From a virus: a DNA stretch of 64,000 nucleotides. The first letter of the stretch is position 1. Every line of letters begins with the position of its first letter. This document shows positions 1 through 64,000 of this stretch, piece by piece. Under the pieces are notes generated by a model, which searched no databases, was not told where the DNA came from, and saw only the letters and a list, made by a program, of their open reading frames with translations. The position numbers were made by a program, and so were the translations under genes. The DNA lies in the IMG/VR virus record IMGVR_UViG_3300023181_000004, positions 19,297 through 83,296 of that record; one strand, written 5' to 3'.

Positions 1-613
1 CGGCGCGCCGTTCGAGAAGATCATCCTCGACGAGGATGAGGCATACAAGGACGGCTACCACTCGGGTCTTGCAATCGGATTGGGCATGGACGGCAAATCT
101 TTTTACCACGCTGGCGGACCTCACGTTGGTTCGGCACCAAGCCACGGTTGCCGCCATTTGCTGCAACACTACGAGTTCGCAGAACGCAACAACGCGGCAT
201 GGCGCAAGGGCTGGGCCGCAGGACAGGAGCGCGCCAAGATGGCGAAACCACTCGACTTCACCAAGCCGTTGCGCACCGTGAAAGACCACAAGCCGGTGCA
301 TTACGTCGGCCCGATCAATCCGGATGGTGATGACCATATGGTCAACATCGCCTACGACAACGGCCCGCCGCCGCGCTACGGACAGGTGCCGATCGCCATC
401 GACAAGTTCGGCTCGCAGGGCCACGGCCACTACGAGAACGTCGTCGAGAACGTGCCGGTGCCGCAGACACGGTACTATGCCTTCGACACCGAGACCCGCT
501 CGGTTATAATCGACCCCCGTGGTGTTCTCAACGTGCCGCGTAGTGATCGTCACTATCTGCGTGTCGTTTTCCTCGACGGCGTGCCGATCGAGAGCGAGCT
601 GGTGGCGCCATGA
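1..613 (+). CDS. Hypothetical protein, 5' end outside the window
   Basis: The reading frame is open from base 2, so the gene starts before the window; at least 203 codons are present. An internal ATG at 80 exists, but the residues before it (GAPFEKIILDEDEAYKDG) read as protein, so I treat the gene as truncated by the window edge. It is acidic and hydrophilic, with no membrane segment, and has an HG-rich stretch (GSQGHGHYENV). I recognise no domain. Its stop overlaps the next start by 4 bases (ATGA), which indicates translational coupling. Confidence 0.75.
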   Translation, partial: GAPFEKIILDEDEAYKDGYHSGLAIGLGMDGKSFYHAGGPHVGSAPSHGCRHLLQHYEFAERNNAAWRKGWAAGQERAKMAKPLDFTKPLRTVKDHKPVHYVGPINPDGDDHMVNIAYDNGPPPRYGQVPIAIDKFGSQGHGHYENVVENVPVPQTRYYAFDTETRSVIIDPRGVLNVPRSDRHYLRVVFLDGVPIESELVAP

Positions 614-1338
614 GCAGCGACATGTGCCGCCGCGAGCGTATTCGCTACCAAGGTCAGCTGGGGTGGACCCATTATATCCACCACGATTACATTAACCTTC
701 GCCTTGACAGCGGTGTTAATCATAGCATCGTTCGTCCAGCAGACGTAGAGTTCGTCACGACGATCGACTGGACCCAGCCGATCGAGTTGGACGACGGCAC
801 CCCGCTGGTCATTCGTAATCCGAACCAAAACGAGCTGTTCGTTGATATTCGCTGCGGGGTCGCCCACGCGCATCCTGCCTTCCCGATCGGTAAGTTTGTC
901 GGGTCGGCACGGCGCGAAGACGGTCTCGTTATTTCCAACCACAAATATCATGTGAGGAACCGCATCATCATGGCCATTCCCATCAACACTGACGAGCCGC
1001 TTGAATACGTCTCGGGCACTGAGACGGCTGTTGCCTCGTTCATTACCATCACAAGTGAGGGTCACATCCTCGTCGGACGCGGTGTGGGCCTTGCTGAGAG
1101 CCTCGACTGGTGCATCTTCGACAAGGCCGGCAAGTTCGTTCGCAGCAGCAACGGCCAAGGCACTGGCCTGACTTTGCGCAACAAAATCAACAAGATCGTC
1201 CGCAAGTACAAGGTCGAGACCACGCCGCGCGGCAATTTGCAGTTCATCGAATGTCGGTCCTTCCCGGAAGGCGCCGATTTCGAAGTCGTAACGGAAGGCG
1301 ACCGCGTTGTGTCGATCACGCCGAGGGCCGGTCTGTGA
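610..1338 (+). CDS. Hypothetical protein, 242 aa
   Basis: Unrecognised phage protein. It starts in an ATGA overlap with the upstream gene and its stop overlaps the GTG start of the next gene, so it sits inside one continuous translated unit. The protein is mixed alpha/beta in appearance, with several short hydrophobic strands and no signal peptide, membrane segment or obvious catalytic motif. A function cannot be assigned. Confidence 0.75.
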   Translation: MSSDMCRRERIRYQGQLGWTHYIHHDYINLRLDSGVNHSIVRPADVEFVTTIDWTQPIELDDGTPLVIRNPNQNELFVDIRCGVAHAHPAFPIGKFVGSARREDGLVISNHKYHVRNRIIMAIPINTDEPLEYVSGTETAVASFITITSEGHILVGRGVGLAESLDWCIFDKAGKFVRSSNGQGTGLTLRNKINKIVRKYKVETTPRGNLQFIECRSFPEGADFEVVTEGDRVVSITPRAGL

Positions 1339-1688
1339 CGGTCCTCACAACGGAAGGTCTGGCCGATGCGCTGGGATGCTTCTGGAACGCAGCGATTGGA
1401 GCTGCGCACACGCAGCAGGAGGGCATGGCGACCGCAGCGATCATGGCCGAAGGAATTGCTGCGGTGCAGCACAGGCTCGAAGAACAGAGCGCTGATGATC
1501 GCATTCAGAAGGCGATCGACATGGCTGTCCAGCACGGCGGCCACGACGGCGCGCACCACAAGGACTGGGTGATCGACCAGATGGTTCGCATCCTTGCAGG
1601 CGATCGCTACGATCAGATCGTGGCGGAAGCCCGCAGTGGTGAGGACGGCCCCGAAACCTATGATTGGGAGATAGGCATTGCCCCATAA
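1335..1688 (+). CDS. Hypothetical protein, 117 aa
   Basis: The GTG at 1335 is chosen because it overlaps the upstream TGA and because the residues before it in this frame look like a shadow of the upstream gene. The product is Ala- and Met-rich and probably mostly helical. A C-terminal half with HHKDWVIDQMVRIL and DRYDQIV is typical of small phage-encoded helical proteins of unknown role. The next gene begins 11 bases before its stop. Confidence 0.65.
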   Translation: MTVLTTEGLADALGCFWNAAIGAAHTQQEGMATAAIMAEGIAAVQHRLEEQSADDRIQKAIDMAVQHGGHDGAHHKDWVIDQMVRILAGDRYDQIVAEARSGEDGPETYDWEIGIAP

Positions 1689-2148
1689 CATTTTCCTGCC
1701 GCCGCTCGATAGCCAGTGGCGCTTCGGCGCCGACTGGACGCCGACTGGCGAGTTCCTCTCATCCTCCTACAACGAGGAGACCTTGTGGGGTTGGAGTGGG
1801 CGTTATTCCGGCTCGATCGAAGCATGGAAGAAGGCCACCGGCGACAACACCAACGACGATGCCCACGCGCCGGGCGGGTGGCTTGATCGGCTGCGGACGT
1901 GGGAGGCCAAGTTCAAGGAAGAATATGGCACGCCCGAGTTCGTCGCTGGGACCATCTTCCAGATGGAACGCTATCACATCAGCCGCTCGGGCGAGGATCA
2001 AATCACCGTCAAGGTGCTGTTGTCGCCCGACAAGCGGCTCACGCCCAAGAAGCAGGGCGGCATCATGCGCGGCGCCGGTCGGTTATATTTCAGCCTCGCG
2101 CAGTTCAACACGCTGCCAGATTTGGAGCAAGTCCATGACCTGTCTTGA
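1678..2148 (+). CDS. Hypothetical protein, 156 aa (TTG start)
   Basis: The first usable start is TTG at 1678, inside the end of the upstream gene. The body is well-formed protein rich in Trp, Tyr and Phe (WRFGADWTP, LWGWSGRYSG, IFQMERYHI), suggesting a compact globular domain. No family is recognised. Its last 14 bases overlap the start of the next gene. The non-ATG start implies low or coupled translation. Confidence 0.6.
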   Translation: MPHNIFLPPLDSQWRFGADWTPTGEFLSSSYNEETLWGWSGRYSGSIEAWKKATGDNTNDDAHAPGGWLDRLRTWEAKFKEEYGTPEFVAGTIFQMERYHISRSGEDQITVKVLLSPDKRLTPKKQGGIMRGAGRLYFSLAQFNTLPDLEQVHDLS

Positions 2149-2797
2149 AGAAGTCACGGCGCTTTGCGTGACGCTCGGTCTTTCGACCGACTACGACGAG
2201 AAGCAGACAGCGCCGATCGGCAACGGAACGACGCAGTCTCAGACGATCGAGAGCCACGCTGGGCGGCTGACGCGCCGACTGGAAGAGCACCTCGGCCTGA
2301 TCCCGCAGGGGCAGCTCGGCGTGCGCGTTCGCGCTATCAAGACGATCCTTTCGTCGCCGCTTGGCAAGGCGGTAAAAAGCAAAGCGCGGATCATCCTGTT
2401 CACCGGCCATTACAGCCCCGCGCTGTGTCGTCTCCATCCCGATCTGCTGTTCGTCTTCGGCGACAACACGATCCGCGAGGGCTGCGGCGGGCAGGCGGCG
2501 ATCCGGCGCGAGCCGAACGCTGTCGGCGTGGCGACGAAATGTTTGCCATCGAGCAATCCCGACGCGTTTTTCAAGGACGGCTACCCCGCCGACATGGGCG
2601 TGGTCTGCGAAGATCTGATGCGTCTGGAGATGAAGATCAAGGACGGCAAGCGCGTCGTCCTGCCCATGACGCCTGAGGGTCGCATCAGCCTCGGATGCGG
2701 CCTCGCCAATCTGCCCTACCATGCACCGCTCATCTACATGATGATCGAACGCTGGTTTGGTCGGATGACCAAGATGTACCCCTCGACCGGAGCATAA
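2135..2797 (+). CDS. Conserved phage-type protein with GDN...GGQAA motif, possibly macro-like
   Basis: 220 aa from the ATG at 2135. The first ~85 residues are charged and helical. Residues ~95-200 carry LLFVFGDNTIREGCGGQAA followed by NAVGVATK, then a late TPEGRISLGCG segment. A hydrophobic strand, a GDN and a Gly-rich GxGGQA loop resemble nucleotide- or ADP-ribose-binding loops of macro-type folds. I have seen this motif type in small uncharacterised phage protein families. The similarity is short, so ligand and activity are unknown. Confidence 0.65.
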   Translation: MTCLEEVTALCVTLGLSTDYDEKQTAPIGNGTTQSQTIESHAGRLTRRLEEHLGLIPQGQLGVRVRAIKTILSSPLGKAVKSKARIILFTGHYSPALCRLHPDLLFVFGDNTIREGCGGQAAIRREPNAVGVATKCLPSSNPDAFFKDGYPADMGVVCEDLMRLEMKIKDGKRVVLPMTPEGRISLGCGLANLPYHAPLIYMMIERWFGRMTKMYPSTGA

Positions 2798-2801
2798 TCC
2801 C

Positions 2802-4772
2802 ATGACCTTCAAGACCTTCGCCGCCGCAGTCCACGCTCAGTACGAGCGCATGTCGAAGCACGAGCTGTTCGTGGTCGACACCGGCGATCTTTTCGAGACG
2901 TATCTCGCCGCCTTCCCCGAAGGCACGGACCCGATCTACCGCGTTCGCACCGTCCACGATTGCAACGCCGACAAGAACTTCATCCGCCGCCTTGGCAATC
3001 TGATCATGCTCGGTGACAACGGCGAGCGTATTTCGGTGTGGGACTGGGTCGGCGCTCTGCCTTATCCCTACGACCTCGTCGCAGTCCGCCTGTCGAACGT
3101 CGTTCAGCAGGCACCGATTAAGTCGGTCTTCCGCACCAAGGAGAAGCTGTTCGGCAGCGCGCCGAACCGCGACAACCACGACGAGTCGATCGTGTGGGAC
3201 CACTTCATGGGCAAGGTCGCCAGCCGTCACCACAGCACGACGCCAGACAAGCTGCGCGGCGAGCGCGACGCCATCGCGCAGGTGCTGCACCGCGGTCTCG
3301 ACGAGCTGAACGCCTCCGACATGGAGACCGTGCTCGACCTGATCGAGGCCAAGGCGTTGTACCGTGGTGAAGAGCACGTCGCGTCGATCAAGGGCTTCCG
3401 CCAGTTGCAGGCCGGCTACGTCACGGCAGCGGATCGCGATGCCTTCGTGTGGTCGCATCTGGATGACCGGAACGCGCGCTTCCGCAATACGGTGATCGGC
3501 ACGCTGCTGACCGACCTCGCCGAGGGCGTCGAGCTGGAGAAGGCCGTCAAGAAGTTCGAGGCGAAGGTGGCGCCCGAGAACTACAAGCGTCCCACCGCGC
3601 TCATCACGCCGAAGATGATCGAGCAGGCGGTCGAGACGCTCAACACGCTCGGCCTGACCGACGCCATCGAGCGCCGCTACGCGGTGATCGAGGATGTGGC
3701 CGTGGGCGACGTGCTGTTCGTCGACAACGAGGTGCGCGGCAAGATGAAGGGCGGCCTCGCCGATCTGCTGATGAGCAGCGCTAAGGTCAAGAGCTTGGCC
3801 TATGATCTTGCCTACAGCGCTCCGATCTCGATCGAGGACTTCATGGCGCTCGGCTCGAAGAAGATCGAGCTAGTGGTCGGCAACGACCAGCTGCGCAACT
3901 TCGTCAGCCTCACCGCACCGGTCCACGCCGACAGCGGCCTGTTGTTCAAGTGGAACAATGAGTTCGCATGGATGTACGACGGCGAGCTGGCCGACACTGG
4001 CATGCGTGAACGTGTCAAGGCGGCGGGCGGTAAGGTCGACGGTGAAATGCGCGTCAGCCTCGGGTGGTTCAACGGTGACGATCTCGATCTTCATTGTGAC
4101 CTGCCGAACCGTCAACATGTTTATTTCCACAATAAGATGGGCATTCTCGATATCGACATGAACGCCGGTGGTCCGCGCAATTCGGTTGATCCGGTCGAGA
4201 ACATGGCATGGGCGCGTGTGCCGGTGGATGGCGATTATAAATTCACCGTCAATCAGTACACACAGCGGACCCGTGACAAGGTCGGATTCAATCTGGAGAT
4301 CGAGGTGCTCGGCCAGCTGACCCAGCTGTCCTACGGCAAGAACATGCCGACCGGCACGAATATCACCGTGACCGTGACGATCAAGGACGGCAAGCTGGCC
4401 GGTATCAAGCATGGCTCGGATATAACCAGCACGAGCGCACCGACCGAGAAGTGGGGCGTCAAGACGCTCACGCCGATCCGCGTCGACACCATCATGCTGT
4501 CGCCCAACTATTGGGACGGCGCTGGCGGCATCGGCAATCGCCACTGGTTCTTCATGCTAGACGGCGTGAAGAACCCCGAGGCCACCCGTGGCTTCGTCAA
4601 CGAGTACCTGCGTGGGTCGCTTGACCCGCACCGGAAGGTCTTCGAGGTTCTGTCCTCCAAGACCAAGTGCCCGCCGTCCGACAGGCAGCTGTCTGGCGTC
4701 GGTTTTTCGTCAACCCGCGGTGACAAGGTGATCGCTATCGCCGATGGCCGCACGTATGAGGTGAAGTTCTGA
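2802..4772 (+). CDS. Large conserved protein with C-terminal YfaP/DUF2135-like beta domain
   Basis: 656 aa. The N-terminal ~380 residues are helical with no motif I recognise. Residues ~410-460 read VSLGWFNGDDLDLHCDLP, then HVYFHNKMGILDIDMNAGG. This pattern (W-x-DLDLH, then N, then LDxDxNAGG) is typical of YfaP/DUF2135-type jelly-roll-like domains. The last ~180 residues are beta-rich. The stop overlaps the next ATG by one base. A surface or binding role is possible but is inference; no enzyme motif is seen. Confidence 0.7.
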   Translation: MTFKTFAAAVHAQYERMSKHELFVVDTGDLFETYLAAFPEGTDPIYRVRTVHDCNADKNFIRRLGNLIMLGDNGERISVWDWVGALPYPYDLVAVRLSNVVQQAPIKSVFRTKEKLFGSAPNRDNHDESIVWDHFMGKVASRHHSTTPDKLRGERDAIAQVLHRGLDELNASDMETVLDLIEAKALYRGEEHVASIKGFRQLQAGYVTAADRDAFVWSHLDDRNARFRNTVIGTLLTDLAEGVELEKAVKKFEAKVAPENYKRPTALITPKMIEQAVETLNTLGLTDAIERRYAVIEDVAVGDVLFVDNEVRGKMKGGLADLLMSSAKVKSLAYDLAYSAPISIEDFMALGSKKIELVVGNDQLRNFVSLTAPVHADSGLLFKWNNEFAWMYDGELADTGMRERVKAAGGKVDGEMRVSLGWFNGDDLDLHCDLPNRQHVYFHNKMGILDIDMNAGGPRNSVDPVENMAWARVPVDGDYKFTVNQYTQRTRDKVGFNLEIEVLGQLTQLSYGKNMPTGTNITVTVTIKDGKLAGIKHGSDITSTSAPTEKWGVKTLTPIRVDTIMLSPNYWDGAGGIGNRHWFFMLDGVKNPEATRGFVNEYLRGSLDPHRKVFEVLSSKTKCPPSDRQLSGVGFSSTRGDKVIAIADGRTYEVKF

Positions 4773-5182
4773 TGCCCAACATCTTCGAGACCGCCGCGCG
4801 CAAGCAGTTCCGCTTCCGCTCGGCCGCCGGCCTGCTCACGACCGAGCAGCTGTTCGGCCTGCCGCTGACCTCGACCACGGGGAAGGCCAACCTGAACGAC
4901 ATTGCCGTCGGCATCGCCGATGAACTCGACAAGACCGGCGCGCGCTCGTTCGTCACCACCGCCAAGACCGACCCGGCCAAGGTCGAGCTGAACGAGAAGC
5001 TGGAGGTGGTCAAGTTCGTGATCGCCGATCGCGAGGCGGCCAACGCGGACGCGGCCACGAAGGCCGAGAAGCGCCGCCAGCGCGACGTCCTGCTCGATGC
5101 GATCGCTGCGGCGGACGCCCGCGAACTGGGCGCCAAGTCCGGCGACGAGCTGCGCAAGCAGCTGGCCGCGCTGGACGACTAG
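4772..5182 (+). CDS. Hypothetical helical protein, 136 aa
   Basis: Starts in TGATG with the upstream stop, so translation is coupled. The C-terminal half is Ala-, Glu-, Lys- and Arg-rich and very probably a long helix or coiled coil (REAANADAATKAEKRR, then DELRKQLAALDD). The N-terminal half has a TTEQLFGLPL segment. The pairing with the large upstream protein suggests that the two products act together. No family is recognised. Confidence 0.7.
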   Translation: MPNIFETAARKQFRFRSAAGLLTTEQLFGLPLTSTTGKANLNDIAVGIADELDKTGARSFVTTAKTDPAKVELNEKLEVVKFVIADREAANADAATKAEKRRQRDVLLDAIAAADARELGAKSGDELRKQLAALDD

Positions 5183-5186
5183 GGTC

Positions 5187-5795
5187 ATGGACCCGAACAA
5201 TGGTCGCTACCTGATGGTGGGTAGCGACTGCGTCTACGAGGGAGGCCTTGCCTCCCTCGTCGGCAAGACCTGCACCATCACCAAGCTGACCTCGCCTCGG
5301 CGCGGTTCGGCGAACAAGCACCTCGTGCTTGCCCGTTTCGATTACGACGCTCGGGAGCGCGTCGTAGATATTCGCAACCTCGCTCCCAAGGGAAGTCCAA
5401 TGTCCAAGCTCGCAAACTTCAAGACCCTCGTCAGCACCGCCATCACGGCGCTGCTCAAGCCCCTCGACGCCGACAGCGCCAAGGAACAGGCCGTGCGCAA
5501 GCTCGGCGTCGCGGCGGAGATCGTCCGCATGGGCGAAGCCGCCAAGAAGAAGGCCAAGACCGAACTGACCACGCTCGGCATCATCACCGGTGACGTGCAG
5601 AACGGCGTGGTCTTCGACAGCCCTCGCTACGTCGTCACCGCGACGACCAAGGCGGCCAGCAGCCGCATCGACGCGGCGCTGATCGAAGATGCACTGGTGC
5701 GCGAAGGCGTCTCCGCCGCCGGCCGTCGGCGTTTCATCAGCGCCGTCACGGTCGAGAGCAAGGCTGCGACGTCGTTCGCAGTCGAGTCCAAGTAA
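5187..5795 (+). CDS. Hypothetical protein, 202 aa, two-part
   Basis: The ATG at 5187 lies 4 bases after the upstream stop. Residues 1-70 look like a small SH3-like beta domain (SDCVYEGGLASLVGKTCTI, then HLVLARFDYD). Residues 72-202 are helical and rich in Ala and Lys, beginning MSKLANFKTL. The second part could also start independently at the ATG at 5401, but both lie in one frame. The function is unknown. A perfect hairpin follows directly, which suggests the end of a transcription unit. Confidence 0.65.
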   Translation: MDPNNGRYLMVGSDCVYEGGLASLVGKTCTITKLTSPRRGSANKHLVLARFDYDARERVVDIRNLAPKGSPMSKLANFKTLVSTAITALLKPLDADSAKEQAVRKLGVAAEIVRMGEAAKKKAKTELTTLGIITGDVQNGVVFDSPRYVVTATTKAASSRIDAALIEDALVREGVSAAGRRRFISAVTVESKAATSFAVESK

Positions 5796-5802
5796 CCACC
5801 TA

Positions 5803-5830
5803 GGGTGACGCAGTATTCGCTGCGTCACCC
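5803..5830 (+). terminator. Perfect 11-bp hairpin after the first gene block
   Basis: GGGTGACGCAG and CTGCGTCACCC pair without mismatch around a 6-base loop, 8 bases after the upstream stop. No T-run follows, so it is either a weak intrinsic terminator, an RNA-processing hairpin or a 3'-end stabiliser. Several intergenic gaps of this genome hold the same kind of hairpin. Confidence 0.55.
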
Positions 5831-5848
5831 AAAGTACAGGGTAGTGTC

Positions 5849-6052
5849 ATGCAACACAGCTATACCGCCTTTCACCGCCCTGTTATCCGAGCCGGCGTCA
5901 ACGGTCCGGACCCGCTGCCGCTGGCCGCTTGGACCCGCAGCTGGGCCGAGGCCCGTCAGATCCTCTTGAACGCGGGGCTTGCGTTCTATGTCTACGGCAT
6001 CTTGGTAATCCTGCCACATGCCGATATTGAAATGGAGATTACCTATGGGTAG
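5849..6052 (+). CDS. Small hypothetical protein, 67 aa
   Basis: ATG at 5849 with a weak AGGG-type site ahead. The C-terminal third (LAFYVYGILVILPHADIEME) is hydrophobic but too short and too polar at its end for a sure membrane segment. The stop overlaps the next gene by 8 bases. No homologue is recognised; small phage proteins of this sort are often host-takeover factors, but nothing in the sequence shows that here. Confidence 0.5.
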   Translation: MQHSYTAFHRPVIRAGVNGPDPLPLAAWTRSWAEARQILLNAGLAFYVYGILVILPHADIEMEITYG

Positions 6053-6362
6053 CAAACGCTTCCAGCACATCAAGACGCTGCAGGCCGCGGTCTTGGCCGG
6101 CGACAAGCTGGCCGCCAAGGCTCTCGAAGCACTCCTGTTCGTCCCGCATCATCTCCGCCGGGCGCGCGGCGGTCTGCGTCTCCGCTCGGGGTATAGCGGA
6201 CACGCTGATAATGCGTATCCGAAGCCTGCCTTCAAGCAAGGCTTGATGGTGACCGCCAAGACGTTGCAGGCGCGCAAGACCATCGACACCATCACGATCT
6301 CGCCGGACTACGGTCTCGATCGTCTGCAGATGCTCAAGACCCGACGGGAGGCGCGCGCATGA
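6045..6362 (+). CDS. Hypothetical basic protein, 105 aa
   Basis: The ATG at 6045 is preferred over earlier starts because GGAGATT lies just before it. The product is Lys/Arg-rich (RRARGGLRLRSGY, then KTLQARKTIDTI), so nucleic-acid contact is possible. Its stop overlaps the next start (ATGA). No family is recognised. Confidence 0.6.
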   Translation: MGSKRFQHIKTLQAAVLAGDKLAAKALEALLFVPHHLRRARGGLRLRSGYSGHADNAYPKPAFKQGLMVTAKTLQARKTIDTITISPDYGLDRLQMLKTRREARA

Positions 6363-6721
6363 TCGCCACAAACGAGCTTCACGCCGGCCTTCTCCTCGAA
6401 AAGGATCTGCCTCACCGGCAGATGGCGCTCGAACTTCTCGACGCTTTGCGCGCCGAGAAGACCGTCCACTTCATCTACGACCGCAAGATCCGCGTCGTCG
6501 AGGTTCACGCGCTCGGCACCAGCGTCAAGGACGCCTCGCTGGTGATGCGCGGCTATCAGGTGGCCGGTGTCGCCAGCCGCCCGCTGCCGCAGTGGACGTT
6601 GTTCTCGATCGCCAAGATCGACGCCATGACCGTCGGCCCCGAGGCCAGTCAGGCGCCGCGCGAGGGCTACAGCCAGGGTGATAAGCAGATGCAGATCATC
6701 CTCGCTGAACTGGCGCTGTGA
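6359..6721 (+). CDS. WYL-domain-like protein
   Basis: 120 aa. Residues ~33-105 follow the pattern of WYL ligand-binding domains: a beta strand (VHFIYDRKIRVVEVHALG), a GYQVAG strand, a conserved SR, PQWTLFSIAKI and a final PREGY. WYL domains are small Sm-like folds that sense nucleic acids or nucleotides and regulate partners. Here the domain stands alone, without a DNA-binding part, as is common in phages. The motif reading is good; the ligand is unknown. Coupled to the gene before it by ATGA. Confidence 0.6.
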   Translation: MIATNELHAGLLLEKDLPHRQMALELLDALRAEKTVHFIYDRKIRVVEVHALGTSVKDASLVMRGYQVAGVASRPLPQWTLFSIAKIDAMTVGPEASQAPREGYSQGDKQMQIILAELAL

Positions 6722-6900
6722 AACGCGACCACGGAAGCCCGCAGTGGCTGGCCTCCGTGGCACGCCTTGGTGTTGAGGTCGTGTTTTCTGGCCACGTCGA
6801 CCCGGATTTCGACGACGACAATGACAAGGCGCTCACCGGGGAGTGCCTTGACCATCTTCACAGAAGGATCCACCATGCAGCTCGAACAAGTTCGCCGTGA
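6718..6900 (+). CDS. Possible small acidic protein, 60 aa
   Basis: GTG at 6718 overlaps the upstream stop (GTGA). The product has an acidic patch (VDPDFDDDNDKALTGE) and ends 26 bases inside the rIIA-like gene. No clear ribosome binding site is seen. It fills an otherwise empty 153-base gap and its codon pattern is plausible, but it could be spurious. Confidence 0.4.
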   Translation: MKRDHGSPQWLASVARLGVEVVFSGHVDPDFDDDNDKALTGECLDHLHRRIHHAARTSSP

Positions 6901-8983
6901 CGTTAGCTCGGCCGGCACGATGCAGGTCGCCAAGGCGACCATCAAGGCCACCCCCAAGATCTTCGACATGTTCGCCAACGACACGTATGCGAACAAGCCG
7001 CTCGCGATCATGCGCGAGTTGGTTGCTAACGGCATCGACGCGATGCGAACGGTCAATCCCAATCGTCCTGTCGAGGTGAAGCTGCCGACGCCGCTCGATC
7101 CCACCTGCGTGATCCGCGACTTTGGCATCGGCATGTCCCACGATTTCGTCATGGGGCCGTTCATGGCCTACACCGATGGGTCGACCAAGGACAAGTCCGA
7201 CGACGATATTGGCGGGTTCGGTATCGGTTCCAAGTCGCCGTTCTCCTACGTCGATCAATACACGCTGCGCGTCGTTCATGAGAGCGTGCTGTCGGTCTAC
7301 ACCATGTTCAAGGACGAGGACGGTATCCCGGCCATCGGCCTGCAGGCGCAGACCACCACGGACGAGCCAAACGGCGTCGAGGTCAGCTTCCCCGTCGAGG
7401 ACGCGGACATGCAGACGTTCGCCGACGCTGCGCAGGAAGCGCTTCAATACTTTCGGCCGCTGCCGCTCGTCACCAACGGTACTTTGAACCCGCCCGACTA
7501 TACTTACGTCGGAAACAACTGGTCTATGCGTGCCAAGGCCGGTCCGCTCGGCATCATCATGGGCGGCGTGCGCTACCCGGCGGTGACGGCGAGCCTTGGC
7601 TATGAGCTGCGCAACGATCAGCGCCTCAAGCCGCTGCTGGAATATGGTCTCGACCTGATCCTGCCGCTCGGCTCGTGTGGCATCGCGATGAGCCGTGAGC
7701 AGCTGTCGTATATCCCGAAAACAACGGCCAACATCAGCAAGGCGCTGTCGGCGGTGATCGATGACGTGATCGCGACGTTCTCCAACTTCTTCGACAACGC
7801 GTCGTCGGAGTGGGAAGCGATGTCGCTTCTGGCGACCGAGACCGGCTACACGAACAGCGGCAGTCGTTCGGGTCGCGCACAGCTGTTGCTCTCGAACGCC
7901 AAATACAAGGGCGAGAAGCTGGAAACCAGCTTCCGCGTCGATGCGGGTGATTTCCGCCGGCTCGGCATCGCCGGTGACGAGATCAAGGCGTGGGCGATCG
8001 AACCGCAGCGTTCGCGTCGCACCAGCAACTGCCCGTCGCCGAAGTGGGGCACGCTCGTCGAGCTGTACGGCATCACTCCAGCCGAAATCGAGAAGGTCAT
8101 TATCGATGACCTGCCGCAGTCGCCCAAATCGAAGACCACGGCGCGTATCCGTGATTACGTCACTGTGCAGCCGCAAGCCAAGCGCATCCTCGTCATCCGT
8201 GGCAAGGATGAGAAGCAGGTCGAGGTGATTAAGAAGCTGCTGCGCGATCCCAGCGACGTCATCCTCACGTCGACGCTGCCCGAGCCGGTCAAGGCTGCAC
8301 CGAAGGTCAAGTCGGCGCGTCCCCGCGTTCGCATGTTCACCTTCAACGGATCGACCGATCGTTTCACGCATCAGCAGATCCGAAACCTCACGCCTGCTTC
8401 CAGTAAGCGTGACGCCGTGAAGGAGATCCCCTACGTCGATCAGCCGGCAGCGGGCATCATGGTCGTGATGAACAGCTTCGATCTGCCGAATGAGTTCCAT
8501 AAGCAAATGGCCACGGGTCTCGTCAAATACGATGAGCTGCACTTCGTCAACATCGCCGACGAGCCGAAGCTCAAGGCGACGTTCGAGAACTTTGACGTCG
8601 TGTTCGCGGAGCGTCTGGCCAAGGCGCTGGCCGTTTATCCCGAGCTTCCCCAGCGCCTCGCGCTGTCGAAGGACGAACATCTGCAGCGATTTGCCAACGT
8701 GTTCGAGAAGATCACGAACGATCGCCGCTATACCGATTTGCCTTCCGCAGCGAAGAGCCGGCCGTTCGGCAAGCTCTACGAGGCGTGGCGGCAATATGTG
8801 CGACCGCTGACGTCGGAGCAGCATCGTCTCGCTCCGTTCGTCAAGGCCGTGCTCCCCGCCGGTGTCGATCCCAAGGCCTTGGCCGAGGCGATCGACGTCA
8901 AGCAGCGCGAGGTTCGTATCCTCGTGAATGCGCTCAAATTGGAGGACGCGGAGCACCGCGCCATCTTGTTTAAGCACCTGTAA
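6875..8983 (+). CDS. rIIA: rIIA-like GHKL-ATPase protein
   Basis: 702 aa from the ATG at 6875, with AAGGA ahead; earlier in-frame starts are ignored because they read through the small upstream ORF. The N-terminal GHKL fold is clear: RELVANGIDA at ~47-56 (catalytic Glu and Mg-binding Asn), RDFGIGM at 81-87 and GGFGIGSKSPF at 113-123, the ATP lid. T4 rIIA has this architecture and helps exclude superinfecting or prophage-driven effects at the membrane. An rIIB-like gene follows directly, as in T4. The C-terminal half is diverged. Confidence 0.85.
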   Translation: MQLEQVRRDVSSAGTMQVAKATIKATPKIFDMFANDTYANKPLAIMRELVANGIDAMRTVNPNRPVEVKLPTPLDPTCVIRDFGIGMSHDFVMGPFMAYTDGSTKDKSDDDIGGFGIGSKSPFSYVDQYTLRVVHESVLSVYTMFKDEDGIPAIGLQAQTTTDEPNGVEVSFPVEDADMQTFADAAQEALQYFRPLPLVTNGTLNPPDYTYVGNNWSMRAKAGPLGIIMGGVRYPAVTASLGYELRNDQRLKPLLEYGLDLILPLGSCGIAMSREQLSYIPKTTANISKALSAVIDDVIATFSNFFDNASSEWEAMSLLATETGYTNSGSRSGRAQLLLSNAKYKGEKLETSFRVDAGDFRRLGIAGDEIKAWAIEPQRSRRTSNCPSPKWGTLVELYGITPAEIEKVIIDDLPQSPKSKTTARIRDYVTVQPQAKRILVIRGKDEKQVEVIKKLLRDPSDVILTSTLPEPVKAAPKVKSARPRVRMFTFNGSTDRFTHQQIRNLTPASSKRDAVKEIPYVDQPAAGIMVVMNSFDLPNEFHKQMATGLVKYDELHFVNIADEPKLKATFENFDVVFAERLAKALAVYPELPQRLALSKDEHLQRFANVFEKITNDRRYTDLPSAAKSRPFGKLYEAWRQYVRPLTSEQHRLAPFVKAVLPAGVDPKALAEAIDVKQREVRILVNALKLEDAEHRAILFKHL

Positions 8984-8998
8984 GCGTATATGTACCGA

Positions 8999-9018
8999 GC
9001 CGCGGCGGCTTCCGCGGC
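8999..9018. terminator. GC-rich hairpin between rIIA and rIIB
   Basis: GCCGCGG and CCGCGGC pair perfectly around a 6-base loop, 15 bases after the rIIA stop and 33 bases before the rIIB start. No T-run follows. It may attenuate or punctuate the rII transcript. Confidence 0.4.
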
Positions 9019-9051
9019 ACTACCGATCTTGAACCAAAACTGGAGAATATC

Positions 9052-10071
9052 ATGGCTGTTCCATATACCCGCACGCCCACCTCGCTCACCGTGGTCGTGG
9101 ATTTCCGCCCGACGGTCATTCCGTCGAGCCACCCGAACTTCGTCCAGCTGTCCGAGCTGGTCGCGAAGCCGAACACCACCGAAGCTGACGTCAAGCCGCT
9201 CCTCGATATCCCGACTGCAATCACCACCTACACCGGCGGCGAGATCAACGTCGTCAACGGGCGGCTGTTCTATCGCGGCGTCGAGGTCAAGGACAACCTC
9301 GCGCAGGTCATCCTCGGGTTTGTCAAGTCGGGTGACCCGACCGCTGCCGAGCCGTTCAAGAAGTTCCTCGCGAACTGCCGGAACAACCCCGACCTCAACC
9401 TCGTCTCGACGATCTACGATTGGTGCGTGAAGGGGAATATGCCGATCACCCCCGATGGCGAGCTGATCGCTTGGAAGATCGTCGGTCCCGACTTCAAGTC
9501 GATCCACTCGGGCAAGCGCGGCCGGCTCGATCACTCGATCGGCGCGACGGTGACCGAACCGCGTGAGGAGTGCGATCCCAACCGGACGCAGACCTGCTCG
9601 ACCGGTATCCACTTCGCCAGTCTCGAATACATCGAGAAGGGCGGTTACGGGGGCGGTCTGTCGGGCAAGAACAAAATCGTCGCAGTCGTCGTCAACCCGG
9701 CCGATATCACGGCAATCCCGACCGACTACAATTTGTCGAAGGGTCGGTGCTGCCGTCTTCGCGTCGTCGGTGAGGTTGAGGCCCCCAAGGTCAAGACCTT
9801 CTACGAGAACACCGGCAAGGTCTATGGCGGCTGGTCGGCTGCGCCTGCGCCTGCGCCGACCCCGTGCACGCCCCGCAACGCGGCCGGCTTCGCCGTCGGT
9901 CAGCGCTGGGCGCGCCGCAACGGCTATGAAGTGACGATCACGTCGATCAACGGCTCGACCGACTATCCGGTCAAGGCCGGCTCGGACGTCTTCACGAAGA
10001 ACGGCCGGTTCAACAGCGATACCTCGGTGTCGCAGTTCGATCTCGTCCGTCTCGTCAAGGACGTCGCGTAA
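9052..10071 (+). CDS. rIIB: rIIB-like protein
   Basis: 339 aa, with GGAGAAT ahead of the ATG. Residues ~120-260 hold the rIIB signature: a short FVKSGDP region, then TIYDWCVKGNMPITPDGELIAWK in pattern, then IHSGKRG, CSTGIHFASLEYIE and a Val-rich strand before NPADITAIP. T4 rIIB has the same TPDG, YK and GLH-type motifs and acts with rIIA. The last ~60 residues form a separate small domain joined by a Pro/Ala linker. Placement right after rIIA supports the call. Confidence 0.8.
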   Translation: MAVPYTRTPTSLTVVVDFRPTVIPSSHPNFVQLSELVAKPNTTEADVKPLLDIPTAITTYTGGEINVVNGRLFYRGVEVKDNLAQVILGFVKSGDPTAAEPFKKFLANCRNNPDLNLVSTIYDWCVKGNMPITPDGELIAWKIVGPDFKSIHSGKRGRLDHSIGATVTEPREECDPNRTQTCSTGIHFASLEYIEKGGYGGGLSGKNKIVAVVVNPADITAIPTDYNLSKGRCCRLRVVGEVEAPKVKTFYENTGKVYGGWSAAPAPAPTPCTPRNAAGFAVGQRWARRNGYEVTITSINGSTDYPVKAGSDVFTKNGRFNSDTSVSQFDLVRLVKDVA

Positions 10072-10084
10072 CCTTGTGACATTT

Positions 10085-10112
10085 CCTCGGTCTCTGGCAA
10101 CAGAGACCGAGG
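10085..10112 (+). terminator. Perfect 11-bp hairpin after rIIB
   Basis: CCTCGGTCTCT and AGAGACCGAGG pair perfectly around the loop GGCAAC, 14 bases after the rIIB stop. Only ATTTG follows, so the U-tract is poor. A probable transcript end. Confidence 0.6.
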
Positions 10113-10134
10113 ATTTGTACCTCCGGAGATTAAG

Positions 10135-10470
10135 ATGAACGACGATCAGATGATCGACCTGCGTCTTTCGCGGCGTGATGCAGGCCGTCTGCTTGTCGGT
10201 GTGCGTGAACGCCGCCGCAAGCTCGAACGCGGCCTTGAGAAGTTCAAGGACAACTTCGACGAAGCGCTGGGTACCAATATGCGGGAGAGCTTCACCGCGT
10301 ATTCGGCCCTCGAACAAGTCCTCAAGGAGGCTATGGATGCGAACGATCATACATGTTGCGCAGGACGCGATCCGCGCGAATACGAAGGACGGCGGGATGC
10401 GCCCGGCGATTATCGTCCGACGGGGACGCAAACCCGAGCGCCACAGCACCGTCAACATCACAGCGCCTGA
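10135..10470 (+). CDS. Hypothetical protein, 111 aa, long 3' overlap
   Basis: ATG at 10135 after a good CCGGAG site. Residues 1-66 are a plausible helical protein (MNDDQMIDLRLSRRDAG, then LERGLEKFKDNF). Residues 67-111 look like an out-of-frame shadow of the next gene: low complexity, rich in Arg, His and Gln. The frame nevertheless stays open to 10470, overlapping the next gene by 134 bases. Either both frames are translated or the true end was lost by a frameshift. Confidence 0.55.
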   Translation: MNDDQMIDLRLSRRDAGRLLVGVRERRRKLERGLEKFKDNFDEALGTNMRESFTAYSALEQVLKEAMDANDHTCCAGRDPREYEGRRDAPGDYRPTGTQTRAPQHRQHHSA

Positions 10471-10582
10471 CGGCACGATCGTCGGCACGTTCCACTATCA
10501 GCCCCACCAGCCGCTCTCCTGCGGTGCCCGCGTGTGGCTCGAACTGGCGGAGGGCTACGATGCGACACCCGATACTGTGTGA
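10337..10582 (+). CDS. Hypothetical protein, 81 aa
   Basis: AAGGAGG lies 6 bases before the ATG at 10337, a strong ribosome binding site that fixes this start although it is inside the upstream gene. The product has a basic middle (IIVRRGRKPERH) and a beta pair (TVNITAPDGTIVGTFHY). Its end overlaps the next ATG by 23 bases. Unrecognised. Confidence 0.65.
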   Translation: MRTIIHVAQDAIRANTKDGGMRPAIIVRRGRKPERHSTVNITAPDGTIVGTFHYQPHQPLSCGARVWLELAEGYDATPDTV

Positions 10583-10823
10583 CACCTGCGAAGGCCTCGG
10601 GCGCGTCAATCCCGATGCGTTCAGCGATCGCACCTTCCGCTGCCACAACGGATGCACGAATGGCTATTTCGAGGCGACCGCCGTCGATCTCGACGGCAAG
10701 CGCGCCCGCTATCGCTACGTCACCGGCTGGCTGTGGATCTGGAAGGGTGTCCTCTGTCTCGAAAACGACGAGGGCGATCTCATCGTGAACCTCCAGCCCG
10801 AGGACGTCGAGGTATTGCCATGA
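10560..10823 (+). CDS. Small zinc-ribbon-like protein, 87 aa
   Basis: ATG at 10560 after GCGGAGGG. The N-terminal half carries CDTCEGLGRV and CHNGCTNGYF, i.e. CxxC plus CxxxC spaced 16 residues apart, a DnaJ-like or ribbon-type zinc site. The rest is a beta-rich tail with ENDEGDLIVN. Zinc binding is inferred from the Cys pattern; the partner is unknown. Linked by ATGA to the next gene. Confidence 0.6.
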   Translation: MRHPILCDTCEGLGRVNPDAFSDRTFRCHNGCTNGYFEATAVDLDGKRARYRYVTGWLWIWKGVLCLENDEGDLIVNLQPEDVEVLP

Positions 10824-11032
10824 AGCTGCTCCCGATCATCGATGACACGCCCGTGCCGCACGATTATCCGCGGCGGCTCTGGCGCTATCGAGTGATGCAC
10901 ACCGGCCGCCGTGACGACGAGTTCGTGTGGGCACGATCGTCCGGCGCCGCCCGCTACGCCGCGGCCAAGCGCCATCACCCGCTGAACGCGATCTACTATG
11001 CGGGCGGCTATCGAGCATGGAGAGAACCATGA
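10820..11032 (+). CDS. Small hypothetical protein, 70 aa
   Basis: Begins in an ATGA overlap and ends in an ATGA overlap with the kinase-like gene, so it is part of a tightly coupled run. It is Arg/Tyr-rich (YPRRLWRYRVMHTGRRDDEF, then AARYAAAKRHHP). No family is recognised. Confidence 0.55.
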   Translation: MKLLPIIDDTPVPHDYPRRLWRYRVMHTGRRDDEFVWARSSGAARYAAAKRHHPLNAIYYAGGYRAWREP

Positions 11033-11559
11033 AGACTTTCACGATCACCGTGGGCCTACCCGGCTCGGGCAAGTCGACCTACGCCGATAAGCATTTTCGT
11101 CACGCCTTGCGTCTTGAGCGCGATCGGATGCGTGAGTGCCTGTTTGGCGATCGCCAGCGCTATCACGGTGAGCTGGCCACCAAGCCTGATCTTGCACTTC
11201 TGGTTGGGCCGACGATGCACAAGGCGATGCTCACTGCGATGCAGCATCGCATCTACGACGACATCATCTTGTCGGATACCGGGTTGGCGTGGGCCGCCGT
11301 TGCGCAGTTCCATAAAGCCGCCCGCAGCTTCGACATGGCCGTGAATGTGGTCTATTTCGATCTGACGTGGGGCGAGATTGTCGATCGCAATGCGACGAGG
11401 CCGAAGGAGCATCAGGTGCCGATGACGGTGCTCGAACGCTTCTGGCGAATGCAGCACGCCATGCCGCTCGGCGACGAAGTCAACGAGCAGTGGTGGCTCA
11501 ACCCGCGCAAGGTCAATCACCTGATCCGGATCAATGCGAAGGGAGAGATCTGTGGCTAA
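11029..11559 (+). CDS. P-loop polynucleotide-kinase-like protein
   Basis: 176 aa. Residues 7-17 are VGLPGSGKSTY, a Walker A loop directly after the first strand, as in the 5'-kinase domain of T4 Pnkp and related AAA_33 proteins. Later features are DIILSDTGLAW (a substrate Asp strand) and a lid-like ATRPKEHQVP. It lacks a 3'-phosphatase domain, so it would only phosphorylate 5'-OH ends if it is a true kinase. An ATP-dependent ligase is encoded 1.7 kb downstream, giving a possible end-repair pair. The fold call is firm; the substrate is inference. Confidence 0.7.
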   Translation: MKTFTITVGLPGSGKSTYADKHFRHALRLERDRMRECLFGDRQRYHGELATKPDLALLVGPTMHKAMLTAMQHRIYDDIILSDTGLAWAAVAQFHKAARSFDMAVNVVYFDLTWGEIVDRNATRPKEHQVPMTVLERFWRMQHAMPLGDEVNEQWWLNPRKVNHLIRINAKGEICG

Positions 11560-11716
11560 AGGCAAGAATGCGGCCAAGAACGGCCACCATCGCGAATATT
11601 GGAGCTGGCGACCATTCTCCGGTTGGGGGTGGTCGAAGTGGGTCAAGGTCATGACGCATCGGCAGGAACGCCGCGTCATTGCCAAGCGCGAAATCAAGGA
11701 GCAGCTCGATGGCTAG
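11552..11716 (+). CDS. Small basic Trp-rich protein, 54 aa
   Basis: GTG at 11552 with GGGAGAG ahead. The chain is strongly basic with a Trp cluster (YWSWRPFSGWGWSKW) and a C-terminal helix (HRQERRVIAKREIKEQL). It is sandwiched by overlaps on both sides. I do not recognise it. Such a composition fits an RNA- or DNA-contacting peptide. Confidence 0.55.
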   Translation: MAKGKNAAKNGHHREYWSWRPFSGWGWSKWVKVMTHRQERRVIAKREIKEQLDG

Positions 11717-12404
11717 AATTTTGATCGCCTGCGAATATAGCGGGCGCACCCGCGAGGCGTTCCGCAAGCGCGGTCACGATGCGTGGAGCGTAGATATTCT
11801 CCCCGCCGAGGACAACTCGCCGTGGCACATTATTGCCGACGTGTTCGATATGATCGCCAACACCGAGCCGTGGGATCTGATGATTGCCCACCCGCCCTGC
11901 ACCTATCTCGCCAACAGCGGCGCACGGTGGCTCTATCGTGACGTTCCCTGCTATGCGAGCCACGAAAGCACGCACCATGACGATGTGCGTAGCGAACCCG
12001 ATCCGGATCGCTTCCGAAAGATGGAGGCCGGTGCCAAGTTCTTCGCCGATCTGCTCCTCGCACCGATCCCCAAGATCGCCATCGAGAACCCAGTCATGCA
12101 TGGTACTGGCAAGCGCGCAATCGAGCGATATCTGGTCAACGCTGGTCGTGTCGGGATGCCAAAGACGCGTTTTGTTCAGCCGTGGTGGTTCGGCGACGAG
12201 GCATTTAAGGCGACGGGTTTTACTTTGAAAAACTTGCCGCCGCTGGTCAAGCCCAAGACCGCGCTGATCCCGCCCAAGCCCGGCACGCCCGAGCACAAGG
12301 CATGGTCGGTCATTCACAACGCCTCCCCCGGTCCCGACCGGTGGAAGGACCGTAGCCGGACGTTTCCCGGCATCGCCGCCGCGATGGTGGAAACATGGGG
12401 TTAA
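11709..12404 (+). CDS. Cytosine-5 DNA methyltransferase-like protein
   Basis: 231 aa. The start resembles the SAM-binding motif I region of C5 methyltransferases (ILIACEYSGRTREAF), followed by an acidic loop (WSVDILP) and motif IV as AHPPCTYLANSG, where PPC holds the catalytic Cys. Motif VI appears as IAIENPVMH (ENP instead of ENV). It is shorter than classical M.HpaII-type enzymes and lacks an evident target recognition domain, as in other phage Dcm-like proteins. It could methylate phage DNA against restriction; activity is not shown by sequence alone. Confidence 0.65.
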   Translation: MARILIACEYSGRTREAFRKRGHDAWSVDILPAEDNSPWHIIADVFDMIANTEPWDLMIAHPPCTYLANSGARWLYRDVPCYASHESTHHDDVRSEPDPDRFRKMEAGAKFFADLLLAPIPKIAIENPVMHGTGKRAIERYLVNAGRVGMPKTRFVQPWWFGDEAFKATGFTLKNLPPLVKPKTALIPPKPGTPEHKAWSVIHNASPGPDRWKDRSRTFPGIAAAMVETWG

Positions 12405-12408
12405 GCTG

Positions 12409-12900
12409 ATGTTCCTCTACTGGCTTCCTTTCCAGCGTCGCTACGTGCATCGCCTCTCCGACATCCCCAAGGGCGTCGAGAGCGAACGCATCGACGTCCC
12501 CACGGACACCACCGGGCTGATGGCCTACCTCAACGACCTTACTCAACGGCAGGACGTTGCTCATGTCGATCCGCAACCCGATGGCACCGTTCGTGTCGTT
12601 GATGACGTCGGTGCCGAGTTTGTAGGCGACCGCAAGGCGGTTATCGAATGGCTGAACGCTGGATTGGACGAGGAAGACGTTCCCGATCGGGAACATTCCG
12701 ATCCTAAACCCCCGCCTCCGCCCCCGATTGTTCCCGATCGGGAACGTCCGATGGACGCAGGAGCGATCCTGTCCCGCATCGATAGCCCTGGCGTCAACGT
12801 CGAGGGCGTGGTCGAGGCGATCGGCAAGGCCAAGGGCTATGCACTGCGGCGCTATGCCGGCGCGGTCGCTGTCCGTTTTCAAGAACTCGAAAAGATCTAG
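12409..12900 (+). CDS. Hypothetical protein with Pro linker and duplicated palindrome
   Basis: 163 aa. Residues 1-90 form one domain (WLPFQRRYVHRLSDI, then DGTVRVVDDVG). Residues ~90-110 are an acidic, Pro-rich linker with VPDREHS and VPDRERP on its two sides. Residues 112-163 are helical (GAILSRID, then VEAIGKAKGYALRRYAG). The linker is encoded by two identical 16-bp palindromes, listed separately. No family is recognised. Confidence 0.6.
   Translation: MFLYWLPFQRRYVHRLSDIPKGVESERIDVPTDTTGLMAYLNDLTQRQDVAHVDPQPDGTVRVVDDVGAEFVGDRKAVIEWLNAGLDEEDVPDREHSDPKPPPPPPIVPDRERPMDAGAILSRIDSPGVNVEGVVEAIGKAKGYALRRYAGAVAVRFQELEKI
12679..12745. repeat. Two identical perfect 16-bp palindromes, 51 bp apart
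   Basis: GTTCCCGATCGGGAAC occurs at 12679-12694 and 12730-12745. Each copy is its own reverse complement. The start-to-start spacing of 51 bp is close to five helical turns. They lie inside a coding region and encode the VPDRE repeats of a Pro-rich linker. They may be operator-like protein binding sites or an internal coding duplication. Confidence 0.7.
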
Positions 12901-12963
12901 AACTCCAAATTCCTCGAAAAAATTTTGCGGGGATTTTGGACTTTTTCAACAGGAGGGAAAGTT

Positions 12964-13218
12964 ATGCCGAACTTTAAGTTCAGTTTCGCGCGAGACTACA
13001 CCATCCGCGAAGGTTTCGAGCGTGTCATCGAAGCAGATACGCTTGAGAAAGCACAAGAGATCGCTAATCGCTTGGCCGAAGAGTTCAATCACGATTGTCC
13101 GGACGATTGTTCGGAGTCGGACGGTGGTGAAGGCGGGGATTTTGAAACGTCCTGTCCGCCGTCGTATCAAAATATCAACGAGAAGCCGGACTATAACTCC
13201 GAAGGAGAAGAGCTGTGA
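12964..13218 (+). CDS. Small acidic protein, 84 aa
   Basis: A strong AGGAGGG site lies 6 bases before the ATG. The first 45 residues form a beta-alpha unit (NFKFSFARDYTIREG, then TLEKAQEIANRLAEEF). The C-terminal half is very acidic with Cys and Ser (CPDDCSESDGGEGGDFE). The acidic tail resembles DNA-mimic or inhibitor proteins of phages, but no match is recognised. Overlaps the ligase start by 4 bases. Confidence 0.65.
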   Translation: MPNFKFSFARDYTIREGFERVIEADTLEKAQEIANRLAEEFNHDCPDDCSESDGGEGGDFETSCPPSYQNINEKPDYNSEGEEL

Positions 13219-14363
13219 CCATCGCATTTGAACTCGTCCGCGACGACAGCGTGGATGTCTATGCCGGGCCAGTGCTTTACAAGCTCGACAGCCTTGGCAA
13301 GCTGCGGACGTGGCAAATGGAGCTGACAGGCCTCGGTCACTACCGCACCCTCGCCGGCCTCGCCGACGGCAAGCAGGCCACCAGCGGCTGGACGATCCCC
13401 ATCGCCAAGAGCTGCCCGACCGTGAAGGACCAGGGCGAGTTCGAGGTGCGCAGCCAGTACAAGCACCAGCTCGACCGCGAATATCATCTGACCGCCGACA
13501 CTGTCGGTACGCCCAAGATGATCGAGCCAATGCTCGCCAAGACCTACGACAAATTCCCCGGCCCCGGCACCCTCGATCCCAAGTTCGACGGCATCCGCTG
13601 CATCGCCGACGTGAACGGCCTGTGGACCCGTCAGGGGCAGCCAATCACCGCCGTGCCGCATCTACACGCCGTGCTGGCCGCCGCGTTCGAGAAATATCCG
13701 GACGCGATCTTCGACGGTGAGCTGTATAACCACGACCTGCGCGAGGACTTCGGCGCGATCAGCTCGATCGTCCGCAAGAAGAACCCGACGGTCGAGCAGC
13801 TGGAGCTGGCCGAGAAGGTCATGCAATACCACATCTACGATCTGGTGAGCGGCACGGGCGACCGTAGCGAACGCAAGCGGCAGGCGTGGGACATTCTGCA
13901 TGACACCGACGTGCCGCTCGGCTGGATCCACATCGTCATGGGCAAGCGGATCGAGAGCGAGGTACAGCTCAAGCAAGAATATGGCGAGGCGATCGGTAAC
14001 GGCTACGAGGGCGGCATTTTCGCGCCGGATGGCTACAAATATGAGCTGGGCCGGCGATCGAAGGGCCTGCTCAAGATGAAGGACTTCATCACCAAGGAGT
14101 TCAAGCTCCTACGTCTCGAAGAGGGCAAGGGCAACTGGGCCGGTGCGATCAAGCGTGCGATCCTGCAGAACGACGAGGGCGAGTGCGGTGAGTTCGGCGC
14201 CGGCATCCGCGGCAGCTATGCAGCGGGTGTGGCGCTGCTTGGTGAAACGGCTCGGATCAACGAGAAGTCCACGGCCACCGTGCGCTTCTTCATGCGGTCC
14301 CCGGATGGCGTGCCGCGGTTCCCCGTGGTGGTCGACATTCAGCTGGACGGACGGGTCGACTAA
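13215..14363 (+). CDS. ATP-dependent DNA ligase
   Basis: 382 aa, GTG start overlapping the upstream stop. Nucleotidyltransferase motifs are in order: I, DPKFDGIR with the adenylated Lys at ~123; III, FDGELY at ~167; IV, EGGIF; V, GLLKMKDF (KxK). An OB domain follows. The N-terminal ~85 residues look like a WGR-type module (LYKLDSLGKLRTWQ, then SGWT), seen before other phage ligases. It seals nicks in phage DNA; together with the kinase-like gene it could act in end repair. Confidence 0.9.
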   Translation: MTIAFELVRDDSVDVYAGPVLYKLDSLGKLRTWQMELTGLGHYRTLAGLADGKQATSGWTIPIAKSCPTVKDQGEFEVRSQYKHQLDREYHLTADTVGTPKMIEPMLAKTYDKFPGPGTLDPKFDGIRCIADVNGLWTRQGQPITAVPHLHAVLAAAFEKYPDAIFDGELYNHDLREDFGAISSIVRKKNPTVEQLELAEKVMQYHIYDLVSGTGDRSERKRQAWDILHDTDVPLGWIHIVMGKRIESEVQLKQEYGEAIGNGYEGGIFAPDGYKYELGRRSKGLLKMKDFITKEFKLLRLEEGKGNWAGAIKRAILQNDEGECGEFGAGIRGSYAAGVALLGETARINEKSTATVRFFMRSPDGVPRFPVVVDIQLDGRVD

Positions 14364-14407
14364 AGACTTCGAGCGTTGTATGGGGCAGGTATAACAGGAG
14401 AACTATT

Positions 14408-14635
14408 ATGGCTGATGCACCTGCCCCCGCCGCGCCGAAGGCGCAGTCCGAGTTCAAGGTGACCGATGTCGCCGACGGCAAGGCGTTCCTCGTGCTCGAT
14501 GACGGTCGTCATATCGTGGCGACGATCAAGGACGGCGTCGAGGGCGTGAAGCGCCACTCGAAGGTCGCGATTACGAGCGACGGCCTCGATAAGGAAGGCG
14601 CCCCCAAGGACGCCGTCGTGGTCAAGGTGCTGTGA
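14408..14635 (+). CDS. Small hypothetical protein, 75 aa
   Basis: AACAGGAG precedes the ATG. After an Ala/Pro N-terminus, residues 15-75 form a likely small beta barrel (FKVTDVADGKAFLVLDDG, then AITSDGLDKEG). No catalytic residues. A hairpin terminator follows 50 bases later, so it ends a unit with the ligase. Confidence 0.6.
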   Translation: MADAPAPAAPKAQSEFKVTDVADGKAFLVLDDGRHIVATIKDGVEGVKRHSKVAITSDGLDKEGAPKDAVVVKVL

Positions 14636-14685
14636 AGCGCCTCCCCATCAAGGATGACTAGAAATCATCACCCAAGCTTCTAACA

Positions 14686-14711
14686 AAAGACCTCCCGATT
14701 GGGAGGTCTTT
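14686..14711 (+). terminator. Intrinsic terminator before the nucleotidyltransferase gene
   Basis: AAAGACCTCCC and GGGAGGTCTTT pair perfectly (11 bp) around a GATT tetraloop. The 3' arm ends in CTTT, giving a short U-tract. It sits 21 bases before the next start. Confidence 0.7.
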
Positions 14712-14731
14712 CATGTCCAATGGAGATCCAG

Positions 14732-15709
14732 ATGAAACCCGTCCTGCAACTCGTGCGGATCAAGCACGGCTCCCACCTCTACGGCACCGCGACGCTCTCG
14801 TCCGATCAGGATTTCAAGGGCGTCCACCTGCCGTCCGGCGAGGCCATTCTCATGCAGCGCGCCGAGAACGTCATCAATACCGGCGTAGTTTCAAAGGAAG
14901 GGACAAAGAACACTGCGGACGCGATCGACAGCGACAGTTATTCGGTCCAGAAGTTCTACGAAATGCTTTGCAAGGGTGACACCGTCGCTACCGAGATCCT
15001 CTTTGCGCCACCCGAGGCGATCGTCGAGGAGCATCCGCTATGGGGTCAGGTGCAGGCCACCGGCAAGCTCCTGCTGAACCGCCAGTGCAAGGGCTTCGTC
15101 GGCTATTGCGTGCGGCAAGCCGCCAAGTACGGCATCAAGGGTTCGCGCATGTCCGCCGTCAAGGACGTGCTGACTGTCCTGAGCACGTTGCGGCTTGGGC
15201 GCGTCAACACCACCAAGCTGTCAGCAATCGAGCGCGAGCTGCACGACTGGTCCGCTGGCCGCGAGCACGTCGAATGGGAGAACATTCCCAACCCGAACGG
15301 CTCGGACAACTGGCATCTCAACGTCTGCGACCGCAAGATGCCCATGACGGTCACGATTGACGAGGCCTATAAGGTCTGGTCGAAGGTGTGGGAGAACTAC
15401 GGCGAACGTGCTCGGCAGGCGATGACCAATGAAGGGATAGATTGGAAGGCCGTGAGCCATGCCATGCGCGTCGCCGGGCAGGCGCAGGAGCTGCTCGTGT
15501 CGGGAAAAATCACCTTCCCCCGCCCCGACGCCGGCTATCTGCTCGCGATCAAGCAAGGCAAGCTCCCCTACGCCGACATTAGCGGTGAACTGGAGTGGGC
15601 GGTGCAGCATGTGCAGCGCCTGTCGGAGACCAGTTCCCTGCCCGAGAAGTCGGACCACAAGTTGGCTGATCGCTCGGTCCTCGACCTCCACTGGCTTCAA
15701 CTCAAATAG
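14732..15709 (+). CDS. Predicted nucleotidyltransferase (YcgL-type)
   Basis: 325 aa from the ATG at 14732, chosen over 14720 because GGAG is 6 bases ahead. The N-terminus has GSHLYGTATLSSDQDFKGV: G-S-x-x-YG, then SDxD, the metal-binding pair of the pol-beta-type nucleotidyltransferase superfamily. The C-terminal region is helical. Proteins of this group are predicted to transfer nucleotides to RNA, DNA or proteins; several phages carry them, with targets unknown. The motif is intact, so activity is plausible. Confidence 0.75.
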   Translation: MKPVLQLVRIKHGSHLYGTATLSSDQDFKGVHLPSGEAILMQRAENVINTGVVSKEGTKNTADAIDSDSYSVQKFYEMLCKGDTVATEILFAPPEAIVEEHPLWGQVQATGKLLLNRQCKGFVGYCVRQAAKYGIKGSRMSAVKDVLTVLSTLRLGRVNTTKLSAIERELHDWSAGREHVEWENIPNPNGSDNWHLNVCDRKMPMTVTIDEAYKVWSKVWENYGERARQAMTNEGIDWKAVSHAMRVAGQAQELLVSGKITFPRPDAGYLLAIKQGKLPYADISGELEWAVQHVQRLSETSSLPEKSDHKLADRSVLDLHWLQLK

Positions 15710-16122
15710 TTAATTGCTGCTTGAAGTCTAGCAACATCGTCTTTGAATAAACCCAAGGCGGTGTTGCAGTTGCTGCACAATAGCCCGCGAACTCGACCAG
15801 TGGTGTGGCAGTGATCGATGTGTGGAGTTTTGATAAACGGATCTAAACAGATGGAGCAGCAGCCTTTCTGCTTATCAAACATCTGTAGGTATGCAGCTTG
15901 CGTCCACCCATATAGGCGTCGCAGATCACCTTCACGTTGAAGCCGAACAACCTCACCGCTATTCAGTGATACATAGTTTCGACGATGATATTTGCTGCAG
16001 TCGCAGCACATCCGAGTCGAAACCAACCGAAGCGAAAGGTGACCATGACAGCATGGTTGGCCAGTGAAATAATGGCGAAGGCCCTTGGCCTTCGCGTCTT
16101 TGCGAGATATGATTTCATTCAT
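15697..16122 (-). CDS. Endonuclease VII-type HNH homing endonuclease
   Basis: 141 aa from the ATG at 16122. The Cys pairs (CCxxC near the middle, CSICLDPF) and HIDHCHTTGRVRGLLCSNCN match the zinc-bound HNH/endonuclease VII fold, with catalytic His and Asn. Only this gene is inverted within the 36-kb plus-strand block, and it is visibly AT-richer than its neighbours. Its last 13 bases run into the 3' end of the nucleotidyltransferase gene. A free-standing mobile endonuclease is the best reading. Confidence 0.85.
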   Translation of the reverse strand: MNEIISRKDAKAKGLRHYFTGQPCCHGHLSLRLVSTRMCCDCSKYHRRNYVSLNSGEVVRLQREGDLRRLYGWTQAAYLQMFDKQKGCCSICLDPFIKTPHIDHCHTTGRVRGLLCSNCNTALGLFKDDVARLQAAINYLS

Positions 16123-16144
16123 CGGTCTGCCCAATCAGATCGTA

Positions 16145-16174
16145 GGTCGACGGACGCGCCAACGTCCGTCGACC
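16145..16174 (+). terminator. Perfect 12-bp hairpin beside the homing endonuclease
   Basis: GGTCGACGGACG and CGTCCGTCGACC pair without mismatch around CGCCAA. No U-tract. It resembles the other intergenic hairpins of the genome and probably punctuated the plus-strand transcript before the endonuclease gene inserted next to it. Confidence 0.5.
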
Positions 16175-16202
16175 ACCTTATCCAAACATCAGGAGATCCA
16201 CA

Positions 16203-16955
16203 ATGTCTATCAATCCGAATGGACTAATTCTATGGGAAGGCCCCTCCGCTATCGACGACGCACCAATCGTTGTCATCGCCACCGGCATCAAGCAGGGGTC
16301 GACCAATGGCAAAACCGGCCAGATGATCCAGACATACATTCTTCGCCGTGATATGCCTCCGCAGGAGGCGATCAGCACCGGCGCCGATGCGTCGATCTGC
16401 GGAGGCTGCGCCCACCGCGGCGACGGCACGGGCAAGGAGCGCTCGTGCTATGTGGTCATCTTCCAGGGGCCGCGCGGCGTCTATATGGCGTACAAGCGCG
16501 GCAGCTACGCCAAGGCCGAGTTCAATATGGATCTTGTCGAGCTGGGCAAGGACCGGATGGTTCGCCTCGGTGCGTATGGCGACCCCGCCGCGGCCCCGGC
16601 CAGCGTGTGGCAGCACCTGCTCAAGTTCGCGAAGGGCAGCACCGGTTACACTCATCAATATCGCAACCCCGCGATCGACGCGACGGTGTGGGCACCGCTC
16701 GTGATGGCTTCGGCGGACAGCGAGCAGGACATGCACGACGCACATGGCATGGGCTACCGCACTTTCCGGGTTGCACCAATCGGCGCTGAGCCTATCAAGG
16801 GTCTTGAAATCCTCTGTCCGGCATCGGAGGAAGCAGGTCGCAAGACAACCTGCGAAGATTGCCGGGCGTGTGGCGGCACTCGTGCCAAAGCGCGTGTCTC
16901 GGTAATGATCCCGGCCCACGGGGTCGGAAAGCGATACGTCAGTGTCGACCAGTGA
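16203..16955 (+). CDS. Conserved phage protein with Cys clusters, 250 aa
   Basis: ATG at 16203 after CAGGAGATCC. The chain begins with strands (GLILWEGPSAIDDAPIVVIATG), then TGQMIQTYILRRDMPP, then CGGCAHRG and a C-terminal CPAS plus CEDCRACGG cluster. This pattern recurs in a phage-only protein family of unknown function (I recall it as a DUF7227-type family, unverified). The two Cys clusters suggest one or two zinc sites. The role is unknown. Confidence 0.65.
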   Translation: MSINPNGLILWEGPSAIDDAPIVVIATGIKQGSTNGKTGQMIQTYILRRDMPPQEAISTGADASICGGCAHRGDGTGKERSCYVVIFQGPRGVYMAYKRGSYAKAEFNMDLVELGKDRMVRLGAYGDPAAAPASVWQHLLKFAKGSTGYTHQYRNPAIDATVWAPLVMASADSEQDMHDAHGMGYRTFRVAPIGAEPIKGLEILCPASEEAGRKTTCEDCRACGGTRAKARVSVMIPAHGVGKRYVSVDQ

Positions 16956-17406
16956 GCGCGACGGCGCGATAGCACGCCGCACTGCCCGCATCAGCGAGCA
17001 CATCCGAAGCGGCAAGACGGTCGGTGAGATCTGCGATATCGAAGGTCTCGATCCTGCCAATGAACCGAAGCGGATGCGCCGGGAGGTGGCCGACCCGCAG
17101 GGGTTGGTCATCGTCTCTGGTCGCAACGAGGCACAGCCGGTCGGTCTCATGGACATCGACCGGCTGATCCGCGGCAATCTCAAGCGCAAACTCGTGCTCC
17201 TTCGCGATCGCCACCACTATGCCGACGTCGCGCAGATGGTGGGGCTGACCAACATCGAACAGAAACGAGCGATCGACCCGCCCTACACCCACAACTGGAC
17301 GCTCGCGCAGATCCAGCGGCTCGCGGTGGCGAGCAAGATGACCTTCGAGGAGATGTTGAGCTTCATGCAGACGCCCTACGCCGCAGATTTTAGGAAGAAG
17401 ATATGA
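16942..17406 (+). CDS. Hypothetical HTH-like protein, 154 aa
   Basis: GTG at 16942 inside the end of the upstream gene; the ribosome binding site is weak. Two helix-turn-helix-like segments are suggested: IRSGKTVGEICDIEGLD and ADVAQMVGLTNIEQKRA. The C-terminus (WTLAQIQRLAVASKMTFEEM) is also helical. It may be a small DNA-binding regulator; this is inference. Overlaps the next gene by 4 bases. Confidence 0.55.
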   Translation: MSTSERDGAIARRTARISEHIRSGKTVGEICDIEGLDPANEPKRMRREVADPQGLVIVSGRNEAQPVGLMDIDRLIRGNLKRKLVLLRDRHHYADVAQMVGLTNIEQKRAIDPPYTHNWTLAQIQRLAVASKMTFEEMLSFMQTPYAADFRKKI

Positions 17407-17636
17407 CCGCTGTAATTTTTGAAGTGGGAAAGCCGTATTGGGAGATCGCCAAGCGCTTCCACACCCATCGCGCCACGTCCAAGATGATCGGGCCAACGGC
17501 GGTGCGCGATATGGAACGTCTCCAAAACGAGACGCACTCCGATGCGGTGCGCAAACGGATCAGCGGATTTATCACGCGCAACCGCACGAAACCACCCGGT
17601 AGTCTTCCACCTAACGATGGACCACGATATGCCTGA
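17403..17636 (+). CDS. Small hypothetical protein, 77 aa
   Basis: Starts in ATGA with the upstream stop. N-terminal EVGKPYWEIAKRF, then MERLQNETHSDAVRKRI; a Pro-rich end. No family is recognised. Its 3' end contains one copy of the recurrent border motif, and the RNR gene follows 38 bases later. Confidence 0.55.
   Translation: MTAVIFEVGKPYWEIAKRFHTHRATSKMIGPTAVRDMERLQNETHSDAVRKRISGFITRNRTKPPGSLPPNDGPRYA
17589..17607 (+). repeat. Border motif copy 1 (before RNR)
   Basis: AAACCACCCGGTAGTCTTC, the most diverged of six copies of the motif with consensus about AAATTACCCGGTAGTTTTA. It lies 68 bases before the RNR start, inside the 3' end of the preceding gene. Copy 2 lies at the other end of the RNR gene. 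Confidence 0.5.
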
Positions 17637-17674
17637 CGGGTAGCAAGGTCGTCCACTTTCTCTGGAGACCTTGC

Positions 17675-20053
17675 ATGATCACGACAGCCCGCGCGTTTCA
17701 CCCCGGCATGGGCCAGGCAGTTGCGGAGCGAACCATCCTGCGCCCCGGTGAGGGCTGGGCAGAAGTTGCCGATCGCGTTTCGCTCGGCAACACGCTGCTC
17801 CACCCCACCGGTGCCGCGGATAAGTTCGACTTCCGCAATCACCTGCGCAACGCTACGATCCTGATGAGCGGCCGGCACCTCCAGCACGGCGACGCCGATC
17901 AGCCCTCTCGCAACCTTGAAGTCTTCTCGAACTGCTCGACGTCAGCGCTGTCGATGTTGCTGTTCTATCTCCTGCTCAACGGCTCGGGCGTCGGCCGCTC
18001 CTACGACGACGATATGATGGTCGTCGACTGGGACGACTGCCCCAACGTCCGCTGCGTGCTCGACGAGAGCCACCCTGATTTCGTGTGGGGTCAGGACGAG
18101 AGCGTCAAGGACGCTCGCCACAAATACGCCAAGGGTTCGCGCGTCATCTGGTTCGAGGTGCCCGATAGCCGCGAGGGCTGGGCGCAGGCGATCGAGCAGA
18201 TGGAGACGCTCGCTTTCCAGAAGGCGTTCCGCGATCACATCCTGATCCTCGACTTCTCCAAGGTCCGTTGCAAGGGATCGCCGATCGTCGGCATGCAGAA
18301 CCGGCCGTCGTCCGGCCCGCGTCCGATGATGGATGCGCTGCACAAGATCGCCACGCTCAAGGGCGCCGGTCTGCCGAAGTGGCTGCAGGCGATGTACGTC
18401 GACCACTATCTCGCCGAGCCGGTGCTCGTCGGCGGCGCGCGCCGCGCGGCCCGCATGGCCGTGAAGATCTGGACCGACAAGACGGTCCTCGACTTCATCC
18501 GCGTCAAGCGCCCGACCGAGTACGAAGGCCTGTCGATGGACGAGGTCATCGAGAAGCGCGCGGCCTATTTCGCCGCCGGCCAGACGCCGCCCTTCCCGTT
18601 CCTGTGGTCGTCGAACAACTCGATCGGCGTCACCAAGGACTTCTGGCGCCGCCTCGCGCTGCAGCCCGGCGATCAGGGCTACAACAGCGAGATGACCCGC
18701 CATGCTCGTGAGGTCCACCGCGTGGCCAGCGAGTGCGCCTACGCTGACGGCACCGGTGAGCCGGGGTATCTGAACCTCGACGAGCTGACGCAGAAGGACA
18801 AGGGCCAGTCGTCGCTGCTCGACGGCAGCTTCGTGGGGTCGTCGCGCTTTCAGGTGACGGACGAGACCCGCATCCTGCTGGCCGCGGTGGCCAAGCGCGC
18901 GGCGAAGAAGCCGTTCTGGACCATCGTCAATCCCTGCGGTGAGATCCCGCTGGCAGTCTACGGCGGCTACTGCGTCATCGCCGACAACGTGCCGTTCCAT
19001 GCGGACACGTTCGAGGAAATCCTGTCGGCCGGCGAGCACTCGGCGCGTGCGCTGATCCGCGTCAACCTGATGGACAACCTCTACGCCAAGGAGACGGCTC
19101 GCACGAACCGGATCGGCGTGGGCCAGACGGGCGTTCACGAGTTCGCGTGGAAGTTCTTCAAGGTCGGCTTCAACGATCTGGTCAAGCCGGACTTCGCTGC
19201 CTACCAGCAGGCCTCCGAACTCTATTACTCAGCGTTCTCGCACCCGCTGAATGCGATCGAAGGTCTGGCCAAGCACGCCGACGCCGGCATTCGCGCCGCA
19301 GCCTTTTGGGAGTTCCAGGGGCACTACGCACGCAACACCATGCGTGCTGCGTTCGCCTATGCCGACAGCATTGGCGTCAACCGCCCGCACACGGTCACCA
19401 CGATCAAGCCGGCTGGCACCACGTCGAAGCTGTTCGGTCTGTCGGAAGGCTGGCATCTGCCGGCGCTCGCGTTCTACCTGCGCTGGGTCCAGTTCCGTTC
19501 GGACAGCCCGCAGGTCGCCGAGTACCGCGCCAAGGGCTACCAGACGCGCGAGCTGACCACCTATCAGGGCACGACCATCGTGGGCTTCCCGACGGAGCCG
19601 ACGATCGCCACGCTCGGCATGGGTGACGAGCTGGTGCTGGCCGGCGACGCCTCGCCGCAGGCGCAGTACGACTGGCTCAAGCTGGGTGAGTTCTTCTGGA
19701 TCGAGGGCGGCAGCGTCGCGGACTATCTGCGCGGCGACGGCGCGCGGCCCGGCGAGGAACGCCACGGCGGGCAGATCAGCTACACGCTCAAGTACAAGTT
19801 CGAGGACACGTCCTACGATCAGTTCCTTGAGACGCTGACGGCCAATCAGGGTCAGGTCCGTGCCTGCTCCGTGATGCCGCAGACGGACGCGGCGAACTCG
19901 GCATACGAATATCTGCCCGAGGAACCGGTGACCAAGGTCCAGTACGAGGAGATCACCCGTGCGATCTCCGAGGCGATGGCCGAGGACATTGGCCGTGAGC
20001 ACGTCGACTGCTCGTCCGGCGCCTGCCCGATCGACTTCAAGGCAGCTGCCTAA
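17675..20053 (+). CDS. nrdJ: Adenosylcobalamin-dependent (class II) ribonucleotide reductase
   Basis: 792 aa, one uninterrupted chain. Key sites: the first active Cys in FSNCSTSA (~90), NPCGEIPL (~419) with the radical Cys and Glu, the phosphate-binding TTIKPAGTTSK (~574) and a C-terminal CSSGAC redox pair. Length and the lack of an R2 partner gene nearby fit the monomeric class II (RTPR-like) type, which uses vitamin B12 and works with or without oxygen. It makes dNTPs for phage replication. The gene is bracketed by border motif copies and followed by a strong terminator, so it looks like an independent cassette. Confidence 0.9.
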   Translation: MITTARAFHPGMGQAVAERTILRPGEGWAEVADRVSLGNTLLHPTGAADKFDFRNHLRNATILMSGRHLQHGDADQPSRNLEVFSNCSTSALSMLLFYLLLNGSGVGRSYDDDMMVVDWDDCPNVRCVLDESHPDFVWGQDESVKDARHKYAKGSRVIWFEVPDSREGWAQAIEQMETLAFQKAFRDHILILDFSKVRCKGSPIVGMQNRPSSGPRPMMDALHKIATLKGAGLPKWLQAMYVDHYLAEPVLVGGARRAARMAVKIWTDKTVLDFIRVKRPTEYEGLSMDEVIEKRAAYFAAGQTPPFPFLWSSNNSIGVTKDFWRRLALQPGDQGYNSEMTRHAREVHRVASECAYADGTGEPGYLNLDELTQKDKGQSSLLDGSFVGSSRFQVTDETRILLAAVAKRAAKKPFWTIVNPCGEIPLAVYGGYCVIADNVPFHADTFEEILSAGEHSARALIRVNLMDNLYAKETARTNRIGVGQTGVHEFAWKFFKVGFNDLVKPDFAAYQQASELYYSAFSHPLNAIEGLAKHADAGIRAAAFWEFQGHYARNTMRAAFAYADSIGVNRPHTVTTIKPAGTTSKLFGLSEGWHLPALAFYLRWVQFRSDSPQVAEYRAKGYQTRELTTYQGTTIVGFPTEPTIATLGMGDELVLAGDASPQAQYDWLKLGEFFWIEGGSVADYLRGDGARPGEERHGGQISYTLKYKFEDTSYDQFLETLTANQGQVRACSVMPQTDAANSAYEYLPEEPVTKVQYEEITRAISEAMAEDIGREHVDCSSGACPIDFKAAA

Positions 20054-20070
20054 ATTACCCGGTAGTTTTA
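20052..20070 (+). repeat. Border motif copy 2 (after RNR)
   Basis: AAATTACCCGGTAGTTTTA starts on the RNR stop codon. Here the right half can also pair with the following GAACTACCG to make a small hairpin. A terminator lies between this copy and the next gene, which weakens a simple promoter reading. Confidence 0.65.
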
Positions 20071-20091
20071 GAACTACCGCGTGACTTCTAC

Positions 20092-20125
20092 AACCCGGCC
20101 CGCAACATGCGGGTCGGGTTTTTCT
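20092..20125 (+). terminator. Strong intrinsic terminator after RNR
   Basis: AACCCGGCCCGCA and TGCGGGTCGGGTT pair over 13 positions (one G-T) around ACA, followed by TTTCTTT. A classic rho-independent terminator closing the RNR unit. Confidence 0.85.
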
Positions 20126-20146
20126 TTGCCCGAAAGGAAGCAGCCA

Positions 20147-21091
20147 ATGCGTAATCTTCTCCTCGCCGTCAGCGCCATAGCCCTCGTGGCCGCAACGCCC
20201 TACCCCGACCGCAATGGCAAGGGCGTGGTCGATGCGGCCAATGTCATCCCGGCAGCTGATGAGCTGGCGCTCAATGAGAAGATCGTTGCCTGGGACAAGG
20301 CAACCGGCCATCAGCTGGTCGTCGCCACTGTGCCGTCGCTGGGCGGGCAGAACATCGTCGACTACAGCGTCGGCCTGTTCCGGTCATGGCAGCTCGGCCG
20401 CAAGGGCGTGAACGACGGCGTTGTCCTGCTGCTGGCGCCGAACGAGCGCAAGGTGCGGATCGAGGTCGGCTACGGTTTGGAGCCGACGCTGACGGATGCG
20501 ACGACCAGTGTCATCATTCACGACACGATCGTGCCCGCTCTCAAGCAGCGTGACATCGTCACCGCGCTGAACAACGGCGTCGATAACATCATGGCGAACG
20601 CCAAGACCGACGAGCCGGCGCTGACGCCAGTCGATCACGAAAGCCACGGCGGCTGGATGTGGGTTGTCGCGGGGCTGCTCGGTCTCGGCGGTGTGGGCGG
20701 CACGTTGCTGGTGCGCCGCTCGGCGCGCAAGCGCCGCGAGGAAGAAGCGCAACGCGCCGAGGTGCGTCGTCGCTACACCGCCGATCGCATGAAGGACGTG
20801 CCACCCGGCGAGGCCCGCATGTTCGTGGTGCCCGATCGCCCGGCGCGCCCCCGCACCGAGACGTTCCGTAGTGGGGTCGACGATCCCTTCTTCGGTGCAG
20901 CTGGTGCGCGAGCAGCCGCCAAGCCATACATTCCTTCCGCACCTACTCCCGTGCGTCGCGACCCCGATCCGGTCTACGTGCCCACATCCAGCTCGTCCAG
21001 CTCGTCATCTTCATCGAGCAGCGACAGCTCGTCGTCGTTCGATAGCGGCGGCGGGTCATGCGGCGGTGGTGGGTCCGACAGCAGCTATTAA
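20147..21091 (+). CDS. Exported TPM-domain membrane protein
   Basis: 314 aa from the ATG at 20147 (AAAGGAAG ahead). A signal peptide (RNLLLAVSAIALVAA) leads into a TPM/YgcG-type domain at ~20-150 with VVDAANVIP, then VVATVPSLGG, DGVVLLLAPNERKVRIEVG and GLEPTLTDA. A membrane segment follows at ~178-198 (WVVAGLLGLGGVGGTLLV), then a basic cytoplasmic-type stretch and a Ser-rich, Gly-rich tail like that of bacterial YgcG proteins. TPM domains are cell-envelope proteins involved in membrane or photosystem repair in bacteria and plants; a phage role is unknown. Confidence 0.8.
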   Translation: MRNLLLAVSAIALVAATPYPDRNGKGVVDAANVIPAADELALNEKIVAWDKATGHQLVVATVPSLGGQNIVDYSVGLFRSWQLGRKGVNDGVVLLLAPNERKVRIEVGYGLEPTLTDATTSVIIHDTIVPALKQRDIVTALNNGVDNIMANAKTDEPALTPVDHESHGGWMWVVAGLLGLGGVGGTLLVRRSARKRREEEAQRAEVRRRYTADRMKDVPPGEARMFVVPDRPARPRTETFRSGVDDPFFGAAGARAAAKPYIPSAPTPVRRDPDPVYVPTSSSSSSSSSSSSDSSSSFDSGGGSCGGGGSDSSY

Positions 21092-21108
21092 TCCTTGGAG
21101 AATAAGAC

Positions 21109-21675
21109 ATGGCCATGATCCCCCTCACCGCAGGCATCACGCTGCTCTCGGGCAAGATGTTCGATTATCTCAACCCCGGTGCGACGCGGCTCGACGTTCA
21201 CGATCTCGTGACGCTTGCTAACATCTGTCGGTTTGCCGGGCACTTGCCGATCTTCTACTCGGTGGCACAACATCTGGTGAACACGAGCTATATTGTGCCA
21301 CCCGAGTTTGCCTATGAAGCTCTTCTTCACGATAGGTCGGAGGCGTTCACCAACGACATTCCGACGCCGCTCAAGGTGGCGCTGCCGGCGTTCAAGGCGC
21401 TGGAGATCACGATCGAGGATGCGACCGCGCCTATGTTTGGCGTGCCGCTGGTCATGTCCAAGAGCGTGAAGCTCGCCGATCGCCAGATGCTCGGGCTGGA
21501 GATGCGCTTCGTCAAGGGCGACTTCGAGGATCACGAGGTGCTGCAGGGCATCGAGTTCGAGCACCTCAAGGACATGCCTGGCGTCGATCTCACGTCGTGG
21601 ACACCGCGCCTCGCCAAGGCGAATTTCCTGCGCCGCTTCGAGGAACTCGGCGGCTTCGATCGGTGCGTGGCATGA
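21109..21675 (+). CDS. HD-domain nucleotide phosphohydrolase (YfdR/YfbR-like)
   Basis: 188 aa. Metal-site motifs: ICRFAGH (first His), FYSVAQHLV, then ALLHDRSEAFTNDIPTPLK with the HD pair at ~75, and a late VKLADRQML Asp. This layout is that of YfdR/YfbR-type HD enzymes, which dephosphorylate deoxynucleotides. Related phage enzymes remove dATP or other unwanted dNTPs. The neighbourhood (RNR, and dUTPase, thymidylate synthase and a diphosphohydrolase farther away) supports a role in the nucleotide pool. The exact substrate is not readable. Confidence 0.75.
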   Translation: MAMIPLTAGITLLSGKMFDYLNPGATRLDVHDLVTLANICRFAGHLPIFYSVAQHLVNTSYIVPPEFAYEALLHDRSEAFTNDIPTPLKVALPAFKALEITIEDATAPMFGVPLVMSKSVKLADRQMLGLEMRFVKGDFEDHEVLQGIEFEHLKDMPGVDLTSWTPRLAKANFLRRFEELGGFDRCVA

Positions 21676-21992
21676 CCAAGGTGCGCCCCGGTGACATCGT
21701 CACCTTCAAAGCCGTCGTGACTCGCGCAGCCGACTACGATGGCGGCCAGCAGATCATGGCCAAGATCCTCCCGAAGGGTGAGGAGATTGGCTGGTGCCTG
21801 CCGAAGGAGAACGCCTTCGAGGTCCACGAGACGAAGCTCACGGTCGGCGACAGGGTCAAGATGATCGACCGGCCCGGCCACATCGACTCGTGGGAGGTCA
21901 AGGCGATCTTCGACAACGATCAGGTCGCGGTCCAGAAGGTCGGCAACTGGCCGGTCGAGATGGCCAACGCCAAGAACTTGAGGAGGCTCTGA
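21672..21992 (+). CDS. Hypothetical beta-rich protein, 106 aa
   Basis: The ATG at 21672 overlaps the HD gene stop. The sequence alternates short strands (DIVTFKAVVTRAADYDG, then KLTVGDRVKMIDRPG, then IDSWEVKAIFDNDQVAVQKV), consistent with a KOW/SH3-like barrel. No catalytic motif. Stop and next start share one base (TGATG). The function is unknown. Confidence 0.6.
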   Translation: MTKVRPGDIVTFKAVVTRAADYDGGQQIMAKILPKGEEIGWCLPKENAFEVHETKLTVGDRVKMIDRPGHIDSWEVKAIFDNDQVAVQKVGNWPVEMANAKNLRRL

Positions 21993-22375
21993 TGACCCAG
22001 CTCTATATCCCGCAGATCGGCGATCTCATTCGCCTGACCGCGCCGCTGACGATCTCGATCGCCGAGACCAACAACGCGTGGGGCAACAACGTGAACGACA
22101 ATTCGTTCTGGCGTATCAACCACGCGGACCAGCCTTGGGACTACCAGCAGTCGCGGTTCATCACCGACGCCACGTTGGAGGTGGGGACGGTCCTCGCCTT
22201 CCGGCGCTACCATGTCAGCGTCCACGCCAAGACGAACGACGTCGAGGTGTCGATCTTCGCCGCTCCGCGCGCCGACCTGACGCCGAAAAAGAACGGCGGC
22301 AGGGGCTTGATGCTCAAGCTGGTTCTTCCCACCTCGGTCTTGAACCGCATCGAATATGAGAAAGTGGATCCCTGA
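21992..22375 (+). CDS. Hypothetical beta-rich protein, 127 aa
   Basis: Translationally coupled on both sides by single-base TGATG overlaps, between the previous barrel-like protein and the MESH1-like enzyme. It contains IGDLIRLTAPLTISI, WRINHADQPWDY and VGTVLAFRRYHVSVHAK. It may be the same type of small barrel as its upstream neighbour. No family is recognised. Confidence 0.6.
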   Translation: MTQLYIPQIGDLIRLTAPLTISIAETNNAWGNNVNDNSFWRINHADQPWDYQQSRFITDATLEVGTVLAFRRYHVSVHAKTNDVEVSIFAAPRADLTPKKNGGRGLMLKLVLPTSVLNRIEYEKVDP

Positions 22376-22962
22376 TGTTCAAGAAACTCGATAGCGCCAT
22401 CGCCTTCGCAGCGATCGCCCACGCCGGGCAGGTTCGGAAATTCACCGGCCTGCCCTACATCCTCCACCCGCTCGCGGTCATGGAAATCCTCCACGCTCAC
22501 GCTGCGATCGTCACCGAGGACGAGCTTATCGCCGCGGTGCTGCACGACGTGGTCGAGGACACGCAGGTCACCATCAAGGACGTCGAGCGCCGCTTCGGCA
22601 GCACGGTCGCCGGCTTGGTCTTCGACCTGACGGATCAGTTCATGGATCCGAAGCTCGGCAATCGGCGCGAGCGCAAGGAGAAGGAGCGCGCGCGGCTCGC
22701 GACGATCAGTCCGCAGGCGCAGTCGATCAAATACGCCGACCTGATCCACAACACCACCTCGATCGTCCCGAACGACCCCGACTTCGCTCGCGTCTATCTC
22801 AAAGAGAAGGCAGCGCTGCTGGAGGTTATGACGGAGGGCGACGAGATCCTCTACCGGCTGGTGCACGAGTCGCTCCAAGCCGGACAAGCCGCCCTCGTTC
22901 AACACGCACTGGAGAAAGCCGATGAGCACACCCCCTCCCGCTCCCCCGCCGCGGCGGCCTGA
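22375..22962 (+). CDS. MESH1-like (p)ppGpp hydrolase (small alarmone hydrolase)
   Basis: 195 aa. The RelA/SpoT HD domain is complete: AAIAHAGQVRKFTGLPYILHP at the N-terminus (first His and the RKxTGxPYxxHP signature), ELIAAVLHDVVEDT (HD metal pair and ED), FGSTVAGLV, and QSIKYADLIHNT with the last Asp. Synthetase, TGS and ACT domains are absent, so it should only hydrolyse (p)ppGpp or related alarmones, as MESH1/SAH enzymes do. Lowering ppGpp would keep host transcription and translation active during infection; that purpose is inference. Confidence 0.85.
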   Translation: MFKKLDSAIAFAAIAHAGQVRKFTGLPYILHPLAVMEILHAHAAIVTEDELIAAVLHDVVEDTQVTIKDVERRFGSTVAGLVFDLTDQFMDPKLGNRRERKEKERARLATISPQAQSIKYADLIHNTTSIVPNDPDFARVYLKEKAALLEVMTEGDEILYRLVHESLQAGQAALVQHALEKADEHTPSRSPAAAA

Positions 22963-23062
22963 ACCGCTGCCGGCCAAGATCGTCAGCCACATGACGCCGA
23001 CGCAGTACCGCGTGCTGCAGGCGTCGACGAAGTCGCTCGACAACCTGCTCAAGGGTCACTGA
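22922..23062 (+). CDS. Small Pro-rich protein, 46 aa
   Basis: ATG at 22922, after GGAGAAAGCC, within the last 41 bases of the hydrolase gene; the stop lies one base before the next ATG. The sequence begins MSTPPPAPPPRRPEPLPAK and continues MTPTQYRVLQASTKSLDNLL. It fills an otherwise empty 101-base gap with good coding character. The function is unknown. Confidence 0.55.
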   Translation: MSTPPPAPPPRRPEPLPAKIVSHMTPTQYRVLQASTKSLDNLLKGH

Positions 23063-23063
23063 T

Positions 23064-23792
23064 ATGGATTATATTCTCGCCTCCGATCTGCACATGGACA
23101 CCGGCCACGCCGGTGTCCCGTTGCGGACGATGGACTGGGGCAATGCGATCACGCCGATCCTGATCGCCGGCGACCTCGGCAATGGCCTCGGCAACTTCGG
23201 CTTCATCGAGAAGCTGCGACGCAAAGGCCACACCGTGTTCCTGACCGACGGCAACCACGAGCACTACGCCAACAAGGCGCAGAAGCGCTCGCTGATGGAA
23301 ACCGAGCTGGCCTTCCAGCGGCTCGCCGGTCACCCGTCGGTGGTTCAGCTGCGCAGCGGCCTCTACCTCATCATGTGCAACGGCTGGTACGTCGTCGAGG
23401 ACGAAGAGCACTGGCAGAACTACATGAACGACAGCCGCCACGGCGCACTGTCGGCCGAGGTGGTGAACGCCGCCGCTCGGCGCCACGCCGACTTCGTCGC
23501 GGCCTCGCTGATGCGCTTGCCGCACGACAGCAAGGCGATCGTGATGACGCACACGGTGCCGTGTGAGCAGAGCCTCGACCCGCGCTTCGTCGGCTCGGCC
23601 GGCAATCCGTATTATTGGAACCCGCACATGGAGCGGGTGCTGATCGCGGGGCGTGACTCGATCGCGGCGTGGCATCACGGCCACACCCATTTCCCGATGA
23701 ACATTGTCCACGAGGGCGTGAAGATCATCACGAACCCGCGCGGCTATCCTGGAGAGGTGCAATCATGGCGACCACTGGCCTTAACGATCTGA
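23064..23792 (+). CDS. Calcineurin-like metallophosphoesterase
   Basis: 242 aa. All metal-binding motifs are present in order: SDLHMD, AGDLGNG, DGNHEHY (GNHE), a lone His in MTHTVP, and HHGHTH. Compact size without extra domains fits small phage or prophage phosphoesterases acting on nucleotides or nucleic-acid ends. The gene overlaps the nucleotidyltransferase gene by 28 bases, so the pair may act on the same substrate. Confidence 0.8.
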   Translation: MDYILASDLHMDTGHAGVPLRTMDWGNAITPILIAGDLGNGLGNFGFIEKLRRKGHTVFLTDGNHEHYANKAQKRSLMETELAFQRLAGHPSVVQLRSGLYLIMCNGWYVVEDEEHWQNYMNDSRHGALSAEVVNAAARRHADFVAASLMRLPHDSKAIVMTHTVPCEQSLDPRFVGSAGNPYYWNPHMERVLIAGRDSIAAWHHGHTHFPMNIVHEGVKIITNPRGYPGEVQSWRPLALTI

Positions 23793-24688
23793 ACGACATC
23801 CCGCGCGCATGGCGCTCGGCACTTGCGTCAATCCAGACGCTGGCGCCCGAGGCGGTCATCGCCGGCGGGTGTTTGCGGGACCGCGAGCACGGGGTGAAAG
23901 TCAAGGATATCGACATTTTCGTGCCATGCGAGAGCGTGGACAGCCATGAGGGCAAGCTGTTCGAGCAGCGGATGAAGAACGACGGGTGGCAGGACGTGCA
24001 GACCTTGCACGACGAGAGCTATAACGGCTCGCGTATCTCCCGCTCGATCGAGACGATGTTCCCCGGCTGTCCGCCGATCAATATCATCGTCATGCCCTAT
24101 GCATTGATCGAATTCGACTTCGGCATCTGTCAGATCGAGTTCAACGGCAAGCGTATCCTGCGCACCCGCGACTACAACATCGACTTCCGGGCCAAGCAGT
24201 TCCGACTGGTGCCCAAGGTCGGCGATGCCGAGTTCGTGCGGTCGCTGAACCGCTGGGCGCGGCTCAAGGAGAAGTACGAAGGATGGAAGCTCAACCTCGG
24301 AAGCCGGGCGGAGCAGCCGGGCACGATCACCGGTTACATCGATTACGCCTCGGGCGGTCCGCTCAACATGCCGGGGGTGCGCACCTTGGCACAAGCGATG
24401 ACGATGGCGAAAACAACGCAACTGGCGCCACCACGCACAGCCGACATGATCCACACTCTCAACGATCTGTCCGGTCACGGACCCGGCGAGTATATCGTGG
24501 ACCGAGCGATTGCGGAACGACTAGCCAGAGAGACGACGGCACAGATCATCGGCCAACACCGCAACAGCCACGGCGTTGTGGTCAAAGTGGACGACAAAGC
24601 GGTGATACCGATGCGGAAAATCGTCGAGGACATGCTGGTGGTGCGGGATCGGCTGTCGCGGAAGTACACGTCGCCCGGCCAACCCTAA
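23765..24688 (+). CDS. Pol-beta-superfamily nucleotidyltransferase, CCA-enzyme-like head
   Basis: 307 aa from the ATG at 23765. Residues ~24-46 read AVIAGGCLRDREHGVKVKDI, followed by DIFVP. GGxxRD plus DIDxF is the catalytic signature of class II CCA-adding and poly(A) polymerases, with both metal-binding Asp residues. The downstream part does not match the usual neck and tail of a tRNA CCA enzyme, so substrate choice is open. A tRNA-like gene without an encoded CCA lies 3.4 kb downstream. Confidence 0.7.
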   Translation: MATTGLNDLNDIPRAWRSALASIQTLAPEAVIAGGCLRDREHGVKVKDIDIFVPCESVDSHEGKLFEQRMKNDGWQDVQTLHDESYNGSRISRSIETMFPGCPPINIIVMPYALIEFDFGICQIEFNGKRILRTRDYNIDFRAKQFRLVPKVGDAEFVRSLNRWARLKEKYEGWKLNLGSRAEQPGTITGYIDYASGGPLNMPGVRTLAQAMTMAKTTQLAPPRTADMIHTLNDLSGHGPGEYIVDRAIAERLARETTAQIIGQHRNSHGVVVKVDDKAVIPMRKIVEDMLVVRDRLSRKYTSPGQP

Positions 24689-24699
24689 CGGAGTTAATG

Positions 24700-24722
24700 A
24701 AGGGGCCGCTTGTCGGCCCCTT
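24700..24722 (+). terminator. Hairpin terminator after nucleotidyltransferase gene
   Basis: AAGGGGCCG and CGGCCCCTT pair perfectly (9 bp) around CTTGT, 11 bases after the stop. Only TT closes the arm, so the U-tract is minimal. Confidence 0.6.
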
Positions 24723-24788
24723 CGACCGTCTCTATCTATTAGATCTGCTGCGCACCGCGCGTGCGCCGCGGCTGCGAAGGAAGATCCA

Positions 24789-25001
24789 ATGCCTGCTGAA
24801 CCAGACCTCATTGCCTGTGTAGACTATCGCACCATCGAGCTGCGCGTCATCGCCTTCATGATGGACGACAGCTTCGAACAGCAGCAGGCGATCAACCGGC
24901 GCGAGCGCACGGTCAAGCTGCTGTCGAGGTCACCGACCGGTTGTCGTTGCTCTGAACCGGAGATGCAGCGGTTGACATCGCGATCCGGGGTTCCTAAGTA
25001 A
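24789..25001 (+). CDS. Small protein with family A polymerase motif A-like segment
   Basis: 70 aa, ATG after AAGGAAG. Residues ~10-24 read CVDYRTIELRVIAFM, strikingly like motif A of family A DNA polymerases (DYSxIELR). The rest (FEQQQAINRRERTVK, then a basic, Cys-containing tail) does not look like a polymerase; the tail reads better after a frame change near 24910, where the -1 frame gives AAVEVTDRLSLL and a stop. Possibly a remnant disturbed by the homing endonuclease gene that begins 6 bases later, or a chance likeness. Confidence 0.4.
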   Translation: MPAEPDLIACVDYRTIELRVIAFMMDDSFEQQQAINRRERTVKLLSRSPTGCRCSEPEMQRLTSRSGVPK

Positions 25002-25006
25002 CCCAA

Positions 25007-25612
25007 ATGACAATTGATCTTCTTGAAATAGTGGGTCGGTTCCTCGATGGGGCTGATAATCGAGACGAACTTCTGGTGGCACACGACGTGCTAACCAAGG
25101 GGTATCGTCTTGTTGATGATCATGCCGAGTTGCCACTGACGCGCGGACAATGGGCCAAGGTGTCTTTGGACGACCTTCCTCGCTTGTTGGAGCATAAGTG
25201 GTTCTGTATCGGCGACGGAAGTCGCGCTCATCCTTTTGTTGCCCGAGCAAAGATCAGTGGCGCAGGCGTGGCGATGGCTCGCTTCGTTCTTGAGATGACT
25301 GATCCAGATCTGATTGCCGACCATCGCGACTGGAACACGCTTAACAATCAACGTAATAATCTTCGAGCGGTGAATAAGCTGCAAAGCAGTCAATACCGTC
25401 GAGGTTGGAAACGAAAGAATACCACCAGCGGCTCTCCTTTCAAAGGGGTGTACGGAAAAGAAGGACGATGGCGTTCGGTAATAAAATACGAAGGTAAACC
25501 TATTCATTTAGGTTATTTCAAAACAGAAACAGAAGCTGCTCAAGCATACGATGCAGCTGTGGAGAAATATCATGGCGAATACGCCGCAAGAAACTATCCC
25601 GCAGCTTCGTGA
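25007..25612 (+). CDS. HNH homing endonuclease with AP2 DNA-binding domain
   Basis: 201 aa. An HNH core appears as DLIADHRDWNTLNNQRNNLR (DH, then N, then N), followed by a C-terminal AP2-type domain (FKGVYGKEGRWRSVI, then HLGYFKTETEAAQAYDAAV). This HNH plus AP2 layout is typical of phage homing endonucleases. The gene is much AT-richer than its surroundings. Its final 41 bases overlap the helicase start, and its own codons supply the GGAG used by the helicase. It probably inserted here as a mobile gene. Confidence 0.85.
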   Translation: MTIDLLEIVGRFLDGADNRDELLVAHDVLTKGYRLVDDHAELPLTRGQWAKVSLDDLPRLLEHKWFCIGDGSRAHPFVARAKISGAGVAMARFVLEMTDPDLIADHRDWNTLNNQRNNLRAVNKLQSSQYRRGWKRKNTTSGSPFKGVYGKEGRWRSVIKYEGKPIHLGYFKTETEAAQAYDAAVEKYHGEYAARNYPAAS

Positions 25613-27272
25613 AAAACAAGTTGGGCAGCTGGCGTTCTACATAGGCCATCCGAAGTGCTTGGATCTTAGCGATCCAGGAACTGGAAAGACCGCTCCGTGT
25701 TGCGTGTATTCATATATGATGTGGAACCGTGGCCAGAAGAAAACTCTGTGGTCTATGCCGAAGAGCTTATTGAAAAAAAATCTGCGCGAGATGGTCCGCT
25801 TCACCGAGTTCAAGGTGGCCAATCCCAAGAAGTACACGCCAGGCGACGACGTGGTGATCCTCCACACCGACCGCGCCACGCTAACGCAGAACTGGACCGG
25901 TCCCACGATCGCTTCCGAGCGCAAGCGCAGCGGCTTCAAGTGCCGCCTGCCCGGCTCGACCACCGAGACCAGCTCGATCGAGCTGGCCGATATGGCCAAG
26001 GCACGTGGGCTAGGACCGATCAAGCTCGGCTACCTCGCCGAGGACGGCAAGTGGTATCTGCTGAATGGCAAGGGCGGGCACGATGAGAAGCCCGACGGCT
26101 GGGTGATCGTCGACCCTCTGCTCGGGCCGGACGGCAAGCCGCAGAAGGCGACGCGCGCCGACCCCGAGATGTTCAAGGATTTGATCGCCGCGGCGGCGCA
26201 GGACGGCGCCAAGGTGGTGATCTGCACCTTCGCATTCATGTCGGCGCACTGGAAGCGCGTGCTCGACGCGTTCCCCGACATCGATCTGTTGCTCGTCGAC
26301 GAGCTGCACATGGGCTACGGCGGGCTGGAGAGCAAGCAGACCGAGTCCTTCTACTTCGTCAACAAGCGCGTCAGCCGCTTCGTCGGCATGACCGGCACGC
26401 TCATCAACGGGCGGCTGGACACGGCCTTCCCGGCGATCCACGTCATCGAGCCGCGCTACTACGGCTCGCACATGGGCTTCTACTTCGAGCACGTTCAGGC
26501 GATGGACGACTATGGCCGCCCGATCCGCTGGAAGAACGAGGCTAAGCTCTCGGCGATCATCAACAAGCACTCCATCCGTCGGACCTTCGAGGAGGTCTAC
26601 GGCAAGGAGGACGTGGTGTTCTTCGTCGAAGAGATCGAGATGCACGAGAAGGTGCGCGAGGCCTACGACGTCTTCCACGAGACGGCCATCCTCGAACTGC
26701 AGGACGGCCGGGTGCTGGACGGCAGCATGGTTGGTGTAGCGCAGATGCGCGCACGTCAGATCATGGCGCATCCCGAGACGATGATCGCCGAGATCCCGAA
26801 ATGGACCGAGAAGGACGAGCGCCTGATGATCCACCTTGCCAAGGGCAAGCAGACCTTGGTGTTCGCTGCCCTGCAACCCGAGCAGGAGCGTCTACTGCGT
26901 CTGTGTGAGGAGCTTGGCCTCCGTGCTGCCCTGATCAACGCCAACGTGTCTGGTGCGGCTCGCAGCCGCATTGACGAGGCCGCGCAGCGCGGCGAGCTGG
27001 ATGTCATCGTGGCGTCGGGACCGACGACTGCCGTGGGGTACAACTGGGAGATGTTCGACCTCGTGATCTTCGTGTCCATCGATTTTATGGACGTGAATAT
27101 ATTACAGGCATATCGCCGGGCCAGCCGCGGCACGCGAACGAAGGCGCTCCACGTCGTGTTCTTCAAGTACGAGGACTCGATCGACGATCGCATGTACGAG
27201 ATCGTGAAAGAGAAATCGGCGCTGGCCAATCGGGTCGACAGCACGCGGCCGGTGCTCGACTTCACTTCCTAA
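25572..27272 (+). CDS. SF2 (SNF2/DEAD-like) helicase
   Basis: 566 aa from the ATG at 25572. Motifs: I, DPGTGKT (~34-40); II, VDELH (~242); III, GMTGTL; a motif IV/V region with TLVFAALQPEQERL and ASGPTTAVGYNW; VI, QAYRRASRGTR. It belongs to the SNF2-like branch used by phages for replication or recombination fork handling. An ~80-residue insert sits between motifs I and II. The first ~75 codons are AT-rich like the upstream homing endonuclease; the rest is GC-rich. Confidence 0.85.
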   Translation: MANTPQETIPQLREKQVGQLAFYIGHPKCLDLSDPGTGKTAPCCVYSYMMWNRGQKKTLWSMPKSLLKKNLREMVRFTEFKVANPKKYTPGDDVVILHTDRATLTQNWTGPTIASERKRSGFKCRLPGSTTETSSIELADMAKARGLGPIKLGYLAEDGKWYLLNGKGGHDEKPDGWVIVDPLLGPDGKPQKATRADPEMFKDLIAAAAQDGAKVVICTFAFMSAHWKRVLDAFPDIDLLLVDELHMGYGGLESKQTESFYFVNKRVSRFVGMTGTLINGRLDTAFPAIHVIEPRYYGSHMGFYFEHVQAMDDYGRPIRWKNEAKLSAIINKHSIRRTFEEVYGKEDVVFFVEEIEMHEKVREAYDVFHETAILELQDGRVLDGSMVGVAQMRARQIMAHPETMIAEIPKWTEKDERLMIHLAKGKQTLVFAALQPEQERLLRLCEELGLRAALINANVSGAARSRIDEAAQRGELDVIVASGPTTAVGYNWEMFDLVIFVSIDFMDVNILQAYRRASRGTRTKALHVVFFKYEDSIDDRMYEIVKEKSALANRVDSTRPVLDFTS

Positions 27273-27290
27273 CGTACCCTCCTTTCCTTC

Positions 27291-27309
27291 AAATTACCTA
27301 GTAGTTTAG
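27291..27309 (+). repeat. Border motif copy 3
   Basis: AAATTACCTAGTAGTTTAG lies 19 bases after the helicase stop and 39 bases before the next start. With copy 4 it brackets the segment containing one small gene, the tmRNA and the tRNA-like gene. Confidence 0.6.
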
Positions 27310-27347
27310 AGAAAACGAGAGAAGAGTAACCAAGGAGTTTGATCACT

Positions 27348-27731
27348 ATGATGGATGTTCTAGATAAACCGCCGGGCACCGCCGGGCCTCCGACGCTCCC
27401 GCCCTTCCTACGCAAGCGCGGCGGAGGCGGCCGACCAAAGTGGGTGATCTTGCCGGATCTCATGCTTGCTGAGCAGGCCACGACCCTCTTGGATCGGGAA
27501 CATAACTGGATCACTCTGGCCTATCGCTGGATGATCCGGCTCAATACGGAGACGTGGGAGGGCGAGCGTGCCTTCGTCCACACTCGCGTCTACCGGCAGT
27601 GGCTGGAGACCTACGAGGCCAAGGATGGCCTGCCGCCGCACATCTGCTTCGGCGGTGCCATCGAGGCTCGCGATGCCGATTTAACGTTCTATCCACGGTG
27701 GGTAGAATATGCGAAGGAGACGTTCTGCTAA
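27348..27731 (+). CDS. Hypothetical protein, 127 aa
   Basis: CAAGGAG precedes the ATG at 27348. A Pro/Gly-rich start (DKPPGTAGPPTLPPFLRKRG) is followed by a helical part (LMLAEQATTLLDREHNWI, then LAYRWMIRLNTE). No family is recognised. It is the only protein gene in the cassette that carries the RNA genes. Confidence 0.6.
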   Translation: MMDVLDKPPGTAGPPTLPPFLRKRGGGGRPKWVILPDLMLAEQATTLLDREHNWITLAYRWMIRLNTETWEGERAFVHTRVYRQWLETYEAKDGLPPHICFGGAIEARDADLTFYPRWVEYAKETFC

Positions 27732-27737
27732 TCGGCA

Positions 27738-27766
27738 TTGACAGGTTCGTTCGGAGTTCCTAGATC
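27738..27766 (+). promoter_or_regulatory. Sigma70-type promoter of the tmRNA gene
   Basis: TTGACA (27738-27743), a 17-base spacer and TAGATC (27761-27766). The -35 box is perfect; the -10 box matches TATAAT at three of six positions. It stands just before the tmRNA acceptor half, with transcription expected from about 27773. Confidence 0.65.
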
Positions 27767-27772
27767 ACGCAT

Positions 27773-28040
27773 CCGGCCTCGGCCGGGCTGCTGGAGAACA
27801 CGCGGGGGGCAGTACCTCGCCGCCTCCACCATAGCCAGTGCCTTGGCACCCCTGCTTTAACGTGACGTCCGAGGGGAGTTGAGGAGCGCACACTGGCTTT
27901 GATGGGGGCGAAATAGGATCGACTCTCCGTGCGGTAGAATGTAAATGCGAATGACAATGGTGAGGCCGTGAGCCTCCGACTGGCAGCGTAACTGCACAGG
28001 GGCCTGACCGAGAGCCTGGCAACATAATCTCGGTCACCTT
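27773..28040 (+). ncRNA. ssrA: Permuted two-piece tmRNA (ssrA), phage-encoded
   Basis: The acceptor half comes first and ends CGCCTCCACCA (27821-27831). The coding half starts with GGGGGCGAAATAGGATCGAC at 27904. GGGGGCG and CGCCTCC pair over 7 bp with G3-U70, the alanine identity pair. A T-arm-like stem is 27802-27806/27816-27820. The tag frame at 27947-27991 is GCG to GCA-GCG-TAA and encodes ANDNGEAVSLRLAA; the TAA lies in the loop of a bulged CTGGCAG/CTGC-CAG hairpin. The two halves are joined by a 72-base spacer whose ends pair (AGCCAGTG/CACTGGCT). TCTCC and GGAGA can form helix P2. The resume codon is only 43 bases from the 5' end and no clear PK1 is seen. It should rescue stalled ribosomes. 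Confidence 0.88.
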
Positions 28041-28042
28041 AT

Positions 28043-28116
28043 GGGAGCGTAGCTCAGTTGGTAGAGCATGGCACGTCAAAAGGCTCTGGTCGAAGGTTCG
28101 AGTCCTTCCGCTCCCC
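28043..28116 (+). tRNA. tRNA-like gene with irregular anticodon arm
   Basis: The acceptor stem GGGAGCG/CGCTCCC (28043-28049/28109-28115) is perfect, the D-arm GCTC-AGTTGGTA-GAGC is perfect, and the T-arm GAAGG-TTCGAGT-CCTTC is perfect. The anticodon arm is not: with the usual spacing the loop reads GTCAAAA (anticodon CAA, which would be Leu), but the stem GGCAC/GGCTC pairs at only three of five positions and one extra base lies before it. No CCA is encoded after the discriminator. It may be a degenerate tRNA, a tRNA with altered use, or a tRNA mimic. Confidence 0.5.
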
Positions 28117-28122
28117 GCAACC

Positions 28123-28141
28123 AAGTTACCCGGTAGTTTTA
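28123..28141 (+). repeat. Border motif copy 4
   Basis: AAGTTACCCGGTAGTTTTA, 6 bases after the tRNA-like gene and 76 bases before the next start. It runs into TATAATGGAGG, so a TATAAT box directly abuts the motif at this copy. Confidence 0.65.
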
Positions 28142-28217
28142 TAATGGAGGTTTGCATGAAGTGATCAGGTCTGTAGAAGGACCACTCTACCAACCCAAAA
28201 CGAACTGGAACTATAAC

Positions 28218-28871
28218 ATGGCAACTTCCTCCGCCCTCGACGCCGTCATGGATCAGGCCACCGCAGCTGCTGATGCTGCCGCCCCCTCGACCGCGATGAT
28301 CCCGCAGGACCAGAGCACCGCTCTTGCTGCAACCCCCGCCGCTTCGCTCAGCCTCGACGATCTCGCCGACAGCTCGGGCATGGTGGTCGACGCCTATCTC
28401 GGGGTGAAGGACGCGGGCCTTCGGATCGACACCAACGCCTACTTCCAGAAGGCCAAGGGCAAGATCAACATCGCCGAGGTGGCGGTCATCATGTCGGTGC
28501 GGGCGAACCGCGGCGGCTCGACGACCTTCATCAAGTCCTACGACGGTCGCATGACCTCGCAGGGCGAGAACTTCCAGCAGGCGACGCAGCGTCTGCAGGC
28601 GACCCACGACAAGGTCGACGGACCGTACCGCACGGTCGAGGTTCCCTTCCTGCTGGGCGAAGACGTCCCCGGCGCAAAGAAGGGCCAACGTCTCGGCATC
28701 ACCCCGGCGATCACCGGCGTGAAGTTCTGGAACGCGTTCTACGACGAGGTCCGCAAGGCCAACCTCGCCGGCTCGGTCGTCGATGTCGAGATCGAGTGCG
28801 TTCCCCAGCGCAACAAGAACGGCAACGAGTGGGGCGTGGTCGGCTTCAAGCTGATCGGCGCCGCCAAGTAA
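28218..28871 (+). CDS. Hypothetical protein next to the replication genes, 217 aa
   Basis: The ATG at 28218 is used; in-frame codons before it are interrupted or not protein-like. An Ala/Thr/Pro-rich N-terminal ~45 residues precede a globular part with MVVDAYLGVKDAGL, INIAEVAVIMSVRAN, YRTVEVPFLLGEDVPGAKKG and SVVDVEIECVPQRN. Its position before the 5'-3' exonuclease and polymerase, and a separate terminator behind it, suggest an abundant replication accessory, for example a single-strand-binding-like protein. That is a guess from context. Confidence 0.6.
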   Translation: MATSSALDAVMDQATAAADAAAPSTAMIPQDQSTALAATPAASLSLDDLADSSGMVVDAYLGVKDAGLRIDTNAYFQKAKGKINIAEVAVIMSVRANRGGSTTFIKSYDGRMTSQGENFQQATQRLQATHDKVDGPYRTVEVPFLLGEDVPGAKKGQRLGITPAITGVKFWNAFYDEVRKANLAGSVVDVEIECVPQRNKNGNEWGVVGFKLIGAAK

Positions 28872-28893
28872 GCGACGCTTATCGTTCGACGGG

Positions 28894-28923
28894 AGGGCCG
28901 GGGAGAAAATCCTCGGCCCTTTT
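28894..28923 (+). terminator. Intrinsic terminator
   Basis: AGGGCCG and CGGCCCT, extended by four further pairs (one G-T), form an 11-bp stem around GAAAA, followed by TTTTCGTTT. Stands 22 bases after the stop. Confidence 0.8.
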
Positions 28924-28941
28924 CGTTTCAGGAGATCCGAC

Positions 28942-29106
28942 ATGCGACGCTTCTTTCTCAGCGAATATGACAAGGGCATGGCTTGGGGCGGAGCCGTTGC
29001 GTTTCTCGCGACTCACACCACGTGGGGCGGCTTAGTTGTAGCTCTCGCCATATGGCTAACGACCCGAGTGAGCTTCGCCACCATCAATTGGTTGTTAAAG
29101 AAATGA
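28942..29106 (+). CDS. Small single-pass membrane protein, 54 aa
   Basis: ATG at 28942 after CAGGAGATCC. The sequence has a basic start (MRRFFLSEYDKG) and a hydrophobic core from ~14 to ~42 (GGAVAFLATHTTWGGLVVAL, then AIWL), ending INWLLKK. One or two membrane passes are likely. The stop overlaps the exonuclease start by 4 bases (ATGA). The role is unknown. Confidence 0.6.
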   Translation: MRRFFLSEYDKGMAWGGAVAFLATHTTWGGLVVALAIWLTTRVSFATINWLLKK

Positions 29107-29873
29107 TCAATCTCTACGACGGCAACAACATCATGCGCCGCGCCTGCGAGCGGAAGTCCTACATGCCCGGCGAGACGCCGATGTCCATGAGGGTTCGCTT
29201 CGAGACGATGTGCGCCGCCACACCCGGCACGGAGATTTGGGTGTGGGATGGCCGCGACCACAACGAGCGGCGCCGCGAGGTCTATCCCCAGTACAAAACC
29301 AACCGCGAGCCGATGGGCGAGGACATCTTCTCGCAGATCCGCCTGTGGCGTGACGTGCTTAAGCACAGTCCCGCCGTCCAGATCGAGGTGCACGGCTGGG
29401 AAGCCGATGACGTGATCGGCACGCTTGTGCGGCGCAAGCCGCACCTGTTCACCGTGCACACCAACGACATGGACTACGGCCAGATCGCGCACATCTGCAC
29501 CCTCAAGGGCGTGAACATGAAGGGCGTGCCCGCGCACCGCGTACCGCTCTACAAGGCGATGGTCGGCGACACGAGCGACAACATCGACGGCATCCCAGGC
29601 TTTGGGCCGGGCCGCTGGCTGGAGATGGAGCCGCACTGGGACGCCATCCAGCGCGCGATCGTCGCGGGGAACGCAGCCGGTTTCGCTGACCTGCCCTTCA
29701 AGCCGAAGGTCAAGGCATGGCTGGCGGAGGACGCGAACATCAAGCTGCTCCAGCAGATGCTGCTCGTCACCCATTTCCAGAACGTCCCCGACGATGAGCT
29801 GAACGGTGGCATCGTGCAGGGCAAGCTCGACTTCACCGCCGGACATAACCTCTTGTCGGAGTTCTTCTTATGA
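29103..29873 (+). CDS. 5'-3' exonuclease (flap-endonuclease family)
   Basis: 256 aa starting in the ATGA overlap. Motifs of the PolA N-terminal/T5-type FEN family are ordered: YDGNNIMRRA, VWDGRDHNERRREVYPQYK (Arg/Tyr-rich substrate site), EADDVIGTLV, TNDMDYGQ and GDTSDNIDGIPGFG with the helix-hairpin-helix. It removes RNA primers and flaps or degrades host DNA. In bacteria this domain is fused to DNA polymerase I; here it is a separate gene 0.4 kb ahead of the polymerase. Confidence 0.88.
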   Translation: MINLYDGNNIMRRACERKSYMPGETPMSMRVRFETMCAATPGTEIWVWDGRDHNERRREVYPQYKTNREPMGEDIFSQIRLWRDVLKHSPAVQIEVHGWEADDVIGTLVRRKPHLFTVHTNDMDYGQIAHICTLKGVNMKGVPAHRVPLYKAMVGDTSDNIDGIPGFGPGRWLEMEPHWDAIQRAIVAGNAAGFADLPFKPKVKAWLAEDANIKLLQQMLLVTHFQNVPDDELNGGIVQGKLDFTAGHNLLSEFFL

Positions 29874-30040
29874 CCGTCATCATGGCCCGAGCGATCCCCG
29901 TCGAAGCCGAGCATGGTGTGGCAATTGACGCAGCCGGGCGGTTCGCCGCCATCCGCCTTGACGGTCATGTTTATGACCTGCAGGCGTGGCGGTTCGGACG
30001 AGAGCATGCCCTGGACCTGCCCTTCGAGGTGCAGACGTGA
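29870..30040 (+). CDS. Small hypothetical protein, 56 aa
   Basis: Starts in ATGA with the exonuclease stop and ends in GTGA with the next gene. It reads MTVIMARAIPVEAEHGVA, then GRFAAIRLDGHVYDLQAW, a possible small beta domain. No family is recognised. The tight coupling inside the replication run supports it as real. Confidence 0.55.
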   Translation: MTVIMARAIPVEAEHGVAIDAAGRFAAIRLDGHVYDLQAWRFGREHALDLPFEVQT

Positions 30041-30258
30041 ACCGCTATGAGATGGCCGTCACCAGCTGCGTGCGGCAGGCCGTAGCGGAGAAGCTCTCCG
30101 CCGAGCAGATCAACACGCCGTTGGTTGAGCAGCTGGCGGTCATCCTTGCTGGTACGGCAGAAGCCACGGGCGCGCGTATCGACGATCTTGTAGAAATCGT
30201 CCGGCATCAGCTGGACCAAAGGGTAGCACATCATGTCAATCAAATCCGTTCTCGTTGA
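30037..30258 (+). CDS. Small helical protein, 73 aa
   Basis: GTG at 30037. Ala- and Val-rich helices (MAVTSCVRQAVAEKLSAEQ, then QLAVILAGTAEATGARIDDL). It overlaps the polymerase start by 26 bases. It could be a polymerase accessory because of position, but no motif supports this. Confidence 0.55.
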   Translation: MNRYEMAVTSCVRQAVAEKLSAEQINTPLVEQLAVILAGTAEATGARIDDLVEIVRHQLDQRVAHHVNQIRSR

Positions 30259-32851
30259 CAATCGCAACGTCAAGACCGTGCTGCCGGGCATCCTCGCGGA
30301 ACTGGCGGAGGCACGGCTGTATGGTCTCGACTGCGAGACCACCGACGTGGAGACGCGGCACGAGGGGCTGAACGTCTACAACAATGCCACGCGGCTGGTC
30401 TTCGACCACCGCCGCACGACGATGACGGGCTTCTCGACCTACGTCGAAGGCAGCGACACCGCCTATTATTTCAACCTCGCGCACGCGGACGTGGCCAACC
30501 GTCTTCATCCCGCGATCGTGAAGATCGTGCTGGACGCTGTCAGCGACAAGGCGATCGGCGTGGCCCACAACCTGCCGTTCGAGCTGGTCATGTTCAAGCA
30601 GTGCCACGACATCGACCTGCGCAACATGGTCTGCACCCTGCAGATGGCCGTGTCACACCACGGCCCTGACGAATATGACATCGGTGAGTTCTATCGTGCT
30701 GGCCTGCCGAAGGAGTTCCACAAGATCGCCGTGCAGGTCATCAAGGACGAGTGGGCCAACGGCAGCGGCGCTGATCGGGAGCTGCTTGGCAAGTTCATTG
30801 CCAAGGAAAGCAAGGCCGCTCACTCTTACAACGGCTTCACCAAGTCCATTTCGATGGGCTATTCGTTGAAGAACCTGACTAAGAGCCGCTTCAAGGTCGA
30901 GCAGACCACCTTCAAGGAGGTGCTCGGCGACAAGACGCACATGGGTCAACTCACCGGCGACGAGGTGGTCGTGTACGGTGCCGACGACGCCTATTGGGCG
31001 GTGAAGCATTACCGCTGGATGTTCGACGATCTCATCAAGAACAAGCCGCACGTCCTCAAGGCATTCTTCACGCAAGAGAACCCGATGGTCTATCTCTACG
31101 CCGACGCGTGGCGTGAGGGCATCCGGCTCGACCTCGATCAGGTGTTCAAGCGCCGTGACGTCGAGCGTAGCGACATGGCTAAGCTGCTGCGCGCGTTCAA
31201 GGCACGCGTGCGCGCGGCGTTGCCTTTCCCTGCGGAACCGCACCCCGACCTGCTGCGCAAGGAGCTGTCGTGGTATCCCAAGGGCTGGGAGAAGAAGCGC
31301 AAGCAGATCATCGATTGGGCCATGTCGGCCGATAGCGACGATGATTTCACACAGTGCTTTCAGGTCTCGAACCCAATCGGCAACGCGTGGGCCGAAGAAA
31401 AGAAGACCAAGGTGCCGGCGTCCGGCAAGCTCAACATCGTCTATTACCACGCCATGCGCACGATCATGTACGATCTGTTGCGCGTGCCGATGCAGTATGA
31501 CGAGGGCAGCGTCGCGTCCGACAAGGAAGCACGCGGTCGCATCCGTGAGAAACTCGACGGTGAGGTGCCGGACAGTGCCGAGCAGGCTGCAGAGCTGGAG
31601 AACACCAAGCAGATCATGCGTGACCTGCAGTCGATGGCCGATATCGAGCAGCGTGTGAAGCTGTATCTCACGCCGTACACCCAGCTCATGGATCCGGAGA
31701 CCAGTCGTGTATATCCCTCTCTTTCCTCACAACTTGCAACCCGCCGACTGGCTACTTCGTTTCCAAATCCTATGCAGCTTGCCAGATCGGGTGACAGCGC
31801 CTACATTCGATCCTTCTATCTTGGCGACGCCGACGACCATGTCGTTATCTCCGCAGACTGGTCGGCGATCGAGCTTGTCTTGATCGGTGATATGGCCGGC
31901 GGGCAGGGCGGCTTCAAGAAGATCTACGGCCAGCTCCCCTACGGCGATATGCACAGCGGCAGCGCGGTCGATGCGCTCTCGGTAAAGACGCTCGTCGGCC
32001 TCACCGAGGCCGAGTTCAAGGAATTCAAGTTCGGCAACAACCCGAACGGGCGCCCGCTCAAGGACTTCTCGGGCCGCGACCTGACGCCGCAGGACTTCCA
32101 CAAGTGGGCGCGCGGCACCGCGATCGGCAAAGGCATCAACTTCGGCTATTGGTATTCGGGTGCCTGCTCGACGGTCGCGAACAACCTCGGCCTGTCGGAC
32201 ACGGAGCACTGGGAGCTGGTCGATAAATACCGCGAGCGCTTCCCCGACGAGGAGCACTGGCGTGTCGCCTTACAGGACGAGGCCAGCATGAATGGCTTCA
32301 TCACCCTGCCGGACGGGCACCAGCGCAACCGCTTCGAGTGCACCTCGGCGTGGCGGCAGGCGATGCTCCGCAAGTTCTCGGACCTGTCGGCCAGTCCGTA
32401 TCTCGGCGACTATGCCGAGACGGCATGCAAGCGGATCCAAGCCCGCGGTCGCAATCAGGTCGTCAACGCCATGATCCAGGGGACGTGCGCGACGCTCGCC
32501 AAGCGCTCGCTGCTGAACCTGATCAAGACGGCGACCGGACTGCAGTATCGCCTGATGATGCCGATCCACGACGAGCTGGTGTTCAGCGTCCACAAGAGCG
32601 ACGTGATGGCCTTCATCCCGCTGCTGCGCGAGGCGATGCAGAGCCACCACGATATCGTGAAGCACTTCCCGCTGAACTGCACCGTGGCGATGGGCCGAAC
32701 CTTCCGTCCCTTCGACGAGAACAATCCTGCCATGTCGCAGATCGAGCTGGATGAAGCGCAGATCATCCCCGGTATCGTTGACAAAGAACTCAAGGGTTCT
32801 AAACTGTCGGATGATAAAGTCGCTGAACTCTTGGAGTATATGTTCGCATGA
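30233..32851 (+). CDS. Family A DNA polymerase with 3'-5' exonuclease domain
   Basis: 872 aa. Exonuclease motifs: I, LDCETTD (~33); II, AHNLPFELVMF; III, YGADDAYWAVKHY. Exo II has Glu where the usual HNxxFD has Asp. Polymerase motifs: A, VISADWSAIELVLIGD (~539); B, ARGTAIGKGINFGYWY (~629); C, MPIHDELVF (~776). Motif A is ADWSAIEL rather than the usual DYSQIEL. A long helical insertion (~300-450) separates exonuclease and palm. It is the probable replicative polymerase; no primase or replicative DnaB-type helicase is seen in this window. Confidence 0.92.
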   Translation: MSIKSVLVDNRNVKTVLPGILAELAEARLYGLDCETTDVETRHEGLNVYNNATRLVFDHRRTTMTGFSTYVEGSDTAYYFNLAHADVANRLHPAIVKIVLDAVSDKAIGVAHNLPFELVMFKQCHDIDLRNMVCTLQMAVSHHGPDEYDIGEFYRAGLPKEFHKIAVQVIKDEWANGSGADRELLGKFIAKESKAAHSYNGFTKSISMGYSLKNLTKSRFKVEQTTFKEVLGDKTHMGQLTGDEVVVYGADDAYWAVKHYRWMFDDLIKNKPHVLKAFFTQENPMVYLYADAWREGIRLDLDQVFKRRDVERSDMAKLLRAFKARVRAALPFPAEPHPDLLRKELSWYPKGWEKKRKQIIDWAMSADSDDDFTQCFQVSNPIGNAWAEEKKTKVPASGKLNIVYYHAMRTIMYDLLRVPMQYDEGSVASDKEARGRIREKLDGEVPDSAEQAAELENTKQIMRDLQSMADIEQRVKLYLTPYTQLMDPETSRVYPSLSSQLATRRLATSFPNPMQLARSGDSAYIRSFYLGDADDHVVISADWSAIELVLIGDMAGGQGGFKKIYGQLPYGDMHSGSAVDALSVKTLVGLTEAEFKEFKFGNNPNGRPLKDFSGRDLTPQDFHKWARGTAIGKGINFGYWYSGACSTVANNLGLSDTEHWELVDKYRERFPDEEHWRVALQDEASMNGFITLPDGHQRNRFECTSAWRQAMLRKFSDLSASPYLGDYAETACKRIQARGRNQVVNAMIQGTCATLAKRSLLNLIKTATGLQYRLMMPIHDELVFSVHKSDVMAFIPLLREAMQSHHDIVKHFPLNCTVAMGRTFRPFDENNPAMSQIELDEAQIIPGIVDKELKGSKLSDDKVAELLEYMFA

Positions 32852-33084
32852 AGATCGTCATCTCTCGTGACACGTTGGGCCGCGCGCTCGGTGTCCTCCT
32901 ACTCACCACCGCCGTGATGCTGCTGGCCTATTTGGCCACGGCGTTCGTCTGGTGGGAACTGAACCCCGGCCTGTGGTCGGCCGGCGCGCGCGGCACCGCG
33001 CTCGGGCTGTCGCTGTTCCTGCTCATCGCGCGCTGGCTGGCAGGCAGCATCACCATCGCCGCGCCGGTGGTCAATGAAGAATGA
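32848..33084 (+). CDS. Small two-pass membrane protein, 78 aa
   Basis: ATGA overlap with the polymerase stop. Two hydrophobic stretches, ~13-33 (LGVLLLTTAVMLLAYLATAF) and ~48-68 (ALGLSLFLLIARWLAGSITI), separated by a short loop. It sits among replication genes, not near the lysis genes, so a holin role is unlikely. The function is unknown. Confidence 0.6.
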   Translation: MKIVISRDTLGRALGVLLLTTAVMLLAYLATAFVWWELNPGLWSAGARGTALGLSLFLLIARWLAGSITIAAPVVNEE

Positions 33085-33487
33085 CGGCAAGGACGCGGAG
33101 AGCGCGTTCGAGGAGCACTGGACCAAGGTTGGTCACTGCGAGCGCGTGCGCGACGCGCGCGATCTGATGGGCTTGAACGGCGGCAAGCGTGTTGCCGACT
33201 TCAAGAAGCCGTCGGACTTCCTCGTCTCCAGCCGCGTGCATCCGTTGCACTTCGCCGAGGTGAAGTCGACGGTGGATGCGAAGCGGTTCAGCTTCGACAA
33301 GATCCAGTCGGGGCAGGCCAACGCCGCGCAGCGCGAGTATCTGCAAGGCTCGGGCAGCTATATTTTCTACATCTTCTCCTATCCGCTCGGTCGATGGTTC
33401 ATCATGCCTTGTGCGGTCTATGCCCATCAGTTAAAGATGGGCCGCAAATCAATCTCTTTCGAGGAACTTGACCCGTGGATCAAATGA
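33074..33487 (+). CDS. RecU-like Holliday junction resolvase / PD-(D/E)xK nuclease
   Basis: 137 aa. The nuclease core is visible: ESAFEEHW (helix), KKPSDFLV with the catalytic Asp, a strand LHFAEVKST with the E-x-K pair, and DKIQSGQANAAQREY, the helix typical of RecU-type resolvases. The C-terminus is aromatic (SYIFYIFSYP, then WFIMP). It would cut branched recombination or replication intermediates. It overlaps the downstream exonuclease gene by 4 bases. Confidence 0.75.
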   Translation: MKNDGKDAESAFEEHWTKVGHCERVRDARDLMGLNGGKRVADFKKPSDFLVSSRVHPLHFAEVKSTVDAKRFSFDKIQSGQANAAQREYLQGSGSYIFYIFSYPLGRWFIMPCAVYAHQLKMGRKSISFEELDPWIK

Positions 33488-34047
33488 CGCACATCATGGT
33501 GGACTCCGAGACCACCGACACGACCCCCGACATTGCCGGCGTCATTCAGCTCGCAGGGATCAAGTTCAATCCGGACACCCTCAAGGTCGGTGCCTCGTTC
33601 AATGGTTATCCCATGCTGCTGCCGCGGCGGCGCTGGAGCGAGAGCACCCGGCAGTTCTGGCGCGTCCAGAACCGCGAGGGCTACGCGGAGATCGTGCGGC
33701 AGGCGCAGCCGGCGCGCGAAGTGTTCCAAGCCTTTGCCGATTTCTGCGCGAAGGACGCGCCGTTCGGCGGCTTCGTCTTCGTCGCCAAGCCGGTGAAGTT
33801 CGACTGGCCGATCATCGAGAGCAACATGCTCGATCTCGATATTCCCTTCCCATTTGCCCATCACAAATATCTGGACATGCACAGCTGGATCAGCGGGCTG
33901 CGCGGGCAAGGGCAGCGCACGACGATCGAGGACGAGGTGCCGTTCCCGGTCGGCGGCATGAAGCACAACGCGCTGCACGACTGCGCGTGGCAGGTCGACT
34001 GCATGTTCCATGCGAAGCGCAACCACGTTACCGCGTCGATCGCATGA
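33484..34047 (+). CDS. DEDD-type 3'-5' exonuclease (DexA-like)
   Basis: 187 aa from the ATG at 33484 in an ATGA overlap. ExoI is MVDSETTDTTPDI with D-x-E; a middle Asp is in KFDWPIIESN; ExoIII is HNALHDCAWQVDCM (H-x5-D spacing). This resembles the Rv2179c/T4 DexA-type exoribonuclease group. FW and QFW aromatic positions (SESTRQFWRVQ) are also typical of that group. Substrate may be RNA or single-stranded DNA. Confidence 0.75.
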   Translation: MTHIMVDSETTDTTPDIAGVIQLAGIKFNPDTLKVGASFNGYPMLLPRRRWSESTRQFWRVQNREGYAEIVRQAQPAREVFQAFADFCAKDAPFGGFVFVAKPVKFDWPIIESNMLDLDIPFPFAHHKYLDMHSWISGLRGQGQRTTIEDEVPFPVGGMKHNALHDCAWQVDCMFHAKRNHVTASIA

Positions 34048-34472
34048 GCCGGCTCGCCACTGACGCCCTCGACCTGCTGTGCGGCAAGAAGCTCGGCGAG
34101 GGCGTCTACCGCACGGTGTTCGAGTGCGCGCTGCGCAGCGACTGGGTGGTGAAGCTGGAGATCCACGACGATGCGAAGCGCACCTTCGCCAACGTCCATG
34201 AGTGGTCGTTCTGGGACGAGTACCAAAGCGAGGGCGCCATCACGCGCTGGCTGGCACCGTGCGAGAAGCTGTCGCCAGACGGTCGTATCCTGCTCCAGCA
34301 GCGCTGCGAGCCGATCCCGCTGGACTATCACCTGCCGCAGAAGCTCCCGGCCTTCCTGACGGACGTGAAGCGGTCGAACTTCGGCCTGCTCGATGGCAAA
34401 CTGGTGTGCGTCGACTACGCTTTTGTCGACGTGACGCCGAGCACGCGATTAAAAAACGCACATTGGGCTTGA
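34044..34472 (+). CDS. Minimal protein-kinase-like protein, 142 aa
   Basis: ATGA overlap with the exonuclease stop. The order of kinase-like elements is: a Gly-rich loop GKKLGEGVYRTVFE (~14-27), a strand with Lys (WVVKLE), then a late TDVKRSNFGLLDG and VCVDYAF, resembling a catalytic DxKxxN loop and a DFG-like DYA. At 142 aa it is about half the length of a standard kinase, so it is a very reduced kinase fold or a pseudokinase. The target is unknown. Confidence 0.55.
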   Translation: MSRLATDALDLLCGKKLGEGVYRTVFECALRSDWVVKLEIHDDAKRTFANVHEWSFWDEYQSEGAITRWLAPCEKLSPDGRILLQQRCEPIPLDYHLPQKLPAFLTDVKRSNFGLLDGKLVCVDYAFVDVTPSTRLKNAHWA

Positions 34473-34496
34473 CCTATATGTTTCTTAAACTATGAA
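34469..34496 (+). promoter_or_regulatory. Possible sigma70-type promoter
   Basis: TTGACC (34469-34474), a 16-base spacer and TATGAA (34491-34496), in an AT-rich stretch at the end of the kinase-like gene. A transcript from here would begin about 20 bases before the small gene at 34525. Confidence 0.45.
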
Positions 34497-34524
34497 GACC
34501 TCAGCGCACCTCTGCGCAGGAGAA

Positions 34525-34704
34525 ATGAAAATGGCAAAGTCCCCCACCGAGTTCCCCGTTGGCACCAAGGTGTCGTTCCTCGCCGGCCCGACGCGCATCG
34601 CCGTGAGCGGTGCCGAAGTCACCGGCCATGACGGCCAGTTCGTCGTGACCAAGGACGCGGCCGGCAAGGTACGCAAGATCCGCCCCGGCGCCATCACGGC
34701 GTAA
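34525..34704 (+). CDS. Small basic beta-barrel-like protein, 59 aa
   Basis: CAGGAG precedes the ATG at 34525; the ATG at 34531 is an equal alternative. The sequence (FPVGTKVSFLAGPTRIAVSG, then GQFVVTKDAAGKVRKIRPG) suggests a five-strand SH3/KOW-like barrel. It ends 7 bases before a long inverted repeat. The function is unknown. Confidence 0.6.
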   Translation: MKMAKSPTEFPVGTKVSFLAGPTRIAVSGAEVTGHDGQFVVTKDAAGKVRKIRPGAITA

Positions 34705-34711
34705 TGCTTCA

Positions 34712-34746
34712 TATACGAGTCACAAAGGGCCTTTGTGACTCGTATA
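34712..34746. repeat. 35-bp near-perfect inverted repeat
   Basis: TATACGAGTCACAAAGG and CCTTTGTGACTCGTATA are perfect complements with a single central G. It lies between the small barrel-like gene and the SbcD-like gene and ends 15 bases before the latter's ATG. Near-perfect dyad symmetry without a loop fits a protein binding site as well as an RNA hairpin; cruciform or terminator use is also possible. Confidence 0.75.
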
Positions 34747-34760
34747 CGCTACATTCGGAG

Positions 34761-35762
34761 ATGCGCGTGACGTTCAACGACTTCCAGCTCGCCAGTGGCG
34801 CGCGCGTCCACCTGATCGGCGATCCTCACCTCGGCAAGAAGTTCGAGGAGGGGGTGCCGCAGAACCGCCGCGGCGAGCGCGAGAGCCGACAAGCTGCGCA
34901 CTTCGCGAACGAGCTGGAAGCCACCGCCGACGTCATCGTGATGGTCGGTGACCTCTTCGATAATCCCTACGTCAGTGATGCCGTCATCGTTGCCGCCGCG
35001 CGCGCCATTCTCGGCGCCGCAGAGCGCAACCCCGACGTGCTCTACGTCATGATGGCAGGGAACCACGACAAGCCGCGCAACTTGACACTAGTCGGCGCGT
35101 GGCATGCCTTTCGCGAGATGACCCAGCATCGGCTGAGCAATCTCTTCATCCTCGACCGGCCGGCGCACCTCGGCGCTCTGGCCTTTTTTCCTTGGGAGTG
35201 GGACCGCCGTGCGGACGATCAAGTCAATGACCTTGCGGGCGCTGTCGGCGTTGAGCACGCCGTCGGACATTGGGATCTCTCCGTGTTCGACGGAAAGGAC
35301 GACCATCTCGCTCCCGTTGAAGCGCTCCACACCGCGTTTCCACAGCTCTATGGCATGTGGTCGGGCCACTACCACAAGCCGGGCGCCTACCGAGTAGGCG
35401 ACTGCTGGGTCCACTGCACCGGCTCGATGGAGCCATACGCGCACGGCGAGGGCGACCTGTACGTCACGCTGACGCGCGCCGAAGCGTTGCTGGCTACTGA
35501 CCTGCACGACAAGGTCGTGCGCGTGCTGCTGGCCCCCGGCGAGGACATGCCCGAGATCGATTGCCTCGCTCTTACGCACAAGCGCGTTCGCGTGGACGAA
35601 GAAGATGGCGTGCAAAGTACCGTGTCAGTTGACGATTTCGACTTCCATCGGATTGTCCGCGAGCGCATCCATGACCGAGACCCGCGCGTTCGTGGGTTCA
35701 TCGAAGAAAGGATGCATCTCGGTGGTGAAGAACAGCTCGGAAGTGGCAATCAAGCTGTATGA
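34761..35762 (+). CDS. SbcD/Mre11-like nuclease subunit (T4 gp47-like)
   Basis: 333 aa from the ATG at 34761. Phosphoesterase motifs in order: IGDPHLG, MVGDLFDNP, MAGNHDKP, a lone GHWD and WSGHYHKPG. The first ~230 residues match the Mre11/SbcD nuclease; the rest is a short capping part. Its ATPase partner, an SbcC-like protein, is encoded 3 kb away beyond the inverted lysis block. Together they would process DNA ends in recombination and replication. Confidence 0.82.
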   Translation: MRVTFNDFQLASGARVHLIGDPHLGKKFEEGVPQNRRGERESRQAAHFANELEATADVIVMVGDLFDNPYVSDAVIVAAARAILGAAERNPDVLYVMMAGNHDKPRNLTLVGAWHAFREMTQHRLSNLFILDRPAHLGALAFFPWEWDRRADDQVNDLAGAVGVEHAVGHWDLSVFDGKDDHLAPVEALHTAFPQLYGMWSGHYHKPGAYRVGDCWVHCTGSMEPYAHGEGDLYVTLTRAEALLATDLHDKVVRVLLAPGEDMPEIDCLALTHKRVRVDEEDGVQSTVSVDDFDFHRIVRERIHDRDPRVRGFIEERMHLGGEEQLGSGNQAV

Positions 35763-36234
35763 CGTAGCGCGTGGGCTGGGAGTTCCAGCCACCATTCAGT
35801 GTAGCCTCGTGGCGCACTCGGACAGCCGCTACCTCAAGCTGCACCCAAATACTCCACAGGAGCAGGTGATCCGCATCAGCAGTCACCGCCCCTATGAACA
35901 CCGGTACGGCCTGTGCCTAGACGTACACCGGCCCGACCGCCTTGCCTCGGCGGTCTCTATAGGCACGCAATGGTTGGAGACGAACTATGGAAGTGAAGTT
36001 CATGCGACTCCCGCACGGTGCGGGACTGGAGATGCCCCGCTACGAGACAGCGGATGCATCGGGGATGGACCTGCGATCGGCGGAGACATTCAAACTGTTC
36101 CACGGGCAGACAAAAATCTTCACCACCGGGTTCGCCGTGGAGGTGCCGCGCGGGTTCGAACTGCAGGTACGCAGTCGAAGTGGACTAGCAGCGAAGCACG
36201 GCGTGTTCGTGACCAATGGGATCGGGACGATTGA
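35722..36234 (+). CDS. Hypothetical protein running deep into dUTPase
   Basis: GTG at 35722 (or 35725) after AAAGGA, inside the end of the SbcD-like gene. The first ~88 residues look like real protein (SEVAIKLYDVARGLGVPA, then HRPYEHRYGLCLDVHRPDRL). From about 35987 the frame overlaps the dUTPase and becomes Arg/Gly-rich, shadow-like sequence, yet no stop occurs until 36234. The natural product may end earlier through a lost stop or frameshift, or the 248-base overlap is real. Confidence 0.5.
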   Translation: MVKNSSEVAIKLYDVARGLGVPATIQCSLVAHSDSRYLKLHPNTPQEQVIRISSHRPYEHRYGLCLDVHRPDRLASAVSIGTQWLETNYGSEVHATPARCGTGDAPLRDSGCIGDGPAIGGDIQTVPRADKNLHHRVRRGGAARVRTAGTQSKWTSSEARRVRDQWDRDD

Positions 36235-36424
36235 TGCCGATTACCGCGGTGAGCTGATGGTTATCCTGTCGCACCTCGGCCGCAACGCCTATGAGATCGA
36301 GGTGGGCGAACGTATCGCGCAGCTCGTTTTATGCCCTGTCGTGCAGGCGACGCCGATTGAGGTGTCACTCCTTAGCGGCACCGCTCGGGGCAGCGGCGGG
36401 CTGGGCAGTACCGGGCGCCGGTAG
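35987..36424 (+). CDS. dut: dUTP diphosphatase (dUTPase)
   Basis: 145 aa. The trimeric dUTPase motifs are present: 1, ASGMDLRS; 2, RSRSGLAAKHG; 3, GTIDADYRGEL; 4, GERIAQLVLCP; 5, ARGSGGLGSTGRR. It converts dUTP to dUMP, keeping uracil out of DNA and feeding thymidylate synthase, which is encoded 5 kb downstream. Its last 60 bases, including motif 5, are antisense to the end of the minus-strand coiled-coil gene. Confidence 0.92.
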   Translation: MEVKFMRLPHGAGLEMPRYETADASGMDLRSAETFKLFHGQTKIFTTGFAVEVPRGFELQVRSRSGLAAKHGVFVTNGIGTIDADYRGELMVILSHLGRNAYEIEVGERIAQLVLCPVVQATPIEVSLLSGTARGSGGLGSTGRR

Positions 36425-36811
36425 CCGCGACAGGATATCAGCACGGCTGGCATTCCGCGCGCGCTCCTGTTCGCGCAGAATGTCCAGCTGCTGCTGCATA
36501 TCCTTCTTCTGCGACTCGTTCGCATTGTACTGCTGGGCGAGCGACCACGTCAGCGTGCTGATGAAGAGCATGACGACAAGGCCGCCCGCCCATTTCAGGA
36601 TCGACTTGAGTTCCCCGATCACGCCGAGGACCGCCTTGTGCTTCTCCTCGACCTTCGTGGCCAGCTCGTCGTTCTTCTCGTCGATCTTTTTCACCAGCTC
36701 ATCCGTCTTCTTCCCCAAGCCATCGAGCTTGTAGTCGGTGATTTGCATGTAATTCTTCAACTCGTGACGAGTCTCACGACTGTGGAGCATCGGATCAGTC
36801 TGGTCGGGCAT
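36365..36811 (-). CDS. Coiled-coil membrane protein of the lysis block, 148 aa
   Basis: Residues ~10-65 are a charged coiled coil (LDGLGKKTDELVKKIDEK, then NDELATKVEEKHK). A single membrane segment follows at ~72-92 (WAGGLVVMLFISTLTWSL), then a second helix and an Ala/Pro-rich tail. It is the last gene of the lysis block and its stop lies inside the dUTPase gene. The topology resembles accessory membrane proteins next to spanins, but no family is certain. Confidence 0.6.
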   Translation of the reverse strand: MPDQTDPMLHSRETRHELKNYMQITDYKLDGLGKKTDELVKKIDEKNDELATKVEEKHKAVLGVIGELKSILKWAGGLVVMLFISTLTWSLAQQYNANESQKKDMQQQLDILREQERARNASRADILSRLPAPGTAQPAAAPSGAAKE

Positions 36812-36814
36812 GGC

Positions 36815-37105
36815 TTATCCCCGAGGACAGCCGGCAATCACCGGTTCAATTTCATTGAGGCGGGCCTCGCGCTGCGCGCGCCCGCCGTAGAGAAGCTGCA
36901 TCCGCTCGGCGGCGTCCGCTGCCGCCTTGAGCTTCGCCTTCGTATCGACATACTCGGGCGGACCGGCCAGCGTTTTGGGGACGCACGGCGCCGCGACCGG
37001 CACCTTGACGATCTGAGGGACCACGATAGGTTCGGGACGCGCGGGTACAGCCGCGCCGCACGCGGTGAGGATGCTCAGAAGTGGGATAAGATAAACGGCC
37101 TTCAC
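36815..37105 (-). CDS. Outer-membrane spanin subunit (Rz1-like lipoprotein)
   Basis: 96 aa. A signal peptide with lipobox ends LLSILTACG, so Cys16 would be lipidated. The mature part is Pro-rich (PARPEPIVVPQIVKVP) as in Rz1 proteins. It overlaps the i-spanin gene by 4 bases. Together the two disrupt the outer membrane in the last step of lysis. Two more Cys residues could form disulfides. Confidence 0.8.
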   Translation of the reverse strand: MKAVYLIPLLSILTACGAAVPARPEPIVVPQIVKVPVAAPCVPKTLAGPPEYVDTKAKLKAAADAAERMQLLYGGRAQREARLNEIEPVIAGCPRG

Positions 37106-37539
37106 TGCACCATCTCCTCCATGCCGCGATTGTCGATATCACGGACACGATCTTCAAGGGTAGCCCCCTGCGGCTTGGTTGCCAAGAAACCGTTCAGGCG
37201 AACGGTCATCAGCCGGGTTTGCTCCTGAGCCTTGGCCAGCTCGACCTGCTTGGCCGCCAGCAACGCTTTGCTCTCCGCCGACAGCTGGTCATAAGCCTTG
37301 TTCTGCACCTCGATCTCGTGCTTGAGCGTCGCCACGTTGGTGGTGGCCTGAGCCAGCCGCGCGACGTAGCCCGTCATTGGGTCGTTGATGCTGGTCTGCA
37401 GCTTGGTGGTCTGAACCATCAGCGACCGGTTCTCGAAGTAGCTTGCCAGAAGCAGCGCCGAGAGAACGATACCGATGAGAGCGGCCCCGCCGGTGGCGAC
37501 CTTCCAGAGGTTGCTGGTGATGACGCTTGGCAAGATCAT
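37102..37539 (-). CDS. Inner-membrane spanin subunit (Rz-like)
   Basis: 145 aa. An N-terminal membrane anchor at ~12-33 (VATGGAALIGIVLSALLLAS) is followed by a long periplasmic coiled coil (TLKHEIEVQNKAYDQLSAES, then KALLAAKQVELAKAQEQT). This is the i-spanin layout, directly upstream of the lipoprotein gene in transcription order. Spacing and overlap with the o-spanin gene are as in separated spanin pairs. Confidence 0.78.
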   Translation of the reverse strand: MILPSVITSNLWKVATGGAALIGIVLSALLLASYFENRSLMVQTTKLQTSINDPMTGYVARLAQATTNVATLKHEIEVQNKAYDQLSAESKALLAAKQVELAKAQEQTRLMTVRLNGFLATKPQGATLEDRVRDIDNRGMEEMVQ

Positions 37540-37844
37540 TCTTTGGACTCCGCAGGGGGAACCGCTGGGGCGGAAGTGCCCTCGCGTGTCTGGATCGCAG
37601 CAGCGACGCTACGGTCCTTGATGGCCGCCGAGCCTGCGACAGCGCCAATGGCGATGCCCAAACCAGTCGGGTACGCAGCACAGAACGCGACGGTGTCGAA
37701 GTGAGCACCGTTGCGGATCATATCCCACAGCACGAACATCGGGGCGCAAGCGATGTAGACACCCACGCCCACGCCGCCGAGCAGCCGGGTGATCTCGTAT
37801 TCGCCGCCGATGCCTTTCAGTGCGTTGAGCAGGTTCTTCATCAT
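37536..37844 (-). CDS. Probable holin, 102 aa
   Basis: ATG at 37844 after GAGGAAG. Two membrane segments: ~20-42 (LLGGVGVGVYIACAPMFVLW) and ~52-78 (TVAFCAAYPTGLGIAIGAVA), with a polar, charged C-terminus. It lies between the endolysin and spanin genes, the usual holin position. The neighbouring 65-aa membrane protein could alternatively be the holin or an antiholin. Confidence 0.6.
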   Translation of the reverse strand: MMKNLLNALKGIGGEYEITRLLGGVGVGVYIACAPMFVLWDMIRNGAHFDTVAFCAAYPTGLGIAIGAVAGSAAIKDRSVAAAIQTREGTSAPAVPPAESKE

Positions 37845-38038
37845 AAACTTCCTCGTAGAATGAGAGCACCAACCCATGCGCTGATCAGGGACGAGATCAG
37901 CATGAAGGTCGCGAAGATGAATGTCATCTTCCGCAGGCGCTCGCAATTGGTATTAACAAATCCCAGCCAAAATAGAAATACGCAGAGTGCCGCAAGACGG
38001 CTGATGGTCATCCAGAAGAGGAAGACCGAAGAACTCAT
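37841..38038 (-). CDS. Small two-pass membrane protein of the lysis block, 65 aa
   Basis: The ATG at 38038 overlaps the endolysin stop (TAATG). Two hydrophobic stretches, ~4-26 (VFLFWMTISRLAALCVFLFW) and ~42-60 (TFIFATFMLISSLISAWVGA), leave almost no soluble part. A holin or antiholin role is likely from size, topology and position. Confidence 0.6.
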   Translation of the reverse strand: MSSSVFLFWMTISRLAALCVFLFWLGFVNTNCERLRKMTFIFATFMLISSLISAWVGALILRGSL

Positions 38039-38598
38039 TATACATTCGCCTTCCACCACGCTGTGCCAGGCAAGAAACTATTGGCTCGATTGGTCCAGCC
38101 GTTGATATATTTCGGATTGTTGAGCGACTTGTAGAAGGCGATGCGCGCGGCGGTCCACGCCTTCATCGCCGTCTCATCGCTCTTGTCGCAGCGCCATTTC
38201 CGATACGCCTCGCGCGTGCCAGCGCCAGCGTCGCCGTCGTCGCCCGTGCCGCAGAGCCGCTGCAGCACCTTGACGGCGGCCTTCGGGCCGGCGTTGAACG
38301 AGAGATCGACCACCCCGGCGAGCACCACATCCCACGGCAGCAGGTCAATGCCGTTCTTGTGGTAGTAGCCCTTGAGGCCGAGATCGATCGCTTCGGCTTC
38401 GCCGAGCGCGGCCATGTCAGCCTTGGTGACCGACTTCACGCCGCGATAGGCCGCCAGGGCGTCGCCCGTGACACCGTACTTCGAACCGACCAGCTGGCCG
38501 TTGTGCCAATTGCCGCGATCGTCAGGGTCGAGCGAGTGCTTCGGACTCTCGTGCACGAGGATCGTGTTTTTGAAAAAGGCTTGGGGGGTCGCCTTCAT
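38038..38598 (-). CDS. Endolysin, GH108-type muramidase
   Basis: 186 aa. The N-terminal NTILVHESPKHSLDPDDRGN and following YGVTGDAL match the GH108 lysozyme pattern (hEGG, DPxDxGG, GIT), with Glu17 as the catalytic acid. The second part (DLSFNAGPKAAVKVLQR, then CGTGDDGDAG) fits the associated peptidoglycan-binding part. No signal peptide, so export would depend on the holin. It is first in the lysis block, with AAGAGAAGG before the ATG. Confidence 0.85.
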   Translation of the reverse strand: MKATPQAFFKNTILVHESPKHSLDPDDRGNWHNGQLVGSKYGVTGDALAAYRGVKSVTKADMAALGEAEAIDLGLKGYYHKNGIDLLPWDVVLAGVVDLSFNAGPKAAVKVLQRLCGTGDDGDAGAGTREAYRKWRCDKSDETAMKAWTAARIAFYKSLNNPKYINGWTNRANSFLPGTAWWKANV

Positions 38599-38614
38599 AG
38601 CCTTCTCTTTCCTT

Positions 38615-38633
38615 AAAATTACCTTGTACTTTC
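38615..38633 (+). repeat. Border motif copy 5 (before SbcC)
   Basis: AAATTACCTTGTACTTTCA-type copy, in the gap between the divergent endolysin and SbcC-like genes. TTGTAC of this copy, an 18-base spacer and TATTAA would also form a weak sigma70-type promoter toward the SbcC-like gene. Confidence 0.5.
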
Positions 38634-38678
38634 AGGAAATCCAAATGTATTAATAAGAGGAACCTGTAGGGACAAAGC

Positions 38679-40604
38679 ATGATCGAACGACTCACATCAT
38701 CCGCATTCTTCCCTGTCAGCGGTGCTACGCTCCGGGCGGATTATCAACCCAAATCCGGCATCACCGCCGTGGTTGGCGAGAACGGGGCAGGCAAGACCTT
38801 CCTCTCGATCGAGACCGTGCGGTGGTTGCTCTACGGCAAGGCGGCGTTGCGCGGCGCGGCGGGCGACTACAAGGACGCTAACGCCAGCGGGTGCTTCCTC
38901 ATCCGCGGCGCGCGGTATGAAATCAGCCGCGGCAAGGCGGAGTGGGTCAAGGACGCGAGCGGCTCGATGGTCGCCAAAGGCGCGGAGAAGGTGACCGAGT
39001 TCGTCACAGAAGCAATGGGCTACGGCCTCGACGTCTTCGACCTGTGCAACGCGGCCACGCAGGGCAACGTCCAGAAGCTGGGCGACATGCGACCGGCCGA
39101 GCGCAAGGCGATCATCGACAAAGTGCTGCGCCTGACCGACGCCGAGAAGGCCGAGAAGGACTGCCGCACGGAGGCCACCGGCTACAAGCGCGAGGCCGAG
39201 GCACTGGCCAAGGCGCTGCGCGCGCCGGGCGACGAGCCGGTGACCCCGGCGGGCTACATGCCCTCGGAGAGCCTGCGCGGTGCCCTGACAGCCATGCGCG
39301 CCACGCGTGACGCACATGCGGCCCTCCGGGGCCAGCTGCGACTCGTAGACGCTCCTGTGCGGCCACTGGCGGCCGCATTCAGCGAGGACGCTATTGCGGA
39401 TCTGGAGCAGCACGAGCGGGACCGCGCTGTGGCTCAAGCGGAGCACCGTCGGTTGGACAGCATCACGCAACGATGCCGTCCTTATTCGCCAGATAAATAT
39501 AGCGAGGACCAGTTGCAGGTTGCCGAGCGCCGCAACCTTATTCGACATGCCCTCGACCAACGCGGCCCCGCACCACAGCTGACCGCGGCGGCCTCCGAGC
39601 GAATATGGGCGCAATGGGCTTTATTCGATGCTCATCAGCCGAGCGATGAAATCGAGTGTCCGAAGTGTGCACACAAATTTCGGACAACGGGCGAGCCACC
39701 GACACCTCCGCTAATGTCGAAGGAGCAACTGCGGGAAGATGACGCCCGCCGCTCGCGGCACTGCGCGCCAGCGCCTGTTCTTCCCGACGGACCAGATCTT
39801 ACTCCGCAGAAGATCAAACTGGTTCGCGACAGCGCGGCGGCGGATGCAGAGCATGACGCAGCCTATGCCGCATTGCGCCAGCTTGTTATTCCTGACGACC
39901 GCTCAGCCGAGCTGACGCGCATGCGCAATGACAAAGCCACAATGGATGCGTTCCTCGCCGAGCAGTTGCGTTACGAGCGCGTCCGCCAAAGCAACGCCGA
40001 GATCGAGGCGCAGATCGCCGCACTCGACCCCGACCTCGGACAGGACATCATCGACAACCAAGCCGAGGGCGTGCACCGCGCCGAGATGTACGAGGCGGCC
40101 TACGCGACATGGCAGCGCGACGACGCTGCGTTCAAGGCGGCACAGGCCAAGATCGCCGACGCCAGCTATCTTGCCGAGGAATATGCCCTTGGCGCCAAGG
40201 GCATCAGCGACGCGCGCGCCGTGGTCAAGGCGCTGATCGCGCCGAAGATCAGTCGCATTGCCACCGTCCTGATCCGCGACATGTCGATGGGCAAGCTCGA
40301 CAACCTGATCGTGGATGACGAGATGGAGATCACCGTCGGCGGCCAGCGCATCGAGACGCTGTCGGGCGCCGGCAAGACGGTCGCTAACCTCGCGCTGCGC
40401 GTGGCGATGGGGCAGGCGCTGGTTGGCCACGTCTTTCCGGTCTTCCTCGCCGATGAGATCGACGGTGATCTCTCTGCCACGCGCCGCGCGGCGACGCTGC
40501 AGGCGCTGGTCTCGCTCAAAAAGCATCTGTCGCAGATCATCCTCGTCACGCACCGTGGCGCGGAAATCGCAGATCATGTGTGGGACGTAGAAAGTACCGG
40601 GTAG
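38679..40604 (+). CDS. SbcC/Rad50-like ATPase (T4 gp46-like)
   Basis: 641 aa. Walker A is GENGAGKTF (~33-41). Two long helical arms surround a zinc hook CPKCAHKF at ~327 (CxxC). The C-terminal half has TLSGAGKTVANLAL (ABC signature, LSGxG variant), PVFLADEIDGDL (Walker B, ~590) and VTHRGAE (H-loop). Arms are short, as in T4 gp46. It pairs with the SbcD-like nuclease 3 kb upstream to process DNA ends. Border motif copies stand at both ends of this gene. Confidence 0.85.
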   Translation: MIERLTSSAFFPVSGATLRADYQPKSGITAVVGENGAGKTFLSIETVRWLLYGKAALRGAAGDYKDANASGCFLIRGARYEISRGKAEWVKDASGSMVAKGAEKVTEFVTEAMGYGLDVFDLCNAATQGNVQKLGDMRPAERKAIIDKVLRLTDAEKAEKDCRTEATGYKREAEALAKALRAPGDEPVTPAGYMPSESLRGALTAMRATRDAHAALRGQLRLVDAPVRPLAAAFSEDAIADLEQHERDRAVAQAEHRRLDSITQRCRPYSPDKYSEDQLQVAERRNLIRHALDQRGPAPQLTAAASERIWAQWALFDAHQPSDEIECPKCAHKFRTTGEPPTPPLMSKEQLREDDARRSRHCAPAPVLPDGPDLTPQKIKLVRDSAAADAEHDAAYAALRQLVIPDDRSAELTRMRNDKATMDAFLAEQLRYERVRQSNAEIEAQIAALDPDLGQDIIDNQAEGVHRAEMYEAAYATWQRDDAAFKAAQAKIADASYLAEEYALGAKGISDARAVVKALIAPKISRIATVLIRDMSMGKLDNLIVDDEMEITVGGQRIETLSGAGKTVANLALRVAMGQALVGHVFPVFLADEIDGDLSATRRAATLQALVSLKKHLSQIILVTHRGAEIADHVWDVESTG

Positions 40605-40609
40605 TTTAC
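40591..40609 (+). repeat. Border motif copy 6 (after SbcC)
   Basis: AAAGTACCGGGTAGTTTAC overlaps the last codons and stop of the SbcC-like gene and lies 65 bases before the next start. Confidence 0.6.
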
Positions 40610-40673
40610 CGGATATAGATTTCCGTATAGCCACAATGCACTAAAGCGAGAACTCTTAAACCGGAGAACACCA

Positions 40674-41063
40674 GTGGCAGTTACCCCCGAGATCGAGGCC
40701 GACATCATGCGGGCCTACAACGCCAACCCGAAACGGTTTTCCCCGTTTCGGGTGGCCAAGTCGGTTGGCGCAACCATGAGCGAAGTGATCGCTGTGGTGA
40801 ACCGCAACAAGGACACCTGTCCTGAGACGGCAACTGGCGTCGCCCGCCGCGAGCTGGAACCATTCATCCTCGCCAGTCGGCGAATCATGGATGCAGGTTG
40901 GGACAACAAGAGCGAGGGCGTGCTGACTGCGCGCCGCCGCTTCGAAGCTGGCACGCATGATATGGCCACGCACCGCGACGGCGGGTGGATCCATCTGTGC
41001 AGCATTCCCCTCGCTCGCCCCCGCCGCGCGCGGCCGGGCTTTTTCACTGGAGTTGTACTCTGA
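40674..41063 (+). CDS. HTH-like hypothetical protein, 129 aa
   Basis: GTG at 40674 after CCGGAG. Residues ~15-45 could form a helix-turn-helix ([20 protein letters not shown]). The middle has [18 protein letters not shown] and [16 protein letters not shown]. The last ~25 residues are Arg/Pro-rich and are encoded by a GC-rich hairpin followed by T's. The stop shares a base with the thymidylate synthase ATG. The function is unknown. Confidence 0.55.
41017..41044 (+). terminator. Terminator-like hairpin at the end of the HTH-like gene
   Basis: A GC-rich, imperfect stem built around GCCGCGCGCGGC is followed by CTTTTTC. It lies inside the coding end of the gene, 19 bases before the thymidylate synthase start, and may reduce read-through. 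Confidence 0.4.
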
Positions 41064-42070
41064 TGCTACATGATCTCATCCTCGGCCACGGCACGACCAT
41101 CGTCGATCCACGTGGCGGCCTTGTTACACCGACTGGCGGCAGCGCCGTCCTCAAGGTCGAACCGCAGATGTTGCGCAACGGCGACGGGCCGTATCATGGC
41201 GAGTTGCAATATCTTGGCCTGCTGCAAGAGCTGGTCAACAAGAGCGACGCGGCGCCGCGCGAGGACCGCACCGGGACCGGCACGTTCAGCGTGTTCGGCC
41301 GACAGATCCGCTTCGATCTATCGGTGGGCTTCCCGCTGCTGACGACGAAGAAGCTCTTCACCAAGGGCATCATCGCCGAGCTGCTATGGATGCTCGCGGG
41401 TGATACGAATGTGAAGACTCTGCAGGAGCAGGGCGTTCACATTTGGGACGAGTGGGCGAAGGAAGACGGCTCGCTCGGACCAGTCTACGGCGAGCAGTGG
41501 CGAGCATGGCCGATGACGCCGAACTATGAGGCCATGAAGCCTTATCTCAAGCGTCTGGCTGCTGATCCCGACGCCTATACCACGACGTTCGCCTCCGTCG
41601 ATCAGATCGCCGTGCTGTTGGAAAATCTGCGCCAGAAACCTAACGACCGCGGCCACGTCGTCAGCGCATGGAATGCGGCACAGCTCGATCAGATGGCACT
41701 GCGCCCGTGCCACTGCCTGTTCCAGTTCTACGTCGAGGACGGCAAGCTGTCGTGCCAGCTGTACCAGCGCAGCGCGGATATCTTCCTCGGTGTGCCGTTC
41801 AATATCGCAAGCTATGCGCTGTTGACGCACCTGATCGCTGCCGAGCTGGATCTCAATGTGGGTGACTTCGTTCACACGTTCGGCGACCTGCACCTCTATG
41901 CCAACCATGTCGAGCAGGCCAAGGAACAGCTCACTCGCTGTCCGCGTCCGTTCCCGACGGTGTTCATCAACACGCTGGGGTGGCCGGGCCTGTTCAATAT
42001 CACGCCCAGTCGTATCGCGATCAACGACTACAATCCCCACCCAGCAATCAAAGCGGAGGTTTCAATATGA
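41063..42070 (+). CDS. thyA: Thymidylate synthase ThyA
   Basis: 335 aa. Clear motifs: [61 protein letters not shown], the catalytic [12 protein letters not shown] (Cys ~215), [13 protein letters not shown] and [12 protein letters not shown]. It methylates dUMP with methylene-tetrahydrofolate. The N-terminal ~50 residues are an extension beyond the usual start, and a ~25-residue insert follows EQWRAW. It cooperates with dUTPase, which supplies dUMP. Confidence 0.93.
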
Positions 42071-42684
42071 GCATTTCTTCCTTCTTCCATCGTGGTGCAG
42101 AAGCCGACAATGCCGAGCCGTTCGATCCGATCGCTGCGCTCGCGGCTGAAGGCCTTCCTGCGCCACAGCCGATTGAGCTGCCTCCGGCTAGTGAGATCGT
42201 TGCGGATGCTAATGGGAGCATCTTCGGCATTACTTATGACAACGGCGTCACCATTTCCAAGCTTCGTATGGACAGCATCAAGGTCGGCGATGTTGTCAAC
42301 CCGAAGGAGGCCGCCGGCTCCAAGAAGCCGGGCGTCTGGTCAGTGTTTCCACGTTGGGTCAGCCTGCTGGTTGGACGCGTGATGGAAACCGGTGCTTCGA
42401 AGTACGGGAAATTCAACTATCGCGACAGTGCTATTGCCGCATCGACCTATGAGGATGCGATGGAGCGTCATGCACAGCTGTGGTTCGACGGCGAGGATAA
42501 TGATCCTGAGAGTGGTGTGAGTCACCTTGCCCACGTCATTGCTTGTGCCACGCTTTTGCTCGACGCACAAGCCACCGGCAAGCTGGTAGACAACCGCCAG
42601 AAGACTGGTGTGGTCCGGCGAACACTGAATGAGTTGGAAGAGCTGCGGCGAACGCTACCACTCCCCGGCAACATCAAGGTGTAA
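42067..42684 (+). CDS. dATP/dGTP diphosphohydrolase-like protein (DUF5664/MazG-like)
   Basis: 205 aa, ATGA overlap with thyA. Residues ~85-175 match the phage family called dATP/dGTP diphosphohydrolase: [60 protein letters not shown]. This helical NTP pyrophosphatase fold (MazG-HisE type) places acidic residues around a metal. It would cut dNTPs to dNMPs. Some relatives (MazZ) serve 2-aminoadenine genomes, but no purZ is seen here. Confidence 0.75.
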
Positions 42685-42687
42685 AAG

Positions 42688-42711
42688 AAAGGGGGCCAGT
42701 TGGCCCCCTTT
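42688..42711. terminator. Bidirectional terminator between convergent units
   Basis: AAAGGGGGCC and GGCCCCCTTT pair perfectly (10 bp) around AGTT, followed by TTATTG on the plus strand. On the minus strand the same stem ends in TTTCTTTTAC. It separates the plus-strand nucleotide genes from the minus-strand tail genes. Confidence 0.85.
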
Positions 42712-42984
42712 TTATTGTGCCGCAGCGATGCGCTGTCGGACCTGAGCTGGTAGGCTCTCGACTCCCTTCATCACGGTTGCCATGCCGTCAAGCTGTAGTT
42801 TTGCGAGAGGATCGTGACCGTAAAGTTCGCGCGCAGTTGCGATATCACTCTTTACCTTGAGCCACTCATCGCTGCCGACAAGGGCATTGAGTTGGTCAAG
42901 ACCCTCTTCAGAAGCTTTTCGATCAGCCTCTGCGACGAGCTTGCGCATGTCTTCAACGGAGGGAGTGGTGGTCTTAGTAGCCAT
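42712..42984 (-). CDS. Small helical protein after the receptor-binding gene, 90 aa
   Basis: The ATG at 42984 is preferred because AAGGA is 7 bases ahead; 42990 also possible. The protein is helical (VEDMRKLVAEADRKASEEG, then DPLAKLQLDGMATVMKGVE). It is last in the tail transcript and directly after the receptor-binding protein, where fibre chaperones or fibre-attached small proteins often lie. No family is recognised. Confidence 0.6.
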   Translation of the reverse strand: MATKTTTPSVEDMRKLVAEADRKASEEGLDQLNALVGSDEWLKVKSDIATARELYGHDPLAKLQLDGMATVMKGVESLPAQVRQRIAAAQ

Positions 42985-42993
42985 GGTCATTCC

Positions 42994-45900
42994 TTATGAA
43001 ACAAGAGCTGTATTTTTAACTATTGTAGCGCCCCCGTCAAGACGTCGAGCGATACCAACAGTACCAGACCAGCCGCAGTCTCGCATTTCAGCGACATCGT
43101 AACCGTAAGCGCCTGTTTGATCATACACCTTACAATTGATGCAGACCGTGATGACGGTATTTGATGTCGAGCTGCGATCATCAGCAAAGCCGATGATGTC
43201 CCCAATTGAGATGCAGTTGATGAATACAACTCGGGTATCCACACCACCGTCGCCGCCAGAGGCTCCAGCCGTAGGGGCACCTGTGGCATACATGCCCGCT
43301 TTTTTGTACGTGCCGCGTTGTTGATTTTTTCGGCTGATCACATTGATGATGATATCGTCGCAACCGTAGGCGGGGGCACACCCAGTTCCACCGTTGTATT
43401 CAACGAGGCCACCGTGAAGGCGTGTTGAAGAACCTTCATGATCAGAATATCCGTCATCGCGACAATCGTGACCGTAGTAATCAGAGCCATCTGTAATTTT
43501 TGCACCGATATGGCCGTTTAACCCATCGCCGACCAACCCTGCCTGAGAACCAGAGCAAGCACACTCAAGTGTTCCAAAAGAAAGGACAGAATAGTAAACA
43601 CAATTTGTCGCTGCACCAAATACAAACACTTCGTCCAAGTGCGCTCGACGGAAGAAACTACAATCAATTCCGCCATAACGGACTTCAAGGCCCATGATCA
43701 GCAGCTCTGGTGCGCTTTCACGAAGGCTTCCAGTCGTACTAAACAAGCCTTGCGTGTTATCTAAATAGATATTCGCTGCCGACCCATCACCACCGCCGAC
43801 GATGCTGAAGTACATGATTCCAGTACTGTCATCAATAAACGCTTTCGGATCATTGTTATCAGATGCGTCGATCTCTGCCTGTGCAGCTGCAAGGGTTGAC
43901 GCTGTGGTCTTCACCAATTTGGTTGCCCAGTGCAAGCGGTTCGGACGACCACGATGCTGTGGACTGCGTTCTGCTGTGGGGATCACAGTACGCGGGTCTG
44001 CCACACCATCTTGATAGGCCCAATTGAAATTGGCCAACGTCGGCGGCGTAGTCAAATGCACCTGATATACTTTGGTGAAACCGGATGTCTTCGTGATACC
44101 TGTCAGCTTATCAGCACAATATACTACTGGATAATTATCGTATTCGGTGCTGCTGCTCGATCGACGACCGAGTATGGTCAACTTACCAGTGAGCGTCGAA
44201 GGTGCAATTCGCATTTGCGATTGAGAATAAGTGCCGAACAGTGCAATAATTGTACCCGCGCCGTTCATTTTGTTTACCGCTGCTTGTGCGGAAAACATTG
44301 GTGCTGTTTGGGTGCCCGCAGCAGTATCAACACCAGTCGGCGAGATAAACAATACCCCACCGCCCCCGCCGCTAGACGATTGACTGGAAGATACTGGCCG
44401 ACGAAATATTGCGTTCGATCCGGGAGCCAACAGCATATCACCAAATCGAAGCGCACGCGGTACGCTGCCACTCACATTATTGACAGCAATATAAAATACC
44501 ACAAAAGCAGTATCCGCATGTAGGGCAATACCAGCCTGTCGCAGCCAACCTGGTCCAGTAACCGAAGCCGATAAAGTTACCCGCGTTCCAGTAATTTCTA
44601 TCTGCGAACTATTACGTTGGATAACTAAAACACGACAGGTCTGTGCCGCAGCAGACCCTGTTCCGTTATAACTATCTAGCCCATAAATTTGGACCGCAGC
44701 AGAGAAAAATCCACTTCCATTAGATAGATCAGAACGAGGAATGGCTCCAAAGAAAGATCCAAACTCCGAAGGCAATCCTGTAGGAGCAACAACGGACCAG
44801 CACGGACGTTGATCAGCACCAGTAGTTGTTGCCGTCAAAGAATTAACATTGCCGCTGGCGTACCGCATGGTTTTAACATCCAGCTCGTCAGCCGTAAAGC
44901 GATTAGGCAGCTGTGCAGCAATGTCTGCGGCATCTTCTGGAGGCAAAGAGGCGATAGCAGCTGCATAATCTGCTACTTGTTTTGGTGAGATTTTCGGCGG
45001 GACATAGTGAGGGTCAGACCCGTTTCGCACAGTGATTTGTGCGAAGTCCATCGTCGCCGTGGTATCCAAGCGTACACCAATGCCAATCGTAGCAGTATTA
45101 GCTGGAAGTGCCACTGCCTTGGCAACAATAATTTCCGTTGGCTTCGTAATAGCAGCCGCTGGAATATACCGGCCCAATAAATTTTGACCGCTTTCATCCT
45201 GCCCAGCCACTGTAGGCCAGACAAGTTGTGTACCGCTTGCGTCATAAGCATACAGACGAAAACGAATATCTGTTGCCGCCGCACTGGCATCTTTACGAGC
45301 GACAATAATTGACGCCGAAACCAAACCGCTTGGGAAACTACTAATTGGAATGCGACGACTGACTAAATCAATCAAACCAGTGGGCGCGCTAACAGACGGA
45401 GTGCGCATCCGTTTTGCGCCTCCAGACAGAACCACAGGGAAGTTAGTTCCTCCAAACGATACGTTATCACCGACCGAATAATATTCAAGATCAGGATCAG
45501 TATAGAGATTGGGGTTGCTGTTGTCAGAACCAATGGCTGACGCCGTGTTTAGAGCAGCATTTGCCAACGTGAGGGCATCTGCTACCGATTTCGGCGAAAC
45601 CCGTACTGCACGATAGTGTGGGTCAGCACCATCTCGGATGGAGAGGTGTGAGAAATCCATAGTAGGTGTGCTATCAATGCGCACCATTACTTGAAGTGTA
45701 GCCGTATTAGTTGGCAACACTATATTTTCAGCGATAACCAATTCGGTCGGCACTGTAATAGCTGCTGTAGGTGCATACCGACTATAATAATTAGGGGTTG
45801 TTTCATCGCTCTTCGAAACATCCGGCCAAACTAATTGGTTTCCTGAACTGTCCTTAGCGATCAAACGAAAACGAAGATCAGAAGCTGCTCCAGAAATATC

Positions 45901-47343
45901 CTTTCGTGCGATTATTACAGACGCAGAAACTCGTCCGCTCGGAAAAGCACTTCCTGAAATAATTGTGCTGGTATCAAGAGCGCCTAAAGCAGACCCAGAG
46001 GCGGCAGGCGTCCGTAGACGTTTTGCTCCTCCCTGTGTTACGACAGTGAAACCGATACCAGACCAAGATTGCGCTGCCCCAACGGACAAATACTCATATT
46101 CTGGATCGCTATAAAGATTTGGACTATACGAAGCAGCGTCAATAAGACTCCGTGCTAGTGCCAAAGCTGATACAGAAGAAGATGCCGCTGCTGCCAAACT
46201 TACTGTGTCAGAGAGCGCCTTCGGCGATAGAGGGGGACTACGATAATGGGGGTCAGCACCATTACGGATAGTTAGGTGCGACACATCCATTTGGACTGTC
46301 GTCTCTACGCGAATGAACCAACCGATTTTGGCAGCACCTGCCGGAATAGCGACGTTCTGTGCGACGATCAGTTCTGTAGGGGTCGTAATTGCCGCAGTCG
46401 GCACTTTCCGAGTAAAGTAACCCGGTTCAGCCGGATAGTCTGAAGTTGAAACATCTGGCCAGTTTACAGCACCGCCATTTGCATCCAAGGCATACAGTCG
46501 AACACGAAGAGCACCATCGCTAGTTGCAGCCTTTTGCGATATAATAATCGAAGCTGAAACACGACCGTTTGGGAAGGCAGAGACTGGCACCATACGGGTC
46601 GGGCTATCAATCATAGCCAATGCTGAGGCTGACGACGGAGTCCGCAGGCGCTTTGCACCATTACTGACTACCACCGTCATGTTGGAGCCGCTCCAACTTT
46701 GAACGGCATCAACATTCAAATATTCAATTTCAGGATCGTTTGAAAGATTAGGGTTAGAATTATTGGCGGGAAGTTGCGAATTGGCAATTGCCAAATCACG
46801 TGCGGCAACTGCTAGATCGCGAGCATTAGTGGTTTGCAGCAATAGATCATTAAATGCGGTCGTTGCTGTGGAAATAACACTGCTAAGTGAGGTGGTACTT
46901 GCAGTAGTCGCGGCAGAAATTTGCGCCAAAGCTGAAGTTAAAGCGGTTCCAACTACTTGCGCAAGGGAGTCATAGAACCACTGAGCGTATTGCCAGCCAC
47001 TGCCGCCGACCCGAACATAAGGGCCGTTCTTGGCGGTATCCGGATCGGCATAGACCAGCACCATCGTGCCGGGAATAAAGCCGTTGGCATCAGCCCCGTC
47101 GAGGTCGGCCTTCGTGGCGAAGCGCGATGCGAAGCCGGTCGTGGCCATCGCCATGATCTTGGCCGGCGATTCCAGATAGCGGGTGAAACCGCTCAAATCC
47201 GTCAGCGGAAAGACACCATCGTGATTGACACCGCCGTCGGCGGCGCCGGTCATCCACGAATAGAACAGACCGTCGCGGACGGCCACCTTCGCGACATAGT
47301 CCGCAATCTGAGCTGCGAGATCTGAGGGAGTTACATCAACCAT
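42994..47343 (-). CDS. Receptor-binding tail protein with triplicated domain and beta-helix-like C-terminus
   Basis: 1,449 aa. Residues 1-~130 are a conserved-looking adaptor. A helical Ala/Thr/Ser stretch (~130-190) leads to three tandem ~190-residue repeats at ~193-385, ~403-590 and ~608-800; each has SNPNLxxDPExEY, GAKRxRTP, FPxGxVSASIIxxRK, PTELxxAxN and NGADPHYR. From ~990, GVLFISPTGVDTAAGTQTAP begins a pectate-lyase-type right-handed beta-helix-like part with many G-N turns. The gene from ~43.0 to 46.97 kb is clearly AT-richer than the adaptor. It probably binds, and may cleave, a surface polysaccharide. Confidence 0.8.
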   Translation of the reverse strand: MVDVTPSDLAAQIADYVAKVAVRDGLFYSWMTGAADGGVNHDGVFPLTDLSGFTRYLESPAKIMAMATTGFASRFATKADLDGADANGFIPGTMVLVYADPDTAKNGPYVRVGGSGWQYAQWFYDSLAQVVGTALTSALAQISAATTASTTSLSSVISTATTAFNDLLLQTTNARDLAVAARDLAIANSQLPANNSNPNLSNDPEIEYLNVDAVQSWSGSNMTVVVSNGAKRLRTPSSASALAMIDSPTRMVPVSAFPNGRVSASIIISQKAATSDGALRVRLYALDANGGAVNWPDVSTSDYPAEPGYFTRKVPTAAITTPTELIVAQNVAIPAGAAKIGWFIRVETTVQMDVSHLTIRNGADPHYRSPPLSPKALSDTVSLAAAASSSVSALALARSLIDAASYSPNLYSDPEYEYLSVGAAQSWSGIGFTVVTQGGAKRLRTPAASGSALGALDTSTIISGSAFPSGRVSASVIIARKDISGAASDLRFRLIAKDSSGNQLVWPDVSKSDETTPNYYSRYAPTAAITVPTELVIAENIVLPTNTATLQVMVRIDSTPTMDFSHLSIRDGADPHYRAVRVSPKSVADALTLANAALNTASAIGSDNSNPNLYTDPDLEYYSVGDNVSFGGTNFPVVLSGGAKRMRTPSVSAPTGLIDLVSRRIPISSFPSGLVSASIIVARKDASAAATDIRFRLYAYDASGTQLVWPTVAGQDESGQNLLGRYIPAAAITKPTEIIVAKAVALPANTATIGIGVRLDTTATMDFAQITVRNGSDPHYVPPKISPKQVADYAAAIASLPPEDAADIAAQLPNRFTADELDVKTMRYASGNVNSLTATTTGADQRPCWSVVAPTGLPSEFGSFFGAIPRSDLSNGSGFFSAAVQIYGLDSYNGTGSAAAQTCRVLVIQRNSSQIEITGTRVTLSASVTGPGWLRQAGIALHADTAFVVFYIAVNNVSGSVPRALRFGDMLLAPGSNAIFRRPVSSSQSSSGGGGGVLFISPTGVDTAAGTQTAPMFSAQAAVNKMNGAGTIIALFGTYSQSQMRIAPSTLTGKLTILGRRSSSSTEYDNYPVVYCADKLTGITKTSGFTKVYQVHLTTPPTLANFNWAYQDGVADPRTVIPTAERSPQHRGRPNRLHWATKLVKTTASTLAAAQAEIDASDNNDPKAFIDDSTGIMYFSIVGGGDGSAANIYLDNTQGLFSTTGSLRESAPELLIMGLEVRYGGIDCSFFRRAHLDEVFVFGAATNCVYYSVLSFGTLECACSGSQAGLVGDGLNGHIGAKITDGSDYYGHDCRDDGYSDHEGSSTRLHGGLVEYNGGTGCAPAYGCDDIIINVISRKNQQRGTYKKAGMYATGAPTAGASGGDGGVDTRVVFINCISIGDIIGFADDRSSTSNTVITVCINCKVYDQTGAYGYDVAEMRDCGWSGTVGIARRLDGGATIVKNTALVS

Positions 47344-47399
47344 TCTGTCCGCGTACCGATCGTCTATTTGAGGGTCAACAGCTTTTCGCTCAACCGCCT

Positions 47400-50300
47400 T
47401 TACGGAATATCTGCCTTGAGATTGTGCGAGAGCAAACCGTTCGAGATATACGTGCGCGCTGCGGCCACCGAAATCTTGGCGATCATAGCCCGACCGTCAG
47501 GGATGCCTACATTTTGCGCAAGCATCCAGCGGTTGTGCATATAGATCTTATGATTCTTGGTGGCACGAAGGACATGGCCCTCATGCTTGATCAAGAACAC
47601 ATCTTCCTCACGGAACGACACCGCCTCGACTGGGAAGGTGCCCCACTGGAAGGTGGACTCATGCTGCGTCAGCACCATCTCATTTGGCTTGAGATCGCCC
47701 GCGCGCTTGAGACCGCCATCAGCCATGAGAATAAGGCTCTCCACATCCACGCAGTGATACGGCGGGTTGGGGTCATAACCGCCATCGCCCGGATCAGGCG
47801 GCGTCTCACTCGGAGCCGACGCGGTGCTGGTGAAACTATCAAAGAACACACGGCTCAGCTCTTCGACATACAGCGATCGTGAGGAGAAGCCGGCGCTCTC
47901 ACCACCCGATGTTCCCTGCTTCGAAGCCTGAACACGGTAGGTGGCTTGGGTGCCGGCCTCGCTCGCGTCCATCGAGAAGAAGGAGATAACACGACCTTCA
48001 TCTTCAAGACGCGTGCGCGACAAAGAGCCAGTTCCGCCCCAAATCACCGTGTCGATCCCGTAGGCTTGACGAAGGATACGAATGTTGACTGGCGTACTAT
48101 CATCGTCAGCAATCGCACGGGCAAAGCAACTGTAATTGATCTTAACCGGCTTGCTGTAGGCGGGGGTCATAGTAACTACCGCCAAATCATGCCAGTTATT
48201 ATCACTATTGATAACAAGTTCGGCGCTATTATAATAGAGACCCGCCTTACCCATTGCTCCATCAAGCAAGCTTTCACCAACCACGGCACCGATCTTGATA
48301 CGATCAACTTCAACGTTCGACATCTTGACGACACCATTCTCATAGGAGAACGGAATAATAGCGTTGCCGTTGTTTGGATCGATCAGACGAAACACATTCG
48401 TCAAAATCGAATAGGTCGACACTGCACCAGTGTTGGTGTTGTACGTGCCAGTGATATTGCCATTGATATCGAGCAACTGCATCGACTTGGCATAGCCACC
48501 CGACGGCCCAGCAAAGGCTTGCTGCAGACTCGTGAAACTTGCTTCGTTAGTTCCAAAGCGAGCGGTAATAGAACTGATCGACGTAGACAATGAAGAGTTG
48601 AGGTCAGACACACTAGTTTGGAGCGACGTGATATCCCCTTCGGCCACACCAACGCGCGTGCTGAGCGAACTAATTGACTGAGCAGTAGAGGTATTGAGAT
48701 CAGAATAAGCTTGCTGCAAGTTTGAAATACTTGTCTCGTTTAATCCAAAACGAGTAGCTACGCCTTCAAAACTTGAAGCAGTTGCTGAGGTTAGCGTCAC
48801 AACAGTAGTATCTAGGTCACGAACTGTTGCTTCATTTGTATCAAACCGAGATGATATTAAGGTAAAATTAGTACCTGTAGAGGAAGCCAAATCTGTAACA
48901 GCTTGACTAACATTTTGAATTTCAGTTTCGTTATCACCAACACTGGTGTCAATGGAACTAAACCGTTCACTCAAAGACATTGTTGGAGAGACACGTAAAG
49001 TATCAGTGTCGAGTATCCAAGCCATGCCATCGCCGGAACGTGCACCAAAGAACAAGAAATTCTGTGCGAAAACCGTGTCAGCAGCAATGCTGCGCTTATT
49101 GTTTTCGACAACTACTACACCAAGAGGTATGCCCTCAAGAAAGAGACGAGCGTCAGCATATTGACGTAGAGTCTCTCGATCGAGAATGTCTTTGATCTGA
49201 GTGTTAGCGAGCTTAGTCACCTCGCCGCGTGCGTCATCGAGGCTTTTATTGGCTGCAGCAAGATCAGCCAAGACCGCTGCTACGGTGCGCGTGCCGATCG
49301 GTGACGTCGGATTGGCAGAATTGGTCGCGCCCGGCTCCGCGGGCTGGAGCGACTCCATATCCTGCCCGTCGGTGTATTTGATATCCCCTGCGTCGAGGAT
49401 TTCCTGCGTCACCTCGTAGGTGTCGGTGAGCGGCACCGACACGCCGCCGCGGCGGTCGTTCGTCACCACCTCGACGTGATAGATGCCCGCAACCGGGTTG
49501 ACCCATTCGAACGTGGTCTCTTGAGTCTTTTCGACAGCAGTTTTCAGCGCACCGCCGTTGATCGAATACTTGACCGTGAAGCCGTTGATGAACGCCCCCG
49601 ACGGGCGCACCCACGTCGCAACGAGATTGACGCTGTTGCCCTGCTCCACTGGCACCTTGATCAGGCTCAGGACACGGCCTGACTGCGGCAGACGCGGCGG
49701 CGGCACGGCGCCACGCAGGTCTTGGAAGACCGTGTCCTCCTTGCTGACATTGTCGCTGGCGGCCCACTTGCCCGTGTCGATGTTGATAGCCGAGATCGAG
49801 ACACGTTCACCATCATCACCGGGCATAACGCTCGTGACGCGGAACAGACGAGGCATCGTTGGTAGATCGGTGGCTTCGAGCGCAATGGCAAGATTGTCGG
49901 CGATCGTATCGGGCAAGGCGGTGTCAAGATAAACGGTCGTCACCGAACCGCGCTGCCCCGACGTGTTGACCACGTTGCGGTAGATCGAGAGGGTGGGCTT
50001 GGTCCAGTTCGCGTCGCTCGGCTGACCGGCAACGTCGGGGTTGTAGCTCGGGTTCGGAACCGTGAACCACATCTTATAGGCGATGCCAGGGGCGAGGTAC
50101 ATCGGATCGCGCACGACGATCGACGTGCGATCTGGCGCGACCGCGACGGTGCGGCCGGTGGTGCGCTTGTCCTGATCGCCGAGATCGCCATCGGCGATCA
50201 GGATCGTCGACAGCTGTTCAATGTTCCGCCCGCGCCGGTTCGTCGTGAAGGTGACGATGCGGTTCTCATTGACCGTCGAACGAATGCGCAGCTTGACGCG

Positions 50301-51815
50301 ACGCATCGCTTCCTGTCGCGAAGTACAACCGACGAGAGCGATCGTCGTCGGCTTGCGGCCGAGCAGCGCGATCGACGCGTTGTCGTAGAGATGGACCGCG
50401 TCAGCGCGATAATCCATCTCGGCGTTTTTGAACTGGCCAATGATGTCGTTGAAACGCGTGTCCACGTCGGTGTGGGAATAGACAAACTCGCCTTCGATGT
50501 TATCGAGAGTGAAGATGTCCGAAGGCGCATCGGCCTTATCGACCTTGACGCGCCACTCGCCGTTGCCTTGATCCCACGCCAGCGCGCCGACCGCGCCCGC
50601 GAGATAGCGGATGAACTCCTCGGCCTTCTGAGGCTGGGAGATCGCGATGTTCATGTTGTAGCGCGGCTCGGTCCCACCGTTACCATCCGGCACGCGCTCG
50701 CAACAATGCTTCGACAGATCGAGCGCATCCCATTTGTTCAAATAGGAACCACGCGCGATCAGGCTGATGCCTGACAGCTCGTCAGAAATTGCATCGTTGA
50801 TGACCCACGCAGGGTCGTTCGTATAAGCCTTGACCCATGAGCCGTCCCACACACCCGGCGTATAGGTGCGGGTGTCGGGATTATAGACGTTGCTCGACGG
50901 CACGGCGATGATCTTGGTATCGTATTCGCCGGTGATCTCCGGGACGCCGGTCAACTGATCACTGGCCTTGCCGTAGAGCTGGAGCCACGCCACGCCGCGC
51001 CAGTCTTCGTGGTCGCCCATCACACCGGCATAGACCGCAGCGAGCGACTCCCACGAGATCGTGCGCTTCTCCTGATCGGAACCATCGGTGCCGCCCGTGT
51101 ACGTCTCACGCTCCAGCAGCCGGCAGCGGACGTCCCACGCCGTGTCGGCGTAGGCGCCCTCATTGGGAACGCCAATGCGCAGCTCATAGACCGCGGCGCT
51201 GCTGGTCTTGCCGGTGATCGCATAGTTCTGCGTGGTGTTCTGGTCGACCCCGTAGGCCGACGGCACATAGGTCTTCGTGCCATCCGCATTGAAGAAGTCG
51301 GTGCCGGTGTTGCCTGCCGTGATCGTTGGGTTGATCCATGTCGTCGACCCGACGGGCTTCATCTGGATTTCGATGGTCGCCGTCGCGGTATAGATGCCCT
51401 TGGCGTCCTGACGAAAAAGCTGCTGCACGATGAAGCGAAAGTCGAGGAAATCCGCACCCGTGTTCGCGATCGTCTTTGTGATCCAGACCGGATTGTTGCC
51501 GTTCTCGTTGGGCAGCGACAGCCCGATCTGCATCGGCGACGCCCCGGCGCCGAGCTTTAGCTGGACCTTCTGCGGGAATTTGAGAGGGTCACCATCGCCG
51601 AGCGTGGCGGTGAAGTCCTGCAAGTTCTGCTCGCCGGTTTCATTCTCAATGGCCGTGCCATCGACCTTGATCGATTTGAGGCCGCGCGTCGGCCCCTTGA
51701 TGCCACCGATGCAGAGGCCGAGCACACCTTCAAACGTGTCATTCGACCGCAAGTTGTCCGGGGTCTGTTTGAACGAAGAGCTGCTGCCCTTTGCGCCTGC
51801 GAACATCGATGTCAC
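47400..51815 (-). CDS. Tail tip/host specificity protein (gpJ-like) with C-terminal Hint domain
   Basis: 1,471 aa. The N-terminal ~800 residues follow the TipJ pattern (NDTFEGVLGLCIGGIKGP, LYGKASDQLTGVPEI, WVINDAISDELSGIS) plus fibronectin-like segments. Residues ~900-1,150 are low-complexity helical repeats (SISNLQQAYSDLNTSTAQSI type). The last ~115 residues form a Hint domain: Cys1355 in CVDVESLILMADGG, RATKNHKIYM (block B, ~1421) and YISNGLLSHN (block G, ~1463), followed by only LKADIP. This protein ends the tail tip and contacts the host. Confidence 0.85.
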   Translation of the reverse strand: MTSMFAGAKGSSSSFKQTPDNLRSNDTFEGVLGLCIGGIKGPTRGLKSIKVDGTAIENETGEQNLQDFTATLGDGDPLKFPQKVQLKLGAGASPMQIGLSLPNENGNNPVWITKTIANTGADFLDFRFIVQQLFRQDAKGIYTATATIEIQMKPVGSTTWINPTITAGNTGTDFFNADGTKTYVPSAYGVDQNTTQNYAITGKTSSAAVYELRIGVPNEGAYADTAWDVRCRLLERETYTGGTDGSDQEKRTISWESLAAVYAGVMGDHEDWRGVAWLQLYGKASDQLTGVPEITGEYDTKIIAVPSSNVYNPDTRTYTPGVWDGSWVKAYTNDPAWVINDAISDELSGISLIARGSYLNKWDALDLSKHCCERVPDGNGGTEPRYNMNIAISQPQKAEEFIRYLAGAVGALAWDQGNGEWRVKVDKADAPSDIFTLDNIEGEFVYSHTDVDTRFNDIIGQFKNAEMDYRADAVHLYDNASIALLGRKPTTIALVGCTSRQEAMRRVKLRIRSTVNENRIVTFTTNRRGRNIEQLSTILIADGDLGDQDKRTTGRTVAVAPDRTSIVVRDPMYLAPGIAYKMWFTVPNPSYNPDVAGQPSDANWTKPTLSIYRNVVNTSGQRGSVTTVYLDTALPDTIADNLAIALEATDLPTMPRLFRVTSVMPGDDGERVSISAINIDTGKWAASDNVSKEDTVFQDLRGAVPPPRLPQSGRVLSLIKVPVEQGNSVNLVATWVRPSGAFINGFTVKYSINGGALKTAVEKTQETTFEWVNPVAGIYHVEVVTNDRRGGVSVPLTDTYEVTQEILDAGDIKYTDGQDMESLQPAEPGATNSANPTSPIGTRTVAAVLADLAAANKSLDDARGEVTKLANTQIKDILDRETLRQYADARLFLEGIPLGVVVVENNKRSIAADTVFAQNFLFFGARSGDGMAWILDTDTLRVSPTMSLSERFSSIDTSVGDNETEIQNVSQAVTDLASSTGTNFTLISSRFDTNEATVRDLDTTVVTLTSATASSFEGVATRFGLNETSISNLQQAYSDLNTSTAQSISSLSTRVGVAEGDITSLQTSVSDLNSSLSTSISSITARFGTNEASFTSLQQAFAGPSGGYAKSMQLLDINGNITGTYNTNTGAVSTYSILTNVFRLIDPNNGNAIIPFSYENGVVKMSNVEVDRIKIGAVVGESLLDGAMGKAGLYYNSAELVINSDNNWHDLAVVTMTPAYSKPVKINYSCFARAIADDDSTPVNIRILRQAYGIDTVIWGGTGSLSRTRLEDEGRVISFFSMDASEAGTQATYRVQASKQGTSGGESAGFSSRSLYVEELSRVFFDSFTSTASAPSETPPDPGDGGYDPNPPYHCVDVESLILMADGGLKRAGDLKPNEMVLTQHESTFQWGTFPVEAVSFREEDVFLIKHEGHVLRATKNHKIYMHNRWMLAQNVGIPDGRAMIAKISVAAARTYISNGLLSHNLKADIP

Positions 51816-51817
51816 CT

Positions 51818-52369
51818 CTACGTGAGGACGCCTATCGCAAGACCTAGCTGCCTGTCCACCTTCGTGACAGAGCGGTTGTCGATTAAATCACCAGGGGCAA
51901 CCGCCGAACCAGTGATAAACCGCATCTGCTCGAAGTTGATACGCATCTCGCGATCGGCCTGCTCACGATCCAGCGGTTCGAGCGCGGCCCAAATCAGCCC
52001 GATCTGCTGGACTGGACCTTCTTTATATTCACGAGCGATCGGGTCCATCACTTTGGTGCGACGCGAAAGCGAGTACCGACCAGTCGGTTCGAACAAACGG
52101 AAGCTGTCCCACAGCGTGCCCTCGCGCTGCTCCGACGGACCGTTCTCGCCCACGATGAACGGCGAACCGCCCGGCGATTGAATAACCATGCCAGCGCGCA
52201 GCGCCGTCGGAAAGGGCGTGCGCAGGACATGGCGGGGCTGCACGAACACGTAGCTGGGCTGCGAGTTCTGATCCGTCTCCGACAGAATGGCTTTGATCAC
52301 GCCGCGCCCACCCTCGATCACAAGGAACGGCAGCTCGAAGCGCCGGCTGACGGAGGCGAGGCTAACCAT
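51818..52369 (-). CDS. Tail protein of unknown role, 183 aa
   Basis: The ATG at 52369 overlaps the stop of the upstream gene (TAATG). Strand-rich N-terminus (RRFELPFLVIEGGRGVIKAI), a VGENGPSEQREGTLWDSFRLF middle and a C-terminus ending RSVTKVDRQLGLAIGVL. It lies between the M-like and J-like genes, so a tail-tip component is likely. No family is recognised. Confidence 0.65.
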   Translation of the reverse strand: MVSLASVSRRFELPFLVIEGGRGVIKAILSETDQNSQPSYVFVQPRHVLRTPFPTALRAGMVIQSPGGSPFIVGENGPSEQREGTLWDSFRLFEPTGRYSLSRRTKVMDPIAREYKEGPVQQIGLIWAALEPLDREQADREMRINFEQMRFITGSAVAPGDLIDNRSVTKVDRQLGLAIGVLT

Positions 52370-52776
52370 TAGCTCGTGTATCCTGGGTTGTGATGGATGA
52401 AGTTCACCTCCACCGGCTTGATGAAGCCTCCGCTCATGGCCTCCGCAGCCGGCACCGTCAATGGCGCTGCGAAGCGCACGACCATATTGCCGAAGTGTTG
52501 GTGAGGCAATGTAAACGGATCCCACGTTTCATGCCGCTCATAGAATTTCTCCAGAGCGCGAGCGTTGAAATTCGTGTTCGTGGTATCGTCATACAGCCCG
52601 GTAGTGTCATCGATATACCAGCGAAGCCCATAGAGCGTCAGCTTGATCTTCTTCTGGTATGGCGTCGTCGGGCGCGAGCTGAACTGCCAGCCGCCCAACG
52701 ACATCGTGCTCTGCGGAGCATCGCGCGGCAACGTCTCGGGGACGTTTCGACTAGGGCAGAAGTTGAACGTGTCCAT
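52369..52776 (-). CDS. Minor tail protein, gpM-like
   Basis: 135 aa, directly after the tape measure gene in transcription order, with overlap (the two share the stop/start region). The pattern F, then a Pro-rich turn, LTLYGLRWYID, LEKFYERHETWDPFTLP and MVVRFAAPLTVP resembles lambda gpM-type proteins (beta core with an interrupted helix). Position and pattern support the call; similarity is weak. Confidence 0.5.
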   Translation of the reverse strand: MDTFNFCPSRNVPETLPRDAPQSTMSLGGWQFSSRPTTPYQKKIKLTLYGLRWYIDDTTGLYDDTTNTNFNARALEKFYERHETWDPFTLPHQHFGNMVVRFAAPLTVPAAEAMSGGFIKPVEVNFIHHNPGYTS

Positions 52777-55700
52777 TATCGATCACTCGCAATATGCTGC
52801 ACCAGCCGCTTGCCGTCGCCATTCATCAGCTCATCATTCAGAATGACGCGCACGTCATTCGGACCCAGCGTCGGCTGCTGTGCGGCGGGGACAACGTAGA
52901 CGTTCGTCTCGGTGTGGTTCTTCATATCAAGCTTCGGCACTGCCTGCAATGAGTCGAGCGCTTTGGCGCCGTGCTGGTTGAGACGCGCCATGAATTTGTT
53001 GCCGACGCTGTCCACCGACTTCTTCTGCACGACCCATTCGCCGCGCGCGAGGCGGGCGTCAACGCTATCAGCTGCCGTGCTGCCGTTCTCGACAGAGCCG
53101 CCCATCTTGCGATAGATCTTGCCGTCATCGCCGAGCGTGCCGCCCTTGAACGCCGGTGGTCCGACGAAGCCCTGCGTCCCGCCGCTGGCGGCCGGCGCTG
53201 CCTTGGAGCCAAGGAAGGATGCACCAAGATTGAGCAGCAGGTTCATGATCTGCGTGGCGACCGCCTTCGCCGCCAGCTGGACCATCCATTGCATGATGCC
53301 CTTGGCGAAGCTCGCGAAGGCACCGAGCGCGCTCTGCGACCCATCCATGATCGACGTGAACATGGTCGCCAGCCCAGTGTTCACCGTGTCCAGCGCGCCG
53401 CCGAGGTTCATGATCAGACTCTGCGAAAAAGTCTGGTTCATATTGTTGGCTTGGCGATATGCCTCGATTGCCTTATTGAGACCATCGCTGAACGAGGTCG
53501 GCAGCAGACCACCGGCATTCAGCTGCGCGCCGAGCGCCTCGCGGTTCGCCATGAGCTTCTGCAGCTCGACGTTCATCGTTGCGAGCTGGGCGTTGACCGT
53601 CTCCGGGTTGACGCCCGCTGAGCCGATCGTGCTCTGCAGCGTCGACATCGCCGTCTGCTGCGCGCTGATCTGCGCGGGCAACGCTGTATATTGCGCCTTG
53701 GTCACATTCTCCTGCGCCATCGCCACCCGGTCGTTGGCAAGGCTCTTGACATAGTCCGGCACCTTGTTGCGCAGCGAGTAGCTATCGAGACCAGTGACCT
53801 GTGCCTGTGCGGTCTGCAGTGATGCATTTGCGCTCTGCGTCGCTTGCTCAAACGCGGTCGCTGCCGCCTTGGTCTGCTTCTCGACGCTCTTTATGATCGC
53901 ATCGGTGACCTTCTGATTGAAGTCCTCGACGTTCTGGGCGATCGTCTGCTGAACCTGCAGCATGCGAGCATTGAACTGCGTCGACCCCGGCGCGATGCCG
54001 CTGGCGGCCAACTCGTTGAGTGCCTGATCCTTGAGCTGGCCGTTGACCTTGTCGAGCGCTGCCTTCGCCGCGGCGACCGACGTGTCGAAGGTTTCCTTGG
54101 TCGTCGCGCGCGCGACCTCCTTGAGCTGCGTGGCAAGGTTAGCCTGATCGAGCGCGAGCTGCGCCTGATCCAGCTTCACATCATACTTGTCCTCGTTCTC
54201 TTCCGTGCGATCGGCGCGGCGCGTCGTGCCCTTGCGAACGCCGACGTGAATGTGCCGACCAGTGCCTTGGTTCTTGCCCTTGCCGGTCTCGTACTGAACC
54301 TGCGCGTTGATGCCAGCGGCGCGGTATTGTGCCCGCATTGTGGCCGCGTAGCGTTCGGCTTCCGCGTCCGACAGACCGCCAACGCCGAAGTCACGCGCCA
54401 GTCCGACGACATGCGGACTGGTCTTGCCGGTGGCGGGCGTCTTGCCGGCCCGGTGCATCGCATCCTGCTCGGCCGCCGTGCGTGTGCCGCTGCCGAGCTT
54501 AAGGCCAAGCGCCTGCCCGATCCGGTCGATGTCGCTCTGATTGACCAGCTTCTCCTGCTTGTCCTTCTCGCGCTGCAGCCGCGCCGCCTCGCGCGCTTCG
54601 GCCTTGGTCGGCTCCAGCGTGGCGTTGATCTGATTGCGCAGGCTGGTGACATCGGTGAGGGCGTTCTGGAGGAAATTGCGGTTTGCCCCCTGGATGCTCT
54701 TGTTCGCCAGCAACCCGTTGATATATTTGTCGAGAGCGTTGACCTTGCCCAACCCCTCGGTGCCGAGCTTGGTCTGGTCGACGCCCGTTGCCGATCCCAG
54801 CCGCGTGATGAGGTTCTGGATATCGGCCTGATCGTTGGTGATCTTGCGACCCTCACCCGTCATCGCTGCCGTGTTATCGGCGACGCGCGTGGTGATGATG
54901 TTGGCCTGTGCCGTGTTGGTCGCGATCGTACCGGCGGCCTGCACCACCTGATTGAGGCGATCGGCGAGGTCACGGTTGAAGCCACCGTTGTTCGGATCGT
55001 TGTCGGTGAAGCGCTTGACCGCGTCACCGAGAATGCCTTGCGCGCGCTGCGACTGTGGCGAGCCGGTGCCGTACTTCTGCAGCGCCGAGAGCGCGCCGCG
55101 CTCCTGCGGCGACAGCTGCGCCATGAGGCTGCTATTGCCCTGAATGCCGCTGATTGCCGCGCTGCCCCGCTGCTTCGCGTCGGCCGTCTGGAGCGCGAGC
55201 GCCGAACCCTGCGCGGTGAGGTCGGTGTTCAAAAGCTGCATCTGCGCCTGACGATAGCGCTGCACGGCGTTCGTGAGATCGTCGTAGCGATTGCCGGTGT
55301 TCGTCAGGTAGACGGCCAGCCCTTCGAAGCGCGACGTCAGCGTGGCGATCTCGGCGCCCGAGCGAATGTCGTTGCCGCGCAGCGTATCCTTCTGGACCGC
55401 AAGCCGCGCCATTTCCTTGTCCAGCTCGGTGATCTTGCCGGTCTGCTTGTCGACGGTGTCACTAGTCTCGGAGACTTGCGTCTGCAGGCGCTCGGACGCG
55501 GCGGTGGCACCATCGGACTTCTTGGTCCAGCTGTCCAGCCAGTCGCCGAAACCGGTGCCTTGCCCGGTCAAAGGATTGACGCCACCGGCCTTCTGAAACG
55601 GCGAATTTAGTCCAAGCGACGCCGTGTTGCCGAGGATATTAAATGTGCGACGAATACCTTCCTCGCCAGCAGGGGCCAGATCGGTGTTGTACCACGCCTG

Positions 55701-58034
55701 CGTGCCCTCTGCGTTCTGCTTGCGGATGTCATCGGCGGCCTTCCGGCTCTCCTCGATCCGATCGCTGATCGCGGTCAACACGTTCTTGAGAATGTTAAGC
55801 GGTGTCTCCATGCTCTCGGAGAGGCCCTCGGCGAGGATGTTCTTGAAGCGCTGCCACTGCGCGGTCAGCGAGTTCATTGCGCGCTCGTTCGCGACCGCAG
55901 CCGCACCGCTCGTGGCGAACGACAGCTGCAGCTGATCCATCACATCGACGTTGTTCTTGGCGACGAGGTAGAACGCGGCGGCGCGCGTCTCCAGACCAGC
56001 ATACGCCTGCCCGGCGCCGAAGCCCGCCTTCTGCAGCGTCTCCAATACGGCGGGCAGACCGCGCACGCTGACGTCCACGTCGGCGGCGGTGAGCTTGAGC
56101 GCCTTGAGCTGTGTGTTCAGCTTCTCGCTGGGGTTTGACAGATCAACAAGGAACTGTCGAAAGCCGGTGCCGATCGTCGAGCCGCTGCGCACACCAGCCT
56201 GGGCCACGGCACCGACCGTGGCAAGCAGCGTTTCGAGGCTGATGTTCTGCTCGTAGGCGGTGGCGCCGACATACTGGATCGCCTGACCGGTCTGCTGCAC
56301 GGTCAACTTGGTGCGGTTCAGGGCCGAGGTCATGAGATCGGCGACGCGGCCGGCCTCGCTGGCCTGTAGCTGGAACGATCCGAGCGCGGACGTGACGAGG
56401 TTCACGGCCTCATCCGGCGTTGAACCGGACGCGGTGGCGAGCGTCGTCACCGACGCAAGCACGCTGCGCATATCGCTGGCCGTGACACCGGCCTGCGCCA
56501 GCGTCTGGCTGATCTTGGCAAGATCGATTACAGAGAACCGCGACGTCGAACCGATGTCGTAGATCGCCGCCTTGATCTTCTGGAGCTGCGGCTCAGTGGC
56601 GTTCGCAATGGCTTGCAGCTTGGCCAGCTCATCTTCCATTTGAACGACCTGTTCAAGGCCACCTTGGACGCCGTTGAACACGCCGTATGCTGCCCCTGCC
56701 GCCGCGCCGTAGATCGCCGTGCGTGCGAATGCCGTCGCCGCGTAACTGGCGGTCAGCAGGCTTTGAAGTGGGCCAGCCTTGCCCTGCTTCTCCGTGGCGG
56801 CCTGCTGCGCCTTGGCCAGCTCCAGCTCCATGCGTGCCGCAGCGACATGCTCCGTGGATGCCGCGGCCAGCCGCTGCTCGGCGATAGCGGTCGCCTCGAC
56901 GGCGCGGCGAATTGCCTCCTTCGGCCCGAGCGCATTGATCTGCTCACGTGCGTACTGACCGGCGAGTGCCAGTTGCGCCTTCTGCTGCTCAACACGCTGC
57001 GACGCCGCCAGCCGCCGGTCAATCTCGACGAGCTTCTGCTCCTCGCGAACGAGGCGCTCGGCGGCGGCGACGTTGGCATTGGCGAGTTCCAGCCGCTGCC
57101 GCGCGGCGGTGACCTGTTCCAGTGTGGCGTTGCGATCACCGATCGACGCCTGCAGCTGGCGGCGCGCGTTCTCCTGCTCGAACTGATAGCCGACGAGGGT
57201 CGAGCGCGCATCGCCGCTGCGGATCACTTCGTCACGGACGTTCCCCGGAGCAAGCAATTTGCCTGCGGCCGGCAACTGTCCAGTGAGGCGACGGGTGGCA
57301 GCGTCCTGCGCGCGCCGTTCTGCCTCCGCCTGCTGGTTCAGCTTGCGGATCGTGCCGTCCAGCGCCGTGCCCAACGCCTTCTCAACGGCGATGCGATTGG
57401 CGATGCCGCGCGCCGCGTTGGCGTCGTTCGCAGCAACCGTCTCGCGCTCGCGCCGCAGCTGGTTCAGGCGCGCGTCCGACGCGGCCTTGGCGGCCAACGC
57501 GTCGTCGGTGTTGGTGATGCCGCGCGCCTTGGCGGTGACAGCGGCAGTCGCCGCTTCGCGGCGCGCTGCAGCGACTTCCTTCGCCGACGCGATTGCCGCC
57601 CGATCCTGCGATTTCTCGAAGTCGGCGATCTCTTTCGCCAACTGCTTCTCGATGCTGGCTTCCTCGCGCGCGAGGCGGGCCTTTTCTCCGTAGGTGACCT
57701 TGGCCTCGATCACCTTCTGGCGATTGGCCTCCTTATCGGCACGCACCTCGATCTGCGCCGTCCGTTTCGCATTCGCCTCGGCGTCTTGAAAACCTTTGGT
57801 GCGATTGGACTTATCAGTCTGCAGGGTCTTGAGATCGCTCTCAGCCTGCTTGAGCATCTTTAGATTAAGCGACAGCGCCTGCTGCCACTTCTTCGCGTCA
57901 TCCAGCGTGGTGACGCCGATACCGGTGACAACCTTCTGGATCTGGTCCATGAAATTCCGGACGAGCGTGAGCGCATCCAGAACTGGCTTACCGTCTGCAT
58001 CCAGAATGATGTCTTGGGTATATGCGTTGGCCAT
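52776..58034 (-). CDS. Tape measure protein with TP901 core and embedded M15-type peptidase
   Basis: 1,752 aa. The first ~430 residues are coiled coil. A TP901-type core (~465-720) shows MEDELAKLQAIANATEPQLQ, GSTSRFSVIDLAKISQTLAQ and QYVGATAYEQNISLETLLA. At ~1,175-1,265 an LAS/M15-like peptidase domain appears: GSGTRTAAEQDAMHR, SPHVVGLARDFGV and GRHIHVGV (His, Asp and His metal ligands). Near the C-terminus ~40 hydrophobic residues (MQWMVQLAAKAVATQIMNLL) could cross a membrane. Its length suggests a tail of about 250 nm if the usual ~1.5 A per residue applies. Confidence 0.88.
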   Translation of the reverse strand: MANAYTQDIILDADGKPVLDALTLVRNFMDQIQKVVTGIGVTTLDDAKKWQQALSLNLKMLKQAESDLKTLQTDKSNRTKGFQDAEANAKRTAQIEVRADKEANRQKVIEAKVTYGEKARLAREEASIEKQLAKEIADFEKSQDRAAIASAKEVAAARREAATAAVTAKARGITNTDDALAAKAASDARLNQLRRERETVAANDANAARGIANRIAVEKALGTALDGTIRKLNQQAEAERRAQDAATRRLTGQLPAAGKLLAPGNVRDEVIRSGDARSTLVGYQFEQENARRQLQASIGDRNATLEQVTAARQRLELANANVAAAERLVREEQKLVEIDRRLAASQRVEQQKAQLALAGQYAREQINALGPKEAIRRAVEATAIAEQRLAAASTEHVAAARMELELAKAQQAATEKQGKAGPLQSLLTASYAATAFARTAIYGAAAGAAYGVFNGVQGGLEQVVQMEDELAKLQAIANATEPQLQKIKAAIYDIGSTSRFSVIDLAKISQTLAQAGVTASDMRSVLASVTTLATASGSTPDEAVNLVTSALGSFQLQASEAGRVADLMTSALNRTKLTVQQTGQAIQYVGATAYEQNISLETLLATVGAVAQAGVRSGSTIGTGFRQFLVDLSNPSEKLNTQLKALKLTAADVDVSVRGLPAVLETLQKAGFGAGQAYAGLETRAAAFYLVAKNNVDVMDQLQLSFATSGAAAVANERAMNSLTAQWQRFKNILAEGLSESMETPLNILKNVLTAISDRIEESRKAADDIRKQNAEGTQAWYNTDLAPAGEEGIRRTFNILGNTASLGLNSPFQKAGGVNPLTGQGTGFGDWLDSWTKKSDGATAASERLQTQVSETSDTVDKQTGKITELDKEMARLAVQKDTLRGNDIRSGAEIATLTSRFEGLAVYLTNTGNRYDDLTNAVQRYRQAQMQLLNTDLTAQGSALALQTADAKQRGSAAISGIQGNSSLMAQLSPQERGALSALQKYGTGSPQSQRAQGILGDAVKRFTDNDPNNGGFNRDLADRLNQVVQAAGTIATNTAQANIITTRVADNTAAMTGEGRKITNDQADIQNLITRLGSATGVDQTKLGTEGLGKVNALDKYINGLLANKSIQGANRNFLQNALTDVTSLRNQINATLEPTKAEAREAARLQREKDKQEKLVNQSDIDRIGQALGLKLGSGTRTAAEQDAMHRAGKTPATGKTSPHVVGLARDFGVGGLSDAEAERYAATMRAQYRAAGINAQVQYETGKGKNQGTGRHIHVGVRKGTTRRADRTEENEDKYDVKLDQAQLALDQANLATQLKEVARATTKETFDTSVAAAKAALDKVNGQLKDQALNELAASGIAPGSTQFNARMLQVQQTIAQNVEDFNQKVTDAIIKSVEKQTKAAATAFEQATQSANASLQTAQAQVTGLDSYSLRNKVPDYVKSLANDRVAMAQENVTKAQYTALPAQISAQQTAMSTLQSTIGSAGVNPETVNAQLATMNVELQKLMANREALGAQLNAGGLLPTSFSDGLNKAIEAYRQANNMNQTFSQSLIMNLGGALDTVNTGLATMFTSIMDGSQSALGAFASFAKGIMQWMVQLAAKAVATQIMNLLLNLGASFLGSKAAPAASGGTQGFVGPPAFKGGTLGDDGKIYRKMGGSVENGSTAADSVDARLARGEWVVQKKSVDSVGNKFMARLNQHGAKALDSLQAVPKLDMKNHTETNVYVVPAAQQPTLGPNDVRVILNDELMNGDGKRLVQHIASDR

Positions 58035-58049
58035 CCAGCACCTGTGGCT

Positions 58050-58077
58050 CTAGGGGGCGCACGAAGCAACCCCCTAG
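58050..58077 (-). terminator. Hairpin before the tape measure gene
   Basis: CTAGGGGG and CCCCCTAG pair perfectly over 8 bp around a 12-base loop containing TTCG on the minus strand. It lies 15 bases before the tape measure start, so it could act as a partial terminator or an mRNA cleavage site setting the amount of tape measure protein. Confidence 0.5.
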
Positions 58078-58091
58078 GTTGTCAACCGGCG

Positions 58092-59339
58092 TTAGACCGA
58101 GAAGGCGCGCTGAACAGGAGCAACGTAATGGTCGGGCATCAGGAGCCGGATCTTGTCCTGCACCTGCCGCAGCGGCAGCGCGCGGCGGCCAATGTCACCA
58201 TAGGCGCGACTGCGGAAGACCATGCTGATCGACTGACGTGCACGGTAGCCATTCTCGCTCGCCCACTTGTCCTTGGCGGCGAGCTGGTTCCAGCTCTCGA
58301 TCACGACGCCGGGGTGCTCCTTGAGCACCATGTTGTGGTGGATGTGGCCAATGTCGATGTAGCGATAATCGGCCTCGCCCCAATCCTGCGCAAAGTCAGT
58401 CGCCATGACCGAGGCCAGCCGCGCCGGCTTGCAGAGGTCGGAGTGGTGACACATGACGAACGTCTTGCCCATCCGGTAGCCGATGAAGGGCGTGTGGTTG
58501 TTGAGGACCGTGACGCGCCCGGTGTTCTCGTAGACGGAGCGGATCAGCGTCGCCATCCAGATGTCGTTGGTGCGGCTGTGATTGCCCTGATTGATGATGA
58601 CGTCGACATAGCGTGCCTTCGTCAGGCCCTTGTCGACGATCCGGCGCATGAGGCGCGCATAGACGTCGATCATCTTGGGGAAGCGCCCGTCGTAGTCGAG
58701 AGCGTGGCGGCTGGCTTCCGTGACGCCGCTCATGTTCTCGTAGTGGGTGAAATCGCCCATGTCCTGAATGACGAGGCGCTCGGTCGGCGGCAGCTCGTCG
58801 ATCAGCATCTCGATCGCGGTGCTCAGCTCTGCTTCGGCGATCTTGAGGTCGAAATTGGCACCGGTCTCGGCTTCGTGGGCAAGCATGCCGAGGTGGGCGT
58901 CGCCGATCTGGATCCACGGGATCACATCAGTGTCGAAGGTCTTGGGCGCGGAAGGGGCCTTGAGGCGAGGCTGCTCGGCGCAGAATGCCTCGACGCCCTG
59001 CTTGATCTGCTCGGCCCACTCCTGATCGTCGAGCCGTGTCTTCGTCCATTGCAGCACCTGCGTGCGTTCGCCGTTTGAGCCGACACGTTCGAGCGTCGAA
59101 TGCCCCTTGGCAATGAACGGATGCGGGACTGGAGAGTTGAGTCCTTGATCGGGAGCAAAGCCGTGAGCGGCAGCATTCGATCGGACCAAATTCATTGCGG
59201 CGCGCAGGCTGTTGTGGTGGCGGCCCAAATGCTTTGCCGCTTTCTTGATGTCGCCATCGGCGACGATGATCGCGTCAATATATGCTGATTGCACGGGCGT
59301 GGCCCACGCCTTCAATTCCTCGGTGACGGAGACGTTCAT
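58092..59339 (-). CDS. HTH-metallophosphoesterase protein inside the tail operon
   Basis: 415 aa from the ATG at 59339, AAGGA ahead. Residues ~10-60 form a possible helix-turn-helix (QSAYIDAIIVADGDIKKAAK, then HLGRHHNSLRAAM). From ~140 a calcineurin-like phosphoesterase follows: IQIGDAHLGM, QDMGDFTHYEN, INQGNHSRTND, MCHHSD and IGHIHHN, all metal positions present. Proteins with this HTH plus phosphoesterase layout occur in other phages with unknown function. Its place between I-like and tape measure genes is odd. Confidence 0.75.
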   Translation of the reverse strand: MNVSVTEELKAWATPVQSAYIDAIIVADGDIKKAAKHLGRHHNSLRAAMNLVRSNAAAHGFAPDQGLNSPVPHPFIAKGHSTLERVGSNGERTQVLQWTKTRLDDQEWAEQIKQGVEAFCAEQPRLKAPSAPKTFDTDVIPWIQIGDAHLGMLAHEAETGANFDLKIAEAELSTAIEMLIDELPPTERLVIQDMGDFTHYENMSGVTEASRHALDYDGRFPKMIDVYARLMRRIVDKGLTKARYVDVIINQGNHSRTNDIWMATLIRSVYENTGRVTVLNNHTPFIGYRMGKTFVMCHHSDLCKPARLASVMATDFAQDWGEADYRYIDIGHIHHNMVLKEHPGVVIESWNQLAAKDKWASENGYRARQSISMVFRSRAYGDIGRRALPLRQVQDKIRLLMPDHYVAPVQRAFSV

Positions 59340-59349
59340 GCATAAGTCC

Positions 59350-59886
59350 TTACATTGGATTGGACGGGAAGACCCCGTAGGAGATATTGGTGCTGTCGGA
59401 TTGAAGGCTAAGCCACTGACCAGCAAGGTCAATCCGACCCCACGCCATTACGATTGGCGTGCCCACTGCCGTCGTGTTCTTATTGACTGGAAGATATTTC
59501 GAAGCATCCGGATCATTGACGCTTTTCATGGTCGGCGATTTGAGAAAGAGACCGATCACGCCTTGAAGGATCATGAGGCCGCCGCTGACCAGCAACGGAA
59601 CGAAAAAAGCACTGCCGGGTCCGAGCGCAAACGCCAAGCCGACGACCACGGCGCCGAGAATGATCTGTCCGAACTTGCCGCCGCCGCCATGCATGGCCGG
59701 CATGATATGGATTTCTTCGGCGAAGTCGTAGAGCTTCTCACGCGTATCGAAACCGACGACGTGCACGAGGGTGTCGCGGGGCCAATCAACCTGTCGCGAG
59801 AAGCCTTCGAGTGCGTCCGCTACGGTGTCCGCTTGCATGACCACTGATGGCCCGAACATCATCCGGAGATTTCCGTGGAAAATCAT
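59350..59886 (-). CDS. Tail assembly protein, gpI-like
   Basis: 178 aa; the ATG at 59886 overlaps the JAB gene stop (ATGA). It begins with a ubiquitin-like strand set (MIFHGNLRMMFGPSVVMQAD, then TVADALEGFSRQVDWPRDT), then MHGGGGKFGQIILGAVVVG and a hydrophobic, Gly-rich part (~75-115). This is the lambda gpI layout. In lambda, gpI acts with gpK in assembling the tail tip before gpJ. Confidence 0.75.
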   Translation of the reverse strand: MIFHGNLRMMFGPSVVMQADTVADALEGFSRQVDWPRDTLVHVVGFDTREKLYDFAEEIHIMPAMHGGGGKFGQIILGAVVVGLAFALGPGSAFFVPLLVSGGLMILQGVIGLFLKSPTMKSVNDPDASKYLPVNKNTTAVGTPIVMAWGRIDLAGQWLSLQSDSTNISYGVFPSNPM

Positions 59887-60314
59887 TCGCATGCGATCAC
59901 CAGACCTTTCTCGACCCGATAGCGCTGGACGAAAACCTGTCCGCTTCGATGTCCGATGATGCTATGCTCCAGATCGGGGTACGCAAGGAAGCCCAAATAG
60001 TCTTCACCGCTAAGATTAGGGTCGCCGCGCGGGTGCGTGTGCCACGTTCCAGCGATCAGGTCGGCTTCGAGAAACGGGAGCACCGCTACCGGGTTCATAT
60101 CATAGCTGTTGTTCTTCTCCTCGGCAACGTTCTCGATCTCGACGATCGAACCGTCCTTGAGGATCAGACCGCAGCGCTCCTCTTCGTCTTCATGACGGTA
60201 GAGCGTTTCGAGCGCGAAGCAGGGTTGCGATGTCGACGTCGGGGTAGACGGGTCGGAGATCTTCGACGTCAGGATGACGGAGGACAAAGCAGATGGAGTT
60301 TCGATAGAAGCCAC
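59883..60314 (-). CDS. JAB/MPN (JAMM) tail protease, gpK N-terminal-like
   Basis: 143 aa from GTG at 60314, with CTGGAG 7 bases ahead; no later start exists in frame before the domain. Residues ~45-115: EERCGLIL, then GTWHTHPRGDPNLSGEDYLG, the JAMM zinc motif (E, HxHP, S, D complete). In lambda this domain is fused ahead of NlpC/P60 in gpK. Here it is separate and comes second, overlapping the NlpC/P60 gene by 125 bases. Confidence 0.78.
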   Translation of the reverse strand: MASIETPSALSSVILTSKISDPSTPTSTSQPCFALETLYRHEDEEERCGLILKDGSIVEIENVAEEKNNSYDMNPVAVLPFLEADLIAGTWHTHPRGDPNLSGEDYLGFLAYPDLEHSIIGHRSGQVFVQRYRVEKGLVIACE

Positions 60315-60666
60315 GGAACGTCTCCAGCGTTGATGTTCGGCCGTACAGATGATGGATCAGCTGATCGTTGCCGATATAAATTGCGAAGTGGTTCGCATTC
60401 CGCTCGCCGATCGCCATACATAGAACATCACCCGGCCGCAAGTCCTTGACGCGCCACTCGGTGATCATCTCGAAACCCTCGCGCTCGTAGCAGAGGCGCA
60501 TGAGGTCGATCTGGTCCGATGACCAGTTGGTGGGTCGAGCGTAGTTGGTGATCGTGATCCCGAAATTCTCGATATAGAAATCCCGGAATAGCGAAAGGCA
60601 ATCGCTCGATCCCCAAATGAAGGGTCGGTCGATCAGGTGCTCATATTTGAGATCCTCAATCGTCAC
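60190..60666 (-). CDS. NlpC/P60 tail peptidase, gpK C-terminal-like
   Basis: 158 aa, GTG at 60666 overlapping the stop of the L-like gene (ATGTGA). WGSSDCLSLFRDFY has the catalytic Cys at ~22; NHFAIYIGNDQLIHHLYGR carries the catalytic His at ~92 and the following His. The preceding DLRPGDVLCM is also typical. It is a tail-tip cysteine peptidase or amidase likely to act on peptidoglycan or in assembly. Confidence 0.8.
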   Translation of the reverse strand: MTIEDLKYEHLIDRPFIWGSSDCLSLFRDFYIENFGITITNYARPTNWSSDQIDLMRLCYEREGFEMITEWRVKDLRPGDVLCMAIGERNANHFAIYIGNDQLIHHLYGRTSTLETFRGFYRNSICFVLRHPDVEDLRPVYPDVDIATLLRARNALPS

Positions 60667-61157
60667 ATTTGCACCGAGGGGAACGCCGGCGGCAGATATT
60701 GCCGATAGGGCAGAGAAAAACCCATGCTGTCAGACAGCGTGGCGAGCTGGAGACTGATCTGCGATCGACTATATTGCTCCACACGCTTCACACGATAGGT
60801 GTTGATTTCGCGGATCAGCCGATTGTTGATGAGATTGTCGAGCAACACGGTGATGCGAATGATCACGGCGTTGTCAAGATAACCGTCATAGACCAACGGC
60901 TTGAATTGGGAGAGATCAATATTCGGTTGACCGAGCTGGAGCTTTGGCATCGACAGCCCGGTATCGGCAGACTTCTTCTCGCCGCTCATGGCGACCGGCA
61001 ACCCGGTGTATGTATTACCTCGCCACGTGACATCATTATCGTTCTTGAACCGAACGACGCCGGTGCCGCCCGACGGTGTCAATTCAAACAGATCGACCCG
61101 GCCGTCCGACAACAGCTGGTGCGAGTCTTTAATATGTTCGAGTGGGATTTCAGCCAC
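60663..61157 (-). CDS. Minor tail protein, gpL-like
   Basis: 164 aa; GTG at 61157 is chosen because GGAG is 5 bases ahead. The start (HIKDSHQLLSDGRVDLFELT, GGTGVVRFKNDNDVTWRGN, YTGLPVAMSG) follows the lambda gpL pattern. The Cys cluster of lambda gpL, which binds an iron-sulfur centre, is not seen. It precedes NlpC/P60 as L precedes K in lambda. Confidence 0.75.
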   Translation of the reverse strand: MAEIPLEHIKDSHQLLSDGRVDLFELTPSGGTGVVRFKNDNDVTWRGNTYTGLPVAMSGEKKSADTGLSMPKLQLGQPNIDLSQFKPLVYDGYLDNAVIIRITVLLDNLINNRLIREINTYRVKRVEQYSRSQISLQLATLSDSMGFSLPYRQYLPPAFPSVQM

Positions 61158-61170
61158 GGTGGCTCCATAC

Positions 61171-61201
61171 AAAACGGGCGGCCCAACGAATGGACCGCCC
61201 G
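61171..61201 (-). terminator. Minus-strand terminator after the major tail protein
   Basis: On the minus strand CGGGCGGTCC and GGCCGCCCG pair (9 bp with one bulge) and are followed by TTTTGT. It lies 27 bases after the major tail protein stop, so it can lower expression of the minor tail genes that follow. Confidence 0.75.
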
Positions 61202-61227
61202 ATGTAGGACGTCAAGAGCGGTTGGGA

Positions 61228-62076
61228 TTAACCGCCGACGTAGAGCTTGCCCGGCGAGCGCGTGCCGATTTCCGACAGGCGCGGCGCGCCGGTCAGTTCG
61301 CCGCGCGAGAGCAGGAGCGGCTTCATCTCCCAGCTCATCGAGCTGTACTGGGTCTCGTTGAAGACGAGACCGAAGCCCTTGACCATGCGAATCTTCGGCG
61401 CGATGTAGACCATCGGGCGATCGAAGTTCGACAGGGTGCCGACGATCTTGGCGCAGAACAGATCGTCCGCATCGATGTCGCCGACGTTGACCGGCTGCAC
61501 GACCCAAACCCGCGCACCGACCGCGAAGGTCATATCGGTCGGGATGCCGTGCGCGGCGTCGAGCGCCACGACGTAAGGGCCGCTGCCCGTCGCTGCCGCC
61601 GACGTGACGGTCGGGAAGACATAATCGGTTTCACCGCTGCCGCGCTGGATCAGGATCGTCGAGCCGGCGGGGATGTCACCGATGGCGGTAATCGCCGAGG
61701 TGATTTCGCCAGGGATCGGGTCAGAGGCAATCGACAGACTGACAGCGCCGCCAGCCACCGCCGCCGTGAGCCGGCCGCGCTTCACAGGCGTCGCGGCGCC
61801 GGACATGGCGTGCGAGCGCATGAAGTTCTGCGCGGTCATTTCGAAGACGTTGCCGGTGATGCTCGACGTCACGCCGGTGCGCTTGGCGTCGACCTCGGTC
61901 TGAGCCACGCCATTGAGCAGCGAATTGATCGAGCTGTCGAGGCCGACGTTGACCTCGGACACCATGCCGATCGAATGCAGCTCGGGGCGAAGGGAAAAGA
62001 CATCGTCCACGAACGCTCGACCAAGCATGATCGTGGCCGAGGACAGGGCGAATGCGGACTTCTGAACGTCGGCCAT
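61228..62076 (-). CDS. Probable major tail protein (tail tube)
   Basis: 282 aa, GGAGT before the ATG. The body is beta-rich with many Gly, Ala, Thr and Val (GVTSSITGNVFEMTAQNF, AAVAGGAVSLSIASDPIPGE, GSGETDYVFPTVTSA). It has no membrane segment and no enzyme motif, and a strong terminator stands behind the gene. Position at the head of the minor tail genes and expected high expression fit a tail tube protein. A specific family is not recognised. Confidence 0.6.
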   Translation of the reverse strand: MADVQKSAFALSSATIMLGRAFVDDVFSLRPELHSIGMVSEVNVGLDSSINSLLNGVAQTEVDAKRTGVTSSITGNVFEMTAQNFMRSHAMSGAATPVKRGRLTAAVAGGAVSLSIASDPIPGEITSAITAIGDIPAGSTILIQRGSGETDYVFPTVTSAAATGSGPYVVALDAAHGIPTDMTFAVGARVWVVQPVNVGDIDADDLFCAKIVGTLSNFDRPMVYIAPKIRMVKGFGLVFNETQYSSMSWEMKPLLLSRGELTGAPRLSEIGTRSPGKLYVGG

Positions 62077-62173
62077 TGAGGCAACTCCTGCTTGAAACTC
62101 AGAAAGGCTCTTGCCTTCTTTTCGCTTTAGCTCAATAGGAAAGATTGCAACCGCCGATCACCACCGGAGATTT

Positions 62174-62392
62174 ATGCCCAAACCCTCTGCCCCGAAGGAG
62201 GATCACCGCAGCTTCACGGTGCGGATCCCCGAGACCCTCTACAACACGATCGGCGATCTCGCCAACGCCGAAGGCGTTTTCGTGAATGTAAAAGTCAACC
62301 AACTGTTGCGACTTGGACTTGGCGAACACGTCAGTCTCGATGCCGCGCTGGCCCGCCTCCTCAAGAAAGAAGTGACCGTTGATGTCGGATGA
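62174..62392 (+). CDS. Ribbon-helix-helix-like small regulator, 72 aa
   Basis: ATG at 62174 after CCGGAG. After a short basic start the sequence reads SFTVRIPETLYNTIGDLANA, then VNVKVNQLLRLGLGEHVS: one strand and two helices in Arc/MetJ order. It is the first gene of the plus-strand chaperone unit and may regulate the divergent tail promoters. It overlaps the next gene by 11 bases. Confidence 0.65.
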   Translation: MPKPSAPKEDHRSFTVRIPETLYNTIGDLANAEGVFVNVKVNQLLRLGLGEHVSLDAALARLLKKEVTVDVG

Positions 62393-62810
62393 TCCCCTTC
62401 CCCCGCGTCCGGACCTGACGATCGACATCGCCGGCCAGACCATCAAGATGACCTACGGTCTGGAGATGGATATTCGCCGCATGTTGCCGGACCCGATGTC
62501 GGCGCTCCAGCTCATCCGCGATGATGTCTACACGCAGGACTATATCGTTCGCCGCGTGCTGACCCCCGTCAAGAAGATCATCACCGATCCGGCGCAGTTG
62601 ATCGACATGGAAGAGACCGACGTCTCCTCGGAGGATGTCGAGAACATCCTGACGTGGGCGACGGAGCACGCGCTCTATTTTTTCGTGAAACGGACCGTGG
62701 AGATGGCCAAGCTGGGGGTCCGTTACAATCAGGCCCTTCCGAAGCCCTCCACGGATGGTTCCGAGACCTCAGCTACGACGACGCCGTCTGCTGGGCCTTC
62801 GGATGCGTAG
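62382..62810 (+). CDS. Tail assembly chaperone, gpG-like
   Basis: 142 aa. LTIDIAGQTIKMTYGLEMDI and RRMLPDPMSALQLIRD at the start, a helical core (DAxxILTWATEHALYFFVKR type) and a low-complexity Thr/Ser/Pro end match G-type chaperones that coat the tape measure protein during assembly. A second frame continues the coding region after a slippery site, giving a GT-type product. Unusually, it is on the strand opposite to the tape measure and all other tail genes. Confidence 0.7.
   Translation: MSDDPLPPRPDLTIDIAGQTIKMTYGLEMDIRRMLPDPMSALQLIRDDVYTQDYIVRRVLTPVKKIITDPAQLIDMEETDVSSEDVENILTWATEHALYFFVKRTVEMAKLGVRYNQALPKPSTDGSETSATTTPSAGPSDA
62714..62720 (+). other. Probable -1 programmed frameshift site (G GGG GTC)
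   Basis: GGGGGTC in the frame G-GGG-GTC lets both tRNAs slip back one base. The -1 frame is then open to 63076. A second heptamer, T-TTT-TTC at 62678-62684, is also in the right frame. The G-site is preferred because chaperone-like sequence in the -1 frame begins shortly after it. Confidence 0.6.
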
Positions 62811-63076
62811 AGGGCGACCTCGAAACTGACATATACTGGCGGTACGCACGACGCGAGATTTCGCAGAAGATCCAGCTGCGCCTCGGCGAGCAAAATGCCG
62901 TTCTGCTCTCGCACCACAACTCGTTCGTCATGGTCGTGAACGCGGCACTCGGCGGCGGGGACAAGAGCGGTGCACCGCCGCCACGCCGTGGTGATCCGGG
63001 CGTGAAAGACCTTGGCGCCGGACATTCCACTCCCGAAGCCGCCGCCGCCGCCATTAACGCGGCTATGACTTTCTGA
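62714..63076 (+). CDS. T-part of GT tail assembly chaperone (frameshift extension)
   Basis: About 118 codons in the -1 frame relative to the G gene, giving a GT product of ~231 aa. The sequence (HGWFRDLSYDDAVCWAFGC, then YWRYARREISQKIQLRLGEQ, then an Ala/Gly/Pro end) is proper protein, while the G frame over the same DNA is low complexity. It has no good start of its own. In lambda the T part binds the tube protein. It ends 14 bases inside the convergent minus-strand gene. Confidence 0.65.
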   Translation, partial: GGPLQSGPSEALHGWFRDLSYDDAVCWAFGCVEGDLETDIYWRYARREISQKIQLRLGEQNAVLLSHHNSFVMVVNAALGGGDKSGAPPPRRGDPGVKDLGAGHSTPEAAAAAINAAMTF

Positions 63077-63938
63077 ACAAACGCCCGCTGGCGGTGCCCT
63101 TGGCAATGCGCTGAGACACCGCCTGCGGGATAGCTCGTTCAAGGAAGAAGCGCAGATAGGGTTCGAGGGTCGGACGATATCGACCGCGCCCACCGCGCAG
63201 ATGCAGCGCTACGACAGGATCTTCGCGGCCAATCGCCCCCAGCAGCGCCGCGTTGGGCTGATCCGAAATTCGCGTCATGGACTGGGTCACCTTACCCAGC
63301 GCGCGCACCCGGATCGTAGCCAGTTGCAGTTCGACTTTGGTGCCATCACGGCTGAGTTTCATGGTGCCCTGATTGACGCCCCAGCCGCGGTTGTTGCGCT
63401 GGACCTGCACGCTGATCCCTCCGAAGATATCTTCAAGAATACCGCCGCTACCGACATTCACTTCGCCGCCGCCCGCCGTGCCGACTTTATCGCTGGAGAA
63501 GAAGCCGGCGAGGGTGCCGCCGTCCGGCTCCCAGCCACTGTTGTCGAACCAGTTTTGGTGGCCGGTAAAGACCTTCTTCTCTTCAAGGTAACGCGCGCCG
63601 CGCGGCGCCCATCGCGGCAACGACCCAAGGCTCTCGCGCGGCTGGGCGCCGCCCTTCGAAACAGTGGTGAGCGTGCCAACCAATCCGCGCTGATTACCCG
63701 GCGCGCCAATGACGTTGCGCCGGAAGTCGCCGGCCACATGCGCCAGCTCGGCGCGGACATCACGCTCAACGGCGATCTGGAGTTCTCGCTTGGATTGCTC
63801 CCAGTTCTGCTCAGCATAGGAAAGAGTGACTTGCTCGACAACAGCGCGCGTCGTATCCTCGGACTCTCGACGACGCTTGACTTGGCCCTTGCCGAAGACG
63901 AAGCGGAACGTAATCGGCCGTTTAGGAGCTTGTGCCAT
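63063..63938 (-). CDS. Structural-type hypothetical protein, 291 aa
   Basis: The ATG at 63938 is used; 63950 is an alternative and the ribosome binding site is poor for both. A basic N-terminus (MAQAPKRPITFRFVFGKG) is followed by a long helix and then a beta-rich middle (SSDKVGTAGGGEVNVGSG, DIFGGISVQVQRNNRG). The C-terminus is Arg-rich. It is first on the minus strand before the major tail protein, where tail completion or head-tail joining proteins usually sit. No family is recognised. Confidence 0.6.
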   Translation of the reverse strand: MAQAPKRPITFRFVFGKGQVKRRRESEDTTRAVVEQVTLSYAEQNWEQSKRELQIAVERDVRAELAHVAGDFRRNVIGAPGNQRGLVGTLTTVSKGGAQPRESLGSLPRWAPRGARYLEEKKVFTGHQNWFDNSGWEPDGGTLAGFFSSDKVGTAGGGEVNVGSGGILEDIFGGISVQVQRNNRGWGVNQGTMKLSRDGTKVELQLATIRVRALGKVTQSMTRISDQPNAALLGAIGREDPVVALHLRGGRGRYRPTLEPYLRFFLERAIPQAVSQRIAKGTASGRLFRKS

Positions 63939-64000
63939 GTCCTCACCCATTCCAGCAGTATATAAATCAATCGTGCGTGCAACGAGCGATTTGATCAAAA
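63937..64000 (+). CDS. Start of a plus-strand gene leaving the window
   Basis: TTAGGAGC lies 8 bases before an ATG at 63937, and the frame reads MSSPIPAVYKSIVRATSDLI to the window end without a stop. The opposite strand over the same bases is less protein-like. The start overlaps the divergent minus-strand ATG by two bases. Only 21 codons are visible, so no function can be given. Confidence 0.5.
   Translation, partial: MSSPIPAVYKSIVRATSDLIK

Follow-up and report, generated by a model that had tools for sequence, protein, structure and literature searches.

Few landmarks serve phage annotation as often as a frameshifted chaperone gene directly before the gene for the tape measure protein (TMP), and the stoichiometry of chaperone and tape measure is easily explained if the two are transcribed together. 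The locus analysed here raises the question of whether this linkage is needed at all. It lies in a 64-kb stretch of DNA (hereafter, the window) that forms the final part of a virus record of 83,296 bases and carries its tail genes on the minus strand, from 63998 down to 42994. Within this operon, with a putative neck gene on one side and the tube gene on the other, a block of three open frames occupies the plus strand: a ribbon-helix-helix (RHH) gene, a G-like gene and T, open in the −1 frame (Table 1). The minus strand carries both flanking genes and also L, K, I, TMP and J. An earlier note had read the block as a tail chaperone gene and its −1 frameshift extension, inverted among minus-strand tail genes and preceded by an RHH gene. 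The strands of the window and 13 further loci confirm this layout, including the position of the RHH gene ahead of G. The interval that the note gave for the chaperone pair, 62174-63076, is a real feature, but it starts with the RHH gene, and G/GT proper spans 62382-63076.

Table 1 Features of the chaperone block and its surroundings, in window coordinates.
Feature	Position	Strand	Details
Tape measure protein (TMP)	52776..58034	-	phrog_37649, E=1e-88
Exonuclease gene between tube and TMP	58092-59432	-	
Tail assembly I	59350-59892	-	
JAB-type tail protein	59883-60314	-	
NlpC/P60	60190-60666	-	
Minor tail L	60663-61172	-	
Intrinsic terminator just after the tube gene	61175..61201	-	11-bp stem and T run
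Probable tail tube (major tail) protein	61228..62076	-	phrog_28493; function by position only
Promoter-like CTTGCC-N17-CAATAG for the RHH-G-GT unit	62110..62138	+	-35, 62110-62115; -10, 62133-62138
Leader with conserved CAACC and GGAG ribosome-binding region; putative operator (inferred)	62139..62173	+	intergenic alignments
Arc/Mnt-like ribbon-helix-helix (RHH) protein	62174..62392	+	72 aa; phrog_582, family profile
G-type tail assembly (tape measure) chaperone	62382..62810	+	142 aa from ATG; phrog_37198
Slippery heptamer T_TTT_TTC for -1 frameshift	62678..62684	+	
T extension, -1 frame	62684..63076	+	homologues in -1 frame in 75/75 loci
Putative neck/tail-completion gene up311, upstream of tube	63063..63998	-	homologue at corresponding place in canonical relatives

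Judged by homology, G and GT are a genuine tail assembly chaperone pair. G matches phrog_37198 (tail length tape measure protein chaperone; E=1.3e-16), as do all 51 of the 51 aligned G homologues, which bears out the chaperone identity proposed earlier and speaks against these proteins being unrelated to tail chaperones. The AlphaFold model of G (pLDDT 89.9) finds its best BFVD match in the tape-measure chaperone of Caulobacter phage Seuss (E=3e-7). A PDB fold search with this model returned no significant match and no solved structure alike, so kinship with lambda gpG rests on the phrog_37198 annotation, the frameshift architecture and the synteny of canonical relatives. Family searches yielded no family of its own for the T part and no match for up311, and a plasmid search with the G/GT DNA found no close relatives. 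The ATG start of G, next to a TTG at 62379, overlaps the RHH stop by 11 nt.

The −1 frame is open from 62525 to 63076, and T_TTT_TTC is the sole X_XXY_YYZ heptamer in the G/T overlap, in the correct phase for a −1 slip. The predicted GT product joins 62382-62684 to 62684-63076 and comprises about 231 aa. A slippery heptamer is found in the overlap in 74 of 75 loci (a set, also used for the T homologues, that includes some duplicate records) and is nearly always T_TTT_TTC or T_TTT_TTT. Among five close inverted relatives (W, L005, L018, L007 and L009), dS measured in the G frame is about 0.08-0.28 in the G/T overlap, compared with 0.55-1.3 in the rest of G; this depression shows that both frames are in use. 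Beyond G, dN in T is well below dS, the mark of purifying selection. The conserved heptamer and frame, together with dual coding, thus point to programmed −1 slippage that joins G to T, in support of the frameshift extension suggested earlier. As in lambda (Xu, Hendrix and Duda; PMC5009743), two products would arise from one start through a −1 frameshift. The record of Caulobacter phage Seuss annotates ribosomal slippage at the T_TTT_TTC site (PMC4591317). The deposited records of the Achromobacter phages JWF (L003 12001-12680) and 2-1 (L004 12001-12689) annotate G only; an unannotated −1 T extension with T_TTT_TTC is present in both.

What sets the window apart is position. Lambda-like phages have the pair on the tail strand, flanked by tube and TMP; here it is on the opposite strand, upstream of the tube gene, behind an RHH gene and a promoter-like element of its own. 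The tube gene, which in relatives sits between the neck genes and TMP, is divergent from the RHH gene and is separated from TMP by L, NlpC, JAB, I and the exonuclease gene. The product of the latter resembles DNA repair exonucleases (phrog_704, 1.6e-92) and is encoded inside the tail operon. At the other end of the block, the stops of GT and up311 are convergent and overlap by 14 bp (63063-63076); a search for a terminator at this junction found none, so antisense transcription across the block is possible.

The inversion is not a product of misassembly, an explanation that the earlier note had left room for, because the same block recurs in another 13 non-redundant metagenome loci of IMG/VR. 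Searching IMG/VR with G retrieved ten loci, and a profile search retrieved 61 there and 7 in genomes; marker profiles placed on all of them define four states, written here in tail direction. The canonical state (up311, tube, G, T, TMP) is found in 41 largely non-redundant loci, Seuss, JWF, 2-1 and Lumi among them; in 29 an RHH gene stands on the other strand, divergent from the tube gene. In every named relative that was checked (Seuss, JWF, 2-1, Lumi and others), tube, G/GT and TMP run in this order along a single strand. The inverted state (up311; T, G and RHH on the other strand; tube, L, NlpC, JAB, I, exonuclease, TMP) is found in the window and the 13 further loci, whose G proteins are 49-82% identical; the TMP core marker is absent from 7 of the 14 inverted contigs, and inversion relative to the tube gene is seen in 14 of 14. 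The remaining two states are single loci. In L071, T, G, RHH and the neck-region gene x518 are on the other strand and TMP still adjoins the tube gene (this contig was binned to a Thermosynechococcus MAG, a host link that we distrust). In L070, the Sphingopyxis flava R11H prophage, RHH, G and T precede the tube gene on the tail strand.

Comparison with individual relatives brings out what was kept and what moved. The phrog_37198 chaperones of Seuss, JWF and 2-1 have homologous G (about 24-30% identity) and T, with T_TTT_TTC at the same codon as in the window; they differ in that tube, G/GT and TMP follow one another on one strand and RHH stands alone on the other. The Sphingopyxis prophage shares with the window the RHH-G-T block before the tube gene and the RHH/G overlap, but carries the block on the tail strand and without the CTTGCC-N17-CAATAG element. 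Other genes vary in place as well. The exonuclease gene lies between I and TMP in the inverted clade, and its homologue in the prophage is located after I. The gene x518 precedes up311 in canonical relatives and is on the RHH strand in L026 and L071; its homologue in the window is at 51818-52390 on the minus strand, between an M-like gene and J. These displacements of x518 indicate that several tail and neck genes have been reshuffled in this clade.

In a tree of seven concatenated tail proteins, the 14 inverted loci form one clade (100/100), with the Sphingopyxis prophage as its sister (100/99); L071 and the canonical L026 come next, in a branching order that is not settled. A tree that joins L071 to the inverted clade and leaves the prophage outside was rejected (AU p 5e-5), and one that joins L071, the prophage and the inverted clade without L026 was not (AU p 0.115). 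RHH overlaps or closely abuts G in the inverted loci, L070 and L071, so the RHH-G junction was probably formed once, and a single joining of G/GT to RHH is likely, not proven. The presence of RHH divergent from the tube gene in 29 canonical loci rules out that it was a newcomer brought by the inversion. Going by gene order across the loci, the RHH gene is ancestral and it is G/GT that moved to join the RHH unit; this separation from the tail strand was possible because RHH already faced away from the tube gene in the ancestor.

The earlier note had also called for a separate promoter in 62077-62173. In support of it, the element CTTGCC-N17-CAATAG, 35-39 bp before the RHH start, is kept with at most two mismatches in 13 of the 14 inverted loci, with a spacing of exactly 17 bp in all 13 and a spacer sequence that is not conserved. 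Sequences resampled under a Markov control contained the element in 0.14 loci on average and in 2 at most, compared with the 13 observed. The element is −35/−10-like in its spacing, and its second hexamer is not sigma70-like; a scan with the Escherichia coli sigma70 consensus gave no hit for it. TTGNC-N17-CAATAG has a single perfect match in the window, ruling out a repeated phage-wide promoter class. Insertions of about 720 bp, possibly homing endonuclease genes, lie between tube and RHH in L011 (4510-5232) and L022 (4873-5593). L022 is the inverted locus without the element; in L011 the element stays with RHH despite the insertion of about 0.7 kb. At the corresponding site the canonical L026 carries CTTGAC and CAATGA, plus flanking GAAACTCA, and the control region thus seems older than the move of G/GT.

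Sequence and fold both place the RHH protein among Arc-like regulators. It matches phrog_582 (Arc-like, E=0.0011); its family profile matches Mnt, Arc and AmrZ structures (E 3e-6 to 1e-5), Pfam Arc is found in 16 of 35 family members, and Foldseek pairs it with Arc/AmrZ at a probability of 0.96-0.99, though with E>0.1. A search of the phage collection with the protein gave no match at E<=1. Like Arc, Mnt and AmrZ, it has the sequence profile, the predicted fold and the divergent placement typical of autoregulators; unlike them, it is linked to a tail structural operon and is a putative DNA binder.

We consider it likely that G/GT left the slot before TMP and became the downstream part of a separate, RHH-led operon on the opposite strand. 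Under this model, a promoter at 62110-62138 would drive RHH-G-GT, translation of G would be coupled to that of RHH, and slippage of a minority of the ribosomes at T_TTT_TTC would yield GT. In lambda, where the G:GT ratio is about 30:1, many copies of G bind and chaperone the tape measure protein, and GT links it to the tube protein, which the T domain is thought to recruit (PMC5009743). By analogy, G would coat the tape measure protein and GT recruit the tube protein here, both in trans. These steps can all proceed in trans, so the strand of the gene is irrelevant to the chemistry. The location beside TMP is a positional habit, not a functional requirement. The RHH protein would bind the RHH/tube intergenic region, repress its own promoter and probably affect a putative divergent tube promoter, which would make chaperone dose independent of how much the tail operon is transcribed. 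On this, the simplest model, the unit would be uncoupled from tail transcription and probably RHH-autoregulated, and the RHH protein may time the chaperone against tail production. The strong post-tube terminator, which the inverted phages retain, suggests what such a move could change. A hairpin is predicted after the tube gene in 9 of 9 inverted loci examined, and the Seuss and JWF records annotate a terminator at the equivalent site, after tube and before G. For chaperone to be made in canonical phages, transcription must therefore read through the terminator or begin at another promoter; G/GT of the inverted clade appears to have escaped the terminator and come under control of the RHH promoter. 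As an extension of this scheme, free G/GT, not engaged with the tape measure protein, might modulate RHH binding at the intergenic region, a feedback that we regard as a long shot. Equally speculative is its corollary that the status of tail assembly controls tube transcription, in the manner of RHH antitoxins modulated by the product of an overlapping second gene.

A plainer account, tenable though not in our view the probable one, is that the tail region is prone to rearrangement and the inversion arose neutrally as a by-product. The choice of promoter would then be immaterial, RHH would be a small regulator with no connection to the chaperone, and neither timing nor dosage would be affected. 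The same clade has also reshuffled TMP, L-K-JAB-I, M and x518, the Sphingopyxis prophage carries its RHH-G-T block on the tail strand, and the strand of genes whose products act in trans may not matter. Neutrality fits less easily with the retention across 14 loci of the inverted block, the close RHH-G junction and the promoter-like element, and with an insertion in L011 that left this element adjoining RHH. Conservation of the arrangement while G identity falls to 49% argues that it is at least stable.

The convergent 3′ end suggests another role for the inversion, in which tail readthrough from up311 into GT produces antisense RNA over GT-G-RHH and the late tail transcript shuts down chaperone synthesis. 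Overlapping stops with no terminator found between them speak for such a switch, but canonical phages, too, have RHH antisense to the tail transcript, and there is no sign of a dedicated antisense element; we find this reading unlikely. A working chaperone elsewhere, with the plus-strand pair reduced to a decayed or moonlighting duplicate, is hardly credible: the odd location of the pair is all that suggests it, and the loci examined, the window's own 83-kb record included, yielded no further copy of G. Moreover, both G and T are under purifying selection and bear the dual-coding signature, and the post-tube (about 55 bp) and pre-TMP (about 57 bp) slots are too small for a G gene.

Our search of open-access papers found no earlier description of a tail chaperone on the opposite strand; the tail-chaperone papers that it found place the pair beside TMP or do not mention strand. 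Proteins and frameshift alike belong to a known type; what is new relative to this literature is the conserved opposite-strand placement. A clade of uncultivated phages that splits chaperone and TMP by strand and promoter implies that their linkage is not required. Annotation pipelines that scan only the same-strand neighbours of TMP will miss the gene. The canonical L026, the co-directional Sphingopyxis prophage and the inverted clade provide natural experiments on chaperone dose, and the Arc-like regulator, a neighbour of the tube gene in dozens of related phages, is now tied to tail morphogenesis.
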